A DNA stretch of 59,968 bases, taken from the NCBI GenBank assembly GCA_945787715.1, contig CALZJE010000067.1, forward strand, positions 1 through 59,968, read 5' to 3'. How positions within the stretch are numbered: the first letter of the stretch is position 1; each line of letters begins with the position of its first letter. Under the pieces are notes generated by a model, which saw only the letters and a list, made by a program, of their open reading frames with translations, made no database searches and was not told where the DNA came from. Positions 1 through 59,968 of the stretch are shown in pieces. Source of the DNA: an uncultured Ectothiorhodospiraceae bacterium. GTDB taxonomy: Bacteria; Pseudomonadota; Gammaproteobacteria; S012-40. The translations under genes were made by a program, and so were the position numbers.

Positions 1-94
1 CAACCCCGCGCTAGCCTGTATTAATGTATTGCTGGAAAATAAAGATGCATGAGCTATTCGCCCATGTCGCCCGCCGCAACACACGTGTGAAAAA

Positions 95-290
95 TATCCT
101 TGGGCCGGTCTCCGGACTCATGAGCATTTGGCTTTAGCACCTTCCCATGCAGTGCACAGTGGTATATTACTAAAGTTAGACTCAATTACCGTTGCGGGGG
201 CAGTGCTGGAATTACCGTATTAAAACTGTTCACCAGCTTCCCGTTTCACCCTCATATTAGTTGATATTTTGGGCACCCTTGGTCAGACGC
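95..290 (-). ncRNA. Cobalamin (AdoCbl) riboswitch, leftward
   Basis: Read on the minus strand, this has the ordered hallmarks of the cobalamin riboswitch: a GGGTGCCC entry, GAGGGTGAAACGGGAA, GCTGGTG, then CCAGCACTGCCCCCGCAACG, GGGAAGGTGCTAAAGCC, and finally the B12 box GAGTCCGGAGACCGGCC. Binding of adenosylcobalamin normally shuts off expression of the downstream gene. The downstream gene would be leftward and outside the window; a TonB-dependent B12 receptor (btuB) is the usual partner and fits the btuFCD operon that starts divergently at 505. No complete coding region is visible in bases 1-95. Boundaries are approximate, judged from the conserved boxes only. Confidence 0.95.
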
Positions 291-504
291 GTACTTTAAA
301 TCTGTCTCCAAGAAGTGTCAAGCAGTAGTTACTGTCTAATGTGTGATCAATTGAACTTCAACTTGACGATGATTATTTAAGTGAACAAATATCAGTAGAC
401 GATACTATGACAAATAATTTATTCCTGTTATTTTATAAGCACGGCTAATGCTAAAATTATCACAAGTAATAAATAATGCTCAACAAACCCCCTATACATC
501 AATA

Positions 505-1284
505 ATGATAAACCGCAAAAATATAGCATTTTTGGTAATGTTATGGCTGATACCTGTTTTGTCATTTGCAAAACCGGTTGAACGGATTATTTCTTTAGAT
601 ATGTGCAGTGACTGGATGTTGGTAAAATATGCAGATCGCTCGCAAATTCTCGCACTATCGTCTTTTATTCATCAATATCCGGTGGACTGGATTGGGGATG
701 ATTGGCCAACACATGATGGTAACCTGGAAACTATTTTGTCACTGAAGCCTGATCTGGTTTTAACCGGAGAATTTAACGCTTGGTTGCTCAGAGAGCGACT
801 AAAAAAAATCGGGCTGAAAGTGGTTGTTTTACCATTACCAAATAATCTAAAGGAAATTGTCAAATACGAAGAGATGTTTCTTTCAGCTATCGGATTAGAT
901 AAATCTAGGGCAACGCAACCTGTTCCTGTCATAACGCAAAAAGAGAAACCGCAAAAATTATTAATACTTGGTGCTAATGCTATTGGTACGGGTAGAGGAA
1001 CATTTCAAGATGATTTAATTCGACACGCAGGATGGGAAAACTATCTGGATGGTAAAGGTTATATTACGTTAGATTTAGAACAGCTTGTTTTAAACAAACC
1101 TGATGCAATTCTTTGGGCGGCACCACGATCTTCTGCACTCGCCAATCAATTTGCTGAACACCCAGTGTTAAAAACAGTAGTTCCTAACGATCAATGGTTA
1201 GATTCTAATTATTGGAATTGGCAATGCCCGGGCCCTTGGACTTGGGAACTCGTAACAAAGATGGATGTATGGAAAAAACACTAA
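505..1284 (+). CDS. btuF: Periplasmic cobalamin-binding protein of a B12 ABC importer
   Basis: Substrate-binding protein (PF01497 type) that would capture vitamin B12 in the periplasm and deliver it to BtuCD. An N-terminal hydrophobic signal peptide ends at about LSFA, followed by the typical first strand VERIISLDMCSDWML. The N-lobe has SLKPDLVLTGEF and the C-lobe has DLEQLVLNKPDAILWA. An in-frame ATG lies 57 bases upstream (448) and would give 278 residues; 505 is preferred because it starts directly at a normal signal peptide, although neither start has a clear Shine-Dalgarno. The stop overlaps the permease start, so the genes are translationally coupled. The assignment to B12 rests on the adjacent riboswitch and on family resemblance; an iron-chelate binder is the alternative. 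Confidence 0.85.
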   Translation: MINRKNIAFLVMLWLIPVLSFAKPVERIISLDMCSDWMLVKYADRSQILALSSFIHQYPVDWIGDDWPTHDGNLETILSLKPDLVLTGEFNAWLLRERLKKIGLKVVVLPLPNNLKEIVKYEEMFLSAIGLDKSRATQPVPVITQKEKPQKLLILGANAIGTGRGTFQDDLIRHAGWENYLDGKGYITLDLEQLVLNKPDAILWAAPRSSALANQFAEHPVLKTVVPNDQWLDSNYWNWQCPGPWTWELVTKMDVWKKH

Positions 1285-2255
1285 ACCCTTTTCTATTCCT
1301 ATTACTTTTTGTAGTTTTTTGGATCTCTATAAGCATTGGTTCAACACCTATTGCCGTATGGACTGGATTGTTTGATTGGCTAAGCCAACAACAAAGTCAA
1401 GAGGCGTTGATTGTTGGAGAAATTCGATTACCTCGTACTTTAATCGCTATTCTTGTTGGTGCTGCATTAGGAATAAGCGGGGCTGCATTACAAGGATTAT
1501 TACGTAATCCTTTAGCTGATCCTGGGTTAGTCGGTGCAAGCCAAGGTGCAGCTTTAGGTGCTGCGACTGTTTTTTATTTTGGCGTGTTTGCTTCATTAGG
1601 TGTATTTGCAACTGCCATAGCAGGATTGTTAGGAGCGATGGCTGCTCTTTTGATTATGTTAGCTTTAGCGGGATCAGGACGACCAGCTTTGGTTATTATG
1701 GCGGGGCTTGCCATATCAACGATTGCTGGTGCTGCATTAGCGATGGTGCTCAATTTTGCCCCAAATCCTTATGCAATGCAGGAACTTGTTTTCTGGTTGT
1801 TAGGTTCGGTCTCAAATCGAGGTATGGAAAGTTTGGTGGTTTTGATACCAGCGATGATTATTGGTTGTACGCTTATTTTATATCAACGAAGACTACTTGC
1901 CGGATTAAGCTTAGGGGAGCAGGTTGCAGAGAGTATGGGATTAGCGGTTGCTAGGGGTAGTCGAATTATCGTATTAGGTGCGGCTATATTAGTGGGTTCG
2001 TCAGTTTCTATTGCGGGTAGTATCGGTTTTGTTGGCTTACTCGTTCCGCATATTGTGAGGCCTTTTGTTGGCTATCGTCCTGAAAAATTATTAATCCCAT
2101 CTGCACTTGTCGGTGCAATTTTGGTTTGCATAGCCGACATATTTATTCGCTGGCTCCCTCCCGGAAGAGAATTAAAACTTGGTGTATTAACCTCTCTGAT
2201 TGGTGCACCTTTTTTTGTTTGGTTAATATGGAAAGAGCGCAAACGATGGATATGA
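1269..2255 (+). CDS. btuC: B12 ABC importer permease
   Basis: FecCD/BtuC-type permease of about 328 residues with roughly ten hydrophobic segments. Recognisable family stretches include RLPRTLIAILVGAALGISGA near the N-terminus, LRNPLADPGLVG, and the C-terminal SIGFVGLLVPHIVR followed by GRELKLGVLTSLIGAPFF. It forms the transmembrane channel for cobalamin in the inner membrane. The ATG at 1269 is chosen because it begins directly before the first membrane helix; the open frame extends upstream to 1212 inside btuF, but that stretch is hydrophilic and is a shadow. It overlaps btuF by 16 bases and abuts btuD with an ATGA overlap, so the three are one operon. Confidence 0.9.
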   Translation: MEKTLNPFLFLLLFVVFWISISIGSTPIAVWTGLFDWLSQQQSQEALIVGEIRLPRTLIAILVGAALGISGAALQGLLRNPLADPGLVGASQGAALGAATVFYFGVFASLGVFATAIAGLLGAMAALLIMLALAGSGRPALVIMAGLAISTIAGAALAMVLNFAPNPYAMQELVFWLLGSVSNRGMESLVVLIPAMIIGCTLILYQRRLLAGLSLGEQVAESMGLAVARGSRIIVLGAAILVGSSVSIAGSIGFVGLLVPHIVRPFVGYRPEKLLIPSALVGAILVCIADIFIRWLPPGRELKLGVLTSLIGAPFFVWLIWKERKRWI

Positions 2256-2974
2256 TTACTATGACAGATCTATCTATCGCCGATAGAGTTAAGAATATCA
2301 GTTTAAATCTCAATAGTGGCGAAGTATTAGGAATAATCGGGCCTAATGGGGCAGGCAAATCGACGTTGCTAAAAGCTATTGCAGGTGTAGAAAAATTCGA
2401 TGGTAAATTGTTTATCAAACAGCAAGAATTTGCAGAATATGTTCCGAAAGAACGTGCACGAATTGTTGGTTTTTTACCTCAATCGGTCAATAGTGTTTGG
2501 TCTTTAAAAGTAGAAGATATTGTAACGCTAGGCCGCATTCCATGGGGCGATGAAAATAATCAGATTGTACAACAAGCTATGGATGAAGCGGCAATTTCTC
2601 AATTTTCTAAACGTGATATCAACGAGCTGTCCGGCGGTGAGCGCGCCAGAGTTTGGTTGGCACGTGTTTTAGCCGGCAAGCCACAAATTCTCTTGGCGGA
2701 TGAACCGATTTCCAGTCTTGATATTCACTATCAAGTCGAAGTCATGGAGTTGCTAAAATCTTTCGCACGTCGAGGAAACTCGGTGATGGTTGCAATCCAC
2801 GACCTAAGTTTGGCAGCACGGTATTGTGATCGACTTTGTTTAATAAAAAATGGGCAAGTTATAAAGCTTGGAGATCCGAGCGAAGTTTTATCTGAAACAC
2901 TATTGACAGATGCATTTCAAGTTCCTGTTTTTACCGACTTACAGGCAAATCCGCCGGTTATACTTCCTCGATAA
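2246..2974 (+). CDS. btuD: B12 ABC importer ATPase
   Basis: ABC ATPase of about 242 residues. Walker A GPNGAGKST is at about residues 32-40, the signature LSGGERARV near 127-135, Walker B ILLADEP near 149, and the switch histidine in AIHDLS near 184. It powers BtuC. Possible starts are ATG at 2228, 2246 or 2252; 2246 and 2252 both sit at the permease stop (2253-2255), giving the overlap usual in this family. The open frame upstream to 2126 is only permease sequence in another frame. A diverged copy of the last 24 codons reappears at 9385-9456. Confidence 0.9.
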   Translation: MDMITMTDLSIADRVKNISLNLNSGEVLGIIGPNGAGKSTLLKAIAGVEKFDGKLFIKQQEFAEYVPKERARIVGFLPQSVNSVWSLKVEDIVTLGRIPWGDENNQIVQQAMDEAAISQFSKRDINELSGGERARVWLARVLAGKPQILLADEPISSLDIHYQVEVMELLKSFARRGNSVMVAIHDLSLAARYCDRLCLIKNGQVIKLGDPSEVLSETLLTDAFQVPVFTDLQANPPVILPR

Positions 2975-3053
2975 ATGGGAGGTGTCAGATTATTGAATTA
3001 GAGATTATTTGCTTTGAATATATTCGTTTTAAGATAAATTATTAATGGTTTTT

Positions 3054-3081
3054 CCCAACGACAAAAGACTTTGTCGTTGGG
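3054..3081. other. Perfect 12-bp inverted repeat between convergent genes
   Basis: CCCAACGACAAA and TTTGTCGTTGGG flank a four-base AGAC loop, 79 bases after the btuD stop and 140 bases after the end of the leftward lipoprotein gene. The position suits a shared transcription end. Neither strand has a proper U-tract after the stem, so this is either a weak terminator or an mRNA 3' stabiliser. Nothing else is evident in 2975-3222. Confidence 0.45.
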
Positions 3082-3222
3082 ATATTAATCGTCCCATATG
3101 TGTTCGCAGTGTATTTTTCGTAAAGTCTATATTGTACGGCGAAATTGACCTGTCCTATGCGAAGACTTTCGGGACGATTAATACTTGTTATAGAGAAGTT
3201 TTTTGAAAAAATTTGATAACTA

Positions 3223-6200
3223 TCACGGAAATAATATTGAACCTGAAGGGTTATCGTTAAATTGATTTGAGGTGGCAATATCCGAGTTAATCTGTGCATC
3301 AGAAGTGAGAACAATTCCCCAACCAGAACTGTGTTGTAGAATACTATGGATAATTGTTGCCTGAGTAGGACTGCCACCTGTAGATAACTTTATGTTTGAA
3401 CCTGTCGTAGACCCACCGCCGCCATATTCAACGGTCACATAATCCAGAATATTATCAGGATGGTTTGAGTTATAAAATTGAACACCTCGCCAAAACCCAT
3501 TGCTTTTTTGCTCTCCAGTAAAAAGTATCGGCAGGTCGCCGGTACCAATAGCGGATAAAGTGCCGGTAAATGCGATCTCCAATAATCCACCTGATCGGAA
3601 TTCCAATACCGCACCCGCTTCAATTGCAAGACCGGCATTCACATAATTACTACCGAGCGAATAGGAGGCATTGGTCGCAGGCCAGGTTTGGTTTTTGGTT
3701 ACGGTAGAGGAACTTACAATATGGATTAAGTCGACAGTATTGCCGGTGTAGTCTGATGCAGCATCTAAAGAGCCAGCGATATTTGCAGGCAATTGAACAG
3801 ATCCTAGTGCATTGCCAGTACTGATATTATTAACGAATTGATCGACCAAGGTATCATCTGAAAAGATTAAGCCAAACCCTAAACCATGTCTGAATGTACT
3901 GTTACTGATCTCAATTCGATTAAAGCTGCCACCATCATACATTCGCAAGTTGGCATCAGCATCAGTCGCACCACCATATTCAACGGTAACAAAATTGAGT
4001 TGATTATTGATATCATCTGAATTGTAAAATTCTAAACCATCCCAAAAACCCGGCGTTTTCTGCACCAGGTTTAATGATAAGATCAGCATCAACATAATTG
4101 CTACCAAGCAAATAAGGTGCATTGGTCGCAGGCCAGGTTTGGTTTCTGGTCAGGGTGGAATTTATCACATGGATGATATCAACAGCATTGCCAGTGTAGT
4201 CTGATGCAGCATCTAAAGAGCCAGCGATATTTGCGTGTAATCGAGCAGACCCTAGTGCATTACCAGTACTGATATTGTTGATGAATTGATCGACCAAGGT
4301 ATCTTCTGAAAAGATTAAACCGAAACCTAAACTATGTCTGAACGTACTGTTACTGATCTTAACCCGATTAATACTGCCACCATCATACATTCGCAAGTTG
4401 GCATCAGCATTAGTCGCACCACCATATTCAACGGTAACAAAATTGAGTTGATTATTGATATCATCTGAATTGTAAAATTCTAAACCATCCCAAAAACCCG
4501 GCGTTTTCTGAAAAACCCGGCGTTTTCTGTTCACCGGTAAATAGTATTGGTTGCTCAGCAGTGCCGATTGCAGATAAGGAACCAGTAGGCCCTACCTCCA
4601 ATTCGCCGCTGGATCTAAACATCAAAGTAGCACCAGGTTCAATGACAAGATCAGCATCAACATAATTGCTACCAAGTGAATAAGGTACATTGGTCGCAGG
4701 CCAGGATTGATTGGTAATAACCCGTGAATTTAAAATATTAATAACATCGATTGTGTTACCGGTATAATCGGAGCCATTATCTAATGAACCGACAGTGTCG
4801 GCGAGTAAAAGCACTGGTCCTTTTAAATTGCCTGTTATTACATTATTAGTGAACTGACCGAGCAATGTATTTTTTTTAAATTTTAAGCCGTAACCTAAAC
4901 TGTTTCGAAACGTGGATTGGTTAATTATAATTCTGTTAGCATCACCTGAATCGCGCATGTGTAAATTTGCATCATTTTCTGTGGCACCACCATATTCTAT
5001 GGTGACAAAATCCAAACGATTATTGAGCGAATTAGAAGAGCTAAATTCGATGCCATCCCAGTAACCGGGAGTAGCTTGTTCACTGGTGAATAAAATCGGC
5101 TGATCAGCTGTTCCATTTGCCGATAATACACCCGTTGATCCCACATCAATTTCACTGCCTGATGTAAAAATGAGTGTAACGCCGGGATTAATTGTCAGTG
5201 TACTATCGCTTACGGAAATTGTTCCATCCACGACAGTACATTCTAAGATAGTCATTGATTGCGAAACACTTTCATTTAATAATCCGTCACATGCTGCATC
5301 ATTAATTAATATTGTTGTTTTAGAAATGTCACCAGCAATTGCATTGTCAGAATAATTCAATAATGAAACGGTGAATGATTCATTGTCGTCGACAATGCTA
5401 TCGGGTTTGATGATGGCTCGAATTGTTCTGGGTGAATTATCATTTCCCCCCCAGATTAATCTGCCACTTATGGGATTATAATCCAGTTCAGATGTCGCTG
5501 TTCCATCAGCACTTGCATAATCTACGCTGATTGCGGTGGTAATGTCCCCCGTTCGATTGACAGTCATAACGGCTACTGCCTGCGTTTCAGTGACCTGCAG
5601 GCTAGATACCGAAAAAGATAATCGTGAATCACTTAACGGTTTAGACGTCGCACCATCCCCTGTTGTTGAACATATCTGTGTGCTGCGATCAGATTCATTA
5701 TCCGCTGCGTCAAGTGCTGTAACCTGATAACAATATTCCGTTGAAGCGAAAAAATTTGCATCATTGAACACTGTTGAAGTAACGGTAGCGATAAGTGAAT
5801 TTATATTGCTATTTATTCCCCGGTAAACATTAAAACTTCTTACGTCACTTATGTTATCATGAGTCCAGGCCAAGTTTATCAGGCCATTATTTTGTTCTAC
5901 AGCTTGCAACTGTGTTGGTATTGATGGCGATGAGTTGTCTACCGTATCATTTGTTTCTGGGCAATTTTCTGTCATAGTTGCTCTCGTACTCGAAATATTA
6001 CCTGCGCCATCTATAGCTTCAACTTCATAACAATATGCCGTGTTTGTTATCAAGCCGATATCAGAAAAAACGGGGTAAGGTGTGGTTGTTATCAAATTAT
6101 TATTTCGATAAACGTTATACGCTGATACATTAATATTATCCGTTGATGGATTCCATACGACTAATATTTCACTGATACTTACAGGAAATGCTCGTAACGC

Positions 6201-6911
6201 TTCTGGCGTAGAGGGAGGGGCTGTGTCAGGTAAAGTAAAGTCAGTATCTAATCCTACATCAGTCACTATTTCGTTTACTATATTTGTTTCGGGTTCGATT
6301 AGTAGGATGTTTATTGTGTTATTTACAATGACTATCTGACTGAAATCTAGAAAACGATCAAAACCAATACTGTTTGCATCAAATACAGATGAGATAAGAT
6401 CAATATCTTCTGGTAGACTAAACGCCAACAATGCGGGTGCAATTAATTTTTTGATAGTGGCTTTAATTGTATTTACTTCAGCCGCAGAAGGGAGTTTTGA
6501 TATTGCTGTATTACTGGCGAACTCAACATCTATGTCGAGCCCTTGAACTTTAAACCAGTTGCGAATAATTAAATCAGTGAAGGGATGTATGTTTGTCGTC
6601 CCGGATGTACTGGCAATACTGTATAACGATTGTCCTGTAGCAGCATCAACTTTCAATAATATCGGGCCATCATCAGTGACACTAATTGAAAATTTTCCGT
6701 TAATTGCAGTCGTCGTAGCAGCTTTTAAACCGCTTAGTGATTTAATGGCTAACGGAGCATTAGCAATTGCATTTCCAGTAGCAGCGGTTCCAGATATGTC
6801 GAGCCCTGAACCTTCAATACCGTCATCACCTGAGCAGCCGGTTATTAATAACACTGATAGCGCTAACAATATTGCTATTAACCAGCGCTTTTGTATAATT
6901 AATTTTTTCAT
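3223..6911 (-). pseudogene. Modular beta-helix lipoprotein, split by two frameshifts
   Basis: Read from 6911, the product begins with a lipoprotein signal (lipobox LLITGC, Cys26). It continues with a low-complexity alpha/beta region, two fibronectin-III domains (ending near residue 400), a Calx-beta domain and then tandem parallel-beta-helix units. Each unit carries ILFTGEQKTPGFWDGLEFYN, a DFVTVEYGGAT strand and a STFRHSLGFGL strand. The frame breaks near 4500 and again near 4062; each of the three frames stays open over its own stretch (6911-4461, 4534-4013, 4122-3223), and the last frame ends naturally. The first break is a 19-bp tandem duplication. The second is a deletion of about 101 bp relative to the preceding unit. 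Presumably an outer-membrane-anchored surface protein when intact. The start overlaps the DUF6502 stop by ATGA. It may be a recent pseudogene or a phase-variable gene. Confidence 0.8.
4492..4529 (-). repeat. 19-bp tandem duplication causing a frameshift
   Basis: The 19-base unit AAAAACCCGGCGTTTTCTG (plus-strand reading) occurs twice back to back, at 4492-4510 and 4511-4529. Removing one copy restores the reading GEQKTPGFWDG expected from the other beta-helix units. A third copy of the unit, at 4044-4062, marks the second frameshift. Confidence 0.95.
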
Positions 6912-7729
6912 GATTCACCCTTGTCAGTTTCATTTTTGAAATAATAAATACCCAGGCCGACTCTTGATTTGGTTTCGCCTGATTGTGTTTGTGTAGTTTT
7001 TTTCTTTTCTGCAAGCCAATGATTTAATTCCAAAATCATTTCCAGTGATTTTTCGTGACACAATATTTTAAATTCTTTATCAATGCTTTCAGGTATATCA
7101 ATGTACGATACCTGTCGTTGAAAATATCGATCGTCAGGTTCGCTAGAGAGGTTATGAACAATCGTGCCAAGCATGTCGCCCGCGTGTTTCGAAACCATTT
7201 CAATGATTTCTGATTCACTGTTAATGGGTACATAACCATGGTGCTTAAGTTTGACAGTTTGCTTGTCTATTAAGGAAACAGCCTCGACTCGAAGTAATTC
7301 ATCTAATATTGCCCGTGCAGTAATGCCACCACTATAACGAGTAACAAGCTCATTAAAGCTATTAACTTCGCCTCTTAGCAGTAATTCGCGAGGTTGGTTG
7401 TTGTCATCGATAAAATCCGGGTCTTGCAACCAGCCGCCAATGACTCGTGTTGCACGATTTAACGGGCCTTTAGTAATGGGTTCCTCGTCTTCCGTTTGCC
7501 TGGCAAGGCGTATAACTTCCGGTCGACTTAAGCCGGTAATCACCGACACGCGGGAATTGGTTTTTTTTCTATTCGGAATCGTAAAATATTTGAATGCCAT
7601 TTTGACATATGACCTCCGAGCCAATTCTGAGAATTCGCTATGTGAAATATTGTACTTGAGCATTAAGTGAGCCAATGGTTCCAAAATTTTGCTAATGGCC
7701 CTGCTTAATAATTGTTTATCGTTTTTCAT
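6908..7729 (-). CDS. DUF6502 family protein, probable DNA-binding regulator
   Basis: 273 residues resembling the DUF6502 family. The N-terminal half has a helical region and a helix-turn-helix-like stretch (SRVSVITGLSRPEVIRLAR, about residues 62-80). No membrane segment or signal peptide is present, so it should be cytoplasmic. Its stop overlaps the start of the beta-helix lipoprotein by ATGA, so the two are cotranscribed. Two copies of a GTAA-N6-TTAC palindrome lie directly upstream, suggesting autoregulation. The DNA-binding role is inferred from the HTH-like stretch and the operator-like repeats; no enzymatic motif is visible. Confidence 0.75.
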   Translation of the reverse strand: MKNDKQLLSRAISKILEPLAHLMLKYNISHSEFSELARRSYVKMAFKYFTIPNRKKTNSRVSVITGLSRPEVIRLARQTEDEEPITKGPLNRATRVIGGWLQDPDFIDDNNQPRELLLRGEVNSFNELVTRYSGGITARAILDELLRVEAVSLIDKQTVKLKHHGYVPINSESEIIEMVSKHAGDMLGTIVHNLSSEPDDRYFQRQVSYIDIPESIDKEFKILCHEKSLEMILELNHWLAEKKKTTQTQSGETKSRVGLGIYYFKNETDKGES

Positions 7730-7733
7730 AAAC

Positions 7734-7747
7734 GTAAATATAGTTAC
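7734..7747. promoter_or_regulatory. Operator-like palindrome, proximal copy
   Basis: GTAAATATAGTTAC, an inverted repeat GTAA-N6-TTAC, lies five bases upstream of the DUF6502 start codon (7729). A near-identical copy is at 7775-7788, with 41 bases between starts, about four helical turns. The placement fits a repressor site, probably for the DUF6502 protein itself. Confidence 0.6.
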
Positions 7748-7774
7748 ATAATTTCAATATTTCAAGCAGAAAAT

Positions 7775-7788
7775 GTAAATATAATTAC
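7775..7788. promoter_or_regulatory. Operator-like palindrome, distal copy
   Basis: GTAAATATAATTAC, differing from the proximal copy by one base in the spacer. The rest of the 7789-7980 interval is AT-rich with no gene that can be supported. Confidence 0.6.
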
Positions 7789-7995
7789 GTTATAAAAGCA
7801 GGATTCAAATGGTAATTTTTGCGTGAGCAAGCATAAGATTCCGGTTAAACAATAATCGCTTATTCCCAGTATGATTAGTTTAGACACATATTTTACGCAT
7901 AATTGGGTCACCCATTAGTCAGCCTCGGTCAAGAGGGAATAGTAATTTGTGAACACAAAATGTTATTTTTTTTTATAAATGTCTGAGAAGGGTGT

Positions 7996-8057
7996 CTGGC
8001 CTGCGTAATTGTATTAATAACCTTTTTTTGTTATAAAAATACAATAACACAGGCCAG
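7996..8057. repeat. REP-like hairpin, copy A
   Basis: The 20-base arms CTGGCCTGCGTAATTGTATT (7996-8015) and AATACAATAACACAGGCCAG (8038-8057) are complementary at 18 of 20 positions around a 22-base centre. Closely related copies are at 9302-9363 (complete) and 15536-15555 (right arm only), with a degenerate one at 56411-56473 next to a RAYT transposase remnant. The right arm is the left edge of the duplicated kinase segment. Confidence 0.8.
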
Positions 8058-8142
8058 GTACACTAACACACTAACATGAATAGATATAATACATGTAATA
8101 ACCTAAATTAAAACGGATCAACTATTCTTTTAAGGTTAAAAC

Positions 8143-9312
8143 TTAATTTGGTAAAATAAAACTCACTGTAGTTCCAATCTGTTCTTTACTGTTTATTTGA
8201 AGCGTACCACCGTGAGCTTCAGCAATCATTTTGCAAAGATATAATCCCAAACCATATCCACCCGTCTCACGTTGCCGCGAAGGATCAACACGGTAAAATG
8301 GTTCGGTTAATGATGGAATAAGCTTTTCTTCAATGCCAATGCCAAAATCTTGAACAGTCAGTACGATATTTTCCTTCTCAGATTTAAGCGTAATAATCGG
8401 TGGTGGATTGGCAATCGGAGTATGTTTCAGCGCATTATCTACCAGATTTTTAATCAGTAGTTTTATGCGAGGAACATCAATATTCATTTCGTATGGAATG
8501 TCATGAATATTGATAACAAGTGCTCTTGTGGAAAAATAATTCTCTAGTGTTTTTTTTGCAACAATTGAAATACTTGCCTTTGTCCTATTTAGGATGTGAT
8601 GACGGGTGCTAAGCCTTTCTGTTTCTAGTATCTCTTCAATCAATGCATCAATTTCATTTAATTCTTCTTCAATTGTTTTTGAATGCGAGCTTTCTGGTAA
8701 TAATGCGGCAGCGACTTTTGCTCTCGTAACAGGTGAACGTAATTCATGACTAATTGCCAATAATAGCTGACGCTTAGCTTCAAGCATTTGTTGTATGTCG
8801 TCAGCCATCTGGTTAATGCTATTTGCCAGGCTTCCAAGTTCATCGTTTCGATTAATGTTTATTCTATGCTCTAGTTCTCCGTTACCGATACGTTTTACCC
8901 CTGATTCCAGTGTTTTAATAGGCAGAAAAAGTTTTCGCGTAATCACATAAAATAGTGCTAATAAAATAATAATAAGAAATATAGGTAGCGCATGCCGACG
9001 GTGAATATGATCTTTGGGGTGAGGAATGGAAAAGGCGAGGGTATGATCTTTGTGGTTTACGACTAATATCTCTAGGTCTTCAAGTTCTCCGGTGGAATAT
9101 GTTAAACCATTTTGATTAAACTGCTTATAATATTTAATTTTTGATAATTCGATCAGGTTTTCACTTGTCGACCATGTATCATTACCTTTAAAAATCGAGA
9201 TATCGATTGAAAGTTTTTTAGCGATCTCAAGTGCCTTATCTTTATTGGGTGGTGTTCCAATATCACTTTGAACATATTCGAGATACTGTAGGGAAAGGAG
9301 CCTGGCCTGCAT
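8143..9312 (-). pseudogene. Truncated duplicate of the CpxA-like sensor kinase
   Basis: Nearly identical in sequence to the complete kinase at 15643-16935 from its residue 48 or so to the end. It keeps most of the periplasmic part, the second membrane helix (about RRHALPIFLIIILLALFYVI), HAMP, the phosphoacceptor motif SHELRSP and the ATPase domain ending GYGLGLYLCKMIAEAHGG. The signal anchor/first membrane helix is missing. The apparent start (9312) is read out of REP-like copy B, so it is not a genuine N-terminus. No response regulator is adjacent. DNA similarity to the complete locus runs 8038-9290 versus 15536-16789, bounded by REP-like hairpins. Probably non-functional as a sensor. Confidence 0.85.
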
Positions 9313-9363
9313 AATTGTATTATCAATCTTCGTTTGTTATAAAAATACAATAGCACAGACCAA
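9302..9363. repeat. REP-like hairpin, copy B
   Basis: Arms CTGGCCTGCATAATTGTATT (9302-9321) and AATACAATAGCACAGACCAA (9344-9363), same orientation and spacing as copy A. It abuts the broken 5' end of the truncated kinase on one side and the btuD fragment on the other. Confidence 0.8.
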
Positions 9364-9384
9364 GCACAGAATTACACGTCGAGG

Positions 9385-9456
9385 TTGGCAGACGCATTTC
9401 ATGTTCCTGTCTTTATCGATTTACAGGCAAATCTACCGGTTATACTTCCAATGTAA
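9385..9456 (+). pseudogene. Duplicated 3' end of btuD
   Basis: Translates as LADAFHVPVFIDLQANLPVI and on to a TAA stop, closely matching the last 24 codons of btuD (2903-2974) with several substitutions. Nothing upstream of 9385 resembles the rest of an ATPase. It is a fragment left by an old duplication or rearrangement. A run of nine G (9515-9523) lies in the non-coding stretch that follows. Confidence 0.8.
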
Positions 9457-9575
9457 GCGTAGACCTGGATAATTCCTTAAATTACAGAAAATGTATTGAG
9501 AAATAATTTTTAAAGGGGGGGGGAGGCAGAATCCTTTAGCGAAGTTTCTCCTAATCACCAAGAATAACAATTAAA

Positions 9576-10154
9576 TTAGGAGCCACCGCGCACTAACCGA
9601 ACATAATAACCGGAGTAGCTGCGATGATTGACATCTACAAAACCATCGTATATATTCACAATCCACGCCATGCTAGAAAAGCTGGGGTGCTTCGAGGATG
9701 AAGTTGACCAATAATACAAATTAAAGGCGGTGTTAGGAAACACGTTCAGGTTTATCGCCGGGTTAAAACAAGCTTCTTCCACCAGTGAGAGCAGTTCGCT
9801 AATATTCGGTATACGCCAGTCGGTGTAACCCATATTATCTGGTAAATCGCCAACACTATTTATGTCTAGAACTTGTTGCAGAGCCCCCCACCAAGTAAAC
9901 GTGCTTGCGCTTCCTGTGGCACAATCTGCATCTCTTTGGCCGATAGAGCAGCGCTGCCACATCAAACCAGTATATAAATCCGTGACAGTACTATCACCAT
10001 TATTCACAAATCGAATATCTGGCGTAGTTGGCGTAACTCCCGAGGAACAGGTTTGCTCAGCAACTAAAAAACCTGGCCATAAGGCTAAAAAGATTATAAA
10101 TAGAGCAATACTTTGCTTTATCTTAATTATATTAACGCGACTAGAAATTTGCAT
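9576..10154 (-). CDS. Secreted DUF1566 (Lcl C-terminal) domain protein
   Basis: 192 residues. The N-terminus has a signal peptide (ALFIIFLALWPGFLVAEQ). The rest is one DUF1566 domain: VTDLYTGLMWQRC, TDWRIPNISELLSLVE, YYWSTSS and the terminal YYVRLVRGG, all typical of this family. The domain is found in Legionella Lcl and in many secreted or surface proteins of aquatic bacteria. It follows the 1501-residue lipoprotein gene in the same direction after 157 bases, and that protein ends in the same domain, so the pair is probably functionally linked. Molecular function is unknown. Confidence 0.85.
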   Translation of the reverse strand: MQISSRVNIIKIKQSIALFIIFLALWPGFLVAEQTCSSGVTPTTPDIRFVNNGDSTVTDLYTGLMWQRCSIGQRDADCATGSASTFTWWGALQQVLDINSVGDLPDNMGYTDWRIPNISELLSLVEEACFNPAINLNVFPNTAFNLYYWSTSSSKHPSFSSMAWIVNIYDGFVDVNHRSYSGYYVRLVRGGS

Positions 10155-10311
10155 TAAATATCTCCGAAAATAAATGTTGGTGTATTAAAGACCGTTATAC
10201 CAATTAGAGTGGTTTCGCGCAGCCTATCCACTATTAATCATTGCACTATAAAGGGACAAAATCACAATGCTGCGCAATGGTGTACAAACGTCATGTGATA
10301 ACAGGATGCTG

Positions 10312-13300
10312 TTATAATCCCCCACTGCGTACTAACCGCACAAAGTGACCAGAACTACGAGCAGCCTCGCTATGAATACCATACGTAAAACCCATGGTCC
10401 ATGCACTGTCTGAATTTATGGCGCCCGGTGAGGATGACCAATAAGTGTTAACACGACTATTAGGAAAATAGGCAGTATTTATTACTGGAAAAACAATATT
10501 TAGATTAATCAGACTGCGTAATTCTGTTCGGCTGGGTAAACGCCAATCCTTAAAACCGCATATTCCTTGAATATTCACCTGAGCAACAAATTTTTCTGTA
10601 TCACAATTTGTAGTGTCAAAACAATGACCGCCATTGGGTGTACCTAATGCACCATTATCATTATTTCCGGATGAGTTATACCAGCTGTAGATCCAGCCCG
10701 AATCTCTTAAATCACCACTACCGCTTGCTTGTTTTACCTCCCATGTCAGCCCAGTGACATTATCCCTAACGCAGTCCCAACTAGGGGCGTTTGCGACAAG
10801 GTCATTCCCACTACTATCCAATTTTGTGTAACTAAAGCCAGCATGACCATCGCTGTCATCATTGTGCGTCACATCTCGTCCATGGCTGCAATCTTGTTGA
10901 CTAATGATCTCACCACTGCAATCCGTATTAATGAGTCCTGAATCGCTGGCACCATAAGTGACACCAGTATCGTTAAGAGGAAATAACGGAACAATCACTG
11001 TTCGCACCGATTTTTCAGCACTAGGAAAAGATTCCAGGTTGTTTGCCAATGCAGTAACAACAAAATGATAATTCACCCATGGCTTTAAATTCGACAATAC
11101 TAATCCGCTGCTTCGATTAAGCTCTAATATCCCCCCCATCGCCGCATAATTACCCGGTGTTACCCCACTTTGCCGAGCATAATAAACGTTGTATGAAGTT
11201 GCACCGGCGACATCTGCCCAACTTAAAGTGACCTGTCTATCACTTTTTAACAACGAAAGAGCTGGTGCAGATGGCGCATCGTCGTTTCGAACAGTGATAA
11301 TACTTTGAGTATCACTAATCGTCGCACCAGTCGCATTACTCAAATTAATTAAAAACTGCTCATCATTTTCAGCAATCGCATCATCTTTGATGGTGAAGTT
11401 TATAGTTTCACTGATCTCACCCGGGGTAAAACTTAAGGTACCACTCTTTGCGATATAATCACTCTCTGCAATGGCGCTACTATTCGCTGTGGTATAACCG
11501 ACCTGGACAGTCTGAATACTGGCTTTATGCAGGGTAACCTTTACTGTGGCTATCGCATCTGATTCATCTTTGCTTACATCTTCGATACTCAAGCTCGGAA
11601 AATCATCGTCGTCGGTAATTACCACTTGCACATTTGGATTAAACAATGTGGCGCCCTGGATTTTTCTCAGGTTAAGAGTGAAAGTATCATCCGCTTCGTA
11701 AATTTCGTCATTTTTGATAATTAGGTTAATCATTTTTTCTGTTTCACCAATATTAAAGGTGATGCTTCCGGTTTGTGCGTCATAATCATCGGCTTCGGTT
11801 GCGGATCCATTCACAGTTGCAAAGTCGAGTGTCACCGGTGACCCACTGGGAGAATCTAGCGACAGTATTAAAGTGGCATTTGTGCTTTCCTCATTAACAC
11901 TGATATTTTCCGAACTGACGACTGGAAGTGCCGTGGTAAATCCTGAAGTAAACACGGTTGCGAGTGATGCACCATTACTGTCTGTGATATCGGTACTGAG
12001 TTCTATCCTGTATAAGACATTATTTATCAAGTTATTGCTTGGGTTAAAACTAGCGGTTTTGGTGCTTTGATCATAGCTTACCGAACCCAGAACAACACTG
12101 TCGTCGGGACGTAAAACACGAAACGTACTACTGTTAATACTGGCGGCTGCCATATTTTTATCAAAGGTAACATCAACCTTATGTAAATTAGTGTCAACAT
12201 TTTCCTGATTATTCTCGGGGGAGGTTACCGTCACCATTGGTGGTACAATAGATGGCTCATCATCGTCAATAATAGTGATATTAACGCTGCTTTGACTGCC
12301 TAACGTAGCACCAGAAACATTGCTTAGCAAAACACTAAATGACTCGTTGTTTGGACCTTCGTACATATAGTCATTATTGATTATTATATCGATATTGGTC
12401 TGAGTTTCACCTGCAAGTAGGGTTACCAGCTGATTATTTAATGTTATGTAATCATTGGATATAGCAGAACCAGTTTCAGTCGTGACATTTACAGAAATGT
12501 TGTTTTGTAAGTCAGCTTTATCTAATTTGATGTTAAGCGTAGCAACCGCATCTGTTTCCGAGACAGATACATTAGCATTGACAAAGTTAATGACGGGTAA
12601 CACTTCATCGATATTAAGTACTGTTATTTGTAGTATTTGATGCGCCGTAATATCGCCATCACTGACTTGTATCTCGAGTTGATAAACATTATCGGTATCA
12701 GCATCGGCAGGAGATTCGAAATCCGGTGGATTTTTAAATATTAAAACACCACTACTGTTAAGCGTAAATATACTTGAATCAGCTCCTCCAATAATTAGGA
12801 AGTTAATATTGTTGCTATCCATCCCACGAGCTTGGAGGGTGGTGATTGCACTGTTATTTTCATGGACAAAATATTGAGTTGCTATTGAAGATTGTGGTTG
12901 TGTACCAATCTGGTTGCTCTCCAACGATTCTAACTCACCGGCCAAGGCGGTAACGACAAAAAAGTAGTCTGAATCATTGGTTAAACCTGGTATGGTTATT
13001 TCACTTTTTTTATCCGCCAATCTCACACCGCCCAACGATTCATAACTAACAGGTGTTACACCACTTTGTTCAGCAAAATAGATATTGTATGATGTTGCAC
13101 CGGTGACATCCGCCCAGAATAAAGTGACTTGGCCATCACCATTTAACAACGAAAGTACCGGTGCGGATGGTGAATCGTCATTTCGAATAGTGACAAGGCT
13201 TTCGCCATCGTTAATCATTGCACCAACAATTCCGTTTAAATTTATCAAAAATTGCTCATCAGTTTCAGCAATCGCATCATCAGTGATGTCAATATTGATG

Positions 13301-14817
13301 GTTTCACTGACTTTACCCGGCGTAAAACTTAAGCTTCCACTTTTATTCGCGTAATCGGTTCCTGCTATAGCGTTATCATTTGCAGTGGCATAGTTAACCT
13401 GAACTGGTTGAACACTAGCTGTGTTCAGCGTAACTCTGACATTGGCGACTGTTTTTGATTCATTGACGATAACGTCTTCAACACTCAAGCCCGGTAAATC
13501 GTCAGTAGCAATGGTGACAGTTGCGCTACTTTGACTACCTAGTGTGGCACCAGTGACTCTGCTTAGCAATACTGTAAAGAATTCAGTGTTAGTGCCTTCG
13601 TATAATTCATCATTATTGATTGTTATATCGAAACTGAGTTGCGTCTCTCCAGCGGGTAGGATTATCGTTTGATCTTTCAATGCTTCATAATCACTGGATG
13701 ATGCCGTGCCGAGCACAGTATTAACACTCGCGGTAATGTTGTTCTGTATATTAGCTTTATCTAATGCAATGTTCAGTGTAGCAATCCCATCTTTTTCAGA
13801 GACAGATACATTGGTTTGGGAAAAATTAATAACGGGCAGTACTTCATCAATATTCAGTACAGTAATTTGCAGTGTTTGCTGCGCTTTTTTATCACCATCA
13901 TTGACTTCTATTTCCAGTTGATAAATATTGTCTGCATCAGCGTCACCAGGGGATTCGAAATCCGGTGGATTTAGAAAGATTAAGGCACCATTCCGATTAA
14001 GCGCAAACAGATTGACATCTGCACCACCAATGATGAGAAAAGCTAATTCGCTACTATCCGCATCACTGGCTTGAATGGTAGTGATTGCAGTACTGTTTTC
14101 AACAACACTAAAGTCAGTTGATGAAATAAGGACTGGCGCTTGATTTTCAACAAAAGGTTCGGAAACAGTGGCAGAACTGGTAGTGGAATAAGCGCTATAC
14201 TGATCACCTCTTTTTGCAGCCAACCAATAATAATAGCTTTGATTAGGTATCACTACATCATCCCTATACGGCGATGTAACATTATTAATGACTGTTGCAG
14301 TATTTATATCCAGCACATCGCTGGTGCTCCGGTAAAGCGTGTAGCTATCTAAAGCTTCAACAGATTCCCAGCTGACTAGAACAAAGTTCTTATCAGTGAC
14401 TACACTTGTTAGATTACTGGGCTCCATTGGTGGCGCAGTGAAAGTCAGCTGGTTTGAATCTGGACTTTCGTTACCAGACCAATTGGATCTCAGTTTAACA
14501 ACGTATTGCTGGTGCGTGTTTTCAGCAACGATAATATACGGTGGTTTATTTAAAATAATTTCTGATGTTTTACTGGCACCAAAGGTATTTAATTTGGATA
14601 AATACAATGTGTAGTTTTGTGCATTACTTTGTTCCTCCCAATTTAGAATCAACTGGTTTAAATTGTTTTTCTCCAGAACTATATTAGGTGCAGTTGTTGG
14701 TGCCTGTTGTGTTGGGTGGGAAATATCCACATCACCAGTAAGACCACCGCCACAGGCTTGTAATAGAATCACACTGATAAGAGCGATTATTCGTTGTATT
14801 TTTTGCATTATTTTCAT
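10312..14817 (-). CDS. Giant modular surface lipoprotein (FN3, cadherin-like, Calx-beta, DUF1566)
   Basis: 1501 residues. A signal ending in the lipobox ALISVILLQAC (Cys22) indicates a lipoprotein. Then come two fibronectin-III domains, a cadherin-like domain (FSVVENSTAITTIQASDADS), two Calx-beta domains, FN3, a second cadherin-like/Calx-beta set, a bacterial Ig-like (Big_5) domain around PENNQENVDTNLHKVDVTFD, two more Calx-beta domains and FN3. A C-terminal DUF1566 domain ends FVRLVRSGGL. The cadherin/Calx-beta/FN3 block is internally duplicated, so it grew by tandem duplication. Calx-beta and cadherin-like domains often bind Ca2+. Likely an outer-membrane-anchored adhesin or matrix protein. 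Two CRP-like sites lie 53-99 bases upstream. The frame is intact throughout, unlike the related lipoprotein at 3223-6911. Confidence 0.85.
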   Translation of the reverse strand: MKIMQKIQRIIALISVILLQACGGGLTGDVDISHPTQQAPTTAPNIVLEKNNLNQLILNWEEQSNAQNYTLYLSKLNTFGASKTSEIILNKPPYIIVAENTHQQYVVKLRSNWSGNESPDSNQLTFTAPPMEPSNLTSVVTDKNFVLVSWESVEALDSYTLYRSTSDVLDINTATVINNVTSPYRDDVVIPNQSYYYWLAAKRGDQYSAYSTTSSATVSEPFVENQAPVLISSTDFSVVENSTAITTIQASDADSSELAFLIIGGADVNLFALNRNGALIFLNPPDFESPGDADADNIYQLEIEVNDGDKKAQQTLQITVLNIDEVLPVINFSQTNVSVSEKDGIATLNIALDKANIQNNITASVNTVLGTASSSDYEALKDQTIILPAGETQLSFDITINNDELYEGTNTEFFTVLLSRVTGATLGSQSSATVTIATDDLPGLSVEDVIVNESKTVANVRVTLNTASVQPVQVNYATANDNAIAGTDYANKSGSLSFTPGKVSETINIDITDDAIAETDEQFLINLNGIVGAMINDGESLVTIRNDDSPSAPVLSLLNGDGQVTLFWADVTGATSYNIYFAEQSGVTPVSYESLGGVRLADKKSEITIPGLTNDSDYFFVVTALAGELESLESNQIGTQPQSSIATQYFVHENNSAITTLQARGMDSNNINFLIIGGADSSIFTLNSSGVLIFKNPPDFESPADADTDNVYQLEIQVSDGDITAHQILQITVLNIDEVLPVINFVNANVSVSETDAVATLNIKLDKADLQNNISVNVTTETGSAISNDYITLNNQLVTLLAGETQTNIDIIINNDYMYEGPNNESFSVLLSNVSGATLGSQSSVNITIIDDDEPSIVPPMVTVTSPENNQENVDTNLHKVDVTFDKNMAAASINSSTFRVLRPDDSVVLGSVSYDQSTKTASFNPSNNLINNVLYRIELSTDITDSNGASLATVFTSGFTTALPVVSSENISVNEESTNATLILSLDSPSGSPVTLDFATVNGSATEADDYDAQTGSITFNIGETEKMINLIIKNDEIYEADDTFTLNLRKIQGATLFNPNVQVVITDDDDFPSLSIEDVSKDESDAIATVKVTLHKASIQTVQVGYTTANSSAIAESDYIAKSGTLSFTPGEISETINFTIKDDAIAENDEQFLINLSNATGATISDTQSIITVRNDDAPSAPALSLLKSDRQVTLSWADVAGATSYNVYYARQSGVTPGNYAAMGGILELNRSSGLVLSNLKPWVNYHFVVTALANNLESFPSAEKSVRTVIVPLFPLNDTGVTYGASDSGLINTDCSGEIISQQDCSHGRDVTHNDDSDGHAGFSYTKLDSSGNDLVANAPSWDCVRDNVTGLTWEVKQASGSGDLRDSGWIYSWYNSSGNNDNGALGTPNGGHCFDTTNCDTEKFVAQVNIQGICGFKDWRLPSRTELRSLINLNIVFPVINTAYFPNSRVNTYWSSSPGAINSDSAWTMGFTYGIHSEAARSSGHFVRLVRSGGL

Positions 14818-14869
14818 CGATTAAGTTTCAGGCTTTTTATTATTATAATTTTGAAGAGTTTTTGTGAGC

Positions 14870-14885
14870 TGTGATCTATTTCACA
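14870..14885. promoter_or_regulatory. CRP-like site, proximal
   Basis: TGTGATCTATTTCACA is a perfect TGTGA-N6-TCACA core, centred about 60 bases before the start codon of the giant lipoprotein gene. The site motif is seen directly; binding by CRP is inferred from the E. coli consensus. Confidence 0.7.
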
Positions 14886-14900
14886 CGTTGCATTGAAAAC

Positions 14901-14916
14901 CGTGATCTAATTCACG
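14901..14916. promoter_or_regulatory. CRP-like site, distal
   Basis: CGTGATCTAATTCACG is a symmetric variant of the CRP core with one change per half-site. Its centre is 31 bases from that of the proximal site, three helical turns, so two dimers would lie on the same face of the DNA. Confidence 0.6.
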
Positions 14917-15079
14917 CTCCAATTTACGTTTGATGTGATCAGCAAAATAATGGTGTTGTTTTCGAAATTGCGCGAATTGTAATCTAAAAACCGCTCGAAT
15001 CCAAAGTACTATTTTAAGCCACTCTCTACTCGTCAATTTTTAGTTTACATAAATGAAAGCTATCTTCAAATAGCTAGTC

Positions 15080-15127
15080 GAATCAAGTACTTGTACTTTT
15101 ACTTGTGGATCAACTGATTATTCTAGG
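15080..15127. repeat. 48-bp dispersed repeat, copy 1
   Basis: Aligns without gaps to 45490-45537 at 41 of 48 positions; the core GTGGATCAACTGATT is identical. Both copies are intergenic. No internal hairpin is obvious. The surrounding non-coding stretch 14917-15298 has no supportable gene. Confidence 0.65.
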
Positions 15128-15298
15128 CAAAAGCAATATAGCTTAAATATTGAGCGCCATGGTGGCTAGAAAGAAATGGATTCACAATTATACTCGAGTT
15201 GGCCTGTTCAATATGAAGATGATCTACAAATAAAGTCGATAGATTTTCATTGAATCATGCAGCCAAATCCCATTCCCCCACTTTTGCTAAACTCATTA

Positions 15299-15523
15299 TT
15301 ACGCATAGATACCAGATTCTCTTAATTCAATTTGAACTTTAATAACCAAAACAAAAACCCATGCTCGCTGTAACTCAATCCATTTTGTTTTTGTCCCCGA
15401 TTCATCGTCATGTTTTCGACCTAAAAATCTACCATGTACTACCTTCATTCTAAATACCGTGTCAATACTTGGCGTTTTTTTTGGCGGTGCCGTGCGTTTG
15501 TTACTATATAAATGGCTTGCCAT
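15299..15523 (-). pseudogene. C-terminal fragment of an IS4-type transposase
   Basis: About 74 codons with the stretch APPKKTPSIDTVFRM, then GRFLGRKHDDESGTKTKWIE and LQRAWVFVL. This resembles the conserved tail of IS4-family transposases (GGFLGRKxDGEPGxKTLWxGLQR). The preceding catalytic part is absent. The fragment ends a dozen bases from the half REP-like element at 15536, so the element insertion or a recombination there may have removed the rest. Confidence 0.65.
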
Positions 15524-15535
15524 TCCCCAGTTTCA

Positions 15536-15555
15536 AATACAATAGCACAGGCCAG
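15536..15555. repeat. REP-like element, copy C (right arm only)
   Basis: AATACAATAGCACAGGCCAG equals the right arm of copies A and B. The left arm is missing and replaced by the IS4-type fragment. Similarity to the 8038-9290 region begins exactly here and continues through the kinase. Confidence 0.75.
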
Positions 15556-15642
15556 GCACGCTAACATACATTAACATGGCTAAATATAATACATGGAACA
15601 ACCTAATTTAAAACGGATTACCTGATCTTTTAAGGTTCAAAC

Positions 15643-16935
15643 TTAATTCGGTAAAATAAAACTCACTGTAGTTCCAATCTGTTCTTTGCTGTTTATTTGA
15701 AGCTTACCACCGTGAGCTTCAGCAATCATTTTGCAAAGATATAATCCCAAACCATATCCACCTGTCTCACGTTGTCGCGAAGGATCAACACGGTAAAATG
15801 GTTCGGTTAATGATGGAATAAGCTTTTCTTCAATGCCAATGCCAAAATCCTGAACAGTCAGTATGATATTTTCCTTCTCAGATTTAAGCGTAATAATAGG
15901 TGGTGGATTTGCAATCGGAGTATGTTTCAGTGCATTATCTACCAGATTTTTAATCAATAGTTTTATGCGAGGAACATCAATATTCATTTCGTATGGAATG
16001 TCATGAATATTGATAATAAGTGCTCTTGTGGAAAAATAACTCTCAAGTGTTTTTTTTGCAACAGTTGAAATGTTTGCCTTTGTCTTATTTAGGATGTGAT
16101 GCCGTGTGCTAAGCCTTTCTGTTTCTAGTATCTCTTCAATTAATGCATCAATTTCATTTAATTCTTCTTCAATTGTTTTTGAATGCGAGCTTTCTGGTAA
16201 TAATGCGGCAGCGACTTTTGCTCTTGTAACAGGAGAACGTAATTCATGACTAATTGCCAATAATAGCTGACGCTTAGCTTCAAGCATTTGTTGTATGTCA
16301 TCAGTCATCTGGTTAATGCTATTTGCCAGGCTTCCAAGTTCATCGTTTCGATTAATATTTATTCTATGCTCTAGTTCTCCATTACCAATACGTTTTACCC
16401 CTGATTCTAGTGTTTTAATGGGCAGAAAAAGTTTTCGCGTAATCACATAAAATAGTGCTAATAAAATGATGATAAGAAATATAGGTAGCGCATGCCTACG
16501 GTGAATATGATCTTTGGGGTGAGGAATGGAAAAGGCGAGGGTATGATCTGCGTGGTTTACGACTAATATCTCTAGGTCTTCAAGTTCTCCGGTGGAATAT
16601 TTTAACCCATTTTGACTAAACTGCTTGTAATACTTAATTTTTGATAATTCGATCAGGTTTTCACTTGTCGACCAGGTATCAGTACCTTTAAAAATCGAGA
16701 TATCGATTGAAAGTTTTTTAGCGATCTCATGTGCCTTATCTTTATTGGGTGGTGTTCCAATATCACTTTGAACATATTCGAGATACTGTAGTAGGTGAGG
16801 GCGGATATTATCTTTGAAGTTGTTTTTTAAATTATAAGCGATATTCCCGCCAACAATTAGAACTAATAATATTGAGAATAATATATAAAGCCAAAGGAAT
16901 TTGGTGGATAGAGAACTCTTTGTTTTATGCAGCAT
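15643..16935 (-). CDS. CpxA-like envelope-stress sensor histidine kinase
   Basis: 430 residues. Membrane helix 1 is at about 13-34, a periplasmic sensor domain of about 110 residues follows, helix 2 is at about 149-169, then HAMP, a HisKA domain with phosphoacceptor His230 (SHELRSP) and an HATPase domain with DNALKH, DFGIGI and GYGLGLYL. It would autophosphorylate and pass phosphate to the adjacent regulator. The ATG at 16935 lies one base after the regulator stop and starts directly before helix 1; an upstream extension to 16959 is rejected because it overlaps the regulator. CpxA-like identity rests on the operon with a CpxP/Spy-type protein. Confidence 0.85.
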   Translation of the reverse strand: MLHKTKSSLSTKFLWLYILFSILLVLIVGGNIAYNLKNNFKDNIRPHLLQYLEYVQSDIGTPPNKDKAHEIAKKLSIDISIFKGTDTWSTSENLIELSKIKYYKQFSQNGLKYSTGELEDLEILVVNHADHTLAFSIPHPKDHIHRRHALPIFLIIILLALFYVITRKLFLPIKTLESGVKRIGNGELEHRININRNDELGSLANSINQMTDDIQQMLEAKRQLLLAISHELRSPVTRAKVAAALLPESSHSKTIEEELNEIDALIEEILETERLSTRHHILNKTKANISTVAKKTLESYFSTRALIINIHDIPYEMNIDVPRIKLLIKNLVDNALKHTPIANPPPIITLKSEKENIILTVQDFGIGIEEKLIPSLTEPFYRVDPSRQRETGGYGLGLYLCKMIAEAHGGKLQINSKEQIGTTVSFILPN

Positions 16936-16936
16936 G

Positions 16937-17626
16937 TTAATCACTTTCACTAATAGCACCTACCAGACAGTAACCAGTGCCACGAATGGTCTTAATAAAA
17001 GTATAGGGTTTTAACTTATGTCGTAATCGGCTAATTAATATGTCAATAGATCTCGAAAAGAGTTCTGTGTCTATGCCTTTCAAGGTATTCAGTATCTCGT
17101 CACGATTAAACGTTTTATTGGGATGTGTTGCCAATAAGAGTAAACAATTATATTCCATAGTGGAGAGATTAATGATTTCATCATTGAGCGTGGCCTGGCG
17201 TAAGTCAGTATCAATTGATAGTTCTCTGATTTTTATTTGCGTAGGATTTTTGGGCAGGCTCTTAATTTTTGTACGTTTAATAATTCGTTGGATACGTGCG
17301 ACTAATTCACGAGGTTCAAAAGGTTTAGCCAGGTAGTCGTCTGCTCCTAATTCTATACCAATAATTCGATCCATAACTTCTCCGCGCGCTGTCAACATGA
17401 AAATAGGAATCTCACTATTTTTTCGAATCTGCTTACAAACCTCAAAACCATCCATTTCTGGCAGCATGATATCCAATATCACCAAATCATACTGACCATG
17501 CTCCAGTTTTTCAAAGCCATCACTGGGTGATAATGCATGATCAAGTTGAATTGAATGTTGATTGAAAAATTCAGTCAATAAATTGCCTAAACGTTGATCA
17601 TCATCAATTAGCAGAAGTTTAGTCAT
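16937..17626 (-). CDS. CpxR-like OmpR-family response regulator
   Basis: 229 residues. A receiver domain has acidic residues in LLIDDD, phosphoacceptor Asp52 (VILDIMLP), the conserved Thr in MLTA and Lys in LAKPFEP. A C-terminal winged-helix domain is recognised by LSTMEYNCLLLLATHPNKTF, and by DILISRLRHKL with FIKTIRGTGYCLV at the end. It should bind direct repeats in promoters; the three-fold GTAAC box at 18269-18293 upstream of this operon is the obvious target. It is one base from the kinase and about 100 bases after the CpxP-like gene. Confidence 0.88.
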   Translation of the reverse strand: MTKLLLIDDDQRLGNLLTEFFNQHSIQLDHALSPSDGFEKLEHGQYDLVILDIMLPEMDGFEVCKQIRKNSEIPIFMLTARGEVMDRIIGIELGADDYLAKPFEPRELVARIQRIIKRTKIKSLPKNPTQIKIRELSIDTDLRQATLNDEIINLSTMEYNCLLLLATHPNKTFNRDEILNTLKGIDTELFSRSIDILISRLRHKLKPYTFIKTIRGTGYCLVGAISESD

Positions 17627-17656
17627 GTTGGATAAAAATTATGATTTACCAGTAAG

Positions 17657-17693
17657 ATTGGTATTGTGTTTCAATAATCAACACAATACCAAT
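17657..17693. other. 14-bp hairpin between the CpxP-like and CpxR-like genes
   Basis: ATTGGTATTGTGTT (17657-17670) and AACACAATACCAAT (17680-17693) form a perfect 14-bp stem with a nine-base loop. On the operon strand no U-tract follows, so it is more likely a 3' stabiliser or partial attenuator that lets the chaperone message exceed that of the two-component genes than a simple terminator. Confidence 0.6.
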
Positions 17694-17729
17694 TAACTTC
17701 AGCACATGTAAAGCCGATCCTGCAAAAGC

Positions 17730-18185
17730 TTAATGCCAATGGTGACGTTTATGTTTTTTAGCCATGTCTTGCCATTCCTCTCTTAGCTTTATTTTTTGCT
17801 CCAGTGTCAAACTGTCATAAAAACCAGCTAAAGCATGTACAACTTCGGGTGATTTTTTTGAAAAATATTCAAGCTTATTATCAATCATTGACTGGAGTTT
17901 AATCTGGTCTAGTGTTTCCTCTGCTAAGAGAGATGTTATATCTTGTTTATGTTTAACATGCGATTCTTTTAAATCTTTACGCATATCCAAAGCGATAACC
18001 TTCAGTTCACTAAGCTTTGTCATTTGGCTGTCATTAAGTTCAAGTTCTTCTTGTATTTCATTGGCAATCCATTCCGCTTTTTCCTCTGGAGATTTGTGTT
18101 TATACCAATAACCACATCCAGTGAATGCTACTGCACTGAAGATGAATAGACTAGCAATAGAAATAATTTTAATTCTAGATTTCAT
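17730..18185 (-). CDS. CpxP/Spy-like periplasmic lipoprotein
   Basis: 151 residues. The signal peptide ends at the lipobox FTGC (Cys24), so this is a lipid-anchored relative of CpxP. The mature part is all alpha-helical and charged, with two LTXXQ-like elements (LELNDSQMTKLSELK and LTLEQKIKLREEW), and ends in a His/Lys-rich tail (KKHKRHHWH). CpxP-type proteins inhibit the kinase and are titrated away by misfolded envelope proteins; the His-rich tail may add metal sensitivity. First gene of the leftward operon, preceded by the GTAAC box. Confidence 0.82.
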   Translation of the reverse strand: MKSRIKIISIASLFIFSAVAFTGCGYWYKHKSPEEKAEWIANEIQEELELNDSQMTKLSELKVIALDMRKDLKESHVKHKQDITSLLAEETLDQIKLQSMIDNKLEYFSKKSPEVVHALAGFYDSLTLEQKIKLREEWQDMAKKHKRHHWH

Positions 18186-18268
18186 TGTTGTTCTCCTAAT
18201 ATTAATTACACAACACTAATTCACAACACTATAGTAGGATTTTTTGAATTAATATTCTTATCATGGAG

Positions 18269-18293
18269 GTAACGAAATGTAACAAAGTGTAAC
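18269..18293 (+). promoter_or_regulatory. CpxR-like box: three 10-bp-phased GTAAC repeats
   Basis: GTAAC occurs at 18269, 18279 and 18289, each separated by exactly five bases. This matches the GTAA(A)-N5-GTAA(A) architecture of CpxR sites, with one extra repeat. It lies 84-108 bases upstream of the CpxP-like start codon and immediately after the end of the next gene, so autoregulation of the operon is the natural reading. Confidence 0.8.
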
Positions 18294-18298
18294 AGCGC

Positions 18299-19000
18299 TT
18301 AAAAAATTAATTTCTGTTGCTCAGGGCCAGATTTATCCAAATTTTGATCTTCAACTGCATTCATGCACTCTGGCCCTTCATGCGATGCATTGTTTACATA
18401 TTCAGACACTTGTTGAATTTTAATGGTCTCATTGGCACTTGGTTTCATCAATGAGTCTACCTGGTTTCTGTCTGAGCTATAAAGCCAATCATTTAAACTC
18501 TGATTTTCCAGAATAACTGGCATTCGATTGTGAATACTCTGCATTTTCTGGTTAGCTTCAGTAGTGATAAGACAACATCGCATTTTTCCTTCCATATCAG
18601 TTTGAAAAATACTCGCAATAGCGAAAGTACTGCCTGATGACGGTGAAATGGAGTAGGGTATTTTATTGCCTTCTTTTCGGTTCCATTCGTAAAAGGAATT
18701 TATCGGAACAATCGCTCGTTGGGATGCTATTAAATGACGAAAAGATGACTTTTCCCAAATGGTTTCTGAGCGTGCGTTAATAATTGGCTTGGAAGCATTT
18801 GCATTACTCCTTGCAGGTAGAATTCCCCATTGCATGGTCATGAGTTCATTCTTGTCATTATGTGGAATAATCGTTAACAGCTTTGCACCTGGCGCTATAT
18901 TATATCGAGCAGGCAATGGAGAGGGATATAAAGGAATATCCAAAAGATCTAAAAGTAGTTGAACACCAGGATGATCGCTGACATTGATTCTTCCACACAT
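18299..19000 (-). CDS. SRAP-domain protein (YedK/HMCES family)
   Basis: About 233 residues. The start codon is placed at 19000 so that the protein begins Met-Cys-Gly-Arg: after Met removal Cys2 is the catalytic nucleophile that crosslinks abasic sites in single-stranded DNA. Supporting motifs are ARYNIAPG, MQWGILP, NARSETIWEK, VPINSFYEW and the histidine in IHNRMPVIL. AAAGGTG lies at Shine-Dalgarno distance; a GTG two codons upstream would block the Cys2 chemistry. A degenerate LexA-type box is just upstream. The C-terminal 30 residues are an unremarkable extension. Confidence 0.9.
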   Translation of the reverse strand: MCGRINVSDHPGVQLLLDLLDIPLYPSPLPARYNIAPGAKLLTIIPHNDKNELMTMQWGILPARSNANASKPIINARSETIWEKSSFRHLIASQRAIVPINSFYEWNRKEGNKIPYSISPSSGSTFAIASIFQTDMEGKMRCCLITTEANQKMQSIHNRMPVILENQSLNDWLYSSDRNQVDSLMKPSANETIKIQQVSEYVNNASHEGPECMNAVEDQNLDKSGPEQQKLIF

Positions 19001-19022
19001 TGTCACACCTTTGATTTAATAT

Positions 19023-19038
19023 CTGTCTGCATAAGCAG
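19023..19038. promoter_or_regulatory. Possible LexA (SOS) box
   Basis: CTGTCTGCATAAGCAG matches CTGT-N8-ACAG except for one base, 23 bases upstream of the SRAP gene start. The gene family is SOS-associated, but the spacer is not the usual alternating AT, so the call is tentative. Confidence 0.35.
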
Positions 19039-19219
19039 GATTAGATTCCAAAGCGTATTATATCTTATAAATTATTAGTGATATTATATTCTGTCACTCA
19101 AAATTTGATTTATTTACGGCGTGCTAGACAAAATCTCATTGAATATATTATTTGACTTGCCTCCATCTAATATCAAAATCCTTTTGTATTGTTTCAATAA
19201 ACGCTTAAATTCACGCGGC

Positions 19220-20143
19220 TCAGTCCAGCAGCGCAGTGATATGCGCTGCAACACTACATCCTAATGCCGATAGGGCATAGCCGCCTTCTAACACTGAGAC
19301 GATACGACCATTGGCGTGTTCATCAGCAACTGTTTTGATCTCTTCCGTCACCCAGGCATAGTCTTTTTCCGTGAGCTGAAAATTTGCCAAAGCGTCTTCC
19401 TTATGGCCGTCGAACCCGGCTGAGATTAGCATCAATTGTGGTCTGAATTTCGCCAACGGCTGCAACCAACAGGCTTGCACGGCATGTCGGAATTCAGGTC
19501 CTGTTGTTCCTGCAGGCAGGGGAACATTAATAATGTGATCATTATCTAGGTTTGCACCACTATAAGGGTAGAAAGGGTGCTGAAAGGTCGAACATAATAT
19601 CACGCGGGGCTGATCCTTAAAAATATCCTCGGTACCATTGCCGTGATGGACATCGAAGTCAACGATTGCTACTCGCTCCAATCCCCATGCGTCGAGGGCG
19701 TGTGCGGCACCGACGGCAACGTTGTTGAAAAAACAGAATCCCATGGCTTGGTTATGTTCGGCATGGTGGCCGGGTGGCCGCACACTGCAAAATGCATTAG
19801 AAACTTCGCCCTCCATTACCAGATCTACCGCTTGAACCACCGATCCGGCGGCACGCAGGGCGGCAGTCAGCGTGTACGCGTTCATCGCAGTATCGGGGTC
19901 GATCCACTTCAGTGTCTTATCTTTGGGAGCAAGTTGAAAAATACTTGTAATGTATTGCTCATCGTGAACTCGAGTGAGCTGTGCGCGGGTGGCGAGTGGA
20001 GCTTGGTAATGGCGTAATAGGTCGTTGAGCCCACTGGCAACTAATTCATCCGAGATCGCTGATAAACGTGCCGGACATTCCGGGTGGTTCACACCCCTAT
20101 TGTGTAGCAGACAATCTGGGTGGGATATGAAGGCTGTGTTCAT
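19220..20143 (-). CDS. Histone-deacetylase-family amidohydrolase
   Basis: 307 residues of the class II HDAC / acetoin-utilisation / acetylpolyamine amidohydrolase family. Signature motifs: HPECPARL near the N-terminus, RPPGHHAEHNQAMGFCFFNN (catalytic His pair), VDFDVHHGNGTEDIF (zinc Asp and His), SAGFDGHKEDALANF (second zinc Asp) and VLEGGY. The bacterial substrate cannot be told from sequence; protein lysine or polyamine deacetylation are options. Full family length, intact. It stands alone; bases 19001-19219 contain nothing evident besides the possible SOS box. Confidence 0.9.
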   Translation of the reverse strand: MNTAFISHPDCLLHNRGVNHPECPARLSAISDELVASGLNDLLRHYQAPLATRAQLTRVHDEQYITSIFQLAPKDKTLKWIDPDTAMNAYTLTAALRAAGSVVQAVDLVMEGEVSNAFCSVRPPGHHAEHNQAMGFCFFNNVAVGAAHALDAWGLERVAIVDFDVHHGNGTEDIFKDQPRVILCSTFQHPFYPYSGANLDNDHIINVPLPAGTTGPEFRHAVQACWLQPLAKFRPQLMLISAGFDGHKEDALANFQLTEKDYAWVTEEIKTVADEHANGRIVSVLEGGYALSALGCSVAAHITALLD

Positions 20144-20542
20144 ATGAATTACCTGTTCAGTAGTTTACGATGAACGATATAAATCATCATAACAGGGTAC
20201 TTGTTATAGTAGCATCTATGACGTAAAAATTGTCATCTATGCATGGAGATTGTTTCGGTTATTTATTATGGCGATCACATGCTAGCCGGTTACTGATAAG
20301 AGGAGGTGTGGTATAGAAAGTCATCACCGCTTAAAAAGAATTCGATAAATTGTCTCGGTGGTTTCACATTAGTGGTTTTTATTATTACACTTACAATAAT
20401 AGTACTCTTTGTTGATACGGAATTCTTCGAAACAATACTATACAAACCAAAGATTTGTTAATCCACTAGAGCATGAATTTGATCAATAGTCACACTAATA
20501 AGATTGCTAGCTACAGAGTAAATAACATCTTGGGAGAGTCTT
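20144..20542. other. Intergenic, no supportable feature
   Basis: A 399-base interval between divergent genes. It must contain both promoters. The only clear element is the GGGAGAG Shine-Dalgarno just before the start at 20543. No convincing hairpin, ORF or repeat was seen. Confidence 0.6.
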
Positions 20543-21457
20543 ATGGAAAGCTATTGCAATATTTTATTTGCCACCGATTTTTCTGAGCACAGTGAGAGGG
20601 CCGCACTTCGTGCTGCCGATGTGGCTCGGCGACTTAATGCGCAACTTACTGTACTCCATGTTATCGATTATTGCCCAGAGAACATACCACCCGATATCAT
20701 TTCTGCCGAGGATCTCAATCCAGGTGAAATTCTGGTGCATCGTGCGAACTTATCACTTGCTTCTCTTGCCGATCAGTGTGGTCTGAATGATGCTGCGCGA
20801 AAAGTGATTTTGACGGATCACGCCGCCAGAAAAGAGATTATTAAATACGCCGAGCAACATAACATAGATCTCATCGTTATAGCTACTCATGGTCATCACG
20901 GTTTGACACCGTTACTAGGTAGTACTGCAGATCGTGTTGTCCGTGGGGCGCCGTGTGATGTGTTAGCAGTTCGCGCTGGAGAAAAGACGAAAGGCCTTGG
21001 TGAATACTCGCGCATCCTGGGTGCTACCGATTTCTTGGATCCCAGTTATTCAGCAGCAAGGCGGGTAACCTCGTTGGTGAAATCCTATAATGCAGAGCTC
21101 ATGCTACTGCACGTGGTTGAATGTTCGCCCGAGTTAATACTCCATGAATGGATTGGATCAGAAGGTGAAGATTACATCACTGATCTTCGCATTCGGATCG
21201 CAGGAGATTCCCTGCGAAAACTCGCTGATGCTATCGAGTATCCCGACGCTGACCAACACACCATCACCAGTACGGATACCGCCGCGCAGGTAATCATTGA
21301 TTTTGCTGCAACACAAATGGTCGACCTGATCGCTGTGGGGGCTTATGGGCACTACGGTATCGATTTTCTACTCGGATCTACTGCGGAACGTGTTCTTCAT
21401 AGGGCCGGGTGTGATGTATTAGTTGCTCGTCTTCCGTTGTCATTCAAACGTGGTTAA
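20543..21457 (+). CDS. Tandem-domain universal stress protein
   Basis: 304 residues with two UspA domains (about 1-150 and 155-304). Both retain the nucleotide-binding signature G-x2-G-x9-GS: ATHGHHGLTPLLGSTADRVV in domain 1 and GAYGHYGIDFLLGSTAERVL in domain 2. This suggests an ATP-binding, UspE-like two-domain protein, cytoplasmic. Start supported by GGGAGAG upstream. It converges with the cytochrome operon. Confidence 0.92.
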   Translation: MESYCNILFATDFSEHSERAALRAADVARRLNAQLTVLHVIDYCPENIPPDIISAEDLNPGEILVHRANLSLASLADQCGLNDAARKVILTDHAARKEIIKYAEQHNIDLIVIATHGHHGLTPLLGSTADRVVRGAPCDVLAVRAGEKTKGLGEYSRILGATDFLDPSYSAARRVTSLVKSYNAELMLLHVVECSPELILHEWIGSEGEDYITDLRIRIAGDSLRKLADAIEYPDADQHTITSTDTAAQVIIDFAATQMVDLIAVGAYGHYGIDFLLGSTAERVLHRAGCDVLVARLPLSFKRG

Positions 21458-21494
21458 TCTAGGAGGCTGCCCGAGAATAGAAGTCGTAGTTAGA

Positions 21495-22049
21495 TCAGGA
21501 ATACGTATATGTAATATAGATATGATAGATCATTAATGCCAAGCAAAGTGTCGCCAGGGATATATGTAGAGTGATCCAGCTATTTATGTACCATTTCTTA
21601 CGGATTTTGAATACGTGATAATTACACAGCCCAACAAAAATTAAACCAATAAAACTATAAATTAGTATTGATTGATAAGCGTAGCCTACATTAGGCGCAT
21701 GTAAAAATATTAATCCAGGTGCGATTGCGCCTAACCACTGATGGGTTCGCAAAACATTCTTAATTTTTACGCCTTGTTTAGAATTTCGCAGATGGGTTAA
21801 TCGCCATTGATAAAAAATCAGAATCAAAATAGTGAATCCAGATATTTGTTTAAAAAGATCGTTGCTCTGTAAAGCTTTAAGTTCAGGGATGGTAATTGGA
21901 TAAGTAAGCTGGGCAATGAGTAACATCGTTAATACAATTCCAACACAGAAGATGATCTTATTCGTTGGCTTGTCTTGTCTTTTTTTAGTGATCTCATCTG
22001 TTGAGATTGCACTATTATAGACTGAATTTGGATCAATATTAGTATACAT
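21495..22049 (-). CDS. Four-helix membrane protein of a cytochrome operon, possible b-type haem protein
   Basis: 184 residues, not assigned to a named family with confidence. Four predicted membrane helices (about 32-52, 69-84, 107-130 and 158-180). Histidines lie within or next to helices: THQWLG and LIFLHAP around helix 3, LHISLA and MIYHIY in the last one. Such pairs could bind b-type haem as in cytochrome b561 or ferric-reductase-like proteins. It follows the DUF3365 gene by 20 bases, and the two genes upstream encode c-type cytochromes, so an inner-membrane electron-transfer partner is a reasonable inference. Confidence 0.6.
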   Translation of the reverse strand: MYTNIDPNSVYNSAISTDEITKKRQDKPTNKIIFCVGIVLTMLLIAQLTYPITIPELKALQSNDLFKQISGFTILILIFYQWRLTHLRNSKQGVKIKNVLRTHQWLGAIAPGLIFLHAPNVGYAYQSILIYSFIGLIFVGLCNYHVFKIRKKWYINSWITLHISLATLCLALMIYHIYITYTYS

Positions 22050-22069
22050 AGCTGCTTCTTATCTTTCGT

Positions 22070-22897
22070 TTAGGTTGATACTTTTGTGGTTAGTAACAAC
22101 GTTTTTAATGATGAACTGGATGATTTACTGGTGAGTTCATCCATAAATGCTTCAACGCTGGGCACATAACGTCCATTTTTCGGCCAGATATCTCCTATCT
22201 TGGGCGGATTATCCATCAAGGAAACCTCTTTAAGAAACGCTTGATAGGAAAATTCAAAACCAGCTCGTAAAGCTTGCATCATATCCAGTAATTCTTTGTA
22301 ACCAACTTTATCCTTGGGATAAGTCCAGGTTGCAGCGCCCATAACATCATTCAACTTCCAATCTGTTTTAGGTGATTCATCATGATCGTTGTGACATGTA
22401 ATACAAGGTTTTGCGCTTGCAATATCAGGTGCCATGTATGCAAAACGTTCTGCATCAGGGGAGTAGAAGAAAACGGGTTTTCGTGTCTCTCGAACTTGCT
22501 GGAAATTCTTGCGTTGTTCTCCTTCAAAGTTATTGGCTTTGTTAATGGCATAATCCGAACCAAGAAAAAGCCCTAGTTGAACGGGGCTTTGCTCTAGTGA
22601 AGTTGCCGTTAATTTCATGAATTGAGCAGGAAGAGGGCCAGCAATTATGTCATCATCTTCCCAATTTTCATCAAATTTTATTTGCTGCTTCTTACCCGCA
22701 CCTACGATTGCTTTAGTGTAAAGATTTCTGGCGACATCATTTTCTTCTTCCAATATTTGAAGCGCTACCTGAATAGGTAAGGTAAATGTTTCGAGCTCGT
22801 TCTCTTTTAGCGGTACCGGCGCAGTAACAAACAAGTAGATCGCTAATACCATTAAAACAAAGATGCTGAGCACAAATGATTTACTGATTTGTATCAT
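22070..22897 (-). CDS. DUF3365 (Tll0287-like) monohaem protein
   Basis: About 275 residues. An N-terminal membrane anchor (FVLSIFVLMVLAIYLFVTA) is followed by a periplasmic DUF3365-type domain with one c-type haem site, CITCH, near residue 165, and the family context FFYSPDAERFAYMAPDIASA just before it. The start at 22897 is preferred over 22966 because AAGGAG sits at the right distance and the anchor begins immediately. It overlaps the multihaem gene by 17 bases. DUF3365 domains act as redox or haem-sensing modules in signalling proteins; here the domain stands alone in an electron-transfer operon. Confidence 0.8.
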   Translation of the reverse strand: MIQISKSFVLSIFVLMVLAIYLFVTAPVPLKENELETFTLPIQVALQILEEENDVARNLYTKAIVGAGKKQQIKFDENWEDDDIIAGPLPAQFMKLTATSLEQSPVQLGLFLGSDYAINKANNFEGEQRKNFQQVRETRKPVFFYSPDAERFAYMAPDIASAKPCITCHNDHDESPKTDWKLNDVMGAATWTYPKDKVGYKELLDMMQALRAGFEFSYQAFLKEVSLMDNPPKIGDIWPKNGRYVPSVEAFMDELTSKSSSSSLKTLLLTTKVST

Positions 22898-23576
22898 TTC
22901 GTGTCTCCTTTGCCTTAAAATGTTTTTCTTTGGAGTAGGGTGAGTTCTCGCCGTCAAAATAAGCAACGATTCTTTTTTTATCGTGCATTTGTAGTATTTT
23001 AGTTTTAAGTTTCATTTTGTGATTACCATGGAAATCGTGACACCCCAAGCAAGTATCCCAACGTTTATGCTTAATAAGCGTTTTATGACTAACATCCACG
23101 CTGTCTTTTTTTAATGTGAGTTTCTCATGACAAACGACACAATTTGTTAGATCCATTGTAACACGTTTACCCGAGTGCTCTTTGTGGCAACTGTTGCAAT
23201 ATTGTGGTTGTATTTTTTGACGGGCTTTTTTAAATCTTGGCTCAAAAAATCTGAAAACAGGGTGATTATCTTTAGGTCGACGGTGACAAGCTAGGCAATC
23301 ACTATTGCTGACAGGTTGTCTTTTTAAATATACACTTTTATCCCTATTTGCCAATAAATATTGCACATTAGCTTGAAGTTGCTGACGTATAGTTCCTTGC
23401 GCTGCACGATGACACTCCTCACAATCCAGCTTTTCGTGGCCCGAGTTCATAGGGCCAGCAGATATCATCCAGCTATTTTGAGGGACCAATAAAATTGTCA
23501 GTACAGCGACACTCAATGTAATGCCGACTAAAAATCCAATGGTCCTACGTCTATTTGTCTGTTTTCGTTTCTGCAT
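22881..23576 (-). CDS. Membrane-anchored pentahaem c-type cytochrome
   Basis: 231 residues. One N-terminal membrane helix (about 12-30) anchors a periplasmic part with five CxxCH motifs: CEECH at 52, CLACH at 94, CNSCH at 127, CVVCH at 146 and CLGCH at 176. Extra histidines (HNHPVF-like and HKTLIKHKRW stretches) could serve as sixth ligands. The spacing recalls cytochrome c3/NrfH-like carriers. First gene of a three-gene leftward operon with the DUF3365 protein and a possible b-type membrane protein. Terminal acceptor unknown. Confidence 0.85.
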   Translation of the reverse strand: MQKRKQTNRRRTIGFLVGITLSVAVLTILLVPQNSWMISAGPMNSGHEKLDCEECHRAAQGTIRQQLQANVQYLLANRDKSVYLKRQPVSNSDCLACHRRPKDNHPVFRFFEPRFKKARQKIQPQYCNSCHKEHSGKRVTMDLTNCVVCHEKLTLKKDSVDVSHKTLIKHKRWDTCLGCHDFHGNHKMKLKTKILQMHDKKRIVAYFDGENSPYSKEKHFKAKETRNDTNQ

Positions 23577-23624
23577 AATTAATGAGTCAATCTCATATAT
23601 ATGAATGATTTGCTCTCAACGCGC

Positions 23625-23640
23625 ATAATTCATGAATTAT
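23625..23640. promoter_or_regulatory. Perfect 16-bp palindrome upstream of the cytochrome operon
   Basis: ATAATTCATGAATTAT is fully self-complementary and lies 49 bases before the pentahaem cytochrome start, a typical regulator position. It does not match FNR or Fur well. The remainder of the 23577-23912 interval shows nothing else. Confidence 0.4.
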
Positions 23641-23912
23641 CCGGGCAAAGCTATATAATAAAAGCATAGTACCGTTTATCCGAATACGGGTGTGTTGTAG
23701 ATTACAAAATCAAAGATTAATTTTAAACCTAGAAATAAGATCATAAAAGCTATTTAACTATCTTACTTTGTTGAGGAAAAATTGAATAGTTAAGGTGTTT
23801 TCTTAGCTATCATACTGCAAACAATAAACTCGTAATAGCAATAACAGAAGAATAATTGAGTTTGGTGGGATAAACTCCTATTTTTCTTACACAATTTAAA
23901 ATAATTTTTTTT

Positions 23913-24512
23913 ATGGCTAAACCTTACGCAGAATCATGTGATCAAAATAGAGAACCCATTTTCCACATCATTAAGCCTTATTTGACTTCGCGAAAGAGTG
24001 TACTGGAAATAGGGAGCGGAACCGGCCAACATGCCATTTACTTTGCTGACAAATTACCCCATATAACCTGGCATACCAGTGACAGAGAGGAATATCATGG
24101 GGGCATAGTTCAGTGGCTTGATGATTCGTGTTTAGCTAATGTCAGGAAACCAATGTTATTGGATGTATCTGGTTCACCCTGGCCAAAGATAAATGTTGAT
24201 GCAGTTTTCTCAGCAAATACAACTCATATAATGCGTTGGCAAGATGTGCAAGCACTTTTTGCTGGTGTAGGAAAGGTACTTATTGAAAATGGTATTTTCA
24301 TGTTATATGGGCCGTTTAATTTTAATGGCCGATTTACTAGTGAAAGTAACATGCAGTTTGATCAACGTTTAAAATCAAGAGATCCTTTTAGTGGAATTCG
24401 AAATTTTGAAGATTTGGATAAGTTGGCCGAACTGGCTGGCATGCAGTTTGTCAATAATTATGAGATGCCTTACAACAACAGAATTCTTGTGTGGCAAAAG
24501 AAAGCAAGTTAA
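23913..24512 (+). CDS. DUF938 family SAM-dependent methyltransferase
   Basis: 199 residues. Opens with PYAESCDQNREPI, typical of DUF938, then the Rossmann SAM motif VLEIGSGTGQHAIYF (about 30-44) and DVSGSPWP, VDAVFSANTTHIMRW and LYGPFNFNGRFTSESN. Probably a small-molecule methyltransferase; substrate not known for the family. No clear Shine-Dalgarno precedes the ATG, which follows a T-rich tract. Confidence 0.88.
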   Translation: MAKPYAESCDQNREPIFHIIKPYLTSRKSVLEIGSGTGQHAIYFADKLPHITWHTSDREEYHGGIVQWLDDSCLANVRKPMLLDVSGSPWPKINVDAVFSANTTHIMRWQDVQALFAGVGKVLIENGIFMLYGPFNFNGRFTSESNMQFDQRLKSRDPFSGIRNFEDLDKLAELAGMQFVNNYEMPYNNRILVWQKKAS

Positions 24513-24543
24513 ATAGTTTTTAAGCGATGCCCAGATAAAGATA

Positions 24544-24572
24544 TTGACATCAACTAGTGTTTACCTTTTAAA
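24544..24572 (+). promoter_or_regulatory. Sigma70-type promoter with almost no leader
   Basis: TTGACA (24544-24549), a 17-base spacer, then TTTAAA (24567-24572). Transcription would begin around 24579-24580, next to the ATG at 24581, implying a leaderless or nearly leaderless message. No Shine-Dalgarno precedes that ATG. Confidence 0.4.
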
Positions 24573-24580
24573 TATGCCCT

Positions 24581-25015
24581 ATGCAAAAACTTCGAAACTT
24601 TTTGAAATGTACACGCGCCTGGTGGATTGCCATGTTGGTACCAGCACTAGTATTTGTGTTGTGCAACCAATTGCATATTCACTTGCATGACGGTCATTCA
24701 CATAGCGACAAAGGCTATCAACAACATAGCCATAAAAACGAACTTCATAACGCGCATTATGGAAATATCCATGAAGATGGAAATGGTTTCAATCAACATC
24801 ACATTGGTATGGAAACAACGGTTGTTGATATCTCTCCTGATGGATTGATAAAATACTTATCTTCAGTATTGCTAGACTTTGCTCTAGTGAGCACTTTTAT
24901 TCTGTTTTTCTCCCCACTTACAAAAACACGACGTTTAAGACGTATTGACAGCAGTACGCCATTAATTCCTTGGCGTAGAGGTTTGTCTCCCTTACTACGC
25001 GCACCTCCCCTTTAA
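24581..25015 (+). CDS. His-rich CzcI-like metal-efflux accessory protein
   Basis: 144 residues. One N-terminal hydrophobic segment (WWIAMLVPALVFVLCNQ), then a His-rich stretch (HIHLHDGHSHSDKGY and further His-containing repeats to about residue 75), a second membrane segment (LDFALVSTFILFF) and a basic, proline-rich tail. The arrangement matches small proteins that precede czcCBA operons and may bind or sense Zn/Co/Cd. It is separated from czcC by the palindromic element at 25160-25281. No enzymatic motif. Confidence 0.65.
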   Translation: MQKLRNFLKCTRAWWIAMLVPALVFVLCNQLHIHLHDGHSHSDKGYQQHSHKNELHNAHYGNIHEDGNGFNQHHIGMETTVVDISPDGLIKYLSSVLLDFALVSTFILFFSPLTKTRRLRRIDSSTPLIPWRRGLSPLLRAPPL

Positions 25016-25159
25016 TACAAACTTCCTAGATACACTGTAGCCTAAAGTGCTTGCCGAATTGGCTTAAGTACGTCCACGCATCATTTTCATATTTATTTGT
25101 TTTGAAATTGAATTAAAGGGCTAAGTAACCATTTTAACCACCTTATATACTAACGAGTT

Positions 25160-25281
25160 GGAAATAAAGGATACCTGCTGAACTATACTGTTGGCAGCAT
25201 GGATGCTGCCGTCAAGCTTATAAGGACATATTTACAGCGTGTATAACAGCGTGTATAATTCAGCAGGTATCCTTTATTTCC
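25160..25281. mobile_element. MITE-like palindromic element, 122 bp
   Basis: Perfect 23-bp terminal inverted repeats: GGAAATAAAGGATACCTGCT at the left end and its complement at the right, both extending three bases further. Inside are a smaller hairpin GGCAGCATGGATGCTGCC (25193-25210) and a 12-bp tandem repeat ACAGCGTGTATA twice (25234-25257). The element sits between the czcI-like gene and czcC. It encodes nothing. The inner sequence resembles repeated intergenic palindromes of other gammaproteobacteria (recollection, not checked). Confidence 0.75.
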
Positions 25282-25357
25282 GATTTATTAATAACTGTTG
25301 TTTCAACGGTTATCGGTTGGTTTGAAGATTTAGAAAGACTTGTCAAAAGGAACAACA

Positions 25358-26613
25358 ATGCGACATTGGATTATTTTGACGTTGTTATGTATCGTCACAT
25401 CTACCCTGCATGCTATAGAATCACCTAAAGCAGCACCCATTACACTCCAACAAGTGATTGTCAACGTGTTGGAACGTAATCCTCAACTCAACATTAACGA
25501 TTATGAGGCACGTGCTGCTGCATCGAGAATTAAACAGGCAATTCAAACGATGCCATTAAGTGTGAAACTGGAATTAGATAACCTCGTAGGTACTGGAAAA
25601 TATAGAGGTATTGACAGGCTCGAAACCACATTAAGTTTAGCAAAGGTTCTGGAATTAGGAAATAAAGTCTCAGCGCGCAGTGATCTTTCTCAGCAACAAG
25701 CAAAACTCATACAAAATGAACAGGATAGTAAACGTCTTGATTTATTAGCTAAAGCTGCCGAGCAATTTATACATGTTGTTATCGATCAACATCGTTTGCG
25801 GATTGCGCATGAACAGATAAAATTATTAAAACATACTCACGAGATTGTAAAGCAAAGAGTAAGGGCAGGACGAAGCCATGTTGCTGAACAACGTCGCGTA
25901 GCCATAGCAATGGCGCGAACAGAAATTGAACTGGAACATGCCGAACATGAGCTGGCTACTTCGCGTCTTAAATTAGCGGCAAGTTGGGGTGAAACGCAAC
26001 AAAAATTCGGTAGCGCCGAAGCTAATTTATTTGAATTACAACCGGTGCCTTCTTTTAAGCAACTTGTAATTCTGTTGACAAATAATCCTGATTTAATCCG
26101 CTTTGCTAGTGAAGAGCGTGTGGCACAGGCCAGATTACGACTTGCAGAAAGTCGTCGCACTTCAAATGTGGATTTATCCGGAGGAATACGCTACTTCAAC
26201 GAACCAAGTGACGCAGCTTTGATGTTTTCTGCTAGCATTCCCTTAGGATCGCGATCGCGGACCAAACACGATGTCGAGGAGAAAGAATACCTCTCTCAGC
26301 GAGAACCCTATCGATATGAGCAACAAAGATTGGCTCTTTATAGTAGTCTTTATGAAATTTATCAGGAATTATTACACGCCAAAACCGCGTTTGAAGCACT
26401 AAACCAACGAATTATTCCTCAAGCAAAACAGGTAGCAATTGATTACGAGCAAGGATATAAAAGTGGCCGCTTTTCCTTATTGGAACTTAACCAAGCACAA
26501 CAAACATTACTCGATGTTCGCCTTGAAGAAATTATCGCCGCAGGCAATTTTCATCGCTTCCGAATTGAAATTGAACGATTAACGGCCACAGAACTACGCT
26601 CAGAGGTCTCACA

Positions 26614-26617
<4 letters not shown>
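25358..26617 (+). CDS. czcC: Outer-membrane factor of a heavy-metal RND efflux pump
   Basis: 419 residues of the TolC/OMF family: signal peptide ending STLHA, then two tandem OEP repeats rich in alpha-helix, including LNINDYEARAAASRIKQA, LAKAAEQFIHVVIDQHRL and YEQGYKSGRFSLLELNQAQQ. It forms the outer-membrane channel of the pump. The ATG at 25358 is chosen over an upstream TTG because AAAGGA lies nine bases before it. Coupled to czcB by an ATGA overlap. Confidence 0.9.
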
Positions 26618-31055
<4,438 letters not shown>

Positions 31056-31077
31056 ATTTTTAAACGGAGAATAAACA

Positions 31078-31533
31078 ATGTTGAAAAACTTTCTAAATAA
31101 TCATCTCGCTACCGCACTTTTTGCCCTAACGCTCATAATAGCAACAACAAGTTGTACAACGAGCAATTTGGTCAAACAGAATGAAAACATCACCATTGAA
31201 CGAGTCGACTCAAAGGCTGCCGCGATTAACCATGCTTACATAACTCGCACCAAAGACGGACTTTCACTACATGGAGAATTAAAACGAGATTTGGCAGGAC
31301 GTGGGCCTATTCCTGGCCACTTACATATCACACTTATTGATCCTCAAGGTAAAGTGTTAAAAGAAACTGATATTGGTTATATGCGCCGTAATGTAAAATC
31401 ATCAATCGCAACTTATCATACAAAATTGCCGATTGATTTATTGCCCGGTAGCAAGGTACGAATCACACATTTCGGTACAGAAGATCACGAAACCTTTCCA
31501 GACGAAACAATTTGGAGAGATGCTGAACATTAA
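31078..31533 (+). CDS. Small lipoprotein at the end of the czc operon
   Basis: 151 residues. Signal peptide with lipobox TTSC (about Cys26), then a mostly beta domain including HAYITRTKDGLSLHGELKRD, GHLHITLIDPQGK and a C-terminal VRITHFGTEDHE. Not assigned to a named family. It follows czcA by 22 bases and precedes the terminator, so it is part of the operon; a periplasmic or outer-membrane accessory with several His residues is a plausible but unproven role. Confidence 0.7.
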   Translation: MLKNFLNNHLATALFALTLIIATTSCTTSNLVKQNENITIERVDSKAAAINHAYITRTKDGLSLHGELKRDLAGRGPIPGHLHITLIDPQGKVLKETDIGYMRRNVKSSIATYHTKLPIDLLPGSKVRITHFGTEDHETFPDETIWRDAEH

Positions 31534-31574
31534 CTTTTTGATCAACCGCAAGAATCAGAAAAATGAGTTAAATA

Positions 31575-31610
31575 AAAAAACGCCGGATGATTACTCAACC
31601 GGCGTTTTTT
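31575..31610. terminator. Bidirectional intrinsic terminator
   Basis: AAAAAACGCCGG and CCGGCGTTTTTT flank a 12-base loop. With A-run and T-run on both sides it can end both the czc operon (rightward) and the methyltransferase gene (leftward). Confidence 0.92.
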
Positions 31611-31632
31611 AAATTTTTAAAAAATGGGGCTC

Positions 31633-32679
31633 TTAACGCTTATATCCGGTAACCATAATAAAAGGGCTAGGCTCAGCCATTTGTCGTGACTCGACATCCA
31701 CAAAACCAACATCAGTCAGTATCTCTTCCATTTCAGCAGTTGAATATGATGAACCACCAACTGTGTTAATAATTTGGTTAACACCAATCAACGCTGCTAA
31801 TTGCGGTCCTTTTTTCTCTGGCCATAAAAGCTGTTCCTGAATCATAATAACAGCATCTTTAGTCATGGAGTCATAGCAACGCTTAAGCAGTAATTTTAAT
31901 TTTTCAGGTGATTCCTGGTTAGTCATTGATGATAGCAACATTGCATCGTTGCTAGTTCCCAGGTCATCTGTATTGTAATCGCCGGAACGAAGTTCAACAC
32001 GATCGTTAAATTTGTACTCATCTACAATTTCTTGTGCGATTTTCAAATTTTGCTCACGATCCATAGCAATAGCATTCAAGCCATCATAGCGTTCACAGAA
32101 TTTCACAGAAAATGTTGATGGGCCGCAGCCGATATCCATCAGTAATTTTTTACCTGAAAGGTCGATCATACTTGTTAATACATCAGATTGGGAAAGTGCA
32201 CGGTTGTGCATACCCATCATATAATCGCGAGTCTCTTGATCCGAATATTCTTGATGCATAAGTGCAGATGGTTTACCTGTTTTAACCGTATCATAAAGCC
32301 CACCCCAGGCTTCATACCAGTTTTCAAACATATAAACGATCCCACCTTGATAGAATTTGCTAGATGTTGTCAGAAAAGTTTTACTGAACTCATTGTTCAT
32401 AAAAACATCGCCTTCACGATCAAGGAAATCGATCGAAACAAGCGCGCTTAAAAGTGCACCCAAGCAACGTCGGTCGGATTGTGTTTCTTTTGTTAAGGTA
32501 TCAAGGTCTTTTGCCTGACCATCAAGTAAATTAAAAATGTCCAGTCGATTAGCTGCATGTAACACACATGATTGCCAATATCCTGAAGCAACCTGCATAA
32601 CTTTCATAGGATCCATACCTTCAGGTAATCCCCAGCTACCGTTATTGTTGTTATTATCCTTATTCCATGAATCAGACAT
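31633..32679 (-). CDS. O-methyltransferase of the plant-type/hydroxyindole family
   Basis: 348 residues. N-terminal winged-helix dimerisation domain (ASGYWQSCVLHAANRLDIFN) and C-terminal SAM-binding fold with LLMDIGCGPSTFSVKF (motif I, near residue 180), AMDRE, LRSGDYNTDDLG and VIMIQEQLLWPEKKGP. These proteins methylate hydroxyls of small molecules, including quinone and carotenoid-type substrates; substrate not predictable here. An Asn run (residues 9-13) near the N-terminus comes from a short AAT/AAC repeat. Monocistronic by layout; shares the terminator with the czc operon. Confidence 0.82.
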   Translation of the reverse strand: MSDSWNKDNNNNNGSWGLPEGMDPMKVMQVASGYWQSCVLHAANRLDIFNLLDGQAKDLDTLTKETQSDRRCLGALLSALVSIDFLDREGDVFMNNEFSKTFLTTSSKFYQGGIVYMFENWYEAWGGLYDTVKTGKPSALMHQEYSDQETRDYMMGMHNRALSQSDVLTSMIDLSGKKLLMDIGCGPSTFSVKFCERYDGLNAIAMDREQNLKIAQEIVDEYKFNDRVELRSGDYNTDDLGTSNDAMLLSSMTNQESPEKLKLLLKRCYDSMTKDAVIMIQEQLLWPEKKGPQLAALIGVNQIINTVGGSSYSTAEMEEILTDVGFVDVESRQMAEPSPFIMVTGYKR

Positions 32680-32954
32680 TTAGACCCCTTTCAACACGTG
32701 TAAAATTATAATTAGCAGTGAAATATGAAGGATATAAGCAATTTTGTCCAGCCCTATCCCGAGTTAAATAGATGATATCTAAGTTTTATTACCTAATTGT
32801 CAAAGTAAACCAAGCATGAGCTATTTTAGTTACAAATTGTCATCATCGTACATCTTATCGACCATTATTCCCGCACTTTTTAATTTTTCCTAATCTGTAC
32901 TATATTTGATCGATTTAAGATAGTAACTGTGTAAATGACTACCAGTAGATCACT

Positions 32955-35151
32955 CTATTTGGTGATAAAACTATAAACTCCATCCCAGTCTTTTGCCGGT
33001 GGGGTCTGTTGAAATAACATACAGCGGTCAATGTAACATTGGTACAGGGAAGAATGTGTTTCATCCAGCAATTCGTTAAAAAGACTTATTGCTTTCACCC
33101 ACTTTTGATCTCTATAAAGCTTAAGCGCTATGTTATGTTTACTCAATAAATCCCTATAATTTGCTGCTAATGTATCTTCTCTACCCATAGGTTGGTATAG
33201 GGTAACCGGTTCAACTTTGCCTATGACACGTACTTGATCAATTTCCATAAAAACATGCTTAGGGCAGGCTTGTTGGGTACTTTCACTGACAACAATGGGG
33301 ATTTTATAATACTTGGTTAATGCTTCAATTCGTGAACCGAGATTCACTGTATCACCGAGTACGGTATAGGACATTCTAAATTTAGAACCGATATTACCGA
33401 CATACATCGAGCCGGAAGTAATGCCAATACCAATGCTTAATATAGGCCATCCATTTTTCTTAAACTCTGATTCTAATTGGTCTAACTGGTTGAGCATCTC
33501 CAGTGCACCATCGACTGCAAGCTCCGCATGTTTTTTATCATAAAGAGGTGCACCCCAAAACGCCATGATGGCATCGCCGATATATTTATCTATTGTTCCC
33601 CGGTGTATTTGGATGGCGTGTGTCATTCCCGTAAAATAACAGTTCATTAATCTGGTTAATTCTCTGGGCGGCATATGCTCTGATAACGTTGTGAATCCCC
33701 TTATATCTGCGAAAAGAACACTCATCTCCCGTGTTTCCCCTTCAATCGCATAATCACCGTCTTGATTACCAAGTTCATCCACCAGTTCTGAAGGTATATA
33801 TTGGCGGAATACTTTTGTTAGATGTCGTTTTGATCTGTTTTCAACAAAATAGGAATAACCCAAATAGTAGAAAAGCAGTACTGCAATAAACACGAGTTTT
33901 GTAGCGATCGGTAAAACTAGGTGATGTTTATCCCATGCGTAGAACGCTGTGCCAATAATTAAAACTGCCAAGAAGCCAATACTAAGAACAAAAAGCATAA
34001 CACCGGGACGGGAAGTTACAATTGTCATTACGATCCATATAATAATTAACGAAACCAACTGAAAACCGTGGATGTATGCCGGTTTATTTTTTATGTTACC
34101 ATCAAGAATTCCGGCTATCAGATTTGCATGAACTTCAACACCAGGATAAATGTTTTGTACCGGTGTTGATCGAATATCTAACAAACCTGGTGCTGTGGTA
34201 CCTATTAAGACAATAGCATCTTCTAGTTTTTCAATTTCGATTGTTTTATTGATAACATCTTTAGCAGAAACATAGGGGAAACTTCCAAATGGGCCACGAT
34301 AAGGGACTAACGAGCTGCCCGATTCGTCAACTGGAATGGGAAATTCTCCTAATTTAAGCTGTTCCAAACCTAAATTCGTTGCTTCTCCTGTGTATTCTTC
34401 AGCGATAAATAATTCAAGCTCAGGGAACCCCATAATAGCTCTTACCATTGCGAGAGAAAGAGACTCGTATAGAGCATCATTGTATTTTTGCAACATGGGG
34501 ATTTTTCTAATTACGCCATCTTCATCAACGGTAGGTAAATCAATAAAACCACCATGCAGTGCATTTTTTTGAAAAATCGCTAAATTGCTTCCCACATCGT
34601 TAGCGCTAATGAATGGAATATTAGCGGTTTCCTCATTAACCGTTAATACGGGCTTTGGTAATACTTTTGTTATTGAATTACTTGCATCATTATTCGTTGC
34701 TTGGGAAAAATAATAACCTAATACAATAGCCCTATCTTTAATGGCCTTTGAAAAAAGAGCATCATACTCCAGGTCGTCTCGTATCACTTCAATCGCATAA
34801 AGGTAGTCACTATTATTTGTTAGCTGCTCCTTGCCGAGTGCATCTAAAACTTGAATTAATATCGAAACCAGCCACTGCTACAAAGTAATGGTCAAAAAGG
34901 TTATCTATCATAAGAGCTAATTTATTTCGGCTCCATGGCCAACGACCAAATTCCTCAAGGCTGGCCTCATCAATATCGACAATGACGATGCGCTCATCAA
35001 CATTACTATTAGTAGAGATATTGAATCTAGAATCGTATGCTTTTTGTTCCAACGTATCGAGGAGAGGAAGATTAATAAAATCCAAGGCGTGCCCAAGAAA
35101 AACACACAGTAAAAATACACTGATAAGGTTTCGTGTTATCTTGGTTTTCAT
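32955..35151 (-). pseudogene. CHASE2-adenylate cyclase, frameshifted
   Basis: Read from 35151: one N-terminal membrane helix, then a CHASE2 sensor (ERIVIVDIDEASLEEFGRWP, WSRNKLALMIDN). The frame breaks near 34855 after GFDI and resumes as LIQVLDALGKEQL; family members carry about ten more residues here, so a short deletion is likely. The rest is open: the CHASE2 remainder, three membrane helices (about 240-340 of the 610-codon frame) and a class III cyclase. FADIRGFT and GDAIMAFW supply the metal Asp residues, Lys in IDKYIGD and Asp in VLGDTVN specify ATP, and DTVNLGSRIE supplies the transition-state Asn/Arg. So catalytic residues are intact but the sensor is broken. A downstream GTG at 34787 could give an N-truncated cyclase. 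Confidence 0.82.
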
Positions 35152-35403
35152 TATGATCTCTATCGAATAATCTGGGCATTAGTATTGTTTCGACAGATGG
35201 TTTAAGTTCTTAACCAGCACCTAAATAAACTTCAGTAAGCAGTTTATTCGCGGCTGCTTGGGTGCTGATTTTGAAGTGTCGACAACAAGGGGCGTTAACG
35301 TATAATTCCATGGAGGAATGCTGACTATTCTATATCAGTACCCAAGCATCAGAAAATCTCGAATTTTAAGTTCTTACTGAATTTTGTTTAGAGCTAAGTT
35401 TTT

Positions 35404-38400
35404 TTATTCTCTATTTTTATTATGTTTATATTTTCCTCTTTTCATATTTTTGTGATTATCTCTATCCTTATGTTTGTTGGTCGTATGTTTGTTTGACGTG
35501 TATTTGTTGAACCTGTAATTATTCGTCTTGTGCTTTCTCTCATGTGCGTGATTATGTGTAACAGATACTTCGAATTCTTTCGAATTTACATTGCCGCTGA
35601 AATCAGATACTGAAATAATTACATGATAAATTCGGTCTTGCTTCGAATGAGAGAGTTTCTCGGATCTTAGCCAGATTTCCCAGCCATTACTATTTTCAAC
35701 AATCCGCCAATCTTTTTTCTCAGGATGACTATGATGATCTCCATTGCTGGTTATTAGTGCATCGATAGTTGGGTTGGTATCCACTAAATCGGACCAGCTA
35801 TCAATTGACGCAACGAATGTCATTTTATGGTTTGGCGGCCAGATATCATATTTAATGATGTTTAATTCATAATTAGGTGCGGTCGTATCTAAAACAGTAA
35901 TATTTTGCTGTTTAGTCGTTTTATTGCCATTGGCATCCTCAGCTATCCATGACACAGTACTAGTACCAAGAGGGAACAAGGATGGTGCGTTATTTGTTAC
36001 GGCAACAGGAAATAGGTCATTTGCTGCTGCTTGGCCAATATTTATTGCCGTTAATGCGCCGGTAGCTTCGATTATCATATCATCAGGAATCGTTAAATCA
36101 GGTTTTGTTGTATCGACAACAGTAAGAGACATAAAATCAGTACCCGTATTACCACTGATATCTGTTGAAGATACCGTGATTTTAGTGGTTCCGAGTGCAT
36201 AGTTAGAAAGAAGTGGAGTGACAACAGTATTTAAATCACCACAATTACAAATATCACTAACACTGTAATTCAAATGAAACGGCGCGCCATTTACGGAAAC
36301 AGCTTCAATTATTTTATCATTACCCACGCTTACAGTTGGTGGAGTAGTATCAACAATTATTATATCTTGCGTTACGGTTGAGGAATTTCCATTAGCATCG
36401 ATGGCTTTCCATCTAACGACTGTTGTACCCAGCGGAAAAGAGAGGGGTGCATCGTTGGAGATTGAGTATTCGAAGATGTCTGATGCTGTGGCAGTGCCTA
36501 TTGTAATGTTAGTCAAACTACCGGTCGATTCTTTAATGATTGATCCGGGGGCAATTATTTTTGGCGCAGTTGAATCAATTATTGTGACACGCTGGGTGTT
36601 AGTGGTTTTATTCCCGTTTTCATCAACCGCTTCCCACGTAATAAGCGTTTCACCTAGATCAAATTTTGAAGGCGCGTTATTTGAAAGGGTAACTTGAAAT
36701 ATATCATCTGCAGTTGCAATTCCAATATCTACATTCATGTTGATAGAAATAGCTTCAAGAGTGATATCAGGTGGTACAGCTAATATAGGTTTTGTTGAGT
36801 CTACAATAGTTACGACTTGATTATCGGAACTAGCATTTCCATTATCGTCTGTAGAGGTCCATATTACAATTGTGTTTCCCACAGGGAATAGGGGAGGCGC
36901 ATTATTAGATAGATTAGTTGGAAATATATCATTTGTGACTGTTGTTCCGAGAGCAACAGGGGTTTTAATAGCTGTTGCTTCTTTAATTATATCGACGGGG
37001 GCAACTATTGTCGGAGCAATCGTATCTCGAACATCGATAATAGTGTTGTCGGTAGCCACCAGGCCAACACTATCTGTCACAGTAATGGTAACATTGTTTA
37101 TTCCAAGCGGGTAATATTCTGGTGATGGCGAAATAAGTATAGATGACAGTTCACAGTTATCACTGGCATTATAATTGACAGAATATTTTGCCCCGGCAAT
37201 AGATGTTGCCTCAATAATGACGGAAGGTTCTGCGGTTATTGAAGGCGAAATAGTGTCGGTTACTGCGACTATCATACTATCTGTCGAACTAGCACCAGAT
37301 GAATCACTGACTGTAAGTAAAACTGTATGAGTACCCACAGCTAAATTAGTATTTGTTGTTTCTTCATAAAGCGTAGTAAATGGTCCTGTCCAGACATAAG
37401 TTAATTCATCCTTATCTAAATCATAAGATTCACTTCCATCCAGGGAAATAAATGCACCGCCGTTGGAACATGTTTGTGCAGTTACACGAGTAGCCTTTGC
37501 AACAGGAGTGGTATTTCTAGCAGGATCCATCTCGCGAAGAAAGATATCCATCTGCTTGTTATAATCAGCAGGATCGATAGCACTAGCGGTAGAAAACACA
37601 GCGACTCTACCATTAAAATTTAAGGATGTAATTTTGTCGATGTTGTTATCAATCTGCTCGCCAGACGCAGATAAACTAATAAGCTCGATGGAATCAAAAT
37701 AGCGATCAAATAAAAACAGATCATCTTTATTGTTAGCGTCATTAGAAATCAGATTCGTTGAACTTGAATAAAAGGAGACAAACCGGCCATTACCACTAAC
37801 TTTTGGTGAAAAATTAAGACCATTTGATTCACCCAATTTTGGAGTAATTCTTACGATATTGTTATTAGGTATGTCCTTAACAAAAACGTCTATGAATGAA
37901 TTTTCATCTGTAAGTGATAGATTATTCGCCAGAGATGCAAATGCGATTACTTGCCCATCGTCACTAATGCTGACTTGTCCACTATGGTTATTACTTAATT
38001 GCCCTGAATTGTTAATTGAAACACGTTTTGTTTTTTTTAGCTCTCTATCATATACAAATATATCGTATTGATTATTTGCGGGGGACGAGTCCATGTTGTT
38101 AGCCAGAGAACTAAAAGCGACATATCTGCCACTTGCGCTTATTGCAGGGTCGAAGCTTTCTGCATCACCGACCTGGCCATTATTATTGATACTGATTATT
38201 TCAACGGTACCTGTTTGCATATCTTTTACATAGACATTACTTTTTCCCAATGTTGAAGTGGAGACCAGATTTGTAGCGATACTTGAGAAAGCAACATAAC
38301 GGCCATCATCACTGACAACTGCCTCTGTACTTCTTCCATTTGCCTGAGCACCTGATGTTGAAGTGCTAACAAGCTTTGTCGAACCGGTGTCAAGACTGCG

Positions 38401-38805
38401 AATAAAAACATCGGATTCTCCATTATTATCAGCGTTAACAAGATTATCCGCCAGAGAGTAGAAAACAACATGTTTGCCATCTCCACTGATATCTGGTGAA
38501 TAACTGATACTGTTTGCCTTTTGGCCACCATCACCTATGCTCGCTCGCGATATTTGTTGAGTTGAAAGGTTTTTAATATAGATGTGCTGAATTATTTCAT
38601 TGTCTCCCACTAACTTTCCTGCGTTTGATAAAAAAGCAACGACCTGCCCATCATTACTTATTGATGGTGCCGTACTACTGCCTGAAATATTTTTACCTGG
38701 AATGTTACTTATCCAGCTTGTGTTTGCTGCATATGCTGATGGCAAGGTGAGTAAAACCGACAAACTCAATAATTTAAATCCTGTCACTCTTTTATGTGTT
38801 TTCAT
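35404..38805 (-). CDS. Secreted PD40 beta-propeller / PKD / HYR repeat protein
   Basis: 1133 residues. A signal peptide (ending AYAANT) precedes about seven TolB/PD40-type propeller blades, each with a motif like SPDISGDGKHVVFYSLADNL. Then come a PKD-like domain (GSESYDLDKDELTYVWTGPF) and six or seven HYR repeats (for example TIVDSTKPILAVPPDI; FPLGTTVVRWKAIDANGN). A C-terminal extension of about 50 residues is very rich in His, Lys and Asn. HYR domains are extracellular adhesion modules. It overlaps the preceding gene by four bases. The basic tail could bind polyanions or metals (inference). Frame intact. Confidence 0.85.
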   Translation of the reverse strand: MKTHKRVTGFKLLSLSVLLTLPSAYAANTSWISNIPGKNISGSSTAPSISNDGQVVAFLSNAGKLVGDNEIIQHIYIKNLSTQQISRASIGDGGQKANSISYSPDISGDGKHVVFYSLADNLVNADNNGESDVFIRSLDTGSTKLVSTSTSGAQANGRSTEAVVSDDGRYVAFSSIATNLVSTSTLGKSNVYVKDMQTGTVEIISINNNGQVGDAESFDPAISASGRYVAFSSLANNMDSSPANNQYDIFVYDRELKKTKRVSINNSGQLSNNHSGQVSISDDGQVIAFASLANNLSLTDENSFIDVFVKDIPNNNIVRITPKLGESNGLNFSPKVSGNGRFVSFYSSSTNLISNDANNKDDLFLFDRYFDSIELISLSASGEQIDNNIDKITSLNFNGRVAVFSTASAIDPADYNKQMDIFLREMDPARNTTPVAKATRVTAQTCSNGGAFISLDGSESYDLDKDELTYVWTGPFTTLYEETTNTNLAVGTHTVLLTVSDSSGASSTDSMIVAVTDTISPSITAEPSVIIEATSIAGAKYSVNYNASDNCELSSILISPSPEYYPLGINNVTITVTDSVGLVATDNTIIDVRDTIAPTIVAPVDIIKEATAIKTPVALGTTVTNDIFPTNLSNNAPPLFPVGNTIVIWTSTDDNGNASSDNQVVTIVDSTKPILAVPPDITLEAISINMNVDIGIATADDIFQVTLSNNAPSKFDLGETLITWEAVDENGNKTTNTQRVTIIDSTAPKIIAPGSIIKESTGSLTNITIGTATASDIFEYSISNDAPLSFPLGTTVVRWKAIDANGNSSTVTQDIIIVDTTPPTVSVGNDKIIEAVSVNGAPFHLNYSVSDICNCGDLNTVVTPLLSNYALGTTKITVSSTDISGNTGTDFMSLTVVDTTKPDLTIPDDMIIEATGALTAINIGQAAANDLFPVAVTNNAPSLFPLGTSTVSWIAEDANGNKTTKQQNITVLDTTAPNYELNIIKYDIWPPNHKMTFVASIDSWSDLVDTNPTIDALITSNGDHHSHPEKKDWRIVENSNGWEIWLRSEKLSHSKQDRIYHVIISVSDFSGNVNSKEFEVSVTHNHAHERKHKTNNYRFNKYTSNKHTTNKHKDRDNHKNMKRGKYKHNKNRE

Positions 38806-39224
38806 TCCAGAGCCCCCATGTTGCTATATACTGGAATCTCAATGAAATGTCCGTTTTCCGTTTTTGCTGTTATATGAAAAAAAATAGGGAGACCTGATTG
38901 AAAATAGACTAACGCTCTTGGTGTGCTTGTTGTAAGTTGAATGACAGCTTGTCCCATAGCAGGCAAGTTGCCAACTGTCATTGAATTATTTTTATTATCC
39001 AACGCATATTCGTTACCAGATGGTGATATCTTAAGGTTGTGATAACTTATAGGACTATTATTATCGATAATCAAGTGCAAGTTAACAGCATTTAACTTAT
39101 CTAGTTGCTCATGAGAAAGAACTGAGTGTGTTATTTGAATATCATTATTCGAATAGACATTGAATGAAATCAAACCGATTATTAAATACAAAATAGTTTT
39201 TTCTTTCTTTTTACTAAAGAACAT
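38802..39224 (-). CDS. Small secreted protein of the HYR/FecR cluster
   Basis: 140 residues, not recognised. A signal peptide or anchor (ILYLIIGLISFNVYS) is followed by a beta-rich domain (LNAVNLHLIIDNNSPISYHN; MGQAVIQLTTSTPRALVYFQ) that resembles a small immunoglobulin-like fold. It starts 33 bases after the FecR gene and overlaps the HYR gene by four bases, so all three are cotranscribed. Perhaps a periplasmic chaperone-like or surface component. Confidence 0.7.
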   Translation of the reverse strand: MFFSKKKEKTILYLIIGLISFNVYSNNDIQITHSVLSHEQLDKLNAVNLHLIIDNNSPISYHNLKISPSGNEYALDNKNNSMTVGNLPAMGQAVIQLTTSTPRALVYFQSGLPIFFHITAKTENGHFIEIPVYSNMGALE

Positions 39225-39257
39225 AAAACATACCTCGAAACTTTAATGAAGGCTGAA

Positions 39258-40607
39258 CTATGGATTTACTGCACTCACTGACAGGTCAGCGGTTCCATTA
39301 AGTGTTGTCGCTCCATCATCCATTTGATAGTTCATATTGACATTAGAAGGGGCACTTATCGTTGCCTCAGAGTCACCACCGAGGGTTCCGGATACTGAAC
39401 CTGCACCTGAACGTGACAATCCAAATAGAGGAGCAATATCGACTGCTGTATTTCCCTGAAAGGTACCATCACTAGCGATAGTCATGGCGGTAGTAGTATT
39501 GGAACTCCAGGTTTCTGAGTTGAATTCTGCGGTGATCATAGCTGATGCTGTTGCATCGACAAAATTCACAGTTAGAGCTGTTCGTGCAATATCCAGAGTT
39601 CCTGTCGAAACACCGTCAGTAGGATCTGAATTTGCAATGACGCTGTATAAAGCAGAGCCAGCCGAAGGGAGGACAATGGCTAACTCGGTTGGCGTGAATT
39701 CTTCAATTTCAATAGCGGGCTCCACTACTTCCGCTGGTGTACTGTCTACTAAAACAGTTTCTTCATTGATTTGAATATTCGTTGTTTTATCTACACTAGT
39801 CAATGCCTCTTTTGTTGTCGTAGTAATCAGGTTATCACCAGTGGTTGTATTGACGGCTAAATTGACTGCATTGGTGGAAAGATCTGACGAAGATTCATTA
39901 TTAATTTTAACATTTTCGGTTATGGATGAAACAATCGACTGTTCTGAACTAGATTGAGGTGATTGGGATTCATTTGATGCGCTGGCGAAAAGCAGATCAC
40001 CTGGTGCAGATTCCAAATAACCTGGCTGAACCGCTTGATCTACTATAAAGCCATATTCACCAGGAGCTACATCTAAACTCCCGCCATCATTCTCAAGGAT
40101 GACTCCGCCATCTAAAACACTGACATACAAACCATCATCAGCATTACTACAATCACCTTCACACAAACGTGCCGTATAATCTGTTCCACGAATACCAATG
40201 GTGCCAACAACTGTTTTCACAGCATAAGCACCTTTATTTTCTTTGCCAATCTTCCCCGTAATTGATCTAAAACCTCCTTTCATTAAATTATAGATACTTT
40301 TATCATTATTATTATCACCGTTATATTCATAATCATCAATTATAAATTTACTGTTTGGTCGTATCGCTAGTAAAGTGCCATCACTCATTCTTATTTGTGC
40401 CTGGCCTCGCTTGCTGGAGATAATGGTGTCACCTTGATTAACACCGTTTCCTTTTCTAAGCCTACTTTTTTCACCCAATTCTGTTACAACTTCCACTTTA
40501 CCTAACACAAATATTGCTTTTCCCGCATCTGCCGCAAAGGAAGGCGTTATATAGATAAATAGCAATAAAAATATCAAAATTTTCGCCATCTTCTGAATTT
40601 TATTCAT
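39258..40607 (-). CDS. Secreted FecR-domain protein
   Basis: About 449 residues. Signal peptide ending PSFAAD, then a FecR domain (about 30-190) with GKVEVVTELG, LRKGNGVNQGDTIISSKRGQ, IRMSDGTLLAIRPNSKF and VKTVVGTIGIRGTDYTARLC. The remainder is Ser/Thr-rich and beta-like, ending in DDGATTLNGTADLSVSAVNP. This is the secreted, CHASE2-cyclase-associated FecR type, not the FecI anti-sigma factor: no sigma-binding N-terminus and no sigma gene nearby. The ATG at 40607 has AAGGG upstream; GTG at 40616 is the alternative. Confidence 0.85.
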   Translation of the reverse strand: MNKIQKMAKILIFLLLFIYITPSFAADAGKAIFVLGKVEVVTELGEKSRLRKGNGVNQGDTIISSKRGQAQIRMSDGTLLAIRPNSKFIIDDYEYNGDNNNDKSIYNLMKGGFRSITGKIGKENKGAYAVKTVVGTIGIRGTDYTARLCEGDCSNADDGLYVSVLDGGVILENDGGSLDVAPGEYGFIVDQAVQPGYLESAPGDLLFASASNESQSPQSSSEQSIVSSITENVKINNESSSDLSTNAVNLAVNTTTGDNLITTTTKEALTSVDKTTNIQINEETVLVDSTPAEVVEPAIEIEEFTPTELAIVLPSAGSALYSVIANSDPTDGVSTGTLDIARTALTVNFVDATASAMITAEFNSETWSSNTTTAMTIASDGTFQGNTAVDIAPLFGLSRSGAGSVSGTLGGDSEATISAPSNVNMNYQMDDGATTLNGTADLSVSAVNP

Positions 40608-40618
40608 AACTAACACCC

Positions 40619-41885
40619 TTAAATAATTTGGTGGCTTAACACAATGCTTGTTTGTGTACGTGTGAATTGGTATAAATCTACGGAAGAGCTATTCTTTATA
40701 AAATTGATGCTTGGTTCAATTGACCAGTAACGGTTGACTTTTATATTTAATTTTATTGCCGCAGAGTAGTTTTTATCGCGTCTGCCAATCCCAAAAAAAG
40801 GATTGTCATAATTCGAGTCTGAATATTTTAGTGCAGTTTTAATTTGAAACAGATTGTGAGTACTTTTGACAGGGATTGGGTTTTGAATGTACGGCAATTT
40901 CTTTACTCGAAGAGAAGGAATAATACATGTTGAGTAGCGTGGATTTGTTGATAGTTATTCCTTGAGTATAGAAAAAACCAGCATTATATTGATTAATATC
41001 TCTGATTGAGTATTCTGGTACGAAATCAATTCTTGCTCCAGATACAGTTCCGCCGATTGTGCTAGATTTACTGGATTTATATTGCAAGTTATAGTTCGCT
41101 GCCGCTGATCGGTTGTTTAACTTTTCATCAACCTCGATATGACGATATGTAAATGAAACTCTATTCGATAGGTATCTATTAAAGTTATAATTAAAGCCTG
41201 AATCAATTGCACCACCAAGTGTGTTAATAAATTCAGCATCACTGTAGTCATATTTAAATAAAGTAGTTGTAGAAAATAGTGTCAGTCTTTTTGTTAGTGG
41301 GTAATGTAGATAATCAGTTAGTTGTACAATGGAAATTGTAGAAGGTGTCGATTTGCTGAAAGATGTTAGATTAATCCCTACAAATTGTTCTATTTCTGGT
41401 GCACTGTTTGCGTTACTGTCATTTCCAAATCCTGCGGTTATAAAAGTGTTGTGAGTAAATGAGTTTTTTTTGTAAATGGATTCTAAATAACGTTGGCTCG
41501 CGTTCACATACAGTTTATTTTTACTGTTTTGAACAATGTAACTAAAATGAGCCAGTGCTTGATTATTGTCACCAAGTTTTTCATAGGCTTTAGCGAGCAT
41601 AAATCTTGAATCTTCTTTATCTGGCGAAACTAATACTGATCTTTCTAACGCAAATACAGCAAGGTTCTCTTTACCACTATCAAAGGCTGCTTTCCCTAGA
41701 ACATAGTCAAACTGCGATTCACCCGCAAAATCTTCAACACGATTTTCTAAAAGACTCACTGCTTTATCCGGTTCATTATTCTCAATAAGCGACATTGCAT
41801 CCTTAAGTAACAACGTTGACTCGTTTGCGACAGCAATAGAGGTAATGCTTAATATCATAATTGCAATAGTAAGTTTTGTTATCAT
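40619..41885 (-). pseudogene. TPR plus outer-membrane beta-barrel protein, frameshifted
   Basis: From the ATG at 41885: signal peptide (ending SIAVANE), TPR-like repeats (NEPDKAVSLLENRVEDFAGE; FMLAKAYEKLGDNNQALAHF) to about residue 150, then alternating beta-barrel strands. The frame breaks near 40905 in SSSKE: removing one A from a GAAATT run gives SSKELPYIQNPIPVK and joins the second frame, which continues to a terminal strand TQTSIVLSHQII typical of an outer-membrane barrel. One-base insertion in a short homopolymer: a true mutation or a sequencing error. Head of the leftward FecR/HYR operon, with a CRP-like site upstream. Confidence 0.78.
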
Positions 41886-41972
41886 TGATATTTGTAGCCT
41901 TGTAGTATCTAACACTTCACTTGAATTTTATGTGTGATATATCGGTGACTTTATACATTCTGATGATAAGAT

Positions 41973-41992
41973 AATGTGTACTAGATCACATT
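41973..41992. promoter_or_regulatory. CRP-like site at the head of the surface/cyclase cluster
   Basis: AATGTGTACTAGATCACATT agrees with the E. coli CRP consensus core AATGTGATCTAGATCACATT at 18 of 20 positions. It lies about 88 bases before the ATG of the barrel gene. The rest of 41886-42325 has no gene that can be supported. Confidence 0.7.
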
Positions 41993-42325
41993 CAATTTGG
42001 TAATAATTCCTGTCTAGCAAAAATCTGTGACACACATAGCAGAACTTGAAAGTTGTATAACATTAGAATATTTAATAATAAATATAGGTCAAAAGTAAAT
42101 TGAACTAATTCGTGATTTCAAATATGTAATTTTCTTCATTTCGAAGAGAAATGAGTAATCGAATAACATCTAACAATTTTCAAAAGAACCTAGACCAATG
42201 AAAGAAATAAGTGGAAATATACCCCGTATCATCTAGAATTATTGACGTGATGTGAAAAAAGAAATCTTAGTGATTATTTATCGCTCACTAATCAATTTGG
42301 ATGATTAAAAATGGGATGTATTATT

Positions 42326-42883
42326 ATGAGTAAATTTATTAAGTTTTTTCGTCAAAATGTTATTTTAAATGTCTTTATCGCTTTTCTTGTTGTACCAGCT
42401 TTTGCAAACGCTGACCAAACACCATGGAAGACTACTGTTGGAAGTGGAACATCACAAACAAATTTGAATTGGCCAGGCTACAACACTGGTTTTGATTTTA
42501 CACCCTTAACAAATGGTGTAATTACAAAACTTGGAGGTTACTACAATGGCACAAAAACTGTCCGATTGTATGATAGCGCTGGAATTCAGTTGGCAGTAGT
42601 GAATGCAGCGGATAATAATAACTGGGGATATGCTGATATTGCCCCTGTTAGTGTTACCAGTGGTCAACGCTACACAGTTGCCGTAGAGACAGGTTTCGGT
42701 GGTGCAAGCATGTATTTCGGCCAACCTGGGTTCGGTTTTGGTCCTAGCTATCCAAATTTTCCACATGTAGTGGATGACATTAGAATAGAACGCTCTGTTT
42801 TTGGGTTTGGATCAAGTCAACCCACTTGGGAAATATGGGGTCAAATGTGGGGGCAACCCGACATAACGTTTGTTCCTGATTAA
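42326..42883 (+). CDS. Small secreted beta-sandwich protein (DUF4082-like)
   Basis: About 185 residues. Signal peptide (ending VVPAFANA), then an all-beta domain: NTGFDFTPLTNGVITKLGGY, TVRLYDSAGIQLAVV, VTSGQRYTVAVETGF. The strand pattern resembles DUF4082-type jelly-roll modules; the assignment is by resemblance only. It ends with aromatic-rich WEIWGQMWGQPDITFVPD. The ATG at 42326 follows GGGATG; 42311 is an alternative. Monocistronic with its own terminator-like hairpin. Confidence 0.65.
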   Translation: MSKFIKFFRQNVILNVFIAFLVVPAFANADQTPWKTTVGSGTSQTNLNWPGYNTGFDFTPLTNGVITKLGGYYNGTKTVRLYDSAGIQLAVVNAADNNNWGYADIAPVSVTSGQRYTVAVETGFGGASMYFGQPGFGFGPSYPNFPHVVDDIRIERSVFGFGSSQPTWEIWGQMWGQPDITFVPD

Positions 42884-42918
42884 TTGGTCATCCAATAATT
42901 CTTCCGTATATCTAAGAT

Positions 42919-42973
42919 AAAACAGTGGTGTTTATTGTCGATATTGAAGATTGTCAATATTCACCATTGTTTT
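42919..42973 (+). terminator. Terminator-like hairpin after the small secreted protein
   Basis: AAAACAGTGGTG and CACCATTGTTTT pair at 11 of 12 positions around an internal hairpin ATATTGA/TCAATAT, followed by TAATAAAATT. Nothing further was recognised between 42974 and 43275. Confidence 0.5.
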
Positions 42974-43275
42974 AATAAAATTCATCTTAAATCCTTGAGT
43001 TTGTATAGGCTTTTTATCCTTTTTATAAACATTAAATTGTGCTCAATTGTTGCTCTTGTGAATGGAACTATTCGCATTAAAAACCTCTAGTTATTCCGCC
43101 ATAAATCTAAAGTTTCCTAGTTAAAAACCGATGCATTAATGATGCGTTATGCAGTCAATTTTTCGGTATTAAGTTTCGCTTTAAAGCAGTTTCGCAGTCT
43201 GTAAAGACTGAATGTATTAATGATAGCTTCGAAAAATATTAAAGGTCTCATTGAATGGCAAATAAGGAACTTATC

Positions 43276-45405
43276 ATGAAGCTTTACCGCCCTAAACTTG
43301 GCGTAGGTGCCAAAACACTTGGCGCATTGTCCTTAATATTTTGGGTGCCAATGACCGTGCTTGTCGGTATTTTGTTTTATTTATTCCAAGATGTCATGCA
43401 AGAAGAGATGACCAGCCATATCAAGGCAAGTTTAAAGGGCGCTAGTTCTGTTTACGAAGAAAGAGTGACTGCAGTAAAAGTTTTTATGATCCAAGCTCGT
43501 GAAGATAAGAAAATTAGTCAAGCTTTTGAAAATAAAAATAGTGCAACACTACAAACCACTTTATTGGACTTTGGAAAAAAGCATAGCTTTTTAAATGTTT
43601 TGCTTGCAGTAGATGAACATCAGCGAATTATTGGCCGACGTAACAATCGGCTAGGTGATGTTGCGAATTTGGGTGATCTCGTTTCACGTGCTTTAATTAG
43701 CGGTGAAATAACGTCATCTACAGAACTCGTCAGTAAAGAATTCCTTAACAAAGAAGATCAAGAACTCGCAAATCGAATTATAGATGTGGGCATAGTTCAG
43801 TTTGTGGTGACGCCTATTAAAAAAGGAGAAAAAATACTCGGTGCTTTAGTGGGTGGCATATTACTGACTGGTGACCCTTGGCTCGGTAACAATGTCCATA
43901 GCCGCTTTGGTGTTGACCTGGCATTTTTCGGTGGTAAAACACCTGAGTCATTTTTTCTTCATTCCACCACTTCGTTACCGAGAAGCAGTTGGGTAATCGG
44001 GCAAATATTTCCTGAAGAAGTGAAAAATGAAATTGCACTTGGAAAACCATATTATGGTCCATTGTACATGTTCAATAAAGATACAACAGTAGCGTATGAA
44101 CCTATTAAAGACAGTAGGAATAGAATTATTGGCGCTTTAGGCGTTAGTAAGGAAGCAGATAATGTAAACTCACTTGTTTTAAAAACAATTGCCACTGGTG
44201 TCATTATTACTGCAATTTTGGGATTGGGTATAGCTGGCATATTAGTTTATTTTATACATAGTGATATAACTAGACCGATGAAAATTATGGTGGAAGCCAT
44301 GGATAGATTCGGGGCAGGAGAGATGGATATCATTCTTGATCTAAAAACTGGCGATGAGTTTGAAAAACTTAGCGACGGTTTTAATGTAATGGCAAATGGA
44401 ATTCGAAAACGCGAGGAACGATTTAAGAAACATAATAAAGTAGCTAAACTTTTTATGTCAACGCTTGATTTGGACGACCTTCTCGATAAGACGTTGAAAA
44501 TTGTGGTTGGTATTTCTGAATCCCAGTTAGGTATCATCTATTTGTGGGAGAAGCAGGGCGAGTGTTTAACCCCGCACGCACAATACGGCACACAATCTGG
44601 GCTAGAAAGCTTAGAAATTGGAGAGGGTTACCCTGGACGTGCAGCGAAAGAGTTAAAAACGTTGATACTAAATCCTCCTGCAGGAGAATCAGGTACTAAT
44701 TTAGTAATGGGATTTGCATCATCTTCACCAAAACAAGTTGCGTATATTCCACTCTCATATCAAGATAATATTCTAGGTGTGTTAGTTCTTGGTAGTGTGG
44801 CAGAATATAACGAAGATATTATTCAGTTGTTTGATTTTCTCGCAGACCAAATATCCATCGCACTGGACAATGCAATCATGCATCAACGTGTGCAAGAACT
44901 CTCAATTACTGATGGATTGACAGGGCTCTATAATAGAAGATATCTAAACGATAGGCTTGAAGAAGAGTGGAATAGAAGTGTTCGCAATAATCAACCAATT
45001 AGTATGATTCTGTCCGACATTGATAATTTCAAATCAGTTAACGACACCTATGGGCATGACAAGGGCGATGAAGTACTGAGAAATGTTTCAACAGTATTTG
45101 TTAAGTCAGCAAGAAAAGAGGATCTAGTCGCTCGCTATGGCGGCGAGGAATTTGTTGTTGTTATGTTTGATACTGATGCCGAAGGTGCCGAACAAGTGGC
45201 ACAGCGCATTTGCGAAGAAGCACGTGCTCAGGAATACCCATTTATGGATAGAGGCGCAACTTTAAGTGTTGGTATTGCGACTTTCCCGGGTGTTAAGGAC
45301 GGTTCTATTGATGATCTTGTAAAAGCTGCAGACCAGGCTATGTATGAGGCTAAGATGTCGGGCAAAGATAGAGTTGTCGTCTGGAAGGATGAGAAGAATA
45401 GCTAG
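43276..45405 (+). CDS. Diguanylate cyclase with Cache-like sensor, HAMP, GAF and GGDEF domains
   Basis: 709 residues. Membrane helix 1 at about 18-38, a periplasmic double-Cache-like sensor of about 260 residues, helix 2 at about 305-330, HAMP (DITRPMKIMVEAMDRFGAGE), a GAF domain (about 385-540) and GGDEF (SITDGLTGLYNRRYLNDRLE onward). The active site is GGEEF at 622-626. The inhibitory site RxxD (RKED) is five residues upstream, so product inhibition is expected. It makes cyclic di-GMP in response to a periplasmic and possibly a cytoplasmic ligand. The ATG at 43276 has AAGGA before it and is preferred to 43255. Followed by a clear terminator. Confidence 0.9.
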   Translation: MKLYRPKLGVGAKTLGALSLIFWVPMTVLVGILFYLFQDVMQEEMTSHIKASLKGASSVYEERVTAVKVFMIQAREDKKISQAFENKNSATLQTTLLDFGKKHSFLNVLLAVDEHQRIIGRRNNRLGDVANLGDLVSRALISGEITSSTELVSKEFLNKEDQELANRIIDVGIVQFVVTPIKKGEKILGALVGGILLTGDPWLGNNVHSRFGVDLAFFGGKTPESFFLHSTTSLPRSSWVIGQIFPEEVKNEIALGKPYYGPLYMFNKDTTVAYEPIKDSRNRIIGALGVSKEADNVNSLVLKTIATGVIITAILGLGIAGILVYFIHSDITRPMKIMVEAMDRFGAGEMDIILDLKTGDEFEKLSDGFNVMANGIRKREERFKKHNKVAKLFMSTLDLDDLLDKTLKIVVGISESQLGIIYLWEKQGECLTPHAQYGTQSGLESLEIGEGYPGRAAKELKTLILNPPAGESGTNLVMGFASSSPKQVAYIPLSYQDNILGVLVLGSVAEYNEDIIQLFDFLADQISIALDNAIMHQRVQELSITDGLTGLYNRRYLNDRLEEEWNRSVRNNQPISMILSDIDNFKSVNDTYGHDKGDEVLRNVSTVFVKSARKEDLVARYGGEEFVVVMFDTDAEGAEQVAQRICEEARAQEYPFMDRGATLSVGIATFPGVKDGSIDDLVKAADQAMYEAKMSGKDRVVVWKDEKNS

Positions 45406-45427
45406 AGATAGAATTAAGAAAAATGAT

Positions 45428-45456
45428 AAAAAGCCGGATTTTATTCCGGCTTTTTT
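45428..45456 (+). terminator. Intrinsic terminator of the diguanylate cyclase gene
   Basis: AAAAAGCCGGA, loop TTTTAT, TCCGGCTTTTTT, 23 bases after the stop codon. Confidence 0.92.
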
Positions 45457-45489
45457 ATGAGAAATTGATTTATAATGGATAAGTAATAG

Positions 45490-45537
45490 GAATCAAGTGA
45501 TTGTACTATAAATCGTGGATCAACTGATTTTTCTAGG
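45490..45537. repeat. 48-bp dispersed repeat, copy 2
   Basis: Gap-free match to 15080-15127 at 41 of 48 positions. It lies between the terminator and the RRM gene, ending 34 bases before the start codon, so it may contribute promoter or leader sequence here. Confidence 0.65.
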
Positions 45538-45571
45538 ATGAAGACACCAAATAAATGAGACTAAATACACC

Positions 45572-45832
45572 ATGAAAATATTAATTAGAAACTTATCAAG
45601 AGAGACAACTGAAGATGCAATTAGACGCTTATTTAGTGAATATGGATCAATCCAATCCTGTAATTTAGTACTGGATAAAGAATCTGGAGAATCAAAAGGA
45701 TTTGGATTTATTGAAATGCCAAAAGCAAACGAAGCCAAAGCAGCAATAAAAAGCCTTAATTATAAAACAATTGATGGTAGCAAAATACGTGTGAAGAAAG
45801 CAGAAGATAAAAAAGACGAAATAAAGAAATAG
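45572..45832 (+). CDS. Single-RRM RNA-binding protein
   Basis: 86 residues, one RNA-recognition motif with a Lys-rich tail. RNP-2 is ILIRNLS (residues 3-9) and RNP-1 is KGFGFIEM (about 43-50), with the aromatic residues that stack on RNA present in RNP-1. Such glycine-poor single-RRM proteins occur in cyanobacteria and various proteobacteria and are often cold-induced. Twenty bases before the gamma-glutamyltransferase homologue, same strand. Confidence 0.9.
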   Translation: MKILIRNLSRETTEDAIRRLFSEYGSIQSCNLVLDKESGESKGFGFIEMPKANEAKAAIKSLNYKTIDGSKIRVKKAEDKKDEIKK

Positions 45833-45852
45833 CCAGGAGGTTAAATAGTAAT

Positions 45853-47400
45853 ATGGGAACCAAGGGAGCCATTGCAGCTGGACATCAAGAGACAGTTAAC
45901 GCTGCTCAAACCATATTACAAGCTGGTGGCAACGCATTTGATGCTATCATAGCTTCTCATTTTACCGCTTGCATATGTGAACCTGTGCTTGCCTCCCTAT
46001 CAGGTGGTGGTTTTTTGATAGCAAAGCCAAATGCTTCCCAACCTCTTATATATGACTATTTCGTACAAACTCCAAAAAATAAAGCACTAGATAGCGAAAT
46101 AGACTTTACTCCAATTGAAGCCAACTTTGGAAACGTAACACAAGAATTTCACATTGGTATGGCTTCTGTTGCAACACCTGGTGCAGTAAAAGGGGTTTTC
46201 GAAATTCATAAAGACCTTTGCAGCATGCCCATGAAAGAGTTGATACAGCCTGCAGTAAGTTTGGCAAAAAATGGTTTGATGGTGAATCCATTTCAGGCTT
46301 ATATATTGGATATCATCTCACCGATACTTAATCATACCAATGACTCGAAAAAGATTTTCACTAATGCAAAAACTGGAAACCCCTATACCAGTGGTGATTA
46401 TTTAACAATGCCGGAACAAGCAGATTTTATTGATGCATTGGCTCACGAAGGTGAGGCATTGTTTTATCAAGGTGAAATTGCAGCGCATATTGATCGCATG
46501 AGTCGCGATAATTCAGGTTTTATTAACCGAGATGATCTGAGCTCCTATAATGTTATTAAAAGAAAACCGCTCTTAGTAGATTATAATTCTAGGACTTTTC
46601 TGACTAATCCGGCCCCATCATCAGGTGGATTGTTAATCGCGTTAGGATTAGAGCTTATACAACACAGTAAGCCTGCACAATTTGACCGAGATAGTTACCA
46701 ATATCTCTCACTCTTAACTGAGGTTATGGGACAAACAAACATTGCTCGAGTAGAAGCTCATTTAAATGACAATACCTCAAATTTGAGTGAAGCAATTTTG
46801 CATTCATCTTTCCTGGATAAATATAAGAATAAAATACTTCACCGTGCAAAGAGTTTACGCGGTACAACACATATCAGTGTTATGGATTCAAAAGGTAATA
46901 TGGCCAGTATGACAGTGAGCAATGGGGAAGGTTGTGGCCATATAATTCCTGGTACAGGCATTATGCTCAACAATATGCTTGGTGAAGAAGATTTAAATCC
47001 CCATGGCTTTCATCAATGGGATATTAACCAACGTATGACATCTATGATGGCCCCTAGTTTCTTGCTGGATAAAAATGGAGATGGGATTGCAATAGGTTCT
47101 GGAGGATCAAATCGAATACGTACCGCGCTTTTGCAAGTCATTTTAAATCATGTAGAGTTTGATATGGATATCGAACAAGCAGTCCATTATCCACGTATAC
47201 ATTTTGAAAATGAAATACTAAATATCGAAAATGGATATAAATCAGCAAATATAACACGATTTAAACATGACTTTAAACAAGTGAAAGTCTGGCAAGATCT
47301 TAACTTATTTTTTGGAGGTGTACACGCGGTAGAAAAGCATGGTAATAATTTTAGTTGTGTTGGAGATCCACGTCGTGGTGGGGTGGCAATGATTATCTAA
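45853..47400 (+). CDS. Gamma-glutamyltransferase family protein, no signal peptide
   Basis: 515 residues. Family motifs: GHQETVNAAQTILQAGGNAFD at the N-terminus, SLSGGGFL, and the autoprocessing/catalytic Thr in RGTTHISVMDSKGNMAS (near residue 340), plus GIMLNNMLGE and APSFLL with GSGGSNRIRTALLQ. Autocleavage before the Thr should give two subunits. Most family members are periplasmic, but this one starts directly in the mature fold, so it should be cytoplasmic. Natural substrate unknown; glutathione-type gamma-glutamyl compounds are the default. AGGAGG lies 12 bases before the ATG. Converges with the MATE gene. Confidence 0.85.
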   Translation: MGTKGAIAAGHQETVNAAQTILQAGGNAFDAIIASHFTACICEPVLASLSGGGFLIAKPNASQPLIYDYFVQTPKNKALDSEIDFTPIEANFGNVTQEFHIGMASVATPGAVKGVFEIHKDLCSMPMKELIQPAVSLAKNGLMVNPFQAYILDIISPILNHTNDSKKIFTNAKTGNPYTSGDYLTMPEQADFIDALAHEGEALFYQGEIAAHIDRMSRDNSGFINRDDLSSYNVIKRKPLLVDYNSRTFLTNPAPSSGGLLIALGLELIQHSKPAQFDRDSYQYLSLLTEVMGQTNIARVEAHLNDNTSNLSEAILHSSFLDKYKNKILHRAKSLRGTTHISVMDSKGNMASMTVSNGEGCGHIIPGTGIMLNNMLGEEDLNPHGFHQWDINQRMTSMMAPSFLLDKNGDGIAIGSGGSNRIRTALLQVILNHVEFDMDIEQAVHYPRIHFENEILNIENGYKSANITRFKHDFKQVKVWQDLNLFFGGVHAVEKHGNNFSCVGDPRRGGVAMII

Positions 47401-47425
47401 ACGAGATTATAGACTAAACATTAAA

Positions 47426-48760
47426 TTAATAAGCATTGACTGGTTGAAGAATGCGTAGCGTTCGTTTTAACCAAACATAGGTTATGCCACTGGCAATTAT
47501 GCTCGCTATTACTAATCCCCAAAATAAGCCTTTAACATCTGCTAACAACGCACCCATGTAAGCAAATGGAATAAATAATACAAACAGGCGAATAATACTT
47601 AATACAGTTACTTCGACGGGTTTGTTTAACGCATTCATAACAGAGCCAGATAACATCATCATTCCTTGAAACGAATAGCTAATCGGTAATATAAATAAAA
47701 ACAAAATAACAATTTCGATTACTTTAGGATCATTCGAAAATGCCCCAGCAATCAAGGAAGAAAATATGATTAAAATAAAATAAACCAATACTTGAAACCA
47801 CAAACAGAATTTCAAGGAAATTGAAACTGCACTCAATACACGCTCATTATTTTTGGCCCCCAAGTTTTGACCAATAAATGGTAGCAGTGCCGTTGACAAA
47901 GACATAATAACCACCATCGCTAATGCTTCAACTCTTATTCCTACACCAAATGCGGCGACCGCTTCAACACCATGTTTTGCTACCATTGCTGTTAAAATTG
48001 CTGTTGATACAGGAATTAACAGATTGGTTAACCCGGCAGGTAAAGCAATATAAAGTACGGGTTTCCATGAAACAATCATTGTGGAGAATGATTGAGGGGT
48101 GAATGATATTAATTTTTTACTCTTCGATAAAATCCATAATGATACGACACACGAAACTAACCAAGATATTAGTGTAGCAAGACCGGCACCTTGAATACCC
48201 ATTTCAGGGAAAGGTCCAATGCCGAAGATAAATAATGGATCTAAAATAGCATTTATAAGTGCGGAAATAATCATGAGCACACTTGGTGTTTTCATGTCAC
48301 CAGTAGCGCGCAGCGCCCCATTGCCAACTATCGGGATGACAAGAAAAATAGAACCTATGTACCACAACACCATATAATCTTTAATATAGGGCATGATATG
48401 GTTTGTTGCGCCTAGTGCGGTGAACAAAGGCTCAATAGTCGCTATTCCGATAATTACCACAAGTGATACCACTAGAACCGAAAGTAACAGGTTATCAGTT
48501 GTCAGACGCACTGCTGTTGAGTGATCGCCTTCGCCCAAAGTTTTGGAGAGTACTGCGGCAAGCCCAATGGCAAATCCCATGGTAATACTCATTACAATGA
48601 AGCCGATAGGGACCGTAAATCCTATTGCCGCTAGCGGATCTGTACCGAGCAGGCTAACAAAAAAAGTATCTACTAATCCAAACAACAAAACTGCAATAAT
48701 TCCAACAATCATCGGTATTGTTAGTTCGCGAAGTGTTTTCCCAACGGGGGATTCCAACAT
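47426..48760 (-). CDS. MATE family multidrug/metabolite exporter
   Basis: 444 residues with about twelve membrane helices in two homologous halves. Recognisable are TLRELTIPMIVGIIAVLLFG at the start, AIGFTVPIGFIVMSITMGFA, GAGLATLISWLVS and AFGVGIRVEALAMVVIMSLS. Na+- or H+-driven export of organic cations is the family role. Gap to the converging gamma-glutamyltransferase gene is only 25 bases; no terminator is visible between them. Confidence 0.88.
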   Translation of the reverse strand: MLESPVGKTLRELTIPMIVGIIAVLLFGLVDTFFVSLLGTDPLAAIGFTVPIGFIVMSITMGFAIGLAAVLSKTLGEGDHSTAVRLTTDNLLLSVLVVSLVVIIGIATIEPLFTALGATNHIMPYIKDYMVLWYIGSIFLVIPIVGNGALRATGDMKTPSVLMIISALINAILDPLFIFGIGPFPEMGIQGAGLATLISWLVSCVVSLWILSKSKKLISFTPQSFSTMIVSWKPVLYIALPAGLTNLLIPVSTAILTAMVAKHGVEAVAAFGVGIRVEALAMVVIMSLSTALLPFIGQNLGAKNNERVLSAVSISLKFCLWFQVLVYFILIIFSSLIAGAFSNDPKVIEIVILFLFILPISYSFQGMMMLSGSVMNALNKPVEVTVLSIIRLFVLFIPFAYMGALLADVKGLFWGLVIASIIASGITYVWLKRTLRILQPVNAY

Positions 48761-48867
48761 CCGCTTTGAGTGATGCTTCTGTTTAATTTATATCTCCAGT
48801 TGGAGTGACAATTGCTAGAAAAGTTAGGATGAAGCAGGTTAAAAATGTGCTAACTTGAAAGTATAAA

Positions 48868-48887
48868 GCAGGGAGTTAATTCCCTGC
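48868..48887 (-). terminator. Likely terminator of the rhodanese-MoeB gene
   Basis: Perfect stem GCAGGGA/TCCCTGC with a six-base loop, about 22 bases after the stop on the minus strand and followed there by TTTATACTTTC. Confidence 0.65.
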
Positions 48888-48909
48888 CTTTACCAGGTTT
48901 ATGGATTAA

Positions 48910-50079
48910 TTATTTATCTAGATCACAAGCAACATCAACACCATGATAGCCAGTCCATGTAGCATTTTCACTGCAAACAGGGCAATCAGGATTGCGCTTC
49001 ATTTTAAGTTCGGCAACGCTAGCATCCAATGCATCGTAATACATCATTCTACCAACCAATGGATTACCGATACCTAGTATCACTTTCACGGTTTCTACGG
49101 CTTGTAATAAGCCAATAACTCCAGGTAAAACACCGAGTACACCAGCTTGAGAACACGATAAAACAAGCTCATTAGACGGGGTAGGGAACAGACATCGGTA
49201 GCACGGGCCGGGCTCTTTTTCTCTACCTGGCCAAAACACGGTAACCTGGCCTTCGAAGCGAAATACAGCACCATGCACATTCGGTTTTCCTAAATGTACA
49301 CAAGCATCATTTATTAGATAGCGCGTAGGAATATTATCTGAACCATCGACTATGATGTCATATTGATTGAGTAGCTCTTCAACATTATCAGCATCAATAT
49401 GTTCCTGATGTGTGACAACATTAATGGATGGATTCAATCCAGAGAGTGTTTGTTTGGCTGATTCAACTTTTGGGATACCAATGGTATTTTCCCTGTGTAA
49501 TATTTGGCGTTGCAAGTTACTTCGATCAACAATATCGTGATCAACAATACCGAGTGTTCCAACACCTGCTGCAGCTAAGTACATTGCAACGGGAGAACCA
49601 ATTCCGCCAGCACCAATACACAATACTTTCGAATTCATGAGCATTAGCTGCCCTTTTTCGCCAACGTTGGGCATCATAATATGGCGTGCGTAACGCTCTT
49701 TGGCATCAGCATTTAACGTTGGAGGTAACTCGAAAGGGTGGCCTTCATTTTTCCATTGAGTGAAACCACCTTTAATTGATGAAACGTTGGAATACCCAAG
49801 CATTTGCAAACTTTCAGAGGCAAACAGTGATCGAATTCCGGATTGACACATCACCAGTATTTGTTTTGAATGATCTGGAATTTCTTGTTCGATATTCAGT
49901 TCCAAATAGGCTCTGCCCATTCGCACTGAACCGATCGGACTACCTTGAGCGACCTCATCACTTTCTCTAACATCGAGTAAAACTGCGTCAGATTCAGTGA
50001 GTTTTCTAGCCTCTGCAGGTGAAATTTCTGGGATTTTTTTTTGGATATCAGAGATTCGTTGGTCTTTGGCGTTCATCAT
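48910..50079 (-). CDS. moeB: Rhodanese-MoeB/ThiF fusion adenylyltransferase
   Basis: 389 residues. The N-terminal rhodanese domain (about 15-115) has its active-site Cys78 in VMCQSGIRS. The ThiF/E1-like domain (about 130-385) has the ATP site CIGAGGIGSPVAMYLAAAGV, VDHDIVDRSNLQRQIL, VDGSDNIPTRYLIND, and two zinc CxxC pairs (CYRC and CPVC). It would adenylate the C-terminus of a MoaD or ThiS-like sulphur carrier and may supply sulphur through the rhodanese Cys. Rhodanese-first order is the reverse of eukaryotic MOCS3/Uba4. No moaD, moaE or thiS is next to it. Confidence 0.85.
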   Translation of the reverse strand: MMNAKDQRISDIQKKIPEISPAEARKLTESDAVLLDVRESDEVAQGSPIGSVRMGRAYLELNIEQEIPDHSKQILVMCQSGIRSLFASESLQMLGYSNVSSIKGGFTQWKNEGHPFELPPTLNADAKERYARHIMMPNVGEKGQLMLMNSKVLCIGAGGIGSPVAMYLAAAGVGTLGIVDHDIVDRSNLQRQILHRENTIGIPKVESAKQTLSGLNPSINVVTHQEHIDADNVEELLNQYDIIVDGSDNIPTRYLINDACVHLGKPNVHGAVFRFEGQVTVFWPGREKEPGPCYRCLFPTPSNELVLSCSQAGVLGVLPGVIGLLQAVETVKVILGIGNPLVGRMMYYDALDASVAELKMKRNPDCPVCSENATWTGYHGVDVACDLDK

Positions 50080-50181
50080 AGTCCTTATGTTGTAATATCG
50101 GAAATAAACATGTTATTTCATCGTGTTATAGATTTATATGACGGTTATTGATTGCGTAACGGTATCATAAAATAGTGGCCC

Positions 50182-50202
50182 TTTGTGACATTATGTTACA
50201 AA
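50182..50202. promoter_or_regulatory. 21-bp imperfect palindrome upstream of moeB
   Basis: TTTGTGACATTATGTTACAA plus one A is symmetric about base 50192, with mismatches only at one symmetric pair. It lies 103 bases before the moeB start codon, and 307 before slyD on the other side. The one-base-longer spacing rules out a normal CRP site. The rest of 50080-50508 shows nothing else. Confidence 0.45.
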
Positions 50203-50508
50203 AATCGTGCACAGTTTATAACTGCGTCTGAGAATAAGCCAAAGTATTCAAATCGGCAATTAGAGATCATTATTTCTCCAGACATTGAACATGAAACGCA
50301 CGTTATATGGTCAATAATTTGAGAATTTAAGAATAATACTTCATCTAATTAACAATCCCATCTTCATTAGCGGTACGAATAGTCCGTAACCTTACTTTTC
50401 TAAACTGTTATTTCAGCAAACATAGATTAAAAACTTACTACCCAATAATGAATCTGATTGATAGAATAATGCTCAAATTTAATTATATAGATGCGAGGAA
50501 AATTATTT

Positions 50509-51000
50509 GTGAATATTGGCAAGGACAAAGTCGTTTCGTTTCATTACCGATTAAGTGAAGAAAACGGTGATTTAATTGAAGAGAACGATACAGACAAGCC
50601 TTTGGTTTATTTACATGGCCATAATGCGCTACTGCCAGCACTGGAAGAAGAGATGGTGGGAAAGGCGATTGGCGACAAGTTTTCTGTCACGTTAACGCCA
50701 GAACAAGCTTATGGTCCCGTAAGAGAAAATTCTGTTCAGCGAGTTACGCTGAAACACATTGCTAATAGTAAAAAAATTAAGAAATTTAAACCCGGCATGA
50801 AAATTCAGGTTAATACCAGTGAAGGACTACGTGACGTTGTGGTGGTAAAAGCTGGATTAAAAACTGTTGATGTAGACACCAACCACCCCTATGCAGGAAA
50901 AACCCTAACCTTTGATGTAGAAGTTAATGATATCCGTGATGCAGATCAAGATGAGATCACACATGGTCACGCACATGGTCCCGGTGGTCATCATCACTGA
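50509..51000 (+). CDS. slyD: SlyD-type FKBP peptidyl-prolyl isomerase
   Basis: 163 residues. FKBP core split by an insert-in-flap domain: KDKVVSFHYRL, LVYLHGHNALLPALEEEMVG, VTLTPEQAYGPVRE, then VDTNHPYAGKTLTFDVEV. The His-rich C-terminus (THGHAHGPGGHHH) can bind nickel or other metals. It assists folding of proline-limited proteins and [NiFe]-hydrogenase-type maturation in some species. The GTG start at 50509 is preferred over ATG at 50491, because GAGGA of the latter stretch is the ribosome-binding site and the product then begins MNIGKDK, as in relatives. Confidence 0.9.
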   Translation: MNIGKDKVVSFHYRLSEENGDLIEENDTDKPLVYLHGHNALLPALEEEMVGKAIGDKFSVTLTPEQAYGPVRENSVQRVTLKHIANSKKIKKFKPGMKIQVNTSEGLRDVVVVKAGLKTVDVDTNHPYAGKTLTFDVEVNDIRDADQDEITHGHAHGPGGHHH

Positions 51001-51150
51001 GTCTGCTATTTTACTAGCTTTATGGCTTATTTCCATTGGCCAATGATTATTACTGAATTTTTTAGGTTAAAGCTTATTAAAAAGCACCTGTGAGTCATTT
51101 TCTATGAGATACAGGCAAACTACTTTAATCAATTATCACGAGACAACAAT

Positions 51151-51363
51151 ATGCATCAATTTTCACTATCAGGCTCTCCATTTATCGAGTTAAATAATTT
51201 ACTAAAAGTTGTCGGTTTATGTGAAAGTGGTGGCCGCGCCAATTCTGTGATTAGCAGCGGGGAAGTGTTAGTTGATGGCGCAATTGAGCAACGCAAGCGT
51301 TGTAAAATAAGACAAGGTCAGCTTGTGGAATACGCAGGAGAAAAAATCACAGTGACTGATTAA
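51151..51363 (+). CDS. ybcJ: YbcJ-like S4-domain RNA-binding protein
   Basis: 70 residues, the usual YbcJ length. One S4 fold: FIELNNLLKVVGLCESGGRA, ISSGEVLVDGAIEQRKRCKI and RQGQLVEYAGEKI. Probably binds structured RNA such as rRNA; function of the family is not settled. Stands 150 bases after slyD. A hairpin (51363-51387, AGTCAATAG/CTATTGACT) follows immediately and may end this gene and the converging cheD. Confidence 0.85.
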   Translation: MHQFSLSGSPFIELNNLLKVVGLCESGGRANSVISSGEVLVDGAIEQRKRCKIRQGQLVEYAGEKITVTD

Positions 51364-51401
51364 GTCAATAGTATTATGCTATTGACTCTCAGAAAATATT
51401 C

Positions 51402-52034
51402 CTAGAAAAAAATAATGTTATTGTCATCCATCTCATTATTTACTTTGGCCAAATATATTGATTCAGCTTCTTTCACTTCTTCTATACTATTTTTTCCCTG
51501 AGTTACAGAAAAATCGTTACCTGTAATCGGGTGATAATAGACTTGTTGCCCTGCCGTTCCACCAATACTTTGTTTTAAAATAGGGATGCGTTCCTGTCTC
51601 ATAAAATCTTTAACAAAAGCAATATTTTTTTCGCCAATATTATTTGTGATTGCCTGTACCACATTACCACCACCAAAAATTTTACATTGTAAATATTTTC
51701 TATCCCCTCCATTGGTGATTATGCCATTGATTAATAGCTCCATTGCATAAATCCCATAATTGGTATCATTAGAGACATCTTTTGCCGAAGATTTTCCAGG
51801 AGGTGTTGGAAGTTTAAAGTGATTCATACCGCCTACTCCATTTCTCTTGTCTTGCATACATACTGCGATACAAGAACCAAGCAAAGTGGTAATTAATTCA
51901 TGATGTTTTGTGACATAAACTTCGCCAGGCAACACTTTTGCTATGACAAGCTTTCGACCAGGATCCCAATAGCGACTTATTTTTTCAAACCCTGGCAATG
52001 CTTTTTCTTGTTGAATTTTACTGGCAATACTCAT
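51402..52034 (-). CDS. cheD: CheD-like chemoreceptor glutamine deamidase
   Basis: 210 residues. The catalytic Cys55 is in LLGSCIAVCM, His72 in GGMNHFKLP, and the Thr/Gly-rich family stretch IFGGGNV is present. CheD deamidates glutamines of methyl-accepting chemotaxis receptors. No other chemotaxis gene is in the window, so it is an orphan. The start has AGGAG four bases upstream of the ATG. About 30 N-terminal residues precede the CheD core, which is common in gammaproteobacteria. Confidence 0.88.
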   Translation of the reverse strand: MSIASKIQQEKALPGFEKISRYWDPGRKLVIAKVLPGEVYVTKHHELITTLLGSCIAVCMQDKRNGVGGMNHFKLPTPPGKSSAKDVSNDTNYGIYAMELLINGIITNGGDRKYLQCKIFGGGNVVQAITNNIGEKNIAFVKDFMRQERIPILKQSIGGTAGQQVYYHPITGNDFSVTQGKNSIEEVKEAESIYLAKVNNEMDDNNIIFF

Positions 52035-52441
52035 ATTTGCTCCTAGGATAATATGGTGTAGTTAGCGACCTAAAAATTATCTTTTAAAGACTAGATTATT
52101 GAGTTTGTAAGAATAAATAAAATCAATTATTTTCTTGGCTAAGATTGAAGTCAGCACGGAATTAACTAGAAAATCAATAGGGAGTTGTTGACTATATCGA
52201 TAATAAACATCCTGAATCATGGATAAAATTGCTGTTTTATTTCAATGAGATATGACTTCAATTTTGATTATGCGGACTCCTTGAACTACACTGTATTATG
52301 TAATTCAATGAGTTAGATGCTAGGGGCACATACTAACTGTTATTATAGAAAGGCAGTAAATTCAAGATTACTACATGTTTACCAGCATCCTTTTTTGAAT
52401 ACAAACGTGGTACTGATTCTTTCCTTTTTGGATTGCTCATC
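52035..52441. other. Intergenic, no supportable feature
   Basis: Interval of 407 bases between divergent cheD and the FMN-synthase-like gene. AT-rich; no hairpin, repeat or small gene could be supported. Confidence 0.6.
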
Positions 52442-54025
52442 ATGATTGTTCGTAAGCTATTTGTAACACTCTCAATACTGGTACCACTCATTACACTTGG
52501 TATGGCGAGGTTTTGGCCGGATCTGTACTGGATGTTTGCTATTATTCTCCCTTTGATCGGCCTTGGTATTTATGACACGGTTCAGCGCAAACACACCATT
52601 TTGCGCCTTTATCCAATTATCGGGCATCTTCGTTTCCTGTTTGAGTCAATACGCCCAGAAATCCAACAATATTTTGTCGAATCAGACACAAATGGCCAAC
52701 CAGTTAGTCGAGAATTCAGGGCACTGGTGTATCAACGCGCTAAGGGGCAACGTGATACTCGGCCCTTTGGAACTCAGTTTGATGTTTACCGTAATGGCTA
52801 TGAGTGGGTCAATCACTCTCTTGCGCCCAAAACTGTACATGATAAAAATCCGAGAATCCGCTTCGGAGGACCAGATTGCAGTCAGCCTTATGATGCCTCG
52901 TCACTGAATATATCTGCCATGAGCTTTGGCGCATTAAGCCAAAATGCCATTCTAGCCTTAAACAAAGGAGCAAAAATCGGTGGCTTTGCACACAACAGTG
53001 GAGAAGGGGGGCTCAGTCCTTATCACCTTAAATATGGTGGAGATCTGATTTGGCAAATTGGTACCGGTTATTTTGGCTGCCGCACTTCCATTGGAGGTTT
53101 TGATGAAACGTTATTTAAACAGAAAGCTAGCCAAAATGTTGTCAAAATGATTGAAATCAAATTATCGCAAGGTGCTAAACCAGGGCATGGCGGCATATTG
53201 CCCGCGATTAAATTAACTCAAGAAATTGCAGATATTCGACATGTGCCAATGGGGCATGATGTGATTTCACCGCCAGCGCATTCAGCATTTTCATCACCGA
53301 TTGGCTTGCTCAATTTCGTAGCCAGGTTACGCGAACTTTCTGGGGGGAAACCTGTTGGCTTTAAACTTTGTATTGGCAGAAAAACAGAGTTTTTTTCGAT
53401 TTGTAAGGCCATGCTTAAAACAGGAATTATGCCAGATTTTATTACTGTTGATGGTGCAGAAGGCGGAACAGGCGCTGCGCCCATTGAATTGACTAATTCA
53501 GTCGGCACACCATTACATGATGGCCTTGTTTTCATCCATAATTGTTTAATTGGTATAGGGCTACGCGAGCAAATACGCATCATTGCTGCAGGTAAAGCAA
53601 TTTCTGCTTTTCACATGCTGCGTTTGATGGCATTAGGTGCAGATACTGTCAATTCAGCACGAGCAATGATGTTTGCTTTAGGTTGTATTCAATCTCGGTT
53701 CTGTAATCGGGATATTTGCCCAACAGGAATAGCAACTCAAAACCCGGATCGATACAAAGCACTAGATGTTGACGACAAAGCTACTAGAGTTGCTAACTAT
53801 CATGCTTCGATGGCCGCCAATTTAATGGAGTTAGTTGCAGCAGCCGGACTAAACGGACTTAACGAGATTCAGCCTTCCCATATTAATCGTCGTGTTAACG
53901 GCACTGAAATCAGAAACTACGCGGAAATCTATCCTTGTGTAGCACATGATTGTTTACTTATAGATACAGAAATACCCGATATTTGGAAGGCAGATTGGAA
54001 TCAGGCGTCATCTGATGGCTGGTAA
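52442..54025 (+). CDS. Membrane-anchored FMN-binding glutamate-synthase-like protein
   Basis: 527 residues. Two N-terminal membrane helices (about 5-20 and 28-45) precede a glutamate-synthase central domain (PF01645, about 140-480). Recognisable stretches are ISAMSFGALSQNAILALNKG, HNSGEGGLSPYHLKYGGDLI, GAKPGHGGILPA, VDGAEGGTGAAP (FMN/substrate) and a Cys cluster, CIQSRFCNRDICPTGIATQ, for a 3Fe-4S centre. No glutaminase or FAD subunit is adjacent, so it is not a classical GOGAT. Real substrate unknown. ATG at 52442 preferred over an upstream TTG. Confidence 0.85.
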   Translation: MIVRKLFVTLSILVPLITLGMARFWPDLYWMFAIILPLIGLGIYDTVQRKHTILRLYPIIGHLRFLFESIRPEIQQYFVESDTNGQPVSREFRALVYQRAKGQRDTRPFGTQFDVYRNGYEWVNHSLAPKTVHDKNPRIRFGGPDCSQPYDASSLNISAMSFGALSQNAILALNKGAKIGGFAHNSGEGGLSPYHLKYGGDLIWQIGTGYFGCRTSIGGFDETLFKQKASQNVVKMIEIKLSQGAKPGHGGILPAIKLTQEIADIRHVPMGHDVISPPAHSAFSSPIGLLNFVARLRELSGGKPVGFKLCIGRKTEFFSICKAMLKTGIMPDFITVDGAEGGTGAAPIELTNSVGTPLHDGLVFIHNCLIGIGLREQIRIIAAGKAISAFHMLRLMALGADTVNSARAMMFALGCIQSRFCNRDICPTGIATQNPDRYKALDVDDKATRVANYHASMAANLMELVAAAGLNGLNEIQPSHINRRVNGTEIRNYAEIYPCVAHDCLLIDTEIPDIWKADWNQASSDGW

Positions 54026-54132
54026 ATCTTAGCAATAGGGCTGAGAAACTTTATTAATAGATACGGTGAGTAGCAGTCTGTATATTGCACATGAGTGCGC
54101 ATAATGTATATTATGTTAAATTGTGCGCTTCC

Positions 54133-54180
54133 TGAATTAACACACTACAAACTTTTGCTAGTTTGTAGTGTGTTAATTCA
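54133..54180. repeat. Perfect 21-bp inverted repeat with six-base loop
   Basis: TGAATTAACACACTACAAAC (plus T) and its exact complement enclose TTTGCT. It lies 108 bases after the FMN-synthase-like stop. The stem is far longer than usual for a terminator and lacks a T-run. Could be a MITE-like remnant or a processed RNA structure. Confidence 0.75.
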
Positions 54181-54330
54181 TAATCGCATATATCGCTGCC
54201 TAACCTAGCTTCAGAAGGATGTACTCCCATTGATGCAACCTCTATTGCTAAATTGATTGAAAATGACACGCGAGAAAATGGGTCACATATTAAATATTTA
54301 TTCGCATCGATCAGGTGCTAATTGTTGTCA

Positions 54331-54366
54331 CAAATATGAAAACAAATATGAAAACAAATATGAAAA
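54331..54366 (+). repeat. 12-bp tandem repeat (x3) at a gene start
   Basis: Three exact copies of CAAATATGAAAA followed by half a copy. Each carries an ATG in the same frame, giving the N-terminal series NMKTNMKTNMKTNK. Confidence 0.95.
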
Positions 54367-55016
54367 CAAATAAGGTATCACAAATATTCGTTACATTTGT
54401 TTTATCATACTGGGCTAATTCTGCTTTGTCTGGTGATGTGCCTGAGAATTTATTCAAAATTACCCTGGGAGGTATTTATAGTTTGGGTAATAAGCAAAAT
54501 AATTTCATCGATAACTTGCCCAAAAAAAATTTTGCCGGAATTAAGAAAGGCTTTGGGAATGGGTTTCATTATTATTTTCAACCTCAAATTCAATATAAAA
54601 ACTTTCCTTACGTGGAAAAAACAACTACGTTGGAAGATCAATATTTGGAAACGTCTTTCAAGCTTTATCTATTGCCAGTAATATCGGTAAAAACCACAAA
54701 TTCCGATAAGTTGAAAAATGCAGAAATGCAATGGGAAGTGATCGCTATTGATTGGTCTAATGATGTTGCGACGGAGAATGACGCTTATCACTGGGCTATG
54801 AATTTGTGTCAAACGTATGAAAAGAAGATTACCATTCAAGCAGAGATTACGGATTATCCTGATTCTAACTGGTATGAATGCAGATATTCTTCTTCTAACA
54901 GAGTTTTAAATATTGGTGGAATGTCTACTCGGATTCATATTTCATTGAGCTACCAACCGGAAACAATTATTTCGAAAGAAAAGTCAGTGAAGACTAAACT
55001 TTTGGAGCTACCATAG
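54360..55016 (+). CDS. Secreted protein of unknown function with repeated start region
   Basis: About 218 residues from the last repeat ATG; in-frame ATGs at 54336 and 54348 are equally possible. A signal peptide (MKTNKVSQIFVTFVLSYWANSALSG) precedes a mixed alpha/beta domain with many aromatic residues (YHWAMNLCQTYEKK; SNWYECRYSSSNRV). Two cysteines in the mature part could form a disulphide. Not recognised as a known family. No Shine-Dalgarno is visible. Stand-alone gene in an accessory region. Confidence 0.6.
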   Translation: MKTNKVSQIFVTFVLSYWANSALSGDVPENLFKITLGGIYSLGNKQNNFIDNLPKKNFAGIKKGFGNGFHYYFQPQIQYKNFPYVEKTTTLEDQYLETSFKLYLLPVISVKTTNSDKLKNAEMQWEVIAIDWSNDVATENDAYHWAMNLCQTYEKKITIQAEITDYPDSNWYECRYSSSNRVLNIGGMSTRIHISLSYQPETIISKEKSVKTKLLELP

Positions 55017-55192
55017 GATTATGGAACCGGTGAACACATCCAGGCATGGGCATACAAGCTAGTGATGCCTGTAACTCTATTACGAGCACAACTCACCTAC
55101 TCCGTTTTTAACTGTAACATAAAGATACTGAAAACTATGCCAGCGTACTTAGTATCTAGTCGCTCTCAATTGCCTGGTAACAAATTGATATG

Positions 55193-55570
55193 CTATTGAA
55201 TATTTAAACGCTTTCTAATTTCAATTGTGTCATTGTATACTTGCCACTCTGACAAATTGTCATTTTCTATTTTCGCGGTCCATAACGCGTTTCCGTTTAG
55301 AGATTCCCTGTTTGAGCAAGTGCTTTTGCCTATCATGATGACAAAATTTTCTCTTGATTCGATTTTTGTAAAATGGTTCTTATAATTTATCACATTATGA
55401 AAAAACCTCTCCCATGCTTCTCTGCTAGTTTCCTTATCATTTGAATCAACTTCATCATTACAGATTAGTGAATGATTATTGGTCATTAAGGCTACCAGTC
55501 CTTCAATATCCTGAGTATTTATACATTCATTGAAAAGAAGTGCTGTAAGTTTAGGGTCACGGGTATTCAT
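55193..55570 (-). CDS. SnoaL/NTF2-like small protein
   Basis: 125 residues. NTF2-like pattern: LLFNECINTQDIEGLVALMT at the N-terminus, NHSLICNDE, REAWERFFHNVINYKNHFTK and a terminal ALWTAKIENDNLSEWQVYND. SnoaL-like domains often act as small isomerases, hydrolases or ligand-binding proteins; no catalytic residue can be assigned. The ATG at 55570 has AGAGGG upstream and is preferred to 55600. A large imperfect hairpin precedes the gene. Confidence 0.7.
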   Translation of the reverse strand: MNTRDPKLTALLFNECINTQDIEGLVALMTNNHSLICNDEVDSNDKETSREAWERFFHNVINYKNHFTKIESRENFVIMIGKSTCSNRESLNGNALWTAKIENDNLSEWQVYNDTIEIRKRLNIQ

Positions 55571-55602
55571 GCTTTTTTTACCCTCTTTGTTTTTTAACAT
55601 TT

Positions 55603-55654
55603 CGCATCAGCGGTCAACAAAACGCGTAGCGGTTTGTTGGTCCGACTGAAATCG
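55603..55654. other. Imperfect hairpin, attC-like in appearance
   Basis: CAACAAAACGC and GCGGTTTGTTG pair at all but one position around GTA, with outer extensions TCAG/CTGA-like and CGCA/CG. The bulged, cruciform-like shape next to a small stand-alone SnoaL gene recalls integron attC sites, but no clean GTTRRRY/RYYYAAC core is visible. Nothing else was seen in 55655-55775. Confidence 0.35.
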
Positions 55655-55775
55655 CTTATTATGCATGATCTTTGATTTTAGGTCTTCGCTTCACCACAAA
55701 AGGATACACAGCACCAGACCTGATATCATTATGTACAATTAAAAATAAACACTGTATATATTTGTTATGCTTATT

Positions 55776-56306
55776 TTAGTGATGATGGTTGTGTTGGGTG
55801 TTTTTATCTCCAGTATAACCTCTAATCTTATTGTATTCTTGAATTTGATGATTGCTTAATAAACTTTTTTGTTGAATATGCGCAACCAGATGTGCGAATC
55901 TTATTTTAGCCTTTATATTTGCTGCTTCAATGAGAAGAGTATCTAGAACTTCAGGAGTGGCGATATTATTTAGAAAGAGATTTTCAATTTCAATTTCCTT
56001 ATCAATAAGTATCTTTCCGAATTCTTTCGCCTTTTTCTGCATATTATTAAACAACGCTTCTGTTTCATTTATCTGACTTATTGAGAGATTTAGCTTTTTT
56101 GATAAATCTAGAACATGCCTTGGGCCGGGATAACTATTTAGTTCAGCAGGTTTGGCAAACCCCATTCCCTTTCCATTTAAATAACCATTTGTTTCGTTAT
56201 CGGAAAAAGCTTTGAGTTTTCTGTGTTCTTGATCTGAATATGTTGAGTTAGCAAAGGTGAAATTTGATGTAAATATTAGAAGAATTACTAATAGCGATAT
56301 TTTCAT
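55776..56306 (-). CDS. Spy/CpxP-like periplasmic protein
   Basis: About 176 residues. Signal peptide ending FTFA, then YSDQEHRKLKAFSDNE, GKGMGFAKPAELNSYPGPRH, VLDLSKKLNLSISQINETEA and a helical remainder, ending in a His tail (TQHNHHH). This is the pattern of periplasmic Spy/CpxP-related, heavy-metal-sensor-type proteins. It is likely a periplasmic chaperone or metal-responsive protein. The ATG at 56306 is preferred to 56327, with GGGA upstream. No two-component genes adjoin. Confidence 0.7.
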   Translation of the reverse strand: MKISLLVILLIFTSNFTFANSTYSDQEHRKLKAFSDNETNGYLNGKGMGFAKPAELNSYPGPRHVLDLSKKLNLSISQINETEALFNNMQKKAKEFGKILIDKEIEIENLFLNNIATPEVLDTLLIEAANIKAKIRFAHLVAHIQQKSLLSNHQIQEYNKIRGYTGDKNTQHNHHH

Positions 56307-56410
56307 GTTTCTTTTTCCCTGTATCATATTGAATAAATATTTGCTGAATTCAAAAATATCTATTCTTTCGATTATAGACTCTTAATGGAAAGATGCCAGA
56401 GGAAAGGTGT

Positions 56411-56473
56411 CTAGCTTGCATAAGGGTATTATTAACCTTCCCTTGTTAGAAAAGCGCAATTGATCATGCCAGG
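56411..56473. repeat. Degenerate REP-like element, copy D
   Basis: Left arm CTAGCTTGCATAAGGGTATT aligns with the left arm of copies A and B; the central ATTAACCTTCCCTTGTTAGA and a decayed right arm (CATGCCAGG) follow. It lies directly before the RAYT transposase remnant, the usual place for a cognate REP. Confidence 0.6.
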
Positions 56474-56491
56474 TACTCATTTTGTTGCTTG

Positions 56492-56820
56492 ATGGATAAC
56501 TATTGTCACTTACGGATAGAAACACCTGAAGGTAACTTGGCCTTGGGTATGCGGCAACTCAATGGAGATTACTCTCAAAGGTTCAATCGTAAACATGGCC
56601 GTGTAGGAAATGTCTTCCAGGGGCGTTTTAAAGTGTGATTATCGAGAAGTAGTCCTATGTTATAGAGTTAGCAATTTATATTGATTTGAATCCAGTTCGA
56701 GCAAGAATGGTGCGAAAGGCAAAAAATTGGCCATGGAGTGGTTATAGAGCAACTATTGGAGCTGCTGATCTCAAAAGAGGTTTAAATGTGGATTGGATCT
56801 TGTCACAATTTGCGAAGCGC
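56492..56820 (+). pseudogene. REP-associated tyrosine transposase (RAYT) remnant
   Basis: The first frame reads MDNYCHLRIETPEGNLALGM, then RQLNGDYSQRFNRKHGRVGN and VFQGRFK before a stop, matching the conserved middle of RAYT/IS200-like Y1 transposases (including the His of the HUH-like region, here YCHLRIE). A second frame continues ELAIYIDLNPVRARMVRKAK and NWPWSGYRATIGAA, another conserved RAYT stretch, after a frameshift and an internal stop. Both the N-terminus and C-terminus are missing. Non-functional. The flanking interval to 56971 has no other gene. Confidence 0.85.
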
Positions 56821-56971
56821 GAAGCGCGAGGCAACGGCGAGTCGATTAACAACCTTTTTTAAAAAATCTCAAACTGAATAGAAGTTGTATTTCTGTTTCT
56901 TCGGATGACTGTCTTTCTTTACCACATTGCTTGAGAATCCAAAAGATTGCGTCCCCTTTTTCAGTTCGCGA

Positions 56972-58117
56972 TTATTCTAAATTTCGCCCCTTCAATAGCT
57001 GCTTCATATCAAACAATTCATCTTCTATTTCAATGGGTAAAAATATTCCTCCAGAACCACCGTAGGCCCAATTGACGAACTCCTTATATTCAGCGTAACA
57101 TTTTTTTGCATAGGGGTGTGTAGAGTAACTAGTGACACAATCTTTTAGATATAAATCAGCTAACGAGAAATAAAAGTTAAATCCAATAGAACGATCGCAA
57201 ATAGATAGCCAGTATATAATCTTTGGAATTTCCTCGGATTTTGGATTACGATTTAGATAATGATAGAGTAATCCACGTAACCACACACGGGATATTTGTT
57301 CATCTTCAGCTAAATAAAGTTCGGAAAGTGGCTGCTCTAAATCCCCTAGGTATTTTTTAACATAGGTTTCCAGTGTTCTGAAATCAGGTTCTCTAACTTG
57401 TTTCGCCCCGCTTTTTTCTAGTGTCGATAGACCATCAATCCACCCTATTAAAGCCTTTTTTGTTTCCAATGTATGATCACGCAGATCTTTGTACTTACTA
57501 AGCAGTTTTGCGCCATCATCCGGACGATTATAGATTTGGGTGTAGATAGTGATGAGGCGTTGTATGGGTTTTATGATCTGTAATTCAGTTTTATGTTTAT
57601 TACTTTTCAGGTGTTTATCAAAATAATTTTCAGCTTCCTGGTAATTGCGTGTGAAATAATTGAATTCAGCATAAATAAAATCATTCTTGAATGACTTACG
57701 ATGAGTGCTGCCAAACATGGTACGCAGATGTTTATCCTGAGTGTGACATGAAATACAGATTGCACTGATGCCGTACATGCGAGAACGAGCATAATCAATT
57801 TTTTTGTTTTTGAATGCTTGAATGATATCTGTGAGGTATGGTTTTATGAATTTATAGGAAATCCCATAGGTAGCCGGTTGCTTATTAATTTGAGGTCCTG
57901 CCTGTATGAAAAGCGCCGACATACGCTCCAGTCGCTCAATAGTATCAGTAATTTCTTTGGGTGATAATTCGCTCGCACTATAGATGAGCGGGTAGATAGC
58001 TGTCATTTCGTCGCCCACTTGCGACATTAGCGTGTTTAACGTGAGGTCACGGGCATGTGATGTACCAATAAAAAGCGTACATGTTATTAGGAATCCAAGT
58101 GCTAAAAGCAATCTCAA
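56972..58117 (-). CDS. Periplasmic monohaem cytochrome-like protein
   Basis: 381 residues. Signal peptide (ending SHA), a four-helix-bundle-like N-terminal domain carrying one c-type haem site CISCH at 121-125, then a helical, TPR-like C-terminal region (FTRNYQEAENYFDKHL; a second segment around residues 180-200) of about 230 residues. The family is not recognised beyond this. The haem position near the end of a helical domain recalls cytochrome c'-type modules. No electron-transfer genes are adjacent. Confidence 0.75.
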   Translation of the reverse strand: MRLLLALGFLITCTLFIGTSHARDLTLNTLMSQVGDEMTAIYPLIYSASELSPKEITDTIERLERMSALFIQAGPQINKQPATYGISYKFIKPYLTDIIQAFKNKKIDYARSRMYGISAICISCHTQDKHLRTMFGSTHRKSFKNDFIYAEFNYFTRNYQEAENYFDKHLKSNKHKTELQIIKPIQRLITIYTQIYNRPDDGAKLLSKYKDLRDHTLETKKALIGWIDGLSTLEKSGAKQVREPDFRTLETYVKKYLGDLEQPLSELYLAEDEQISRVWLRGLLYHYLNRNPKSEEIPKIIYWLSICDRSIGFNFYFSLADLYLKDCVTSYSTHPYAKKCYAEYKEFVNWAYGGSGGIFLPIEIEDELFDMKQLLKGRNLE

Positions 58118-58236
58118 GAGTTTTCCTCAATTATTAGTTCTGATGTTTTCAGGTTTAATATTGAAAGCCAGATTCGGGCCAGATACATGGATTATGGCAA
58201 ATATCTAAAAATCATTATATATCGATAGTGTACATT

Positions 58237-58286
58237 GGGATCGTTGCTTGACATTACATGTAATATTAAGCAACGATCCCTTTTTT
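58237..58286 (+). terminator. Strong rightward intrinsic terminator
   Basis: GGGATCGTTGCTT and AAGCAACGATCCC form a perfect 13-bp stem with an inner ATTAC/GTAAT extension, followed by TTTTTT on the plus strand. No rightward coding gene ends nearby. The rest of 58118-58431 has no gene that can be supported. Confidence 0.8.
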
Positions 58287-58431
58287 AGTAGACACTGAGT
58301 ATATATTTTACTTAAGAGCACGGGGCAAGATCTGATCCTACACTTTTGCGGTCCTACGCTAAAATGGGTTCAACAGATGCGCTAGAGTGTACGCGTCGAT
58401 GGCTATCTCGGAAAATCCACCGAGAGGCTAA

Positions 58432-58848
58432 TCAAAATTCTTTCTGCGCTCTTTTCATCGATTCATTTAAAGCTTCAAAACTATTAACAAAACCCTTTCG
58501 AACATGCTCCCAAGCTGATGAAGAACTTTGTTTCAATTCACCAAAATATTCAGAAATCTTATTTCTTTTAGCGCGGAGGTTTCTTAAACTATCACTAGTC
58601 TTTTTGCGTGTTGATTCATCCATCTTATTCCATTGTTGTTCTAACCGTTCTTCCAGAATTATTATATGTCTGTCTAATTCATCAATTAATTTTCTAGCCT
58701 CTATAAGTGCTTCTTCCTTTTGTGAACAAGTGTATTTGCAAATCGTTTTTAAGGCATCGGTAATTTTGTCTCTGACTTCGTGTTCTGTTACATCTTCAGC
58801 TAGTGCAACACTTGGTAACAAAAACAACAAATGCAGGATAATGAACAT
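58432..58848 (-). CDS. Small secreted coiled-coil protein
   Basis: 138 residues. Signal peptide (IILHLLFLLPSVALAED), then a long, charged, helical stretch with heptad character (KKEEALIEARKLIDELDRHI-like; LRNLRAKRNKISEYF) and a C-terminal helix SAWEHVRKGFVNSFEALNES. Two Cys (CKYTC) lie just after the signal. This resembles periplasmic coiled-coil stress proteins seen in many proteobacteria, but no specific family is claimed. The opposite-strand open frame is a shadow: this one has signal peptide and coherent amphipathic pattern. Confidence 0.65.
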   Translation of the reverse strand: MFIILHLLFLLPSVALAEDVTEHEVRDKITDALKTICKYTCSQKEEALIEARKLIDELDRHIIILEERLEQQWNKMDESTRKKTSDSLRNLRAKRNKISEYFGELKQSSSSAWEHVRKGFVNSFEALNESMKRAQKEF

Positions 58849-59193
58849 TTTTTAAAGTCTATTTGAAAAATATTAGTTTTCATTCGTTTCATCGCAATTT
58901 GATTCCTGTTTTTTATAGCATTTAAAGTGAAAAGTTTTATCATTTAATATAGATTAATTGACGACAGTAGTCACCAGCCATACAAAATACCAGCCGCCGG
59001 TCTAGCACCAAACTTGTGTACACTCAGCCATTCCACAGGACTAGAGCAAGAGAGATAAAATATTGCGTTGTTTTATTCATATGCTGGAGCAAGATAACCG
59101 GTCAGGATGGGTTTTGGATATCATAAGCATTTGTTTCATAGACTGCAATCAACTAATCAATGCCATTAATTTAAGTTGAATCATGTGTATGTC

Positions 59194-59227
59194 GTAGGGT
59201 GCGGTTCCTTCGTCACCGGCATCCTAC
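59194..59227. repeat. Small imperfect hairpin, REP-like
   Basis: GTAGGGTGCGGT and ACCGGCATCCTAC are largely complementary around TCCTTCGTC. It differs from the CTGGCCTG family. Apart from this, 58849-59345 holds no gene that can be supported. Confidence 0.4.
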
Positions 59228-59345
59228 AAATTGGTCGATTTAGATGAACGCTAATAGGTGTTAATAAAAGTATCTTGTAGTGCTATATTTTGTCCACGCA
59301 CCAAGTATAATATCGCTATTCACACCCCCAAGAATGGACTTTAGC

Positions 59346-59792
59346 ATGAATAATGAGATCAATTTTCAGAATAACCCTCTACATGGTGTTAGCTTGAAAA
59401 GCTTGTTGACTGAAATAATAAATCACTACGGTTTTGAGATTCTCTATGCTTATTTAAATATCAATTGTTTTAAGACCAATCCGAACATTGACTCCAGCTT
59501 GAAATTTCTAAAAAAAACGGATTGGGCGCGTGAAAAAGTTGAAGTTTTCTATTTGTATGAGTTTAAAAACTTACCTAGAGCGTCTTCCGAACAGTTTTCA
59601 TTGCCTCCCAGGGAGCGGATTATTCCAGAAGGTCAAACACCAGGTGAGCCTAAGGCATTAAGTTTAGAGGATGTTGAGCGGTTACGCGAAAAGCGTGCAA
59701 GTAAAATAGCTGCACGAAACCCGAGAGATAGGCATCGCTCTGTCGAGAGTATCGATCCATGGGCGAATTATAAAAGTAAATCTAAGCGCTAA
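59346..59792 (+). CDS. VF530 (DUF2132) family DNA-binding protein
   Basis: About 148 residues. The N-terminal 75 residues are the VF530 domain: [40 protein letters not shown] and [16 protein letters not shown]. The C-terminal half is an extra basic region with [39 protein letters not shown] and [10 protein letters not shown], probably disordered and nucleic-acid binding. Typical VF530 proteins lack this tail. In-frame ATGs at 59334 and 59280 exist; 59346 begins closest to the domain. The last 176 bases of the window show no gene. Confidence 0.85.
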
Positions 59793-59968
59793 AAAAAATG
59801 GGTATCTGAGGTCTATGGGAATATGTACGACCAGACTCGGAATACATTTAAAACATCAGACGTTTAGTTAATGAGTGTAACTGTTGGGATTGGAGTGTGT
59901 GGGCTGATGTTTCATAACACTTAACATTAGCAGACATCGATTAAAATCTAATGTTTAGGCTGGGGTTC

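Follow-up and report, generated by a model that had tools for sequence, protein, structure and literature searches.

The window analysed here (59,968 nucleotides) is contig C67 of a draft genome of 4.4 Mb in 227 contigs, assigned to an uncultured Ectothiorhodospiraceae bacterium. It carries ABC transporter genes, a run of large repeat-bearing proteins and a full-length sensor histidine kinase gene next to an OmpR-type response regulator, and part of this kinase gene occurs a second time in the window between two small hairpins (Table 1).

A kinase segment is duplicated between two hairpins

The duplicated segment (K') comprises kinase codons 57-438 and the downstream spacer, and is bounded by hairpin A on the left and hairpin B on the right, both in the same orientation. 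The initial annotation had described 8038-9290 as a near copy of 15536-16789, with its left edge at the right arm of hairpin A, its right edge beside hairpin B and the same arm marking the start of similarity at the parental locus; local alignment of both loci bears this out, to within 1-2 bp. On the right, similarity stops sharply: the final 57 bp are identical, the copy then passes into GGAAAGGAGCCTGGCC (hairpin B), 1 bp from the GAAAG tag of that hairpin, and in the source the kinase gene runs on. A kinase copy that is whole but for an inserted hairpin B was rejected, as no kinase sequence resumes right of B, and so was tandem duplication of a 7.5-kb unit, as 9368-15534 has no match in the window right of 16791. 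On the left, similarity ends inside a hairpin, of which the source has the right arm alone, AAATACAATAGCACAGGCCAGGCAC (half hairpin P). Because the source keeps only this arm, the left edge of similarity corresponds to a break in the source hairpin, and the copied unit itself may have ended elsewhere. The DNA outside both A and B is likewise duplicated, but from other loci.

Table 1. Coordinates of features in the window (C followed by a number denotes another contig of the same genome)
Feature	Position	Strand	Remarks
Cobalamin riboswitch	86-295	-	upstream of and opposite to the ABC transporter genes
B12/iron-type ABC transporter genes	448-2974
ABC transporter ATPase gene	2126-2974
Source of the 65-bp copy	2903-2967	+	within the ATPase gene
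Large proteins with Calx-beta, fn3 and Lcl_C domains and internal repeats	3223-14817		related DNA on C20, C74, C138
Duplicated host segment left of A	7905-7984	+	87% identical to C139:4828-4910 / C6:73873-73955; ends 3 bp before hairpin A
Hairpin A	7987-8061	+	complete; 5' tag GAAGG
K'	8037-9291	+	95.2% copy of 15535-16791 over 1257 columns
Kinase copy frame	8143-9312	-	389 aa
Hairpin B	9293-9367	+	complete, decayed; 5' tag GAAAG
65-bp copy	9385-9449	+	88% to 3' end of ABC-ATPase gene; 18 bp right of hairpin B
63-bp dispersed repeat	15065-15127		again at 45490-45537 and on C72, C7, C14
Half hairpin P	15535-15559	+	right arm only; downstream of parental kinase
Parental copy of K'	15535-16791	+
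Full-length sensor histidine kinase (parent)	15643-16959	-	438 aa
OmpR-type response regulator	16937-17626	-	parental locus only
MITE-like repeat	25144-25303		41-nt inverted arms; copies on C53, C4 (two), C34, C9, C10
Third full hairpin	56402-56476	+	decayed
Decayed Y1_Tnp (RAYT-like) fragment	56477-56740	+	frameshifts; starts mid-domain at the edge of hairpin 56402-56476
620-bp segment	59201-59817		92% identical to C53:46-664, near contig end; part recurs beside C53:9695-9789
Relative of the segment flush beside hairpin C53:9695-9789	59656-59817	+	94%

The kinase copy diverged under constraint

The copy had been labelled a sensor-kinase fragment. It is indeed truncated at its 5' end, lacking some 56 N-terminal residues of the parent (the first TM segment) and starting at an ATG inside hairpin B, but it retains an intact, constrained frame of 389 codons in which HAMP, HisKA and HATPase_c domains, those of a sensor histidine kinase, are all present. 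Over 381 codons, parent and copy differ by 28 synonymous and 13 nonsynonymous codon changes without a stop (dN 0.016, dS 0.12, dN/dS ~0.13). At 69 positions 13 outgroup proteins are invariant; the copy agrees with them at every one and the parent at all but one. Under neutrality, the copy branch would be expected to gain about 45 amino-acid changes and two stops; none of 2000 simulations matched the observed pair, so the divergence built up under constraint. The noncoding 3' part of K' is only ~85% identical, in line with dS. Such constraint is unexpected for a dead filler fragment, and the codon comparison indicates that the kinase copy is not inert: either the truncated kinase would be in use, or the truncation would be recent (a longer copy later trimmed to hairpin B), or the piece would derive from a diverged relative. 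The best named relatives of the kinase are mostly gammaproteobacterial metagenome assemblies, and the locus was not carried by any close relative found.

Trimming could account for the kinase if an older full-length paralogue with a downstream hairpin had been maintained under selection and later deleted back to hairpin B, making the hairpins deletion endpoints and not sites of gain. The dN/dS ratio, the open frame, the 69 matched positions and the noncoding identity all fit such a history; it is the main alternative for the kinase, and the constraint data favour it. However, neither the response regulator nor the kinase 5' end leaves any trace near the copy, and the other duplicated pieces found beside hairpins (65-477 bp, see below) would each need two independent deletions. 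We regard this history as unlikely.

A dispersed hairpin family

The hairpins are 75-nt imperfect palindromes dispersed in the genome (consensus GAAAGGTGCCTGGCCTGCATAATTGTATTATTAACCTTCCTTTGTTATAAAAATGCAATAGCGCAGGCCAGGCAC, arms of ~25 bp). Built with 17 base pairs, a covariance model recovers ~25 strong full sites genome-wide; three half copies occur as well. Good copies have fold z-scores of -4.8 and -5.6, hairpin A folding much better than its own shuffles (z -4.75); hairpin B scores -1.05. Only one side of the hairpin is tagged: about ten copies are preceded by a GAAAG-like sequence. A and B are 83% identical, and they are not clearly sister copies, more bootstraps placing A nearer the C171 copy; their sisterhood proved uninformative as a test of circle integration. 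Among the copies compared, AAATACAATA in the right arm is common to A, B and P alone. No member of the family turned up in the 36 relatives searched, bar one short 25-bp match, or in 273 other genomes of the class. Two contig pairs end and overlap at hairpins (C33/C159 and C43/C171), which is an assembly effect. Weaker covariance-model matches (C13:7095, C42:28218, C32:35306, C47:2809 and C46:1385) have their own close pairs at 90-92% identity and look like another repeat (hairpin) family.

The arms form terminal inverted repeats of ~25 bp, as in MITEs, and the flanks of 22 copies hold no consistent target-site duplication by eye. An integron cassette (attC) was rejected, since on inspection the aligned hairpins have no RYYYAAC / GTTRRRY boxes at their ends. 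The genome contains integron integrase genes (C66:20803-21741, C34:34642-35583, and on C220 and C184), with no convincing hairpin or attC-like match within ~1.5 kb of them.

Duplicated host DNA ends flush with hairpins across the genome

The association of hairpins with duplicated DNA was measured by an all-versus-all comparison of 2.08 Mb (47% of the genome) in stretches with the hairpins masked. A duplicated segment starts or ends within 25 bp of 12 of the 59 hairpin edges, or 10 of 59 in the final count, which excludes the C43/C171 contig overlap; at these ten the distance is ~20 bp or less and the segments are low-copy host DNA. The ten are not all independent because the kinase pair supplies three of them. 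About one flush edge is expected at random intergenic positions, and when the hairpin positions were shifted along the same contigs (318 shifts) the mean was 0.25 and the maximum 3. Copies of other dispersed repeats (62 of them) gave 1 flush edge of 124 (Fisher p 4e-5 against the hairpins), and with the kinase left out the contrast holds at 7/54 versus 1/124 (p 0.001). Eight distinct low-copy duplications lie 2-20 bp from a hairpin edge and none at 26-100 bp: the kinase (1231 bp), C82 (477), C53 (261), C123 (109), A-left (83), C34 (80), C139 (74) and B-right (65). Within 0-25 bp of a hairpin edge there are 8.7 duplications per kb, and beyond 3 kb the value has dropped to 0.014 per kb. A contig overlap accounts for two of the 13 flush rows counted, and absolute densities are inflated because hairpin-bearing contigs were deliberately chosen for the 2.08 Mb. 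The hairpin family thus bounds duplicated host DNA here and elsewhere, far above chance. The expectation that other copies would flank duplicated host DNA is upheld in the part of the genome searched, but A-B is the only pair found to enclose a wholly duplicated segment; on C53 and C82, the DNA lying between paired hairpins is not duplicated over its whole length.

Five flush edges are on the 5'-tag side (A-left, B-left, C34, C123, C53) and four on the 3' side (A-right, B-right, C139, C82), so the association has no polarity. The partner copies have no hairpin, with the kinase source (P) as sole exception, and by eye the partner ends have no motif in common. Flush pieces other than the kinase are 65-477 bp long with unrelated sequence past both ends, and several flush pieces are gene 3' ends (the kinase, the ABC ATPase, a short gene on C53). 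Of the 15-20 bp gaps between hairpin and piece, several (C34, C53, C82) contain the hairpin foot in tandem repeat, as slippage would leave.

Hairpin feet as candidate breakpoints

A transposase could in principle produce such junctions: a RAYT/HUH-type enzyme would nick at the 5' tag, mobilise hairpin and neighbouring gene 3' end together via a circle or rolling circle, and insert both beside another hairpin, which extends to a host gene the BIME model of Nunvar et al. (2010). K' is built like the rayt 3' ends between REPs in BIMEs: the 3' part of a gene runs through its stop codon and a short spacer to a hairpin, with a second hairpin in direct orientation. The genome has Y1_Tnp genes, and both the one-sided tag and its position 1 bp from the right junction of K' agree with nicking there. 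However, RAYT-linked REPs are defined by a GT(A/G)G head before the palindrome (PMC2817692), and the consensus here starts GAAAGGTGCCTGGCC without such a head. The copy number falls short of the more than 100 usual for RAYT-linked REPs, none of the eight Y1_Tnp matches in the genome has a family hairpin within 1.2 kb and no inverted hairpin pair flanks a rayt gene over that distance; the hairpin at 56402-56476 adjoins only the decayed Y1 fragment that starts at 56477. The model as read also predicts polarity, against the duplications on both sides, and most partner copies are hairpin-free. Movement by a RAYT-like transposase, as the initial annotation had proposed, is thus not supported, and we judge it unlikely.

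Unequal recombination between dispersed hairpins had been offered as the alternative. Ectopic homologous exchange, for example a circle with a hairpin and the kinase segment integrating at a resident hairpin, yields hairpin-segment-hairpin in direct orientation, as observed, and would suit the right-arm sequence peculiar to A, B and P. REP-REP exchange at duplication join points has reportedly been seen in Salmonella (Shyamala et al., 1990). Homologous exchange is possible at the kinase, whose source has a hairpin arm, but the arm shared at P is only 25 bp and A and B are not clearly sisters; nor can it be general, as all other partners are hairpin-free and the wider pattern would stay unexplained. 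Overall, we think this route very unlikely.

Because the association is symmetric and flush and the partners are hairpin-free, we tentatively prefer a model in which the DNA breaks or replication stalls at the hairpin foot and another locus is copied. Hairpin feet might then be recurrent break and template-switch points, and the hairpins would mark rearrangement breakpoints. When a strand broke or replication stalled at a foot, repair would copy unrelated host DNA, which would end up joined flush to the hairpin, its far end being arbitrary. In the kinase case, synthesis or strand exchange at a hairpin arm would continue into the matching arm P; from there it would copy ~1.23 kb of the kinase 3' region before rejoining at a hairpin's 5' foot, so that the kinase copy came to lie between hairpins A and B. 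The duplication with its edges, the flush association, its use of both sides and the hairpin-free partners are observed, whereas the break or template-switch step, its direction and the participation of A, B and P in one event are inferred. That the family captures host DNA on both flanks, taking in copies of gene pieces from elsewhere in the chromosome, and at least once gave rise to a new, selected gene, a truncated sensor kinase with its start codon in a hairpin, seems rather unlikely to us.

Discussion

Eukaryotic transposons are well known to capture gene fragments beside a repeat; for small bacterial palindromes such capture has, to our knowledge, hardly been described, and we know of no enzyme for hairpin-flush capture in bacteria. 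If host DNA is recurrently copied in at hairpin feet, bacteria would have in this a way to form truncated paralogues and chimeric genes. As a simple test, the flush statistic can be run on complete genomes for REPs, MITEs and further families of palindromes.

Several known systems resemble this one in part. In eukaryotes, gene fragments are captured by Helitrons or Pack-type elements and filler DNA arises from template switching: there too, pieces of host genes lie flush to a repeat end with an arbitrary far end, but here the repeat is a bacterial 75-nt hairpin without polarity. In enterobacteria, REP-REP recombination occurs at the join points of chromosomal duplications, which likewise places palindromic repeats at duplication junctions; in contrast, partners here are mostly hairpin-free, and the pieces are dispersed and span 65 bp-1.25 kb where the enterobacterial duplications are large and tandem. 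TIMEs are described as miniature elements that build mosaic non-autonomous transposons (PMC4133298); our locus shares with these two miniature repeats around host DNA, and it differs in having no consistent target-site duplication by eye and, at most sites, a hairpin on one side only. Close in anatomy are the BIMEs in which rayt 3' ends are captured between REPs (Nunvar et al., 2010; PMC2817692). The hairpins here are 75 nt long without a GT(A/G)G head, number ~25 and have no association with Y1 genes, but in both cases dispersed intergenic palindromes occur in a genome with Y1 transposase genes, and a gene 3' end with the spacer to its downstream palindrome is trapped between palindromes; what is trapped here is an unrelated host kinase gene, together with pieces of other host genes on both sides of the hairpins.
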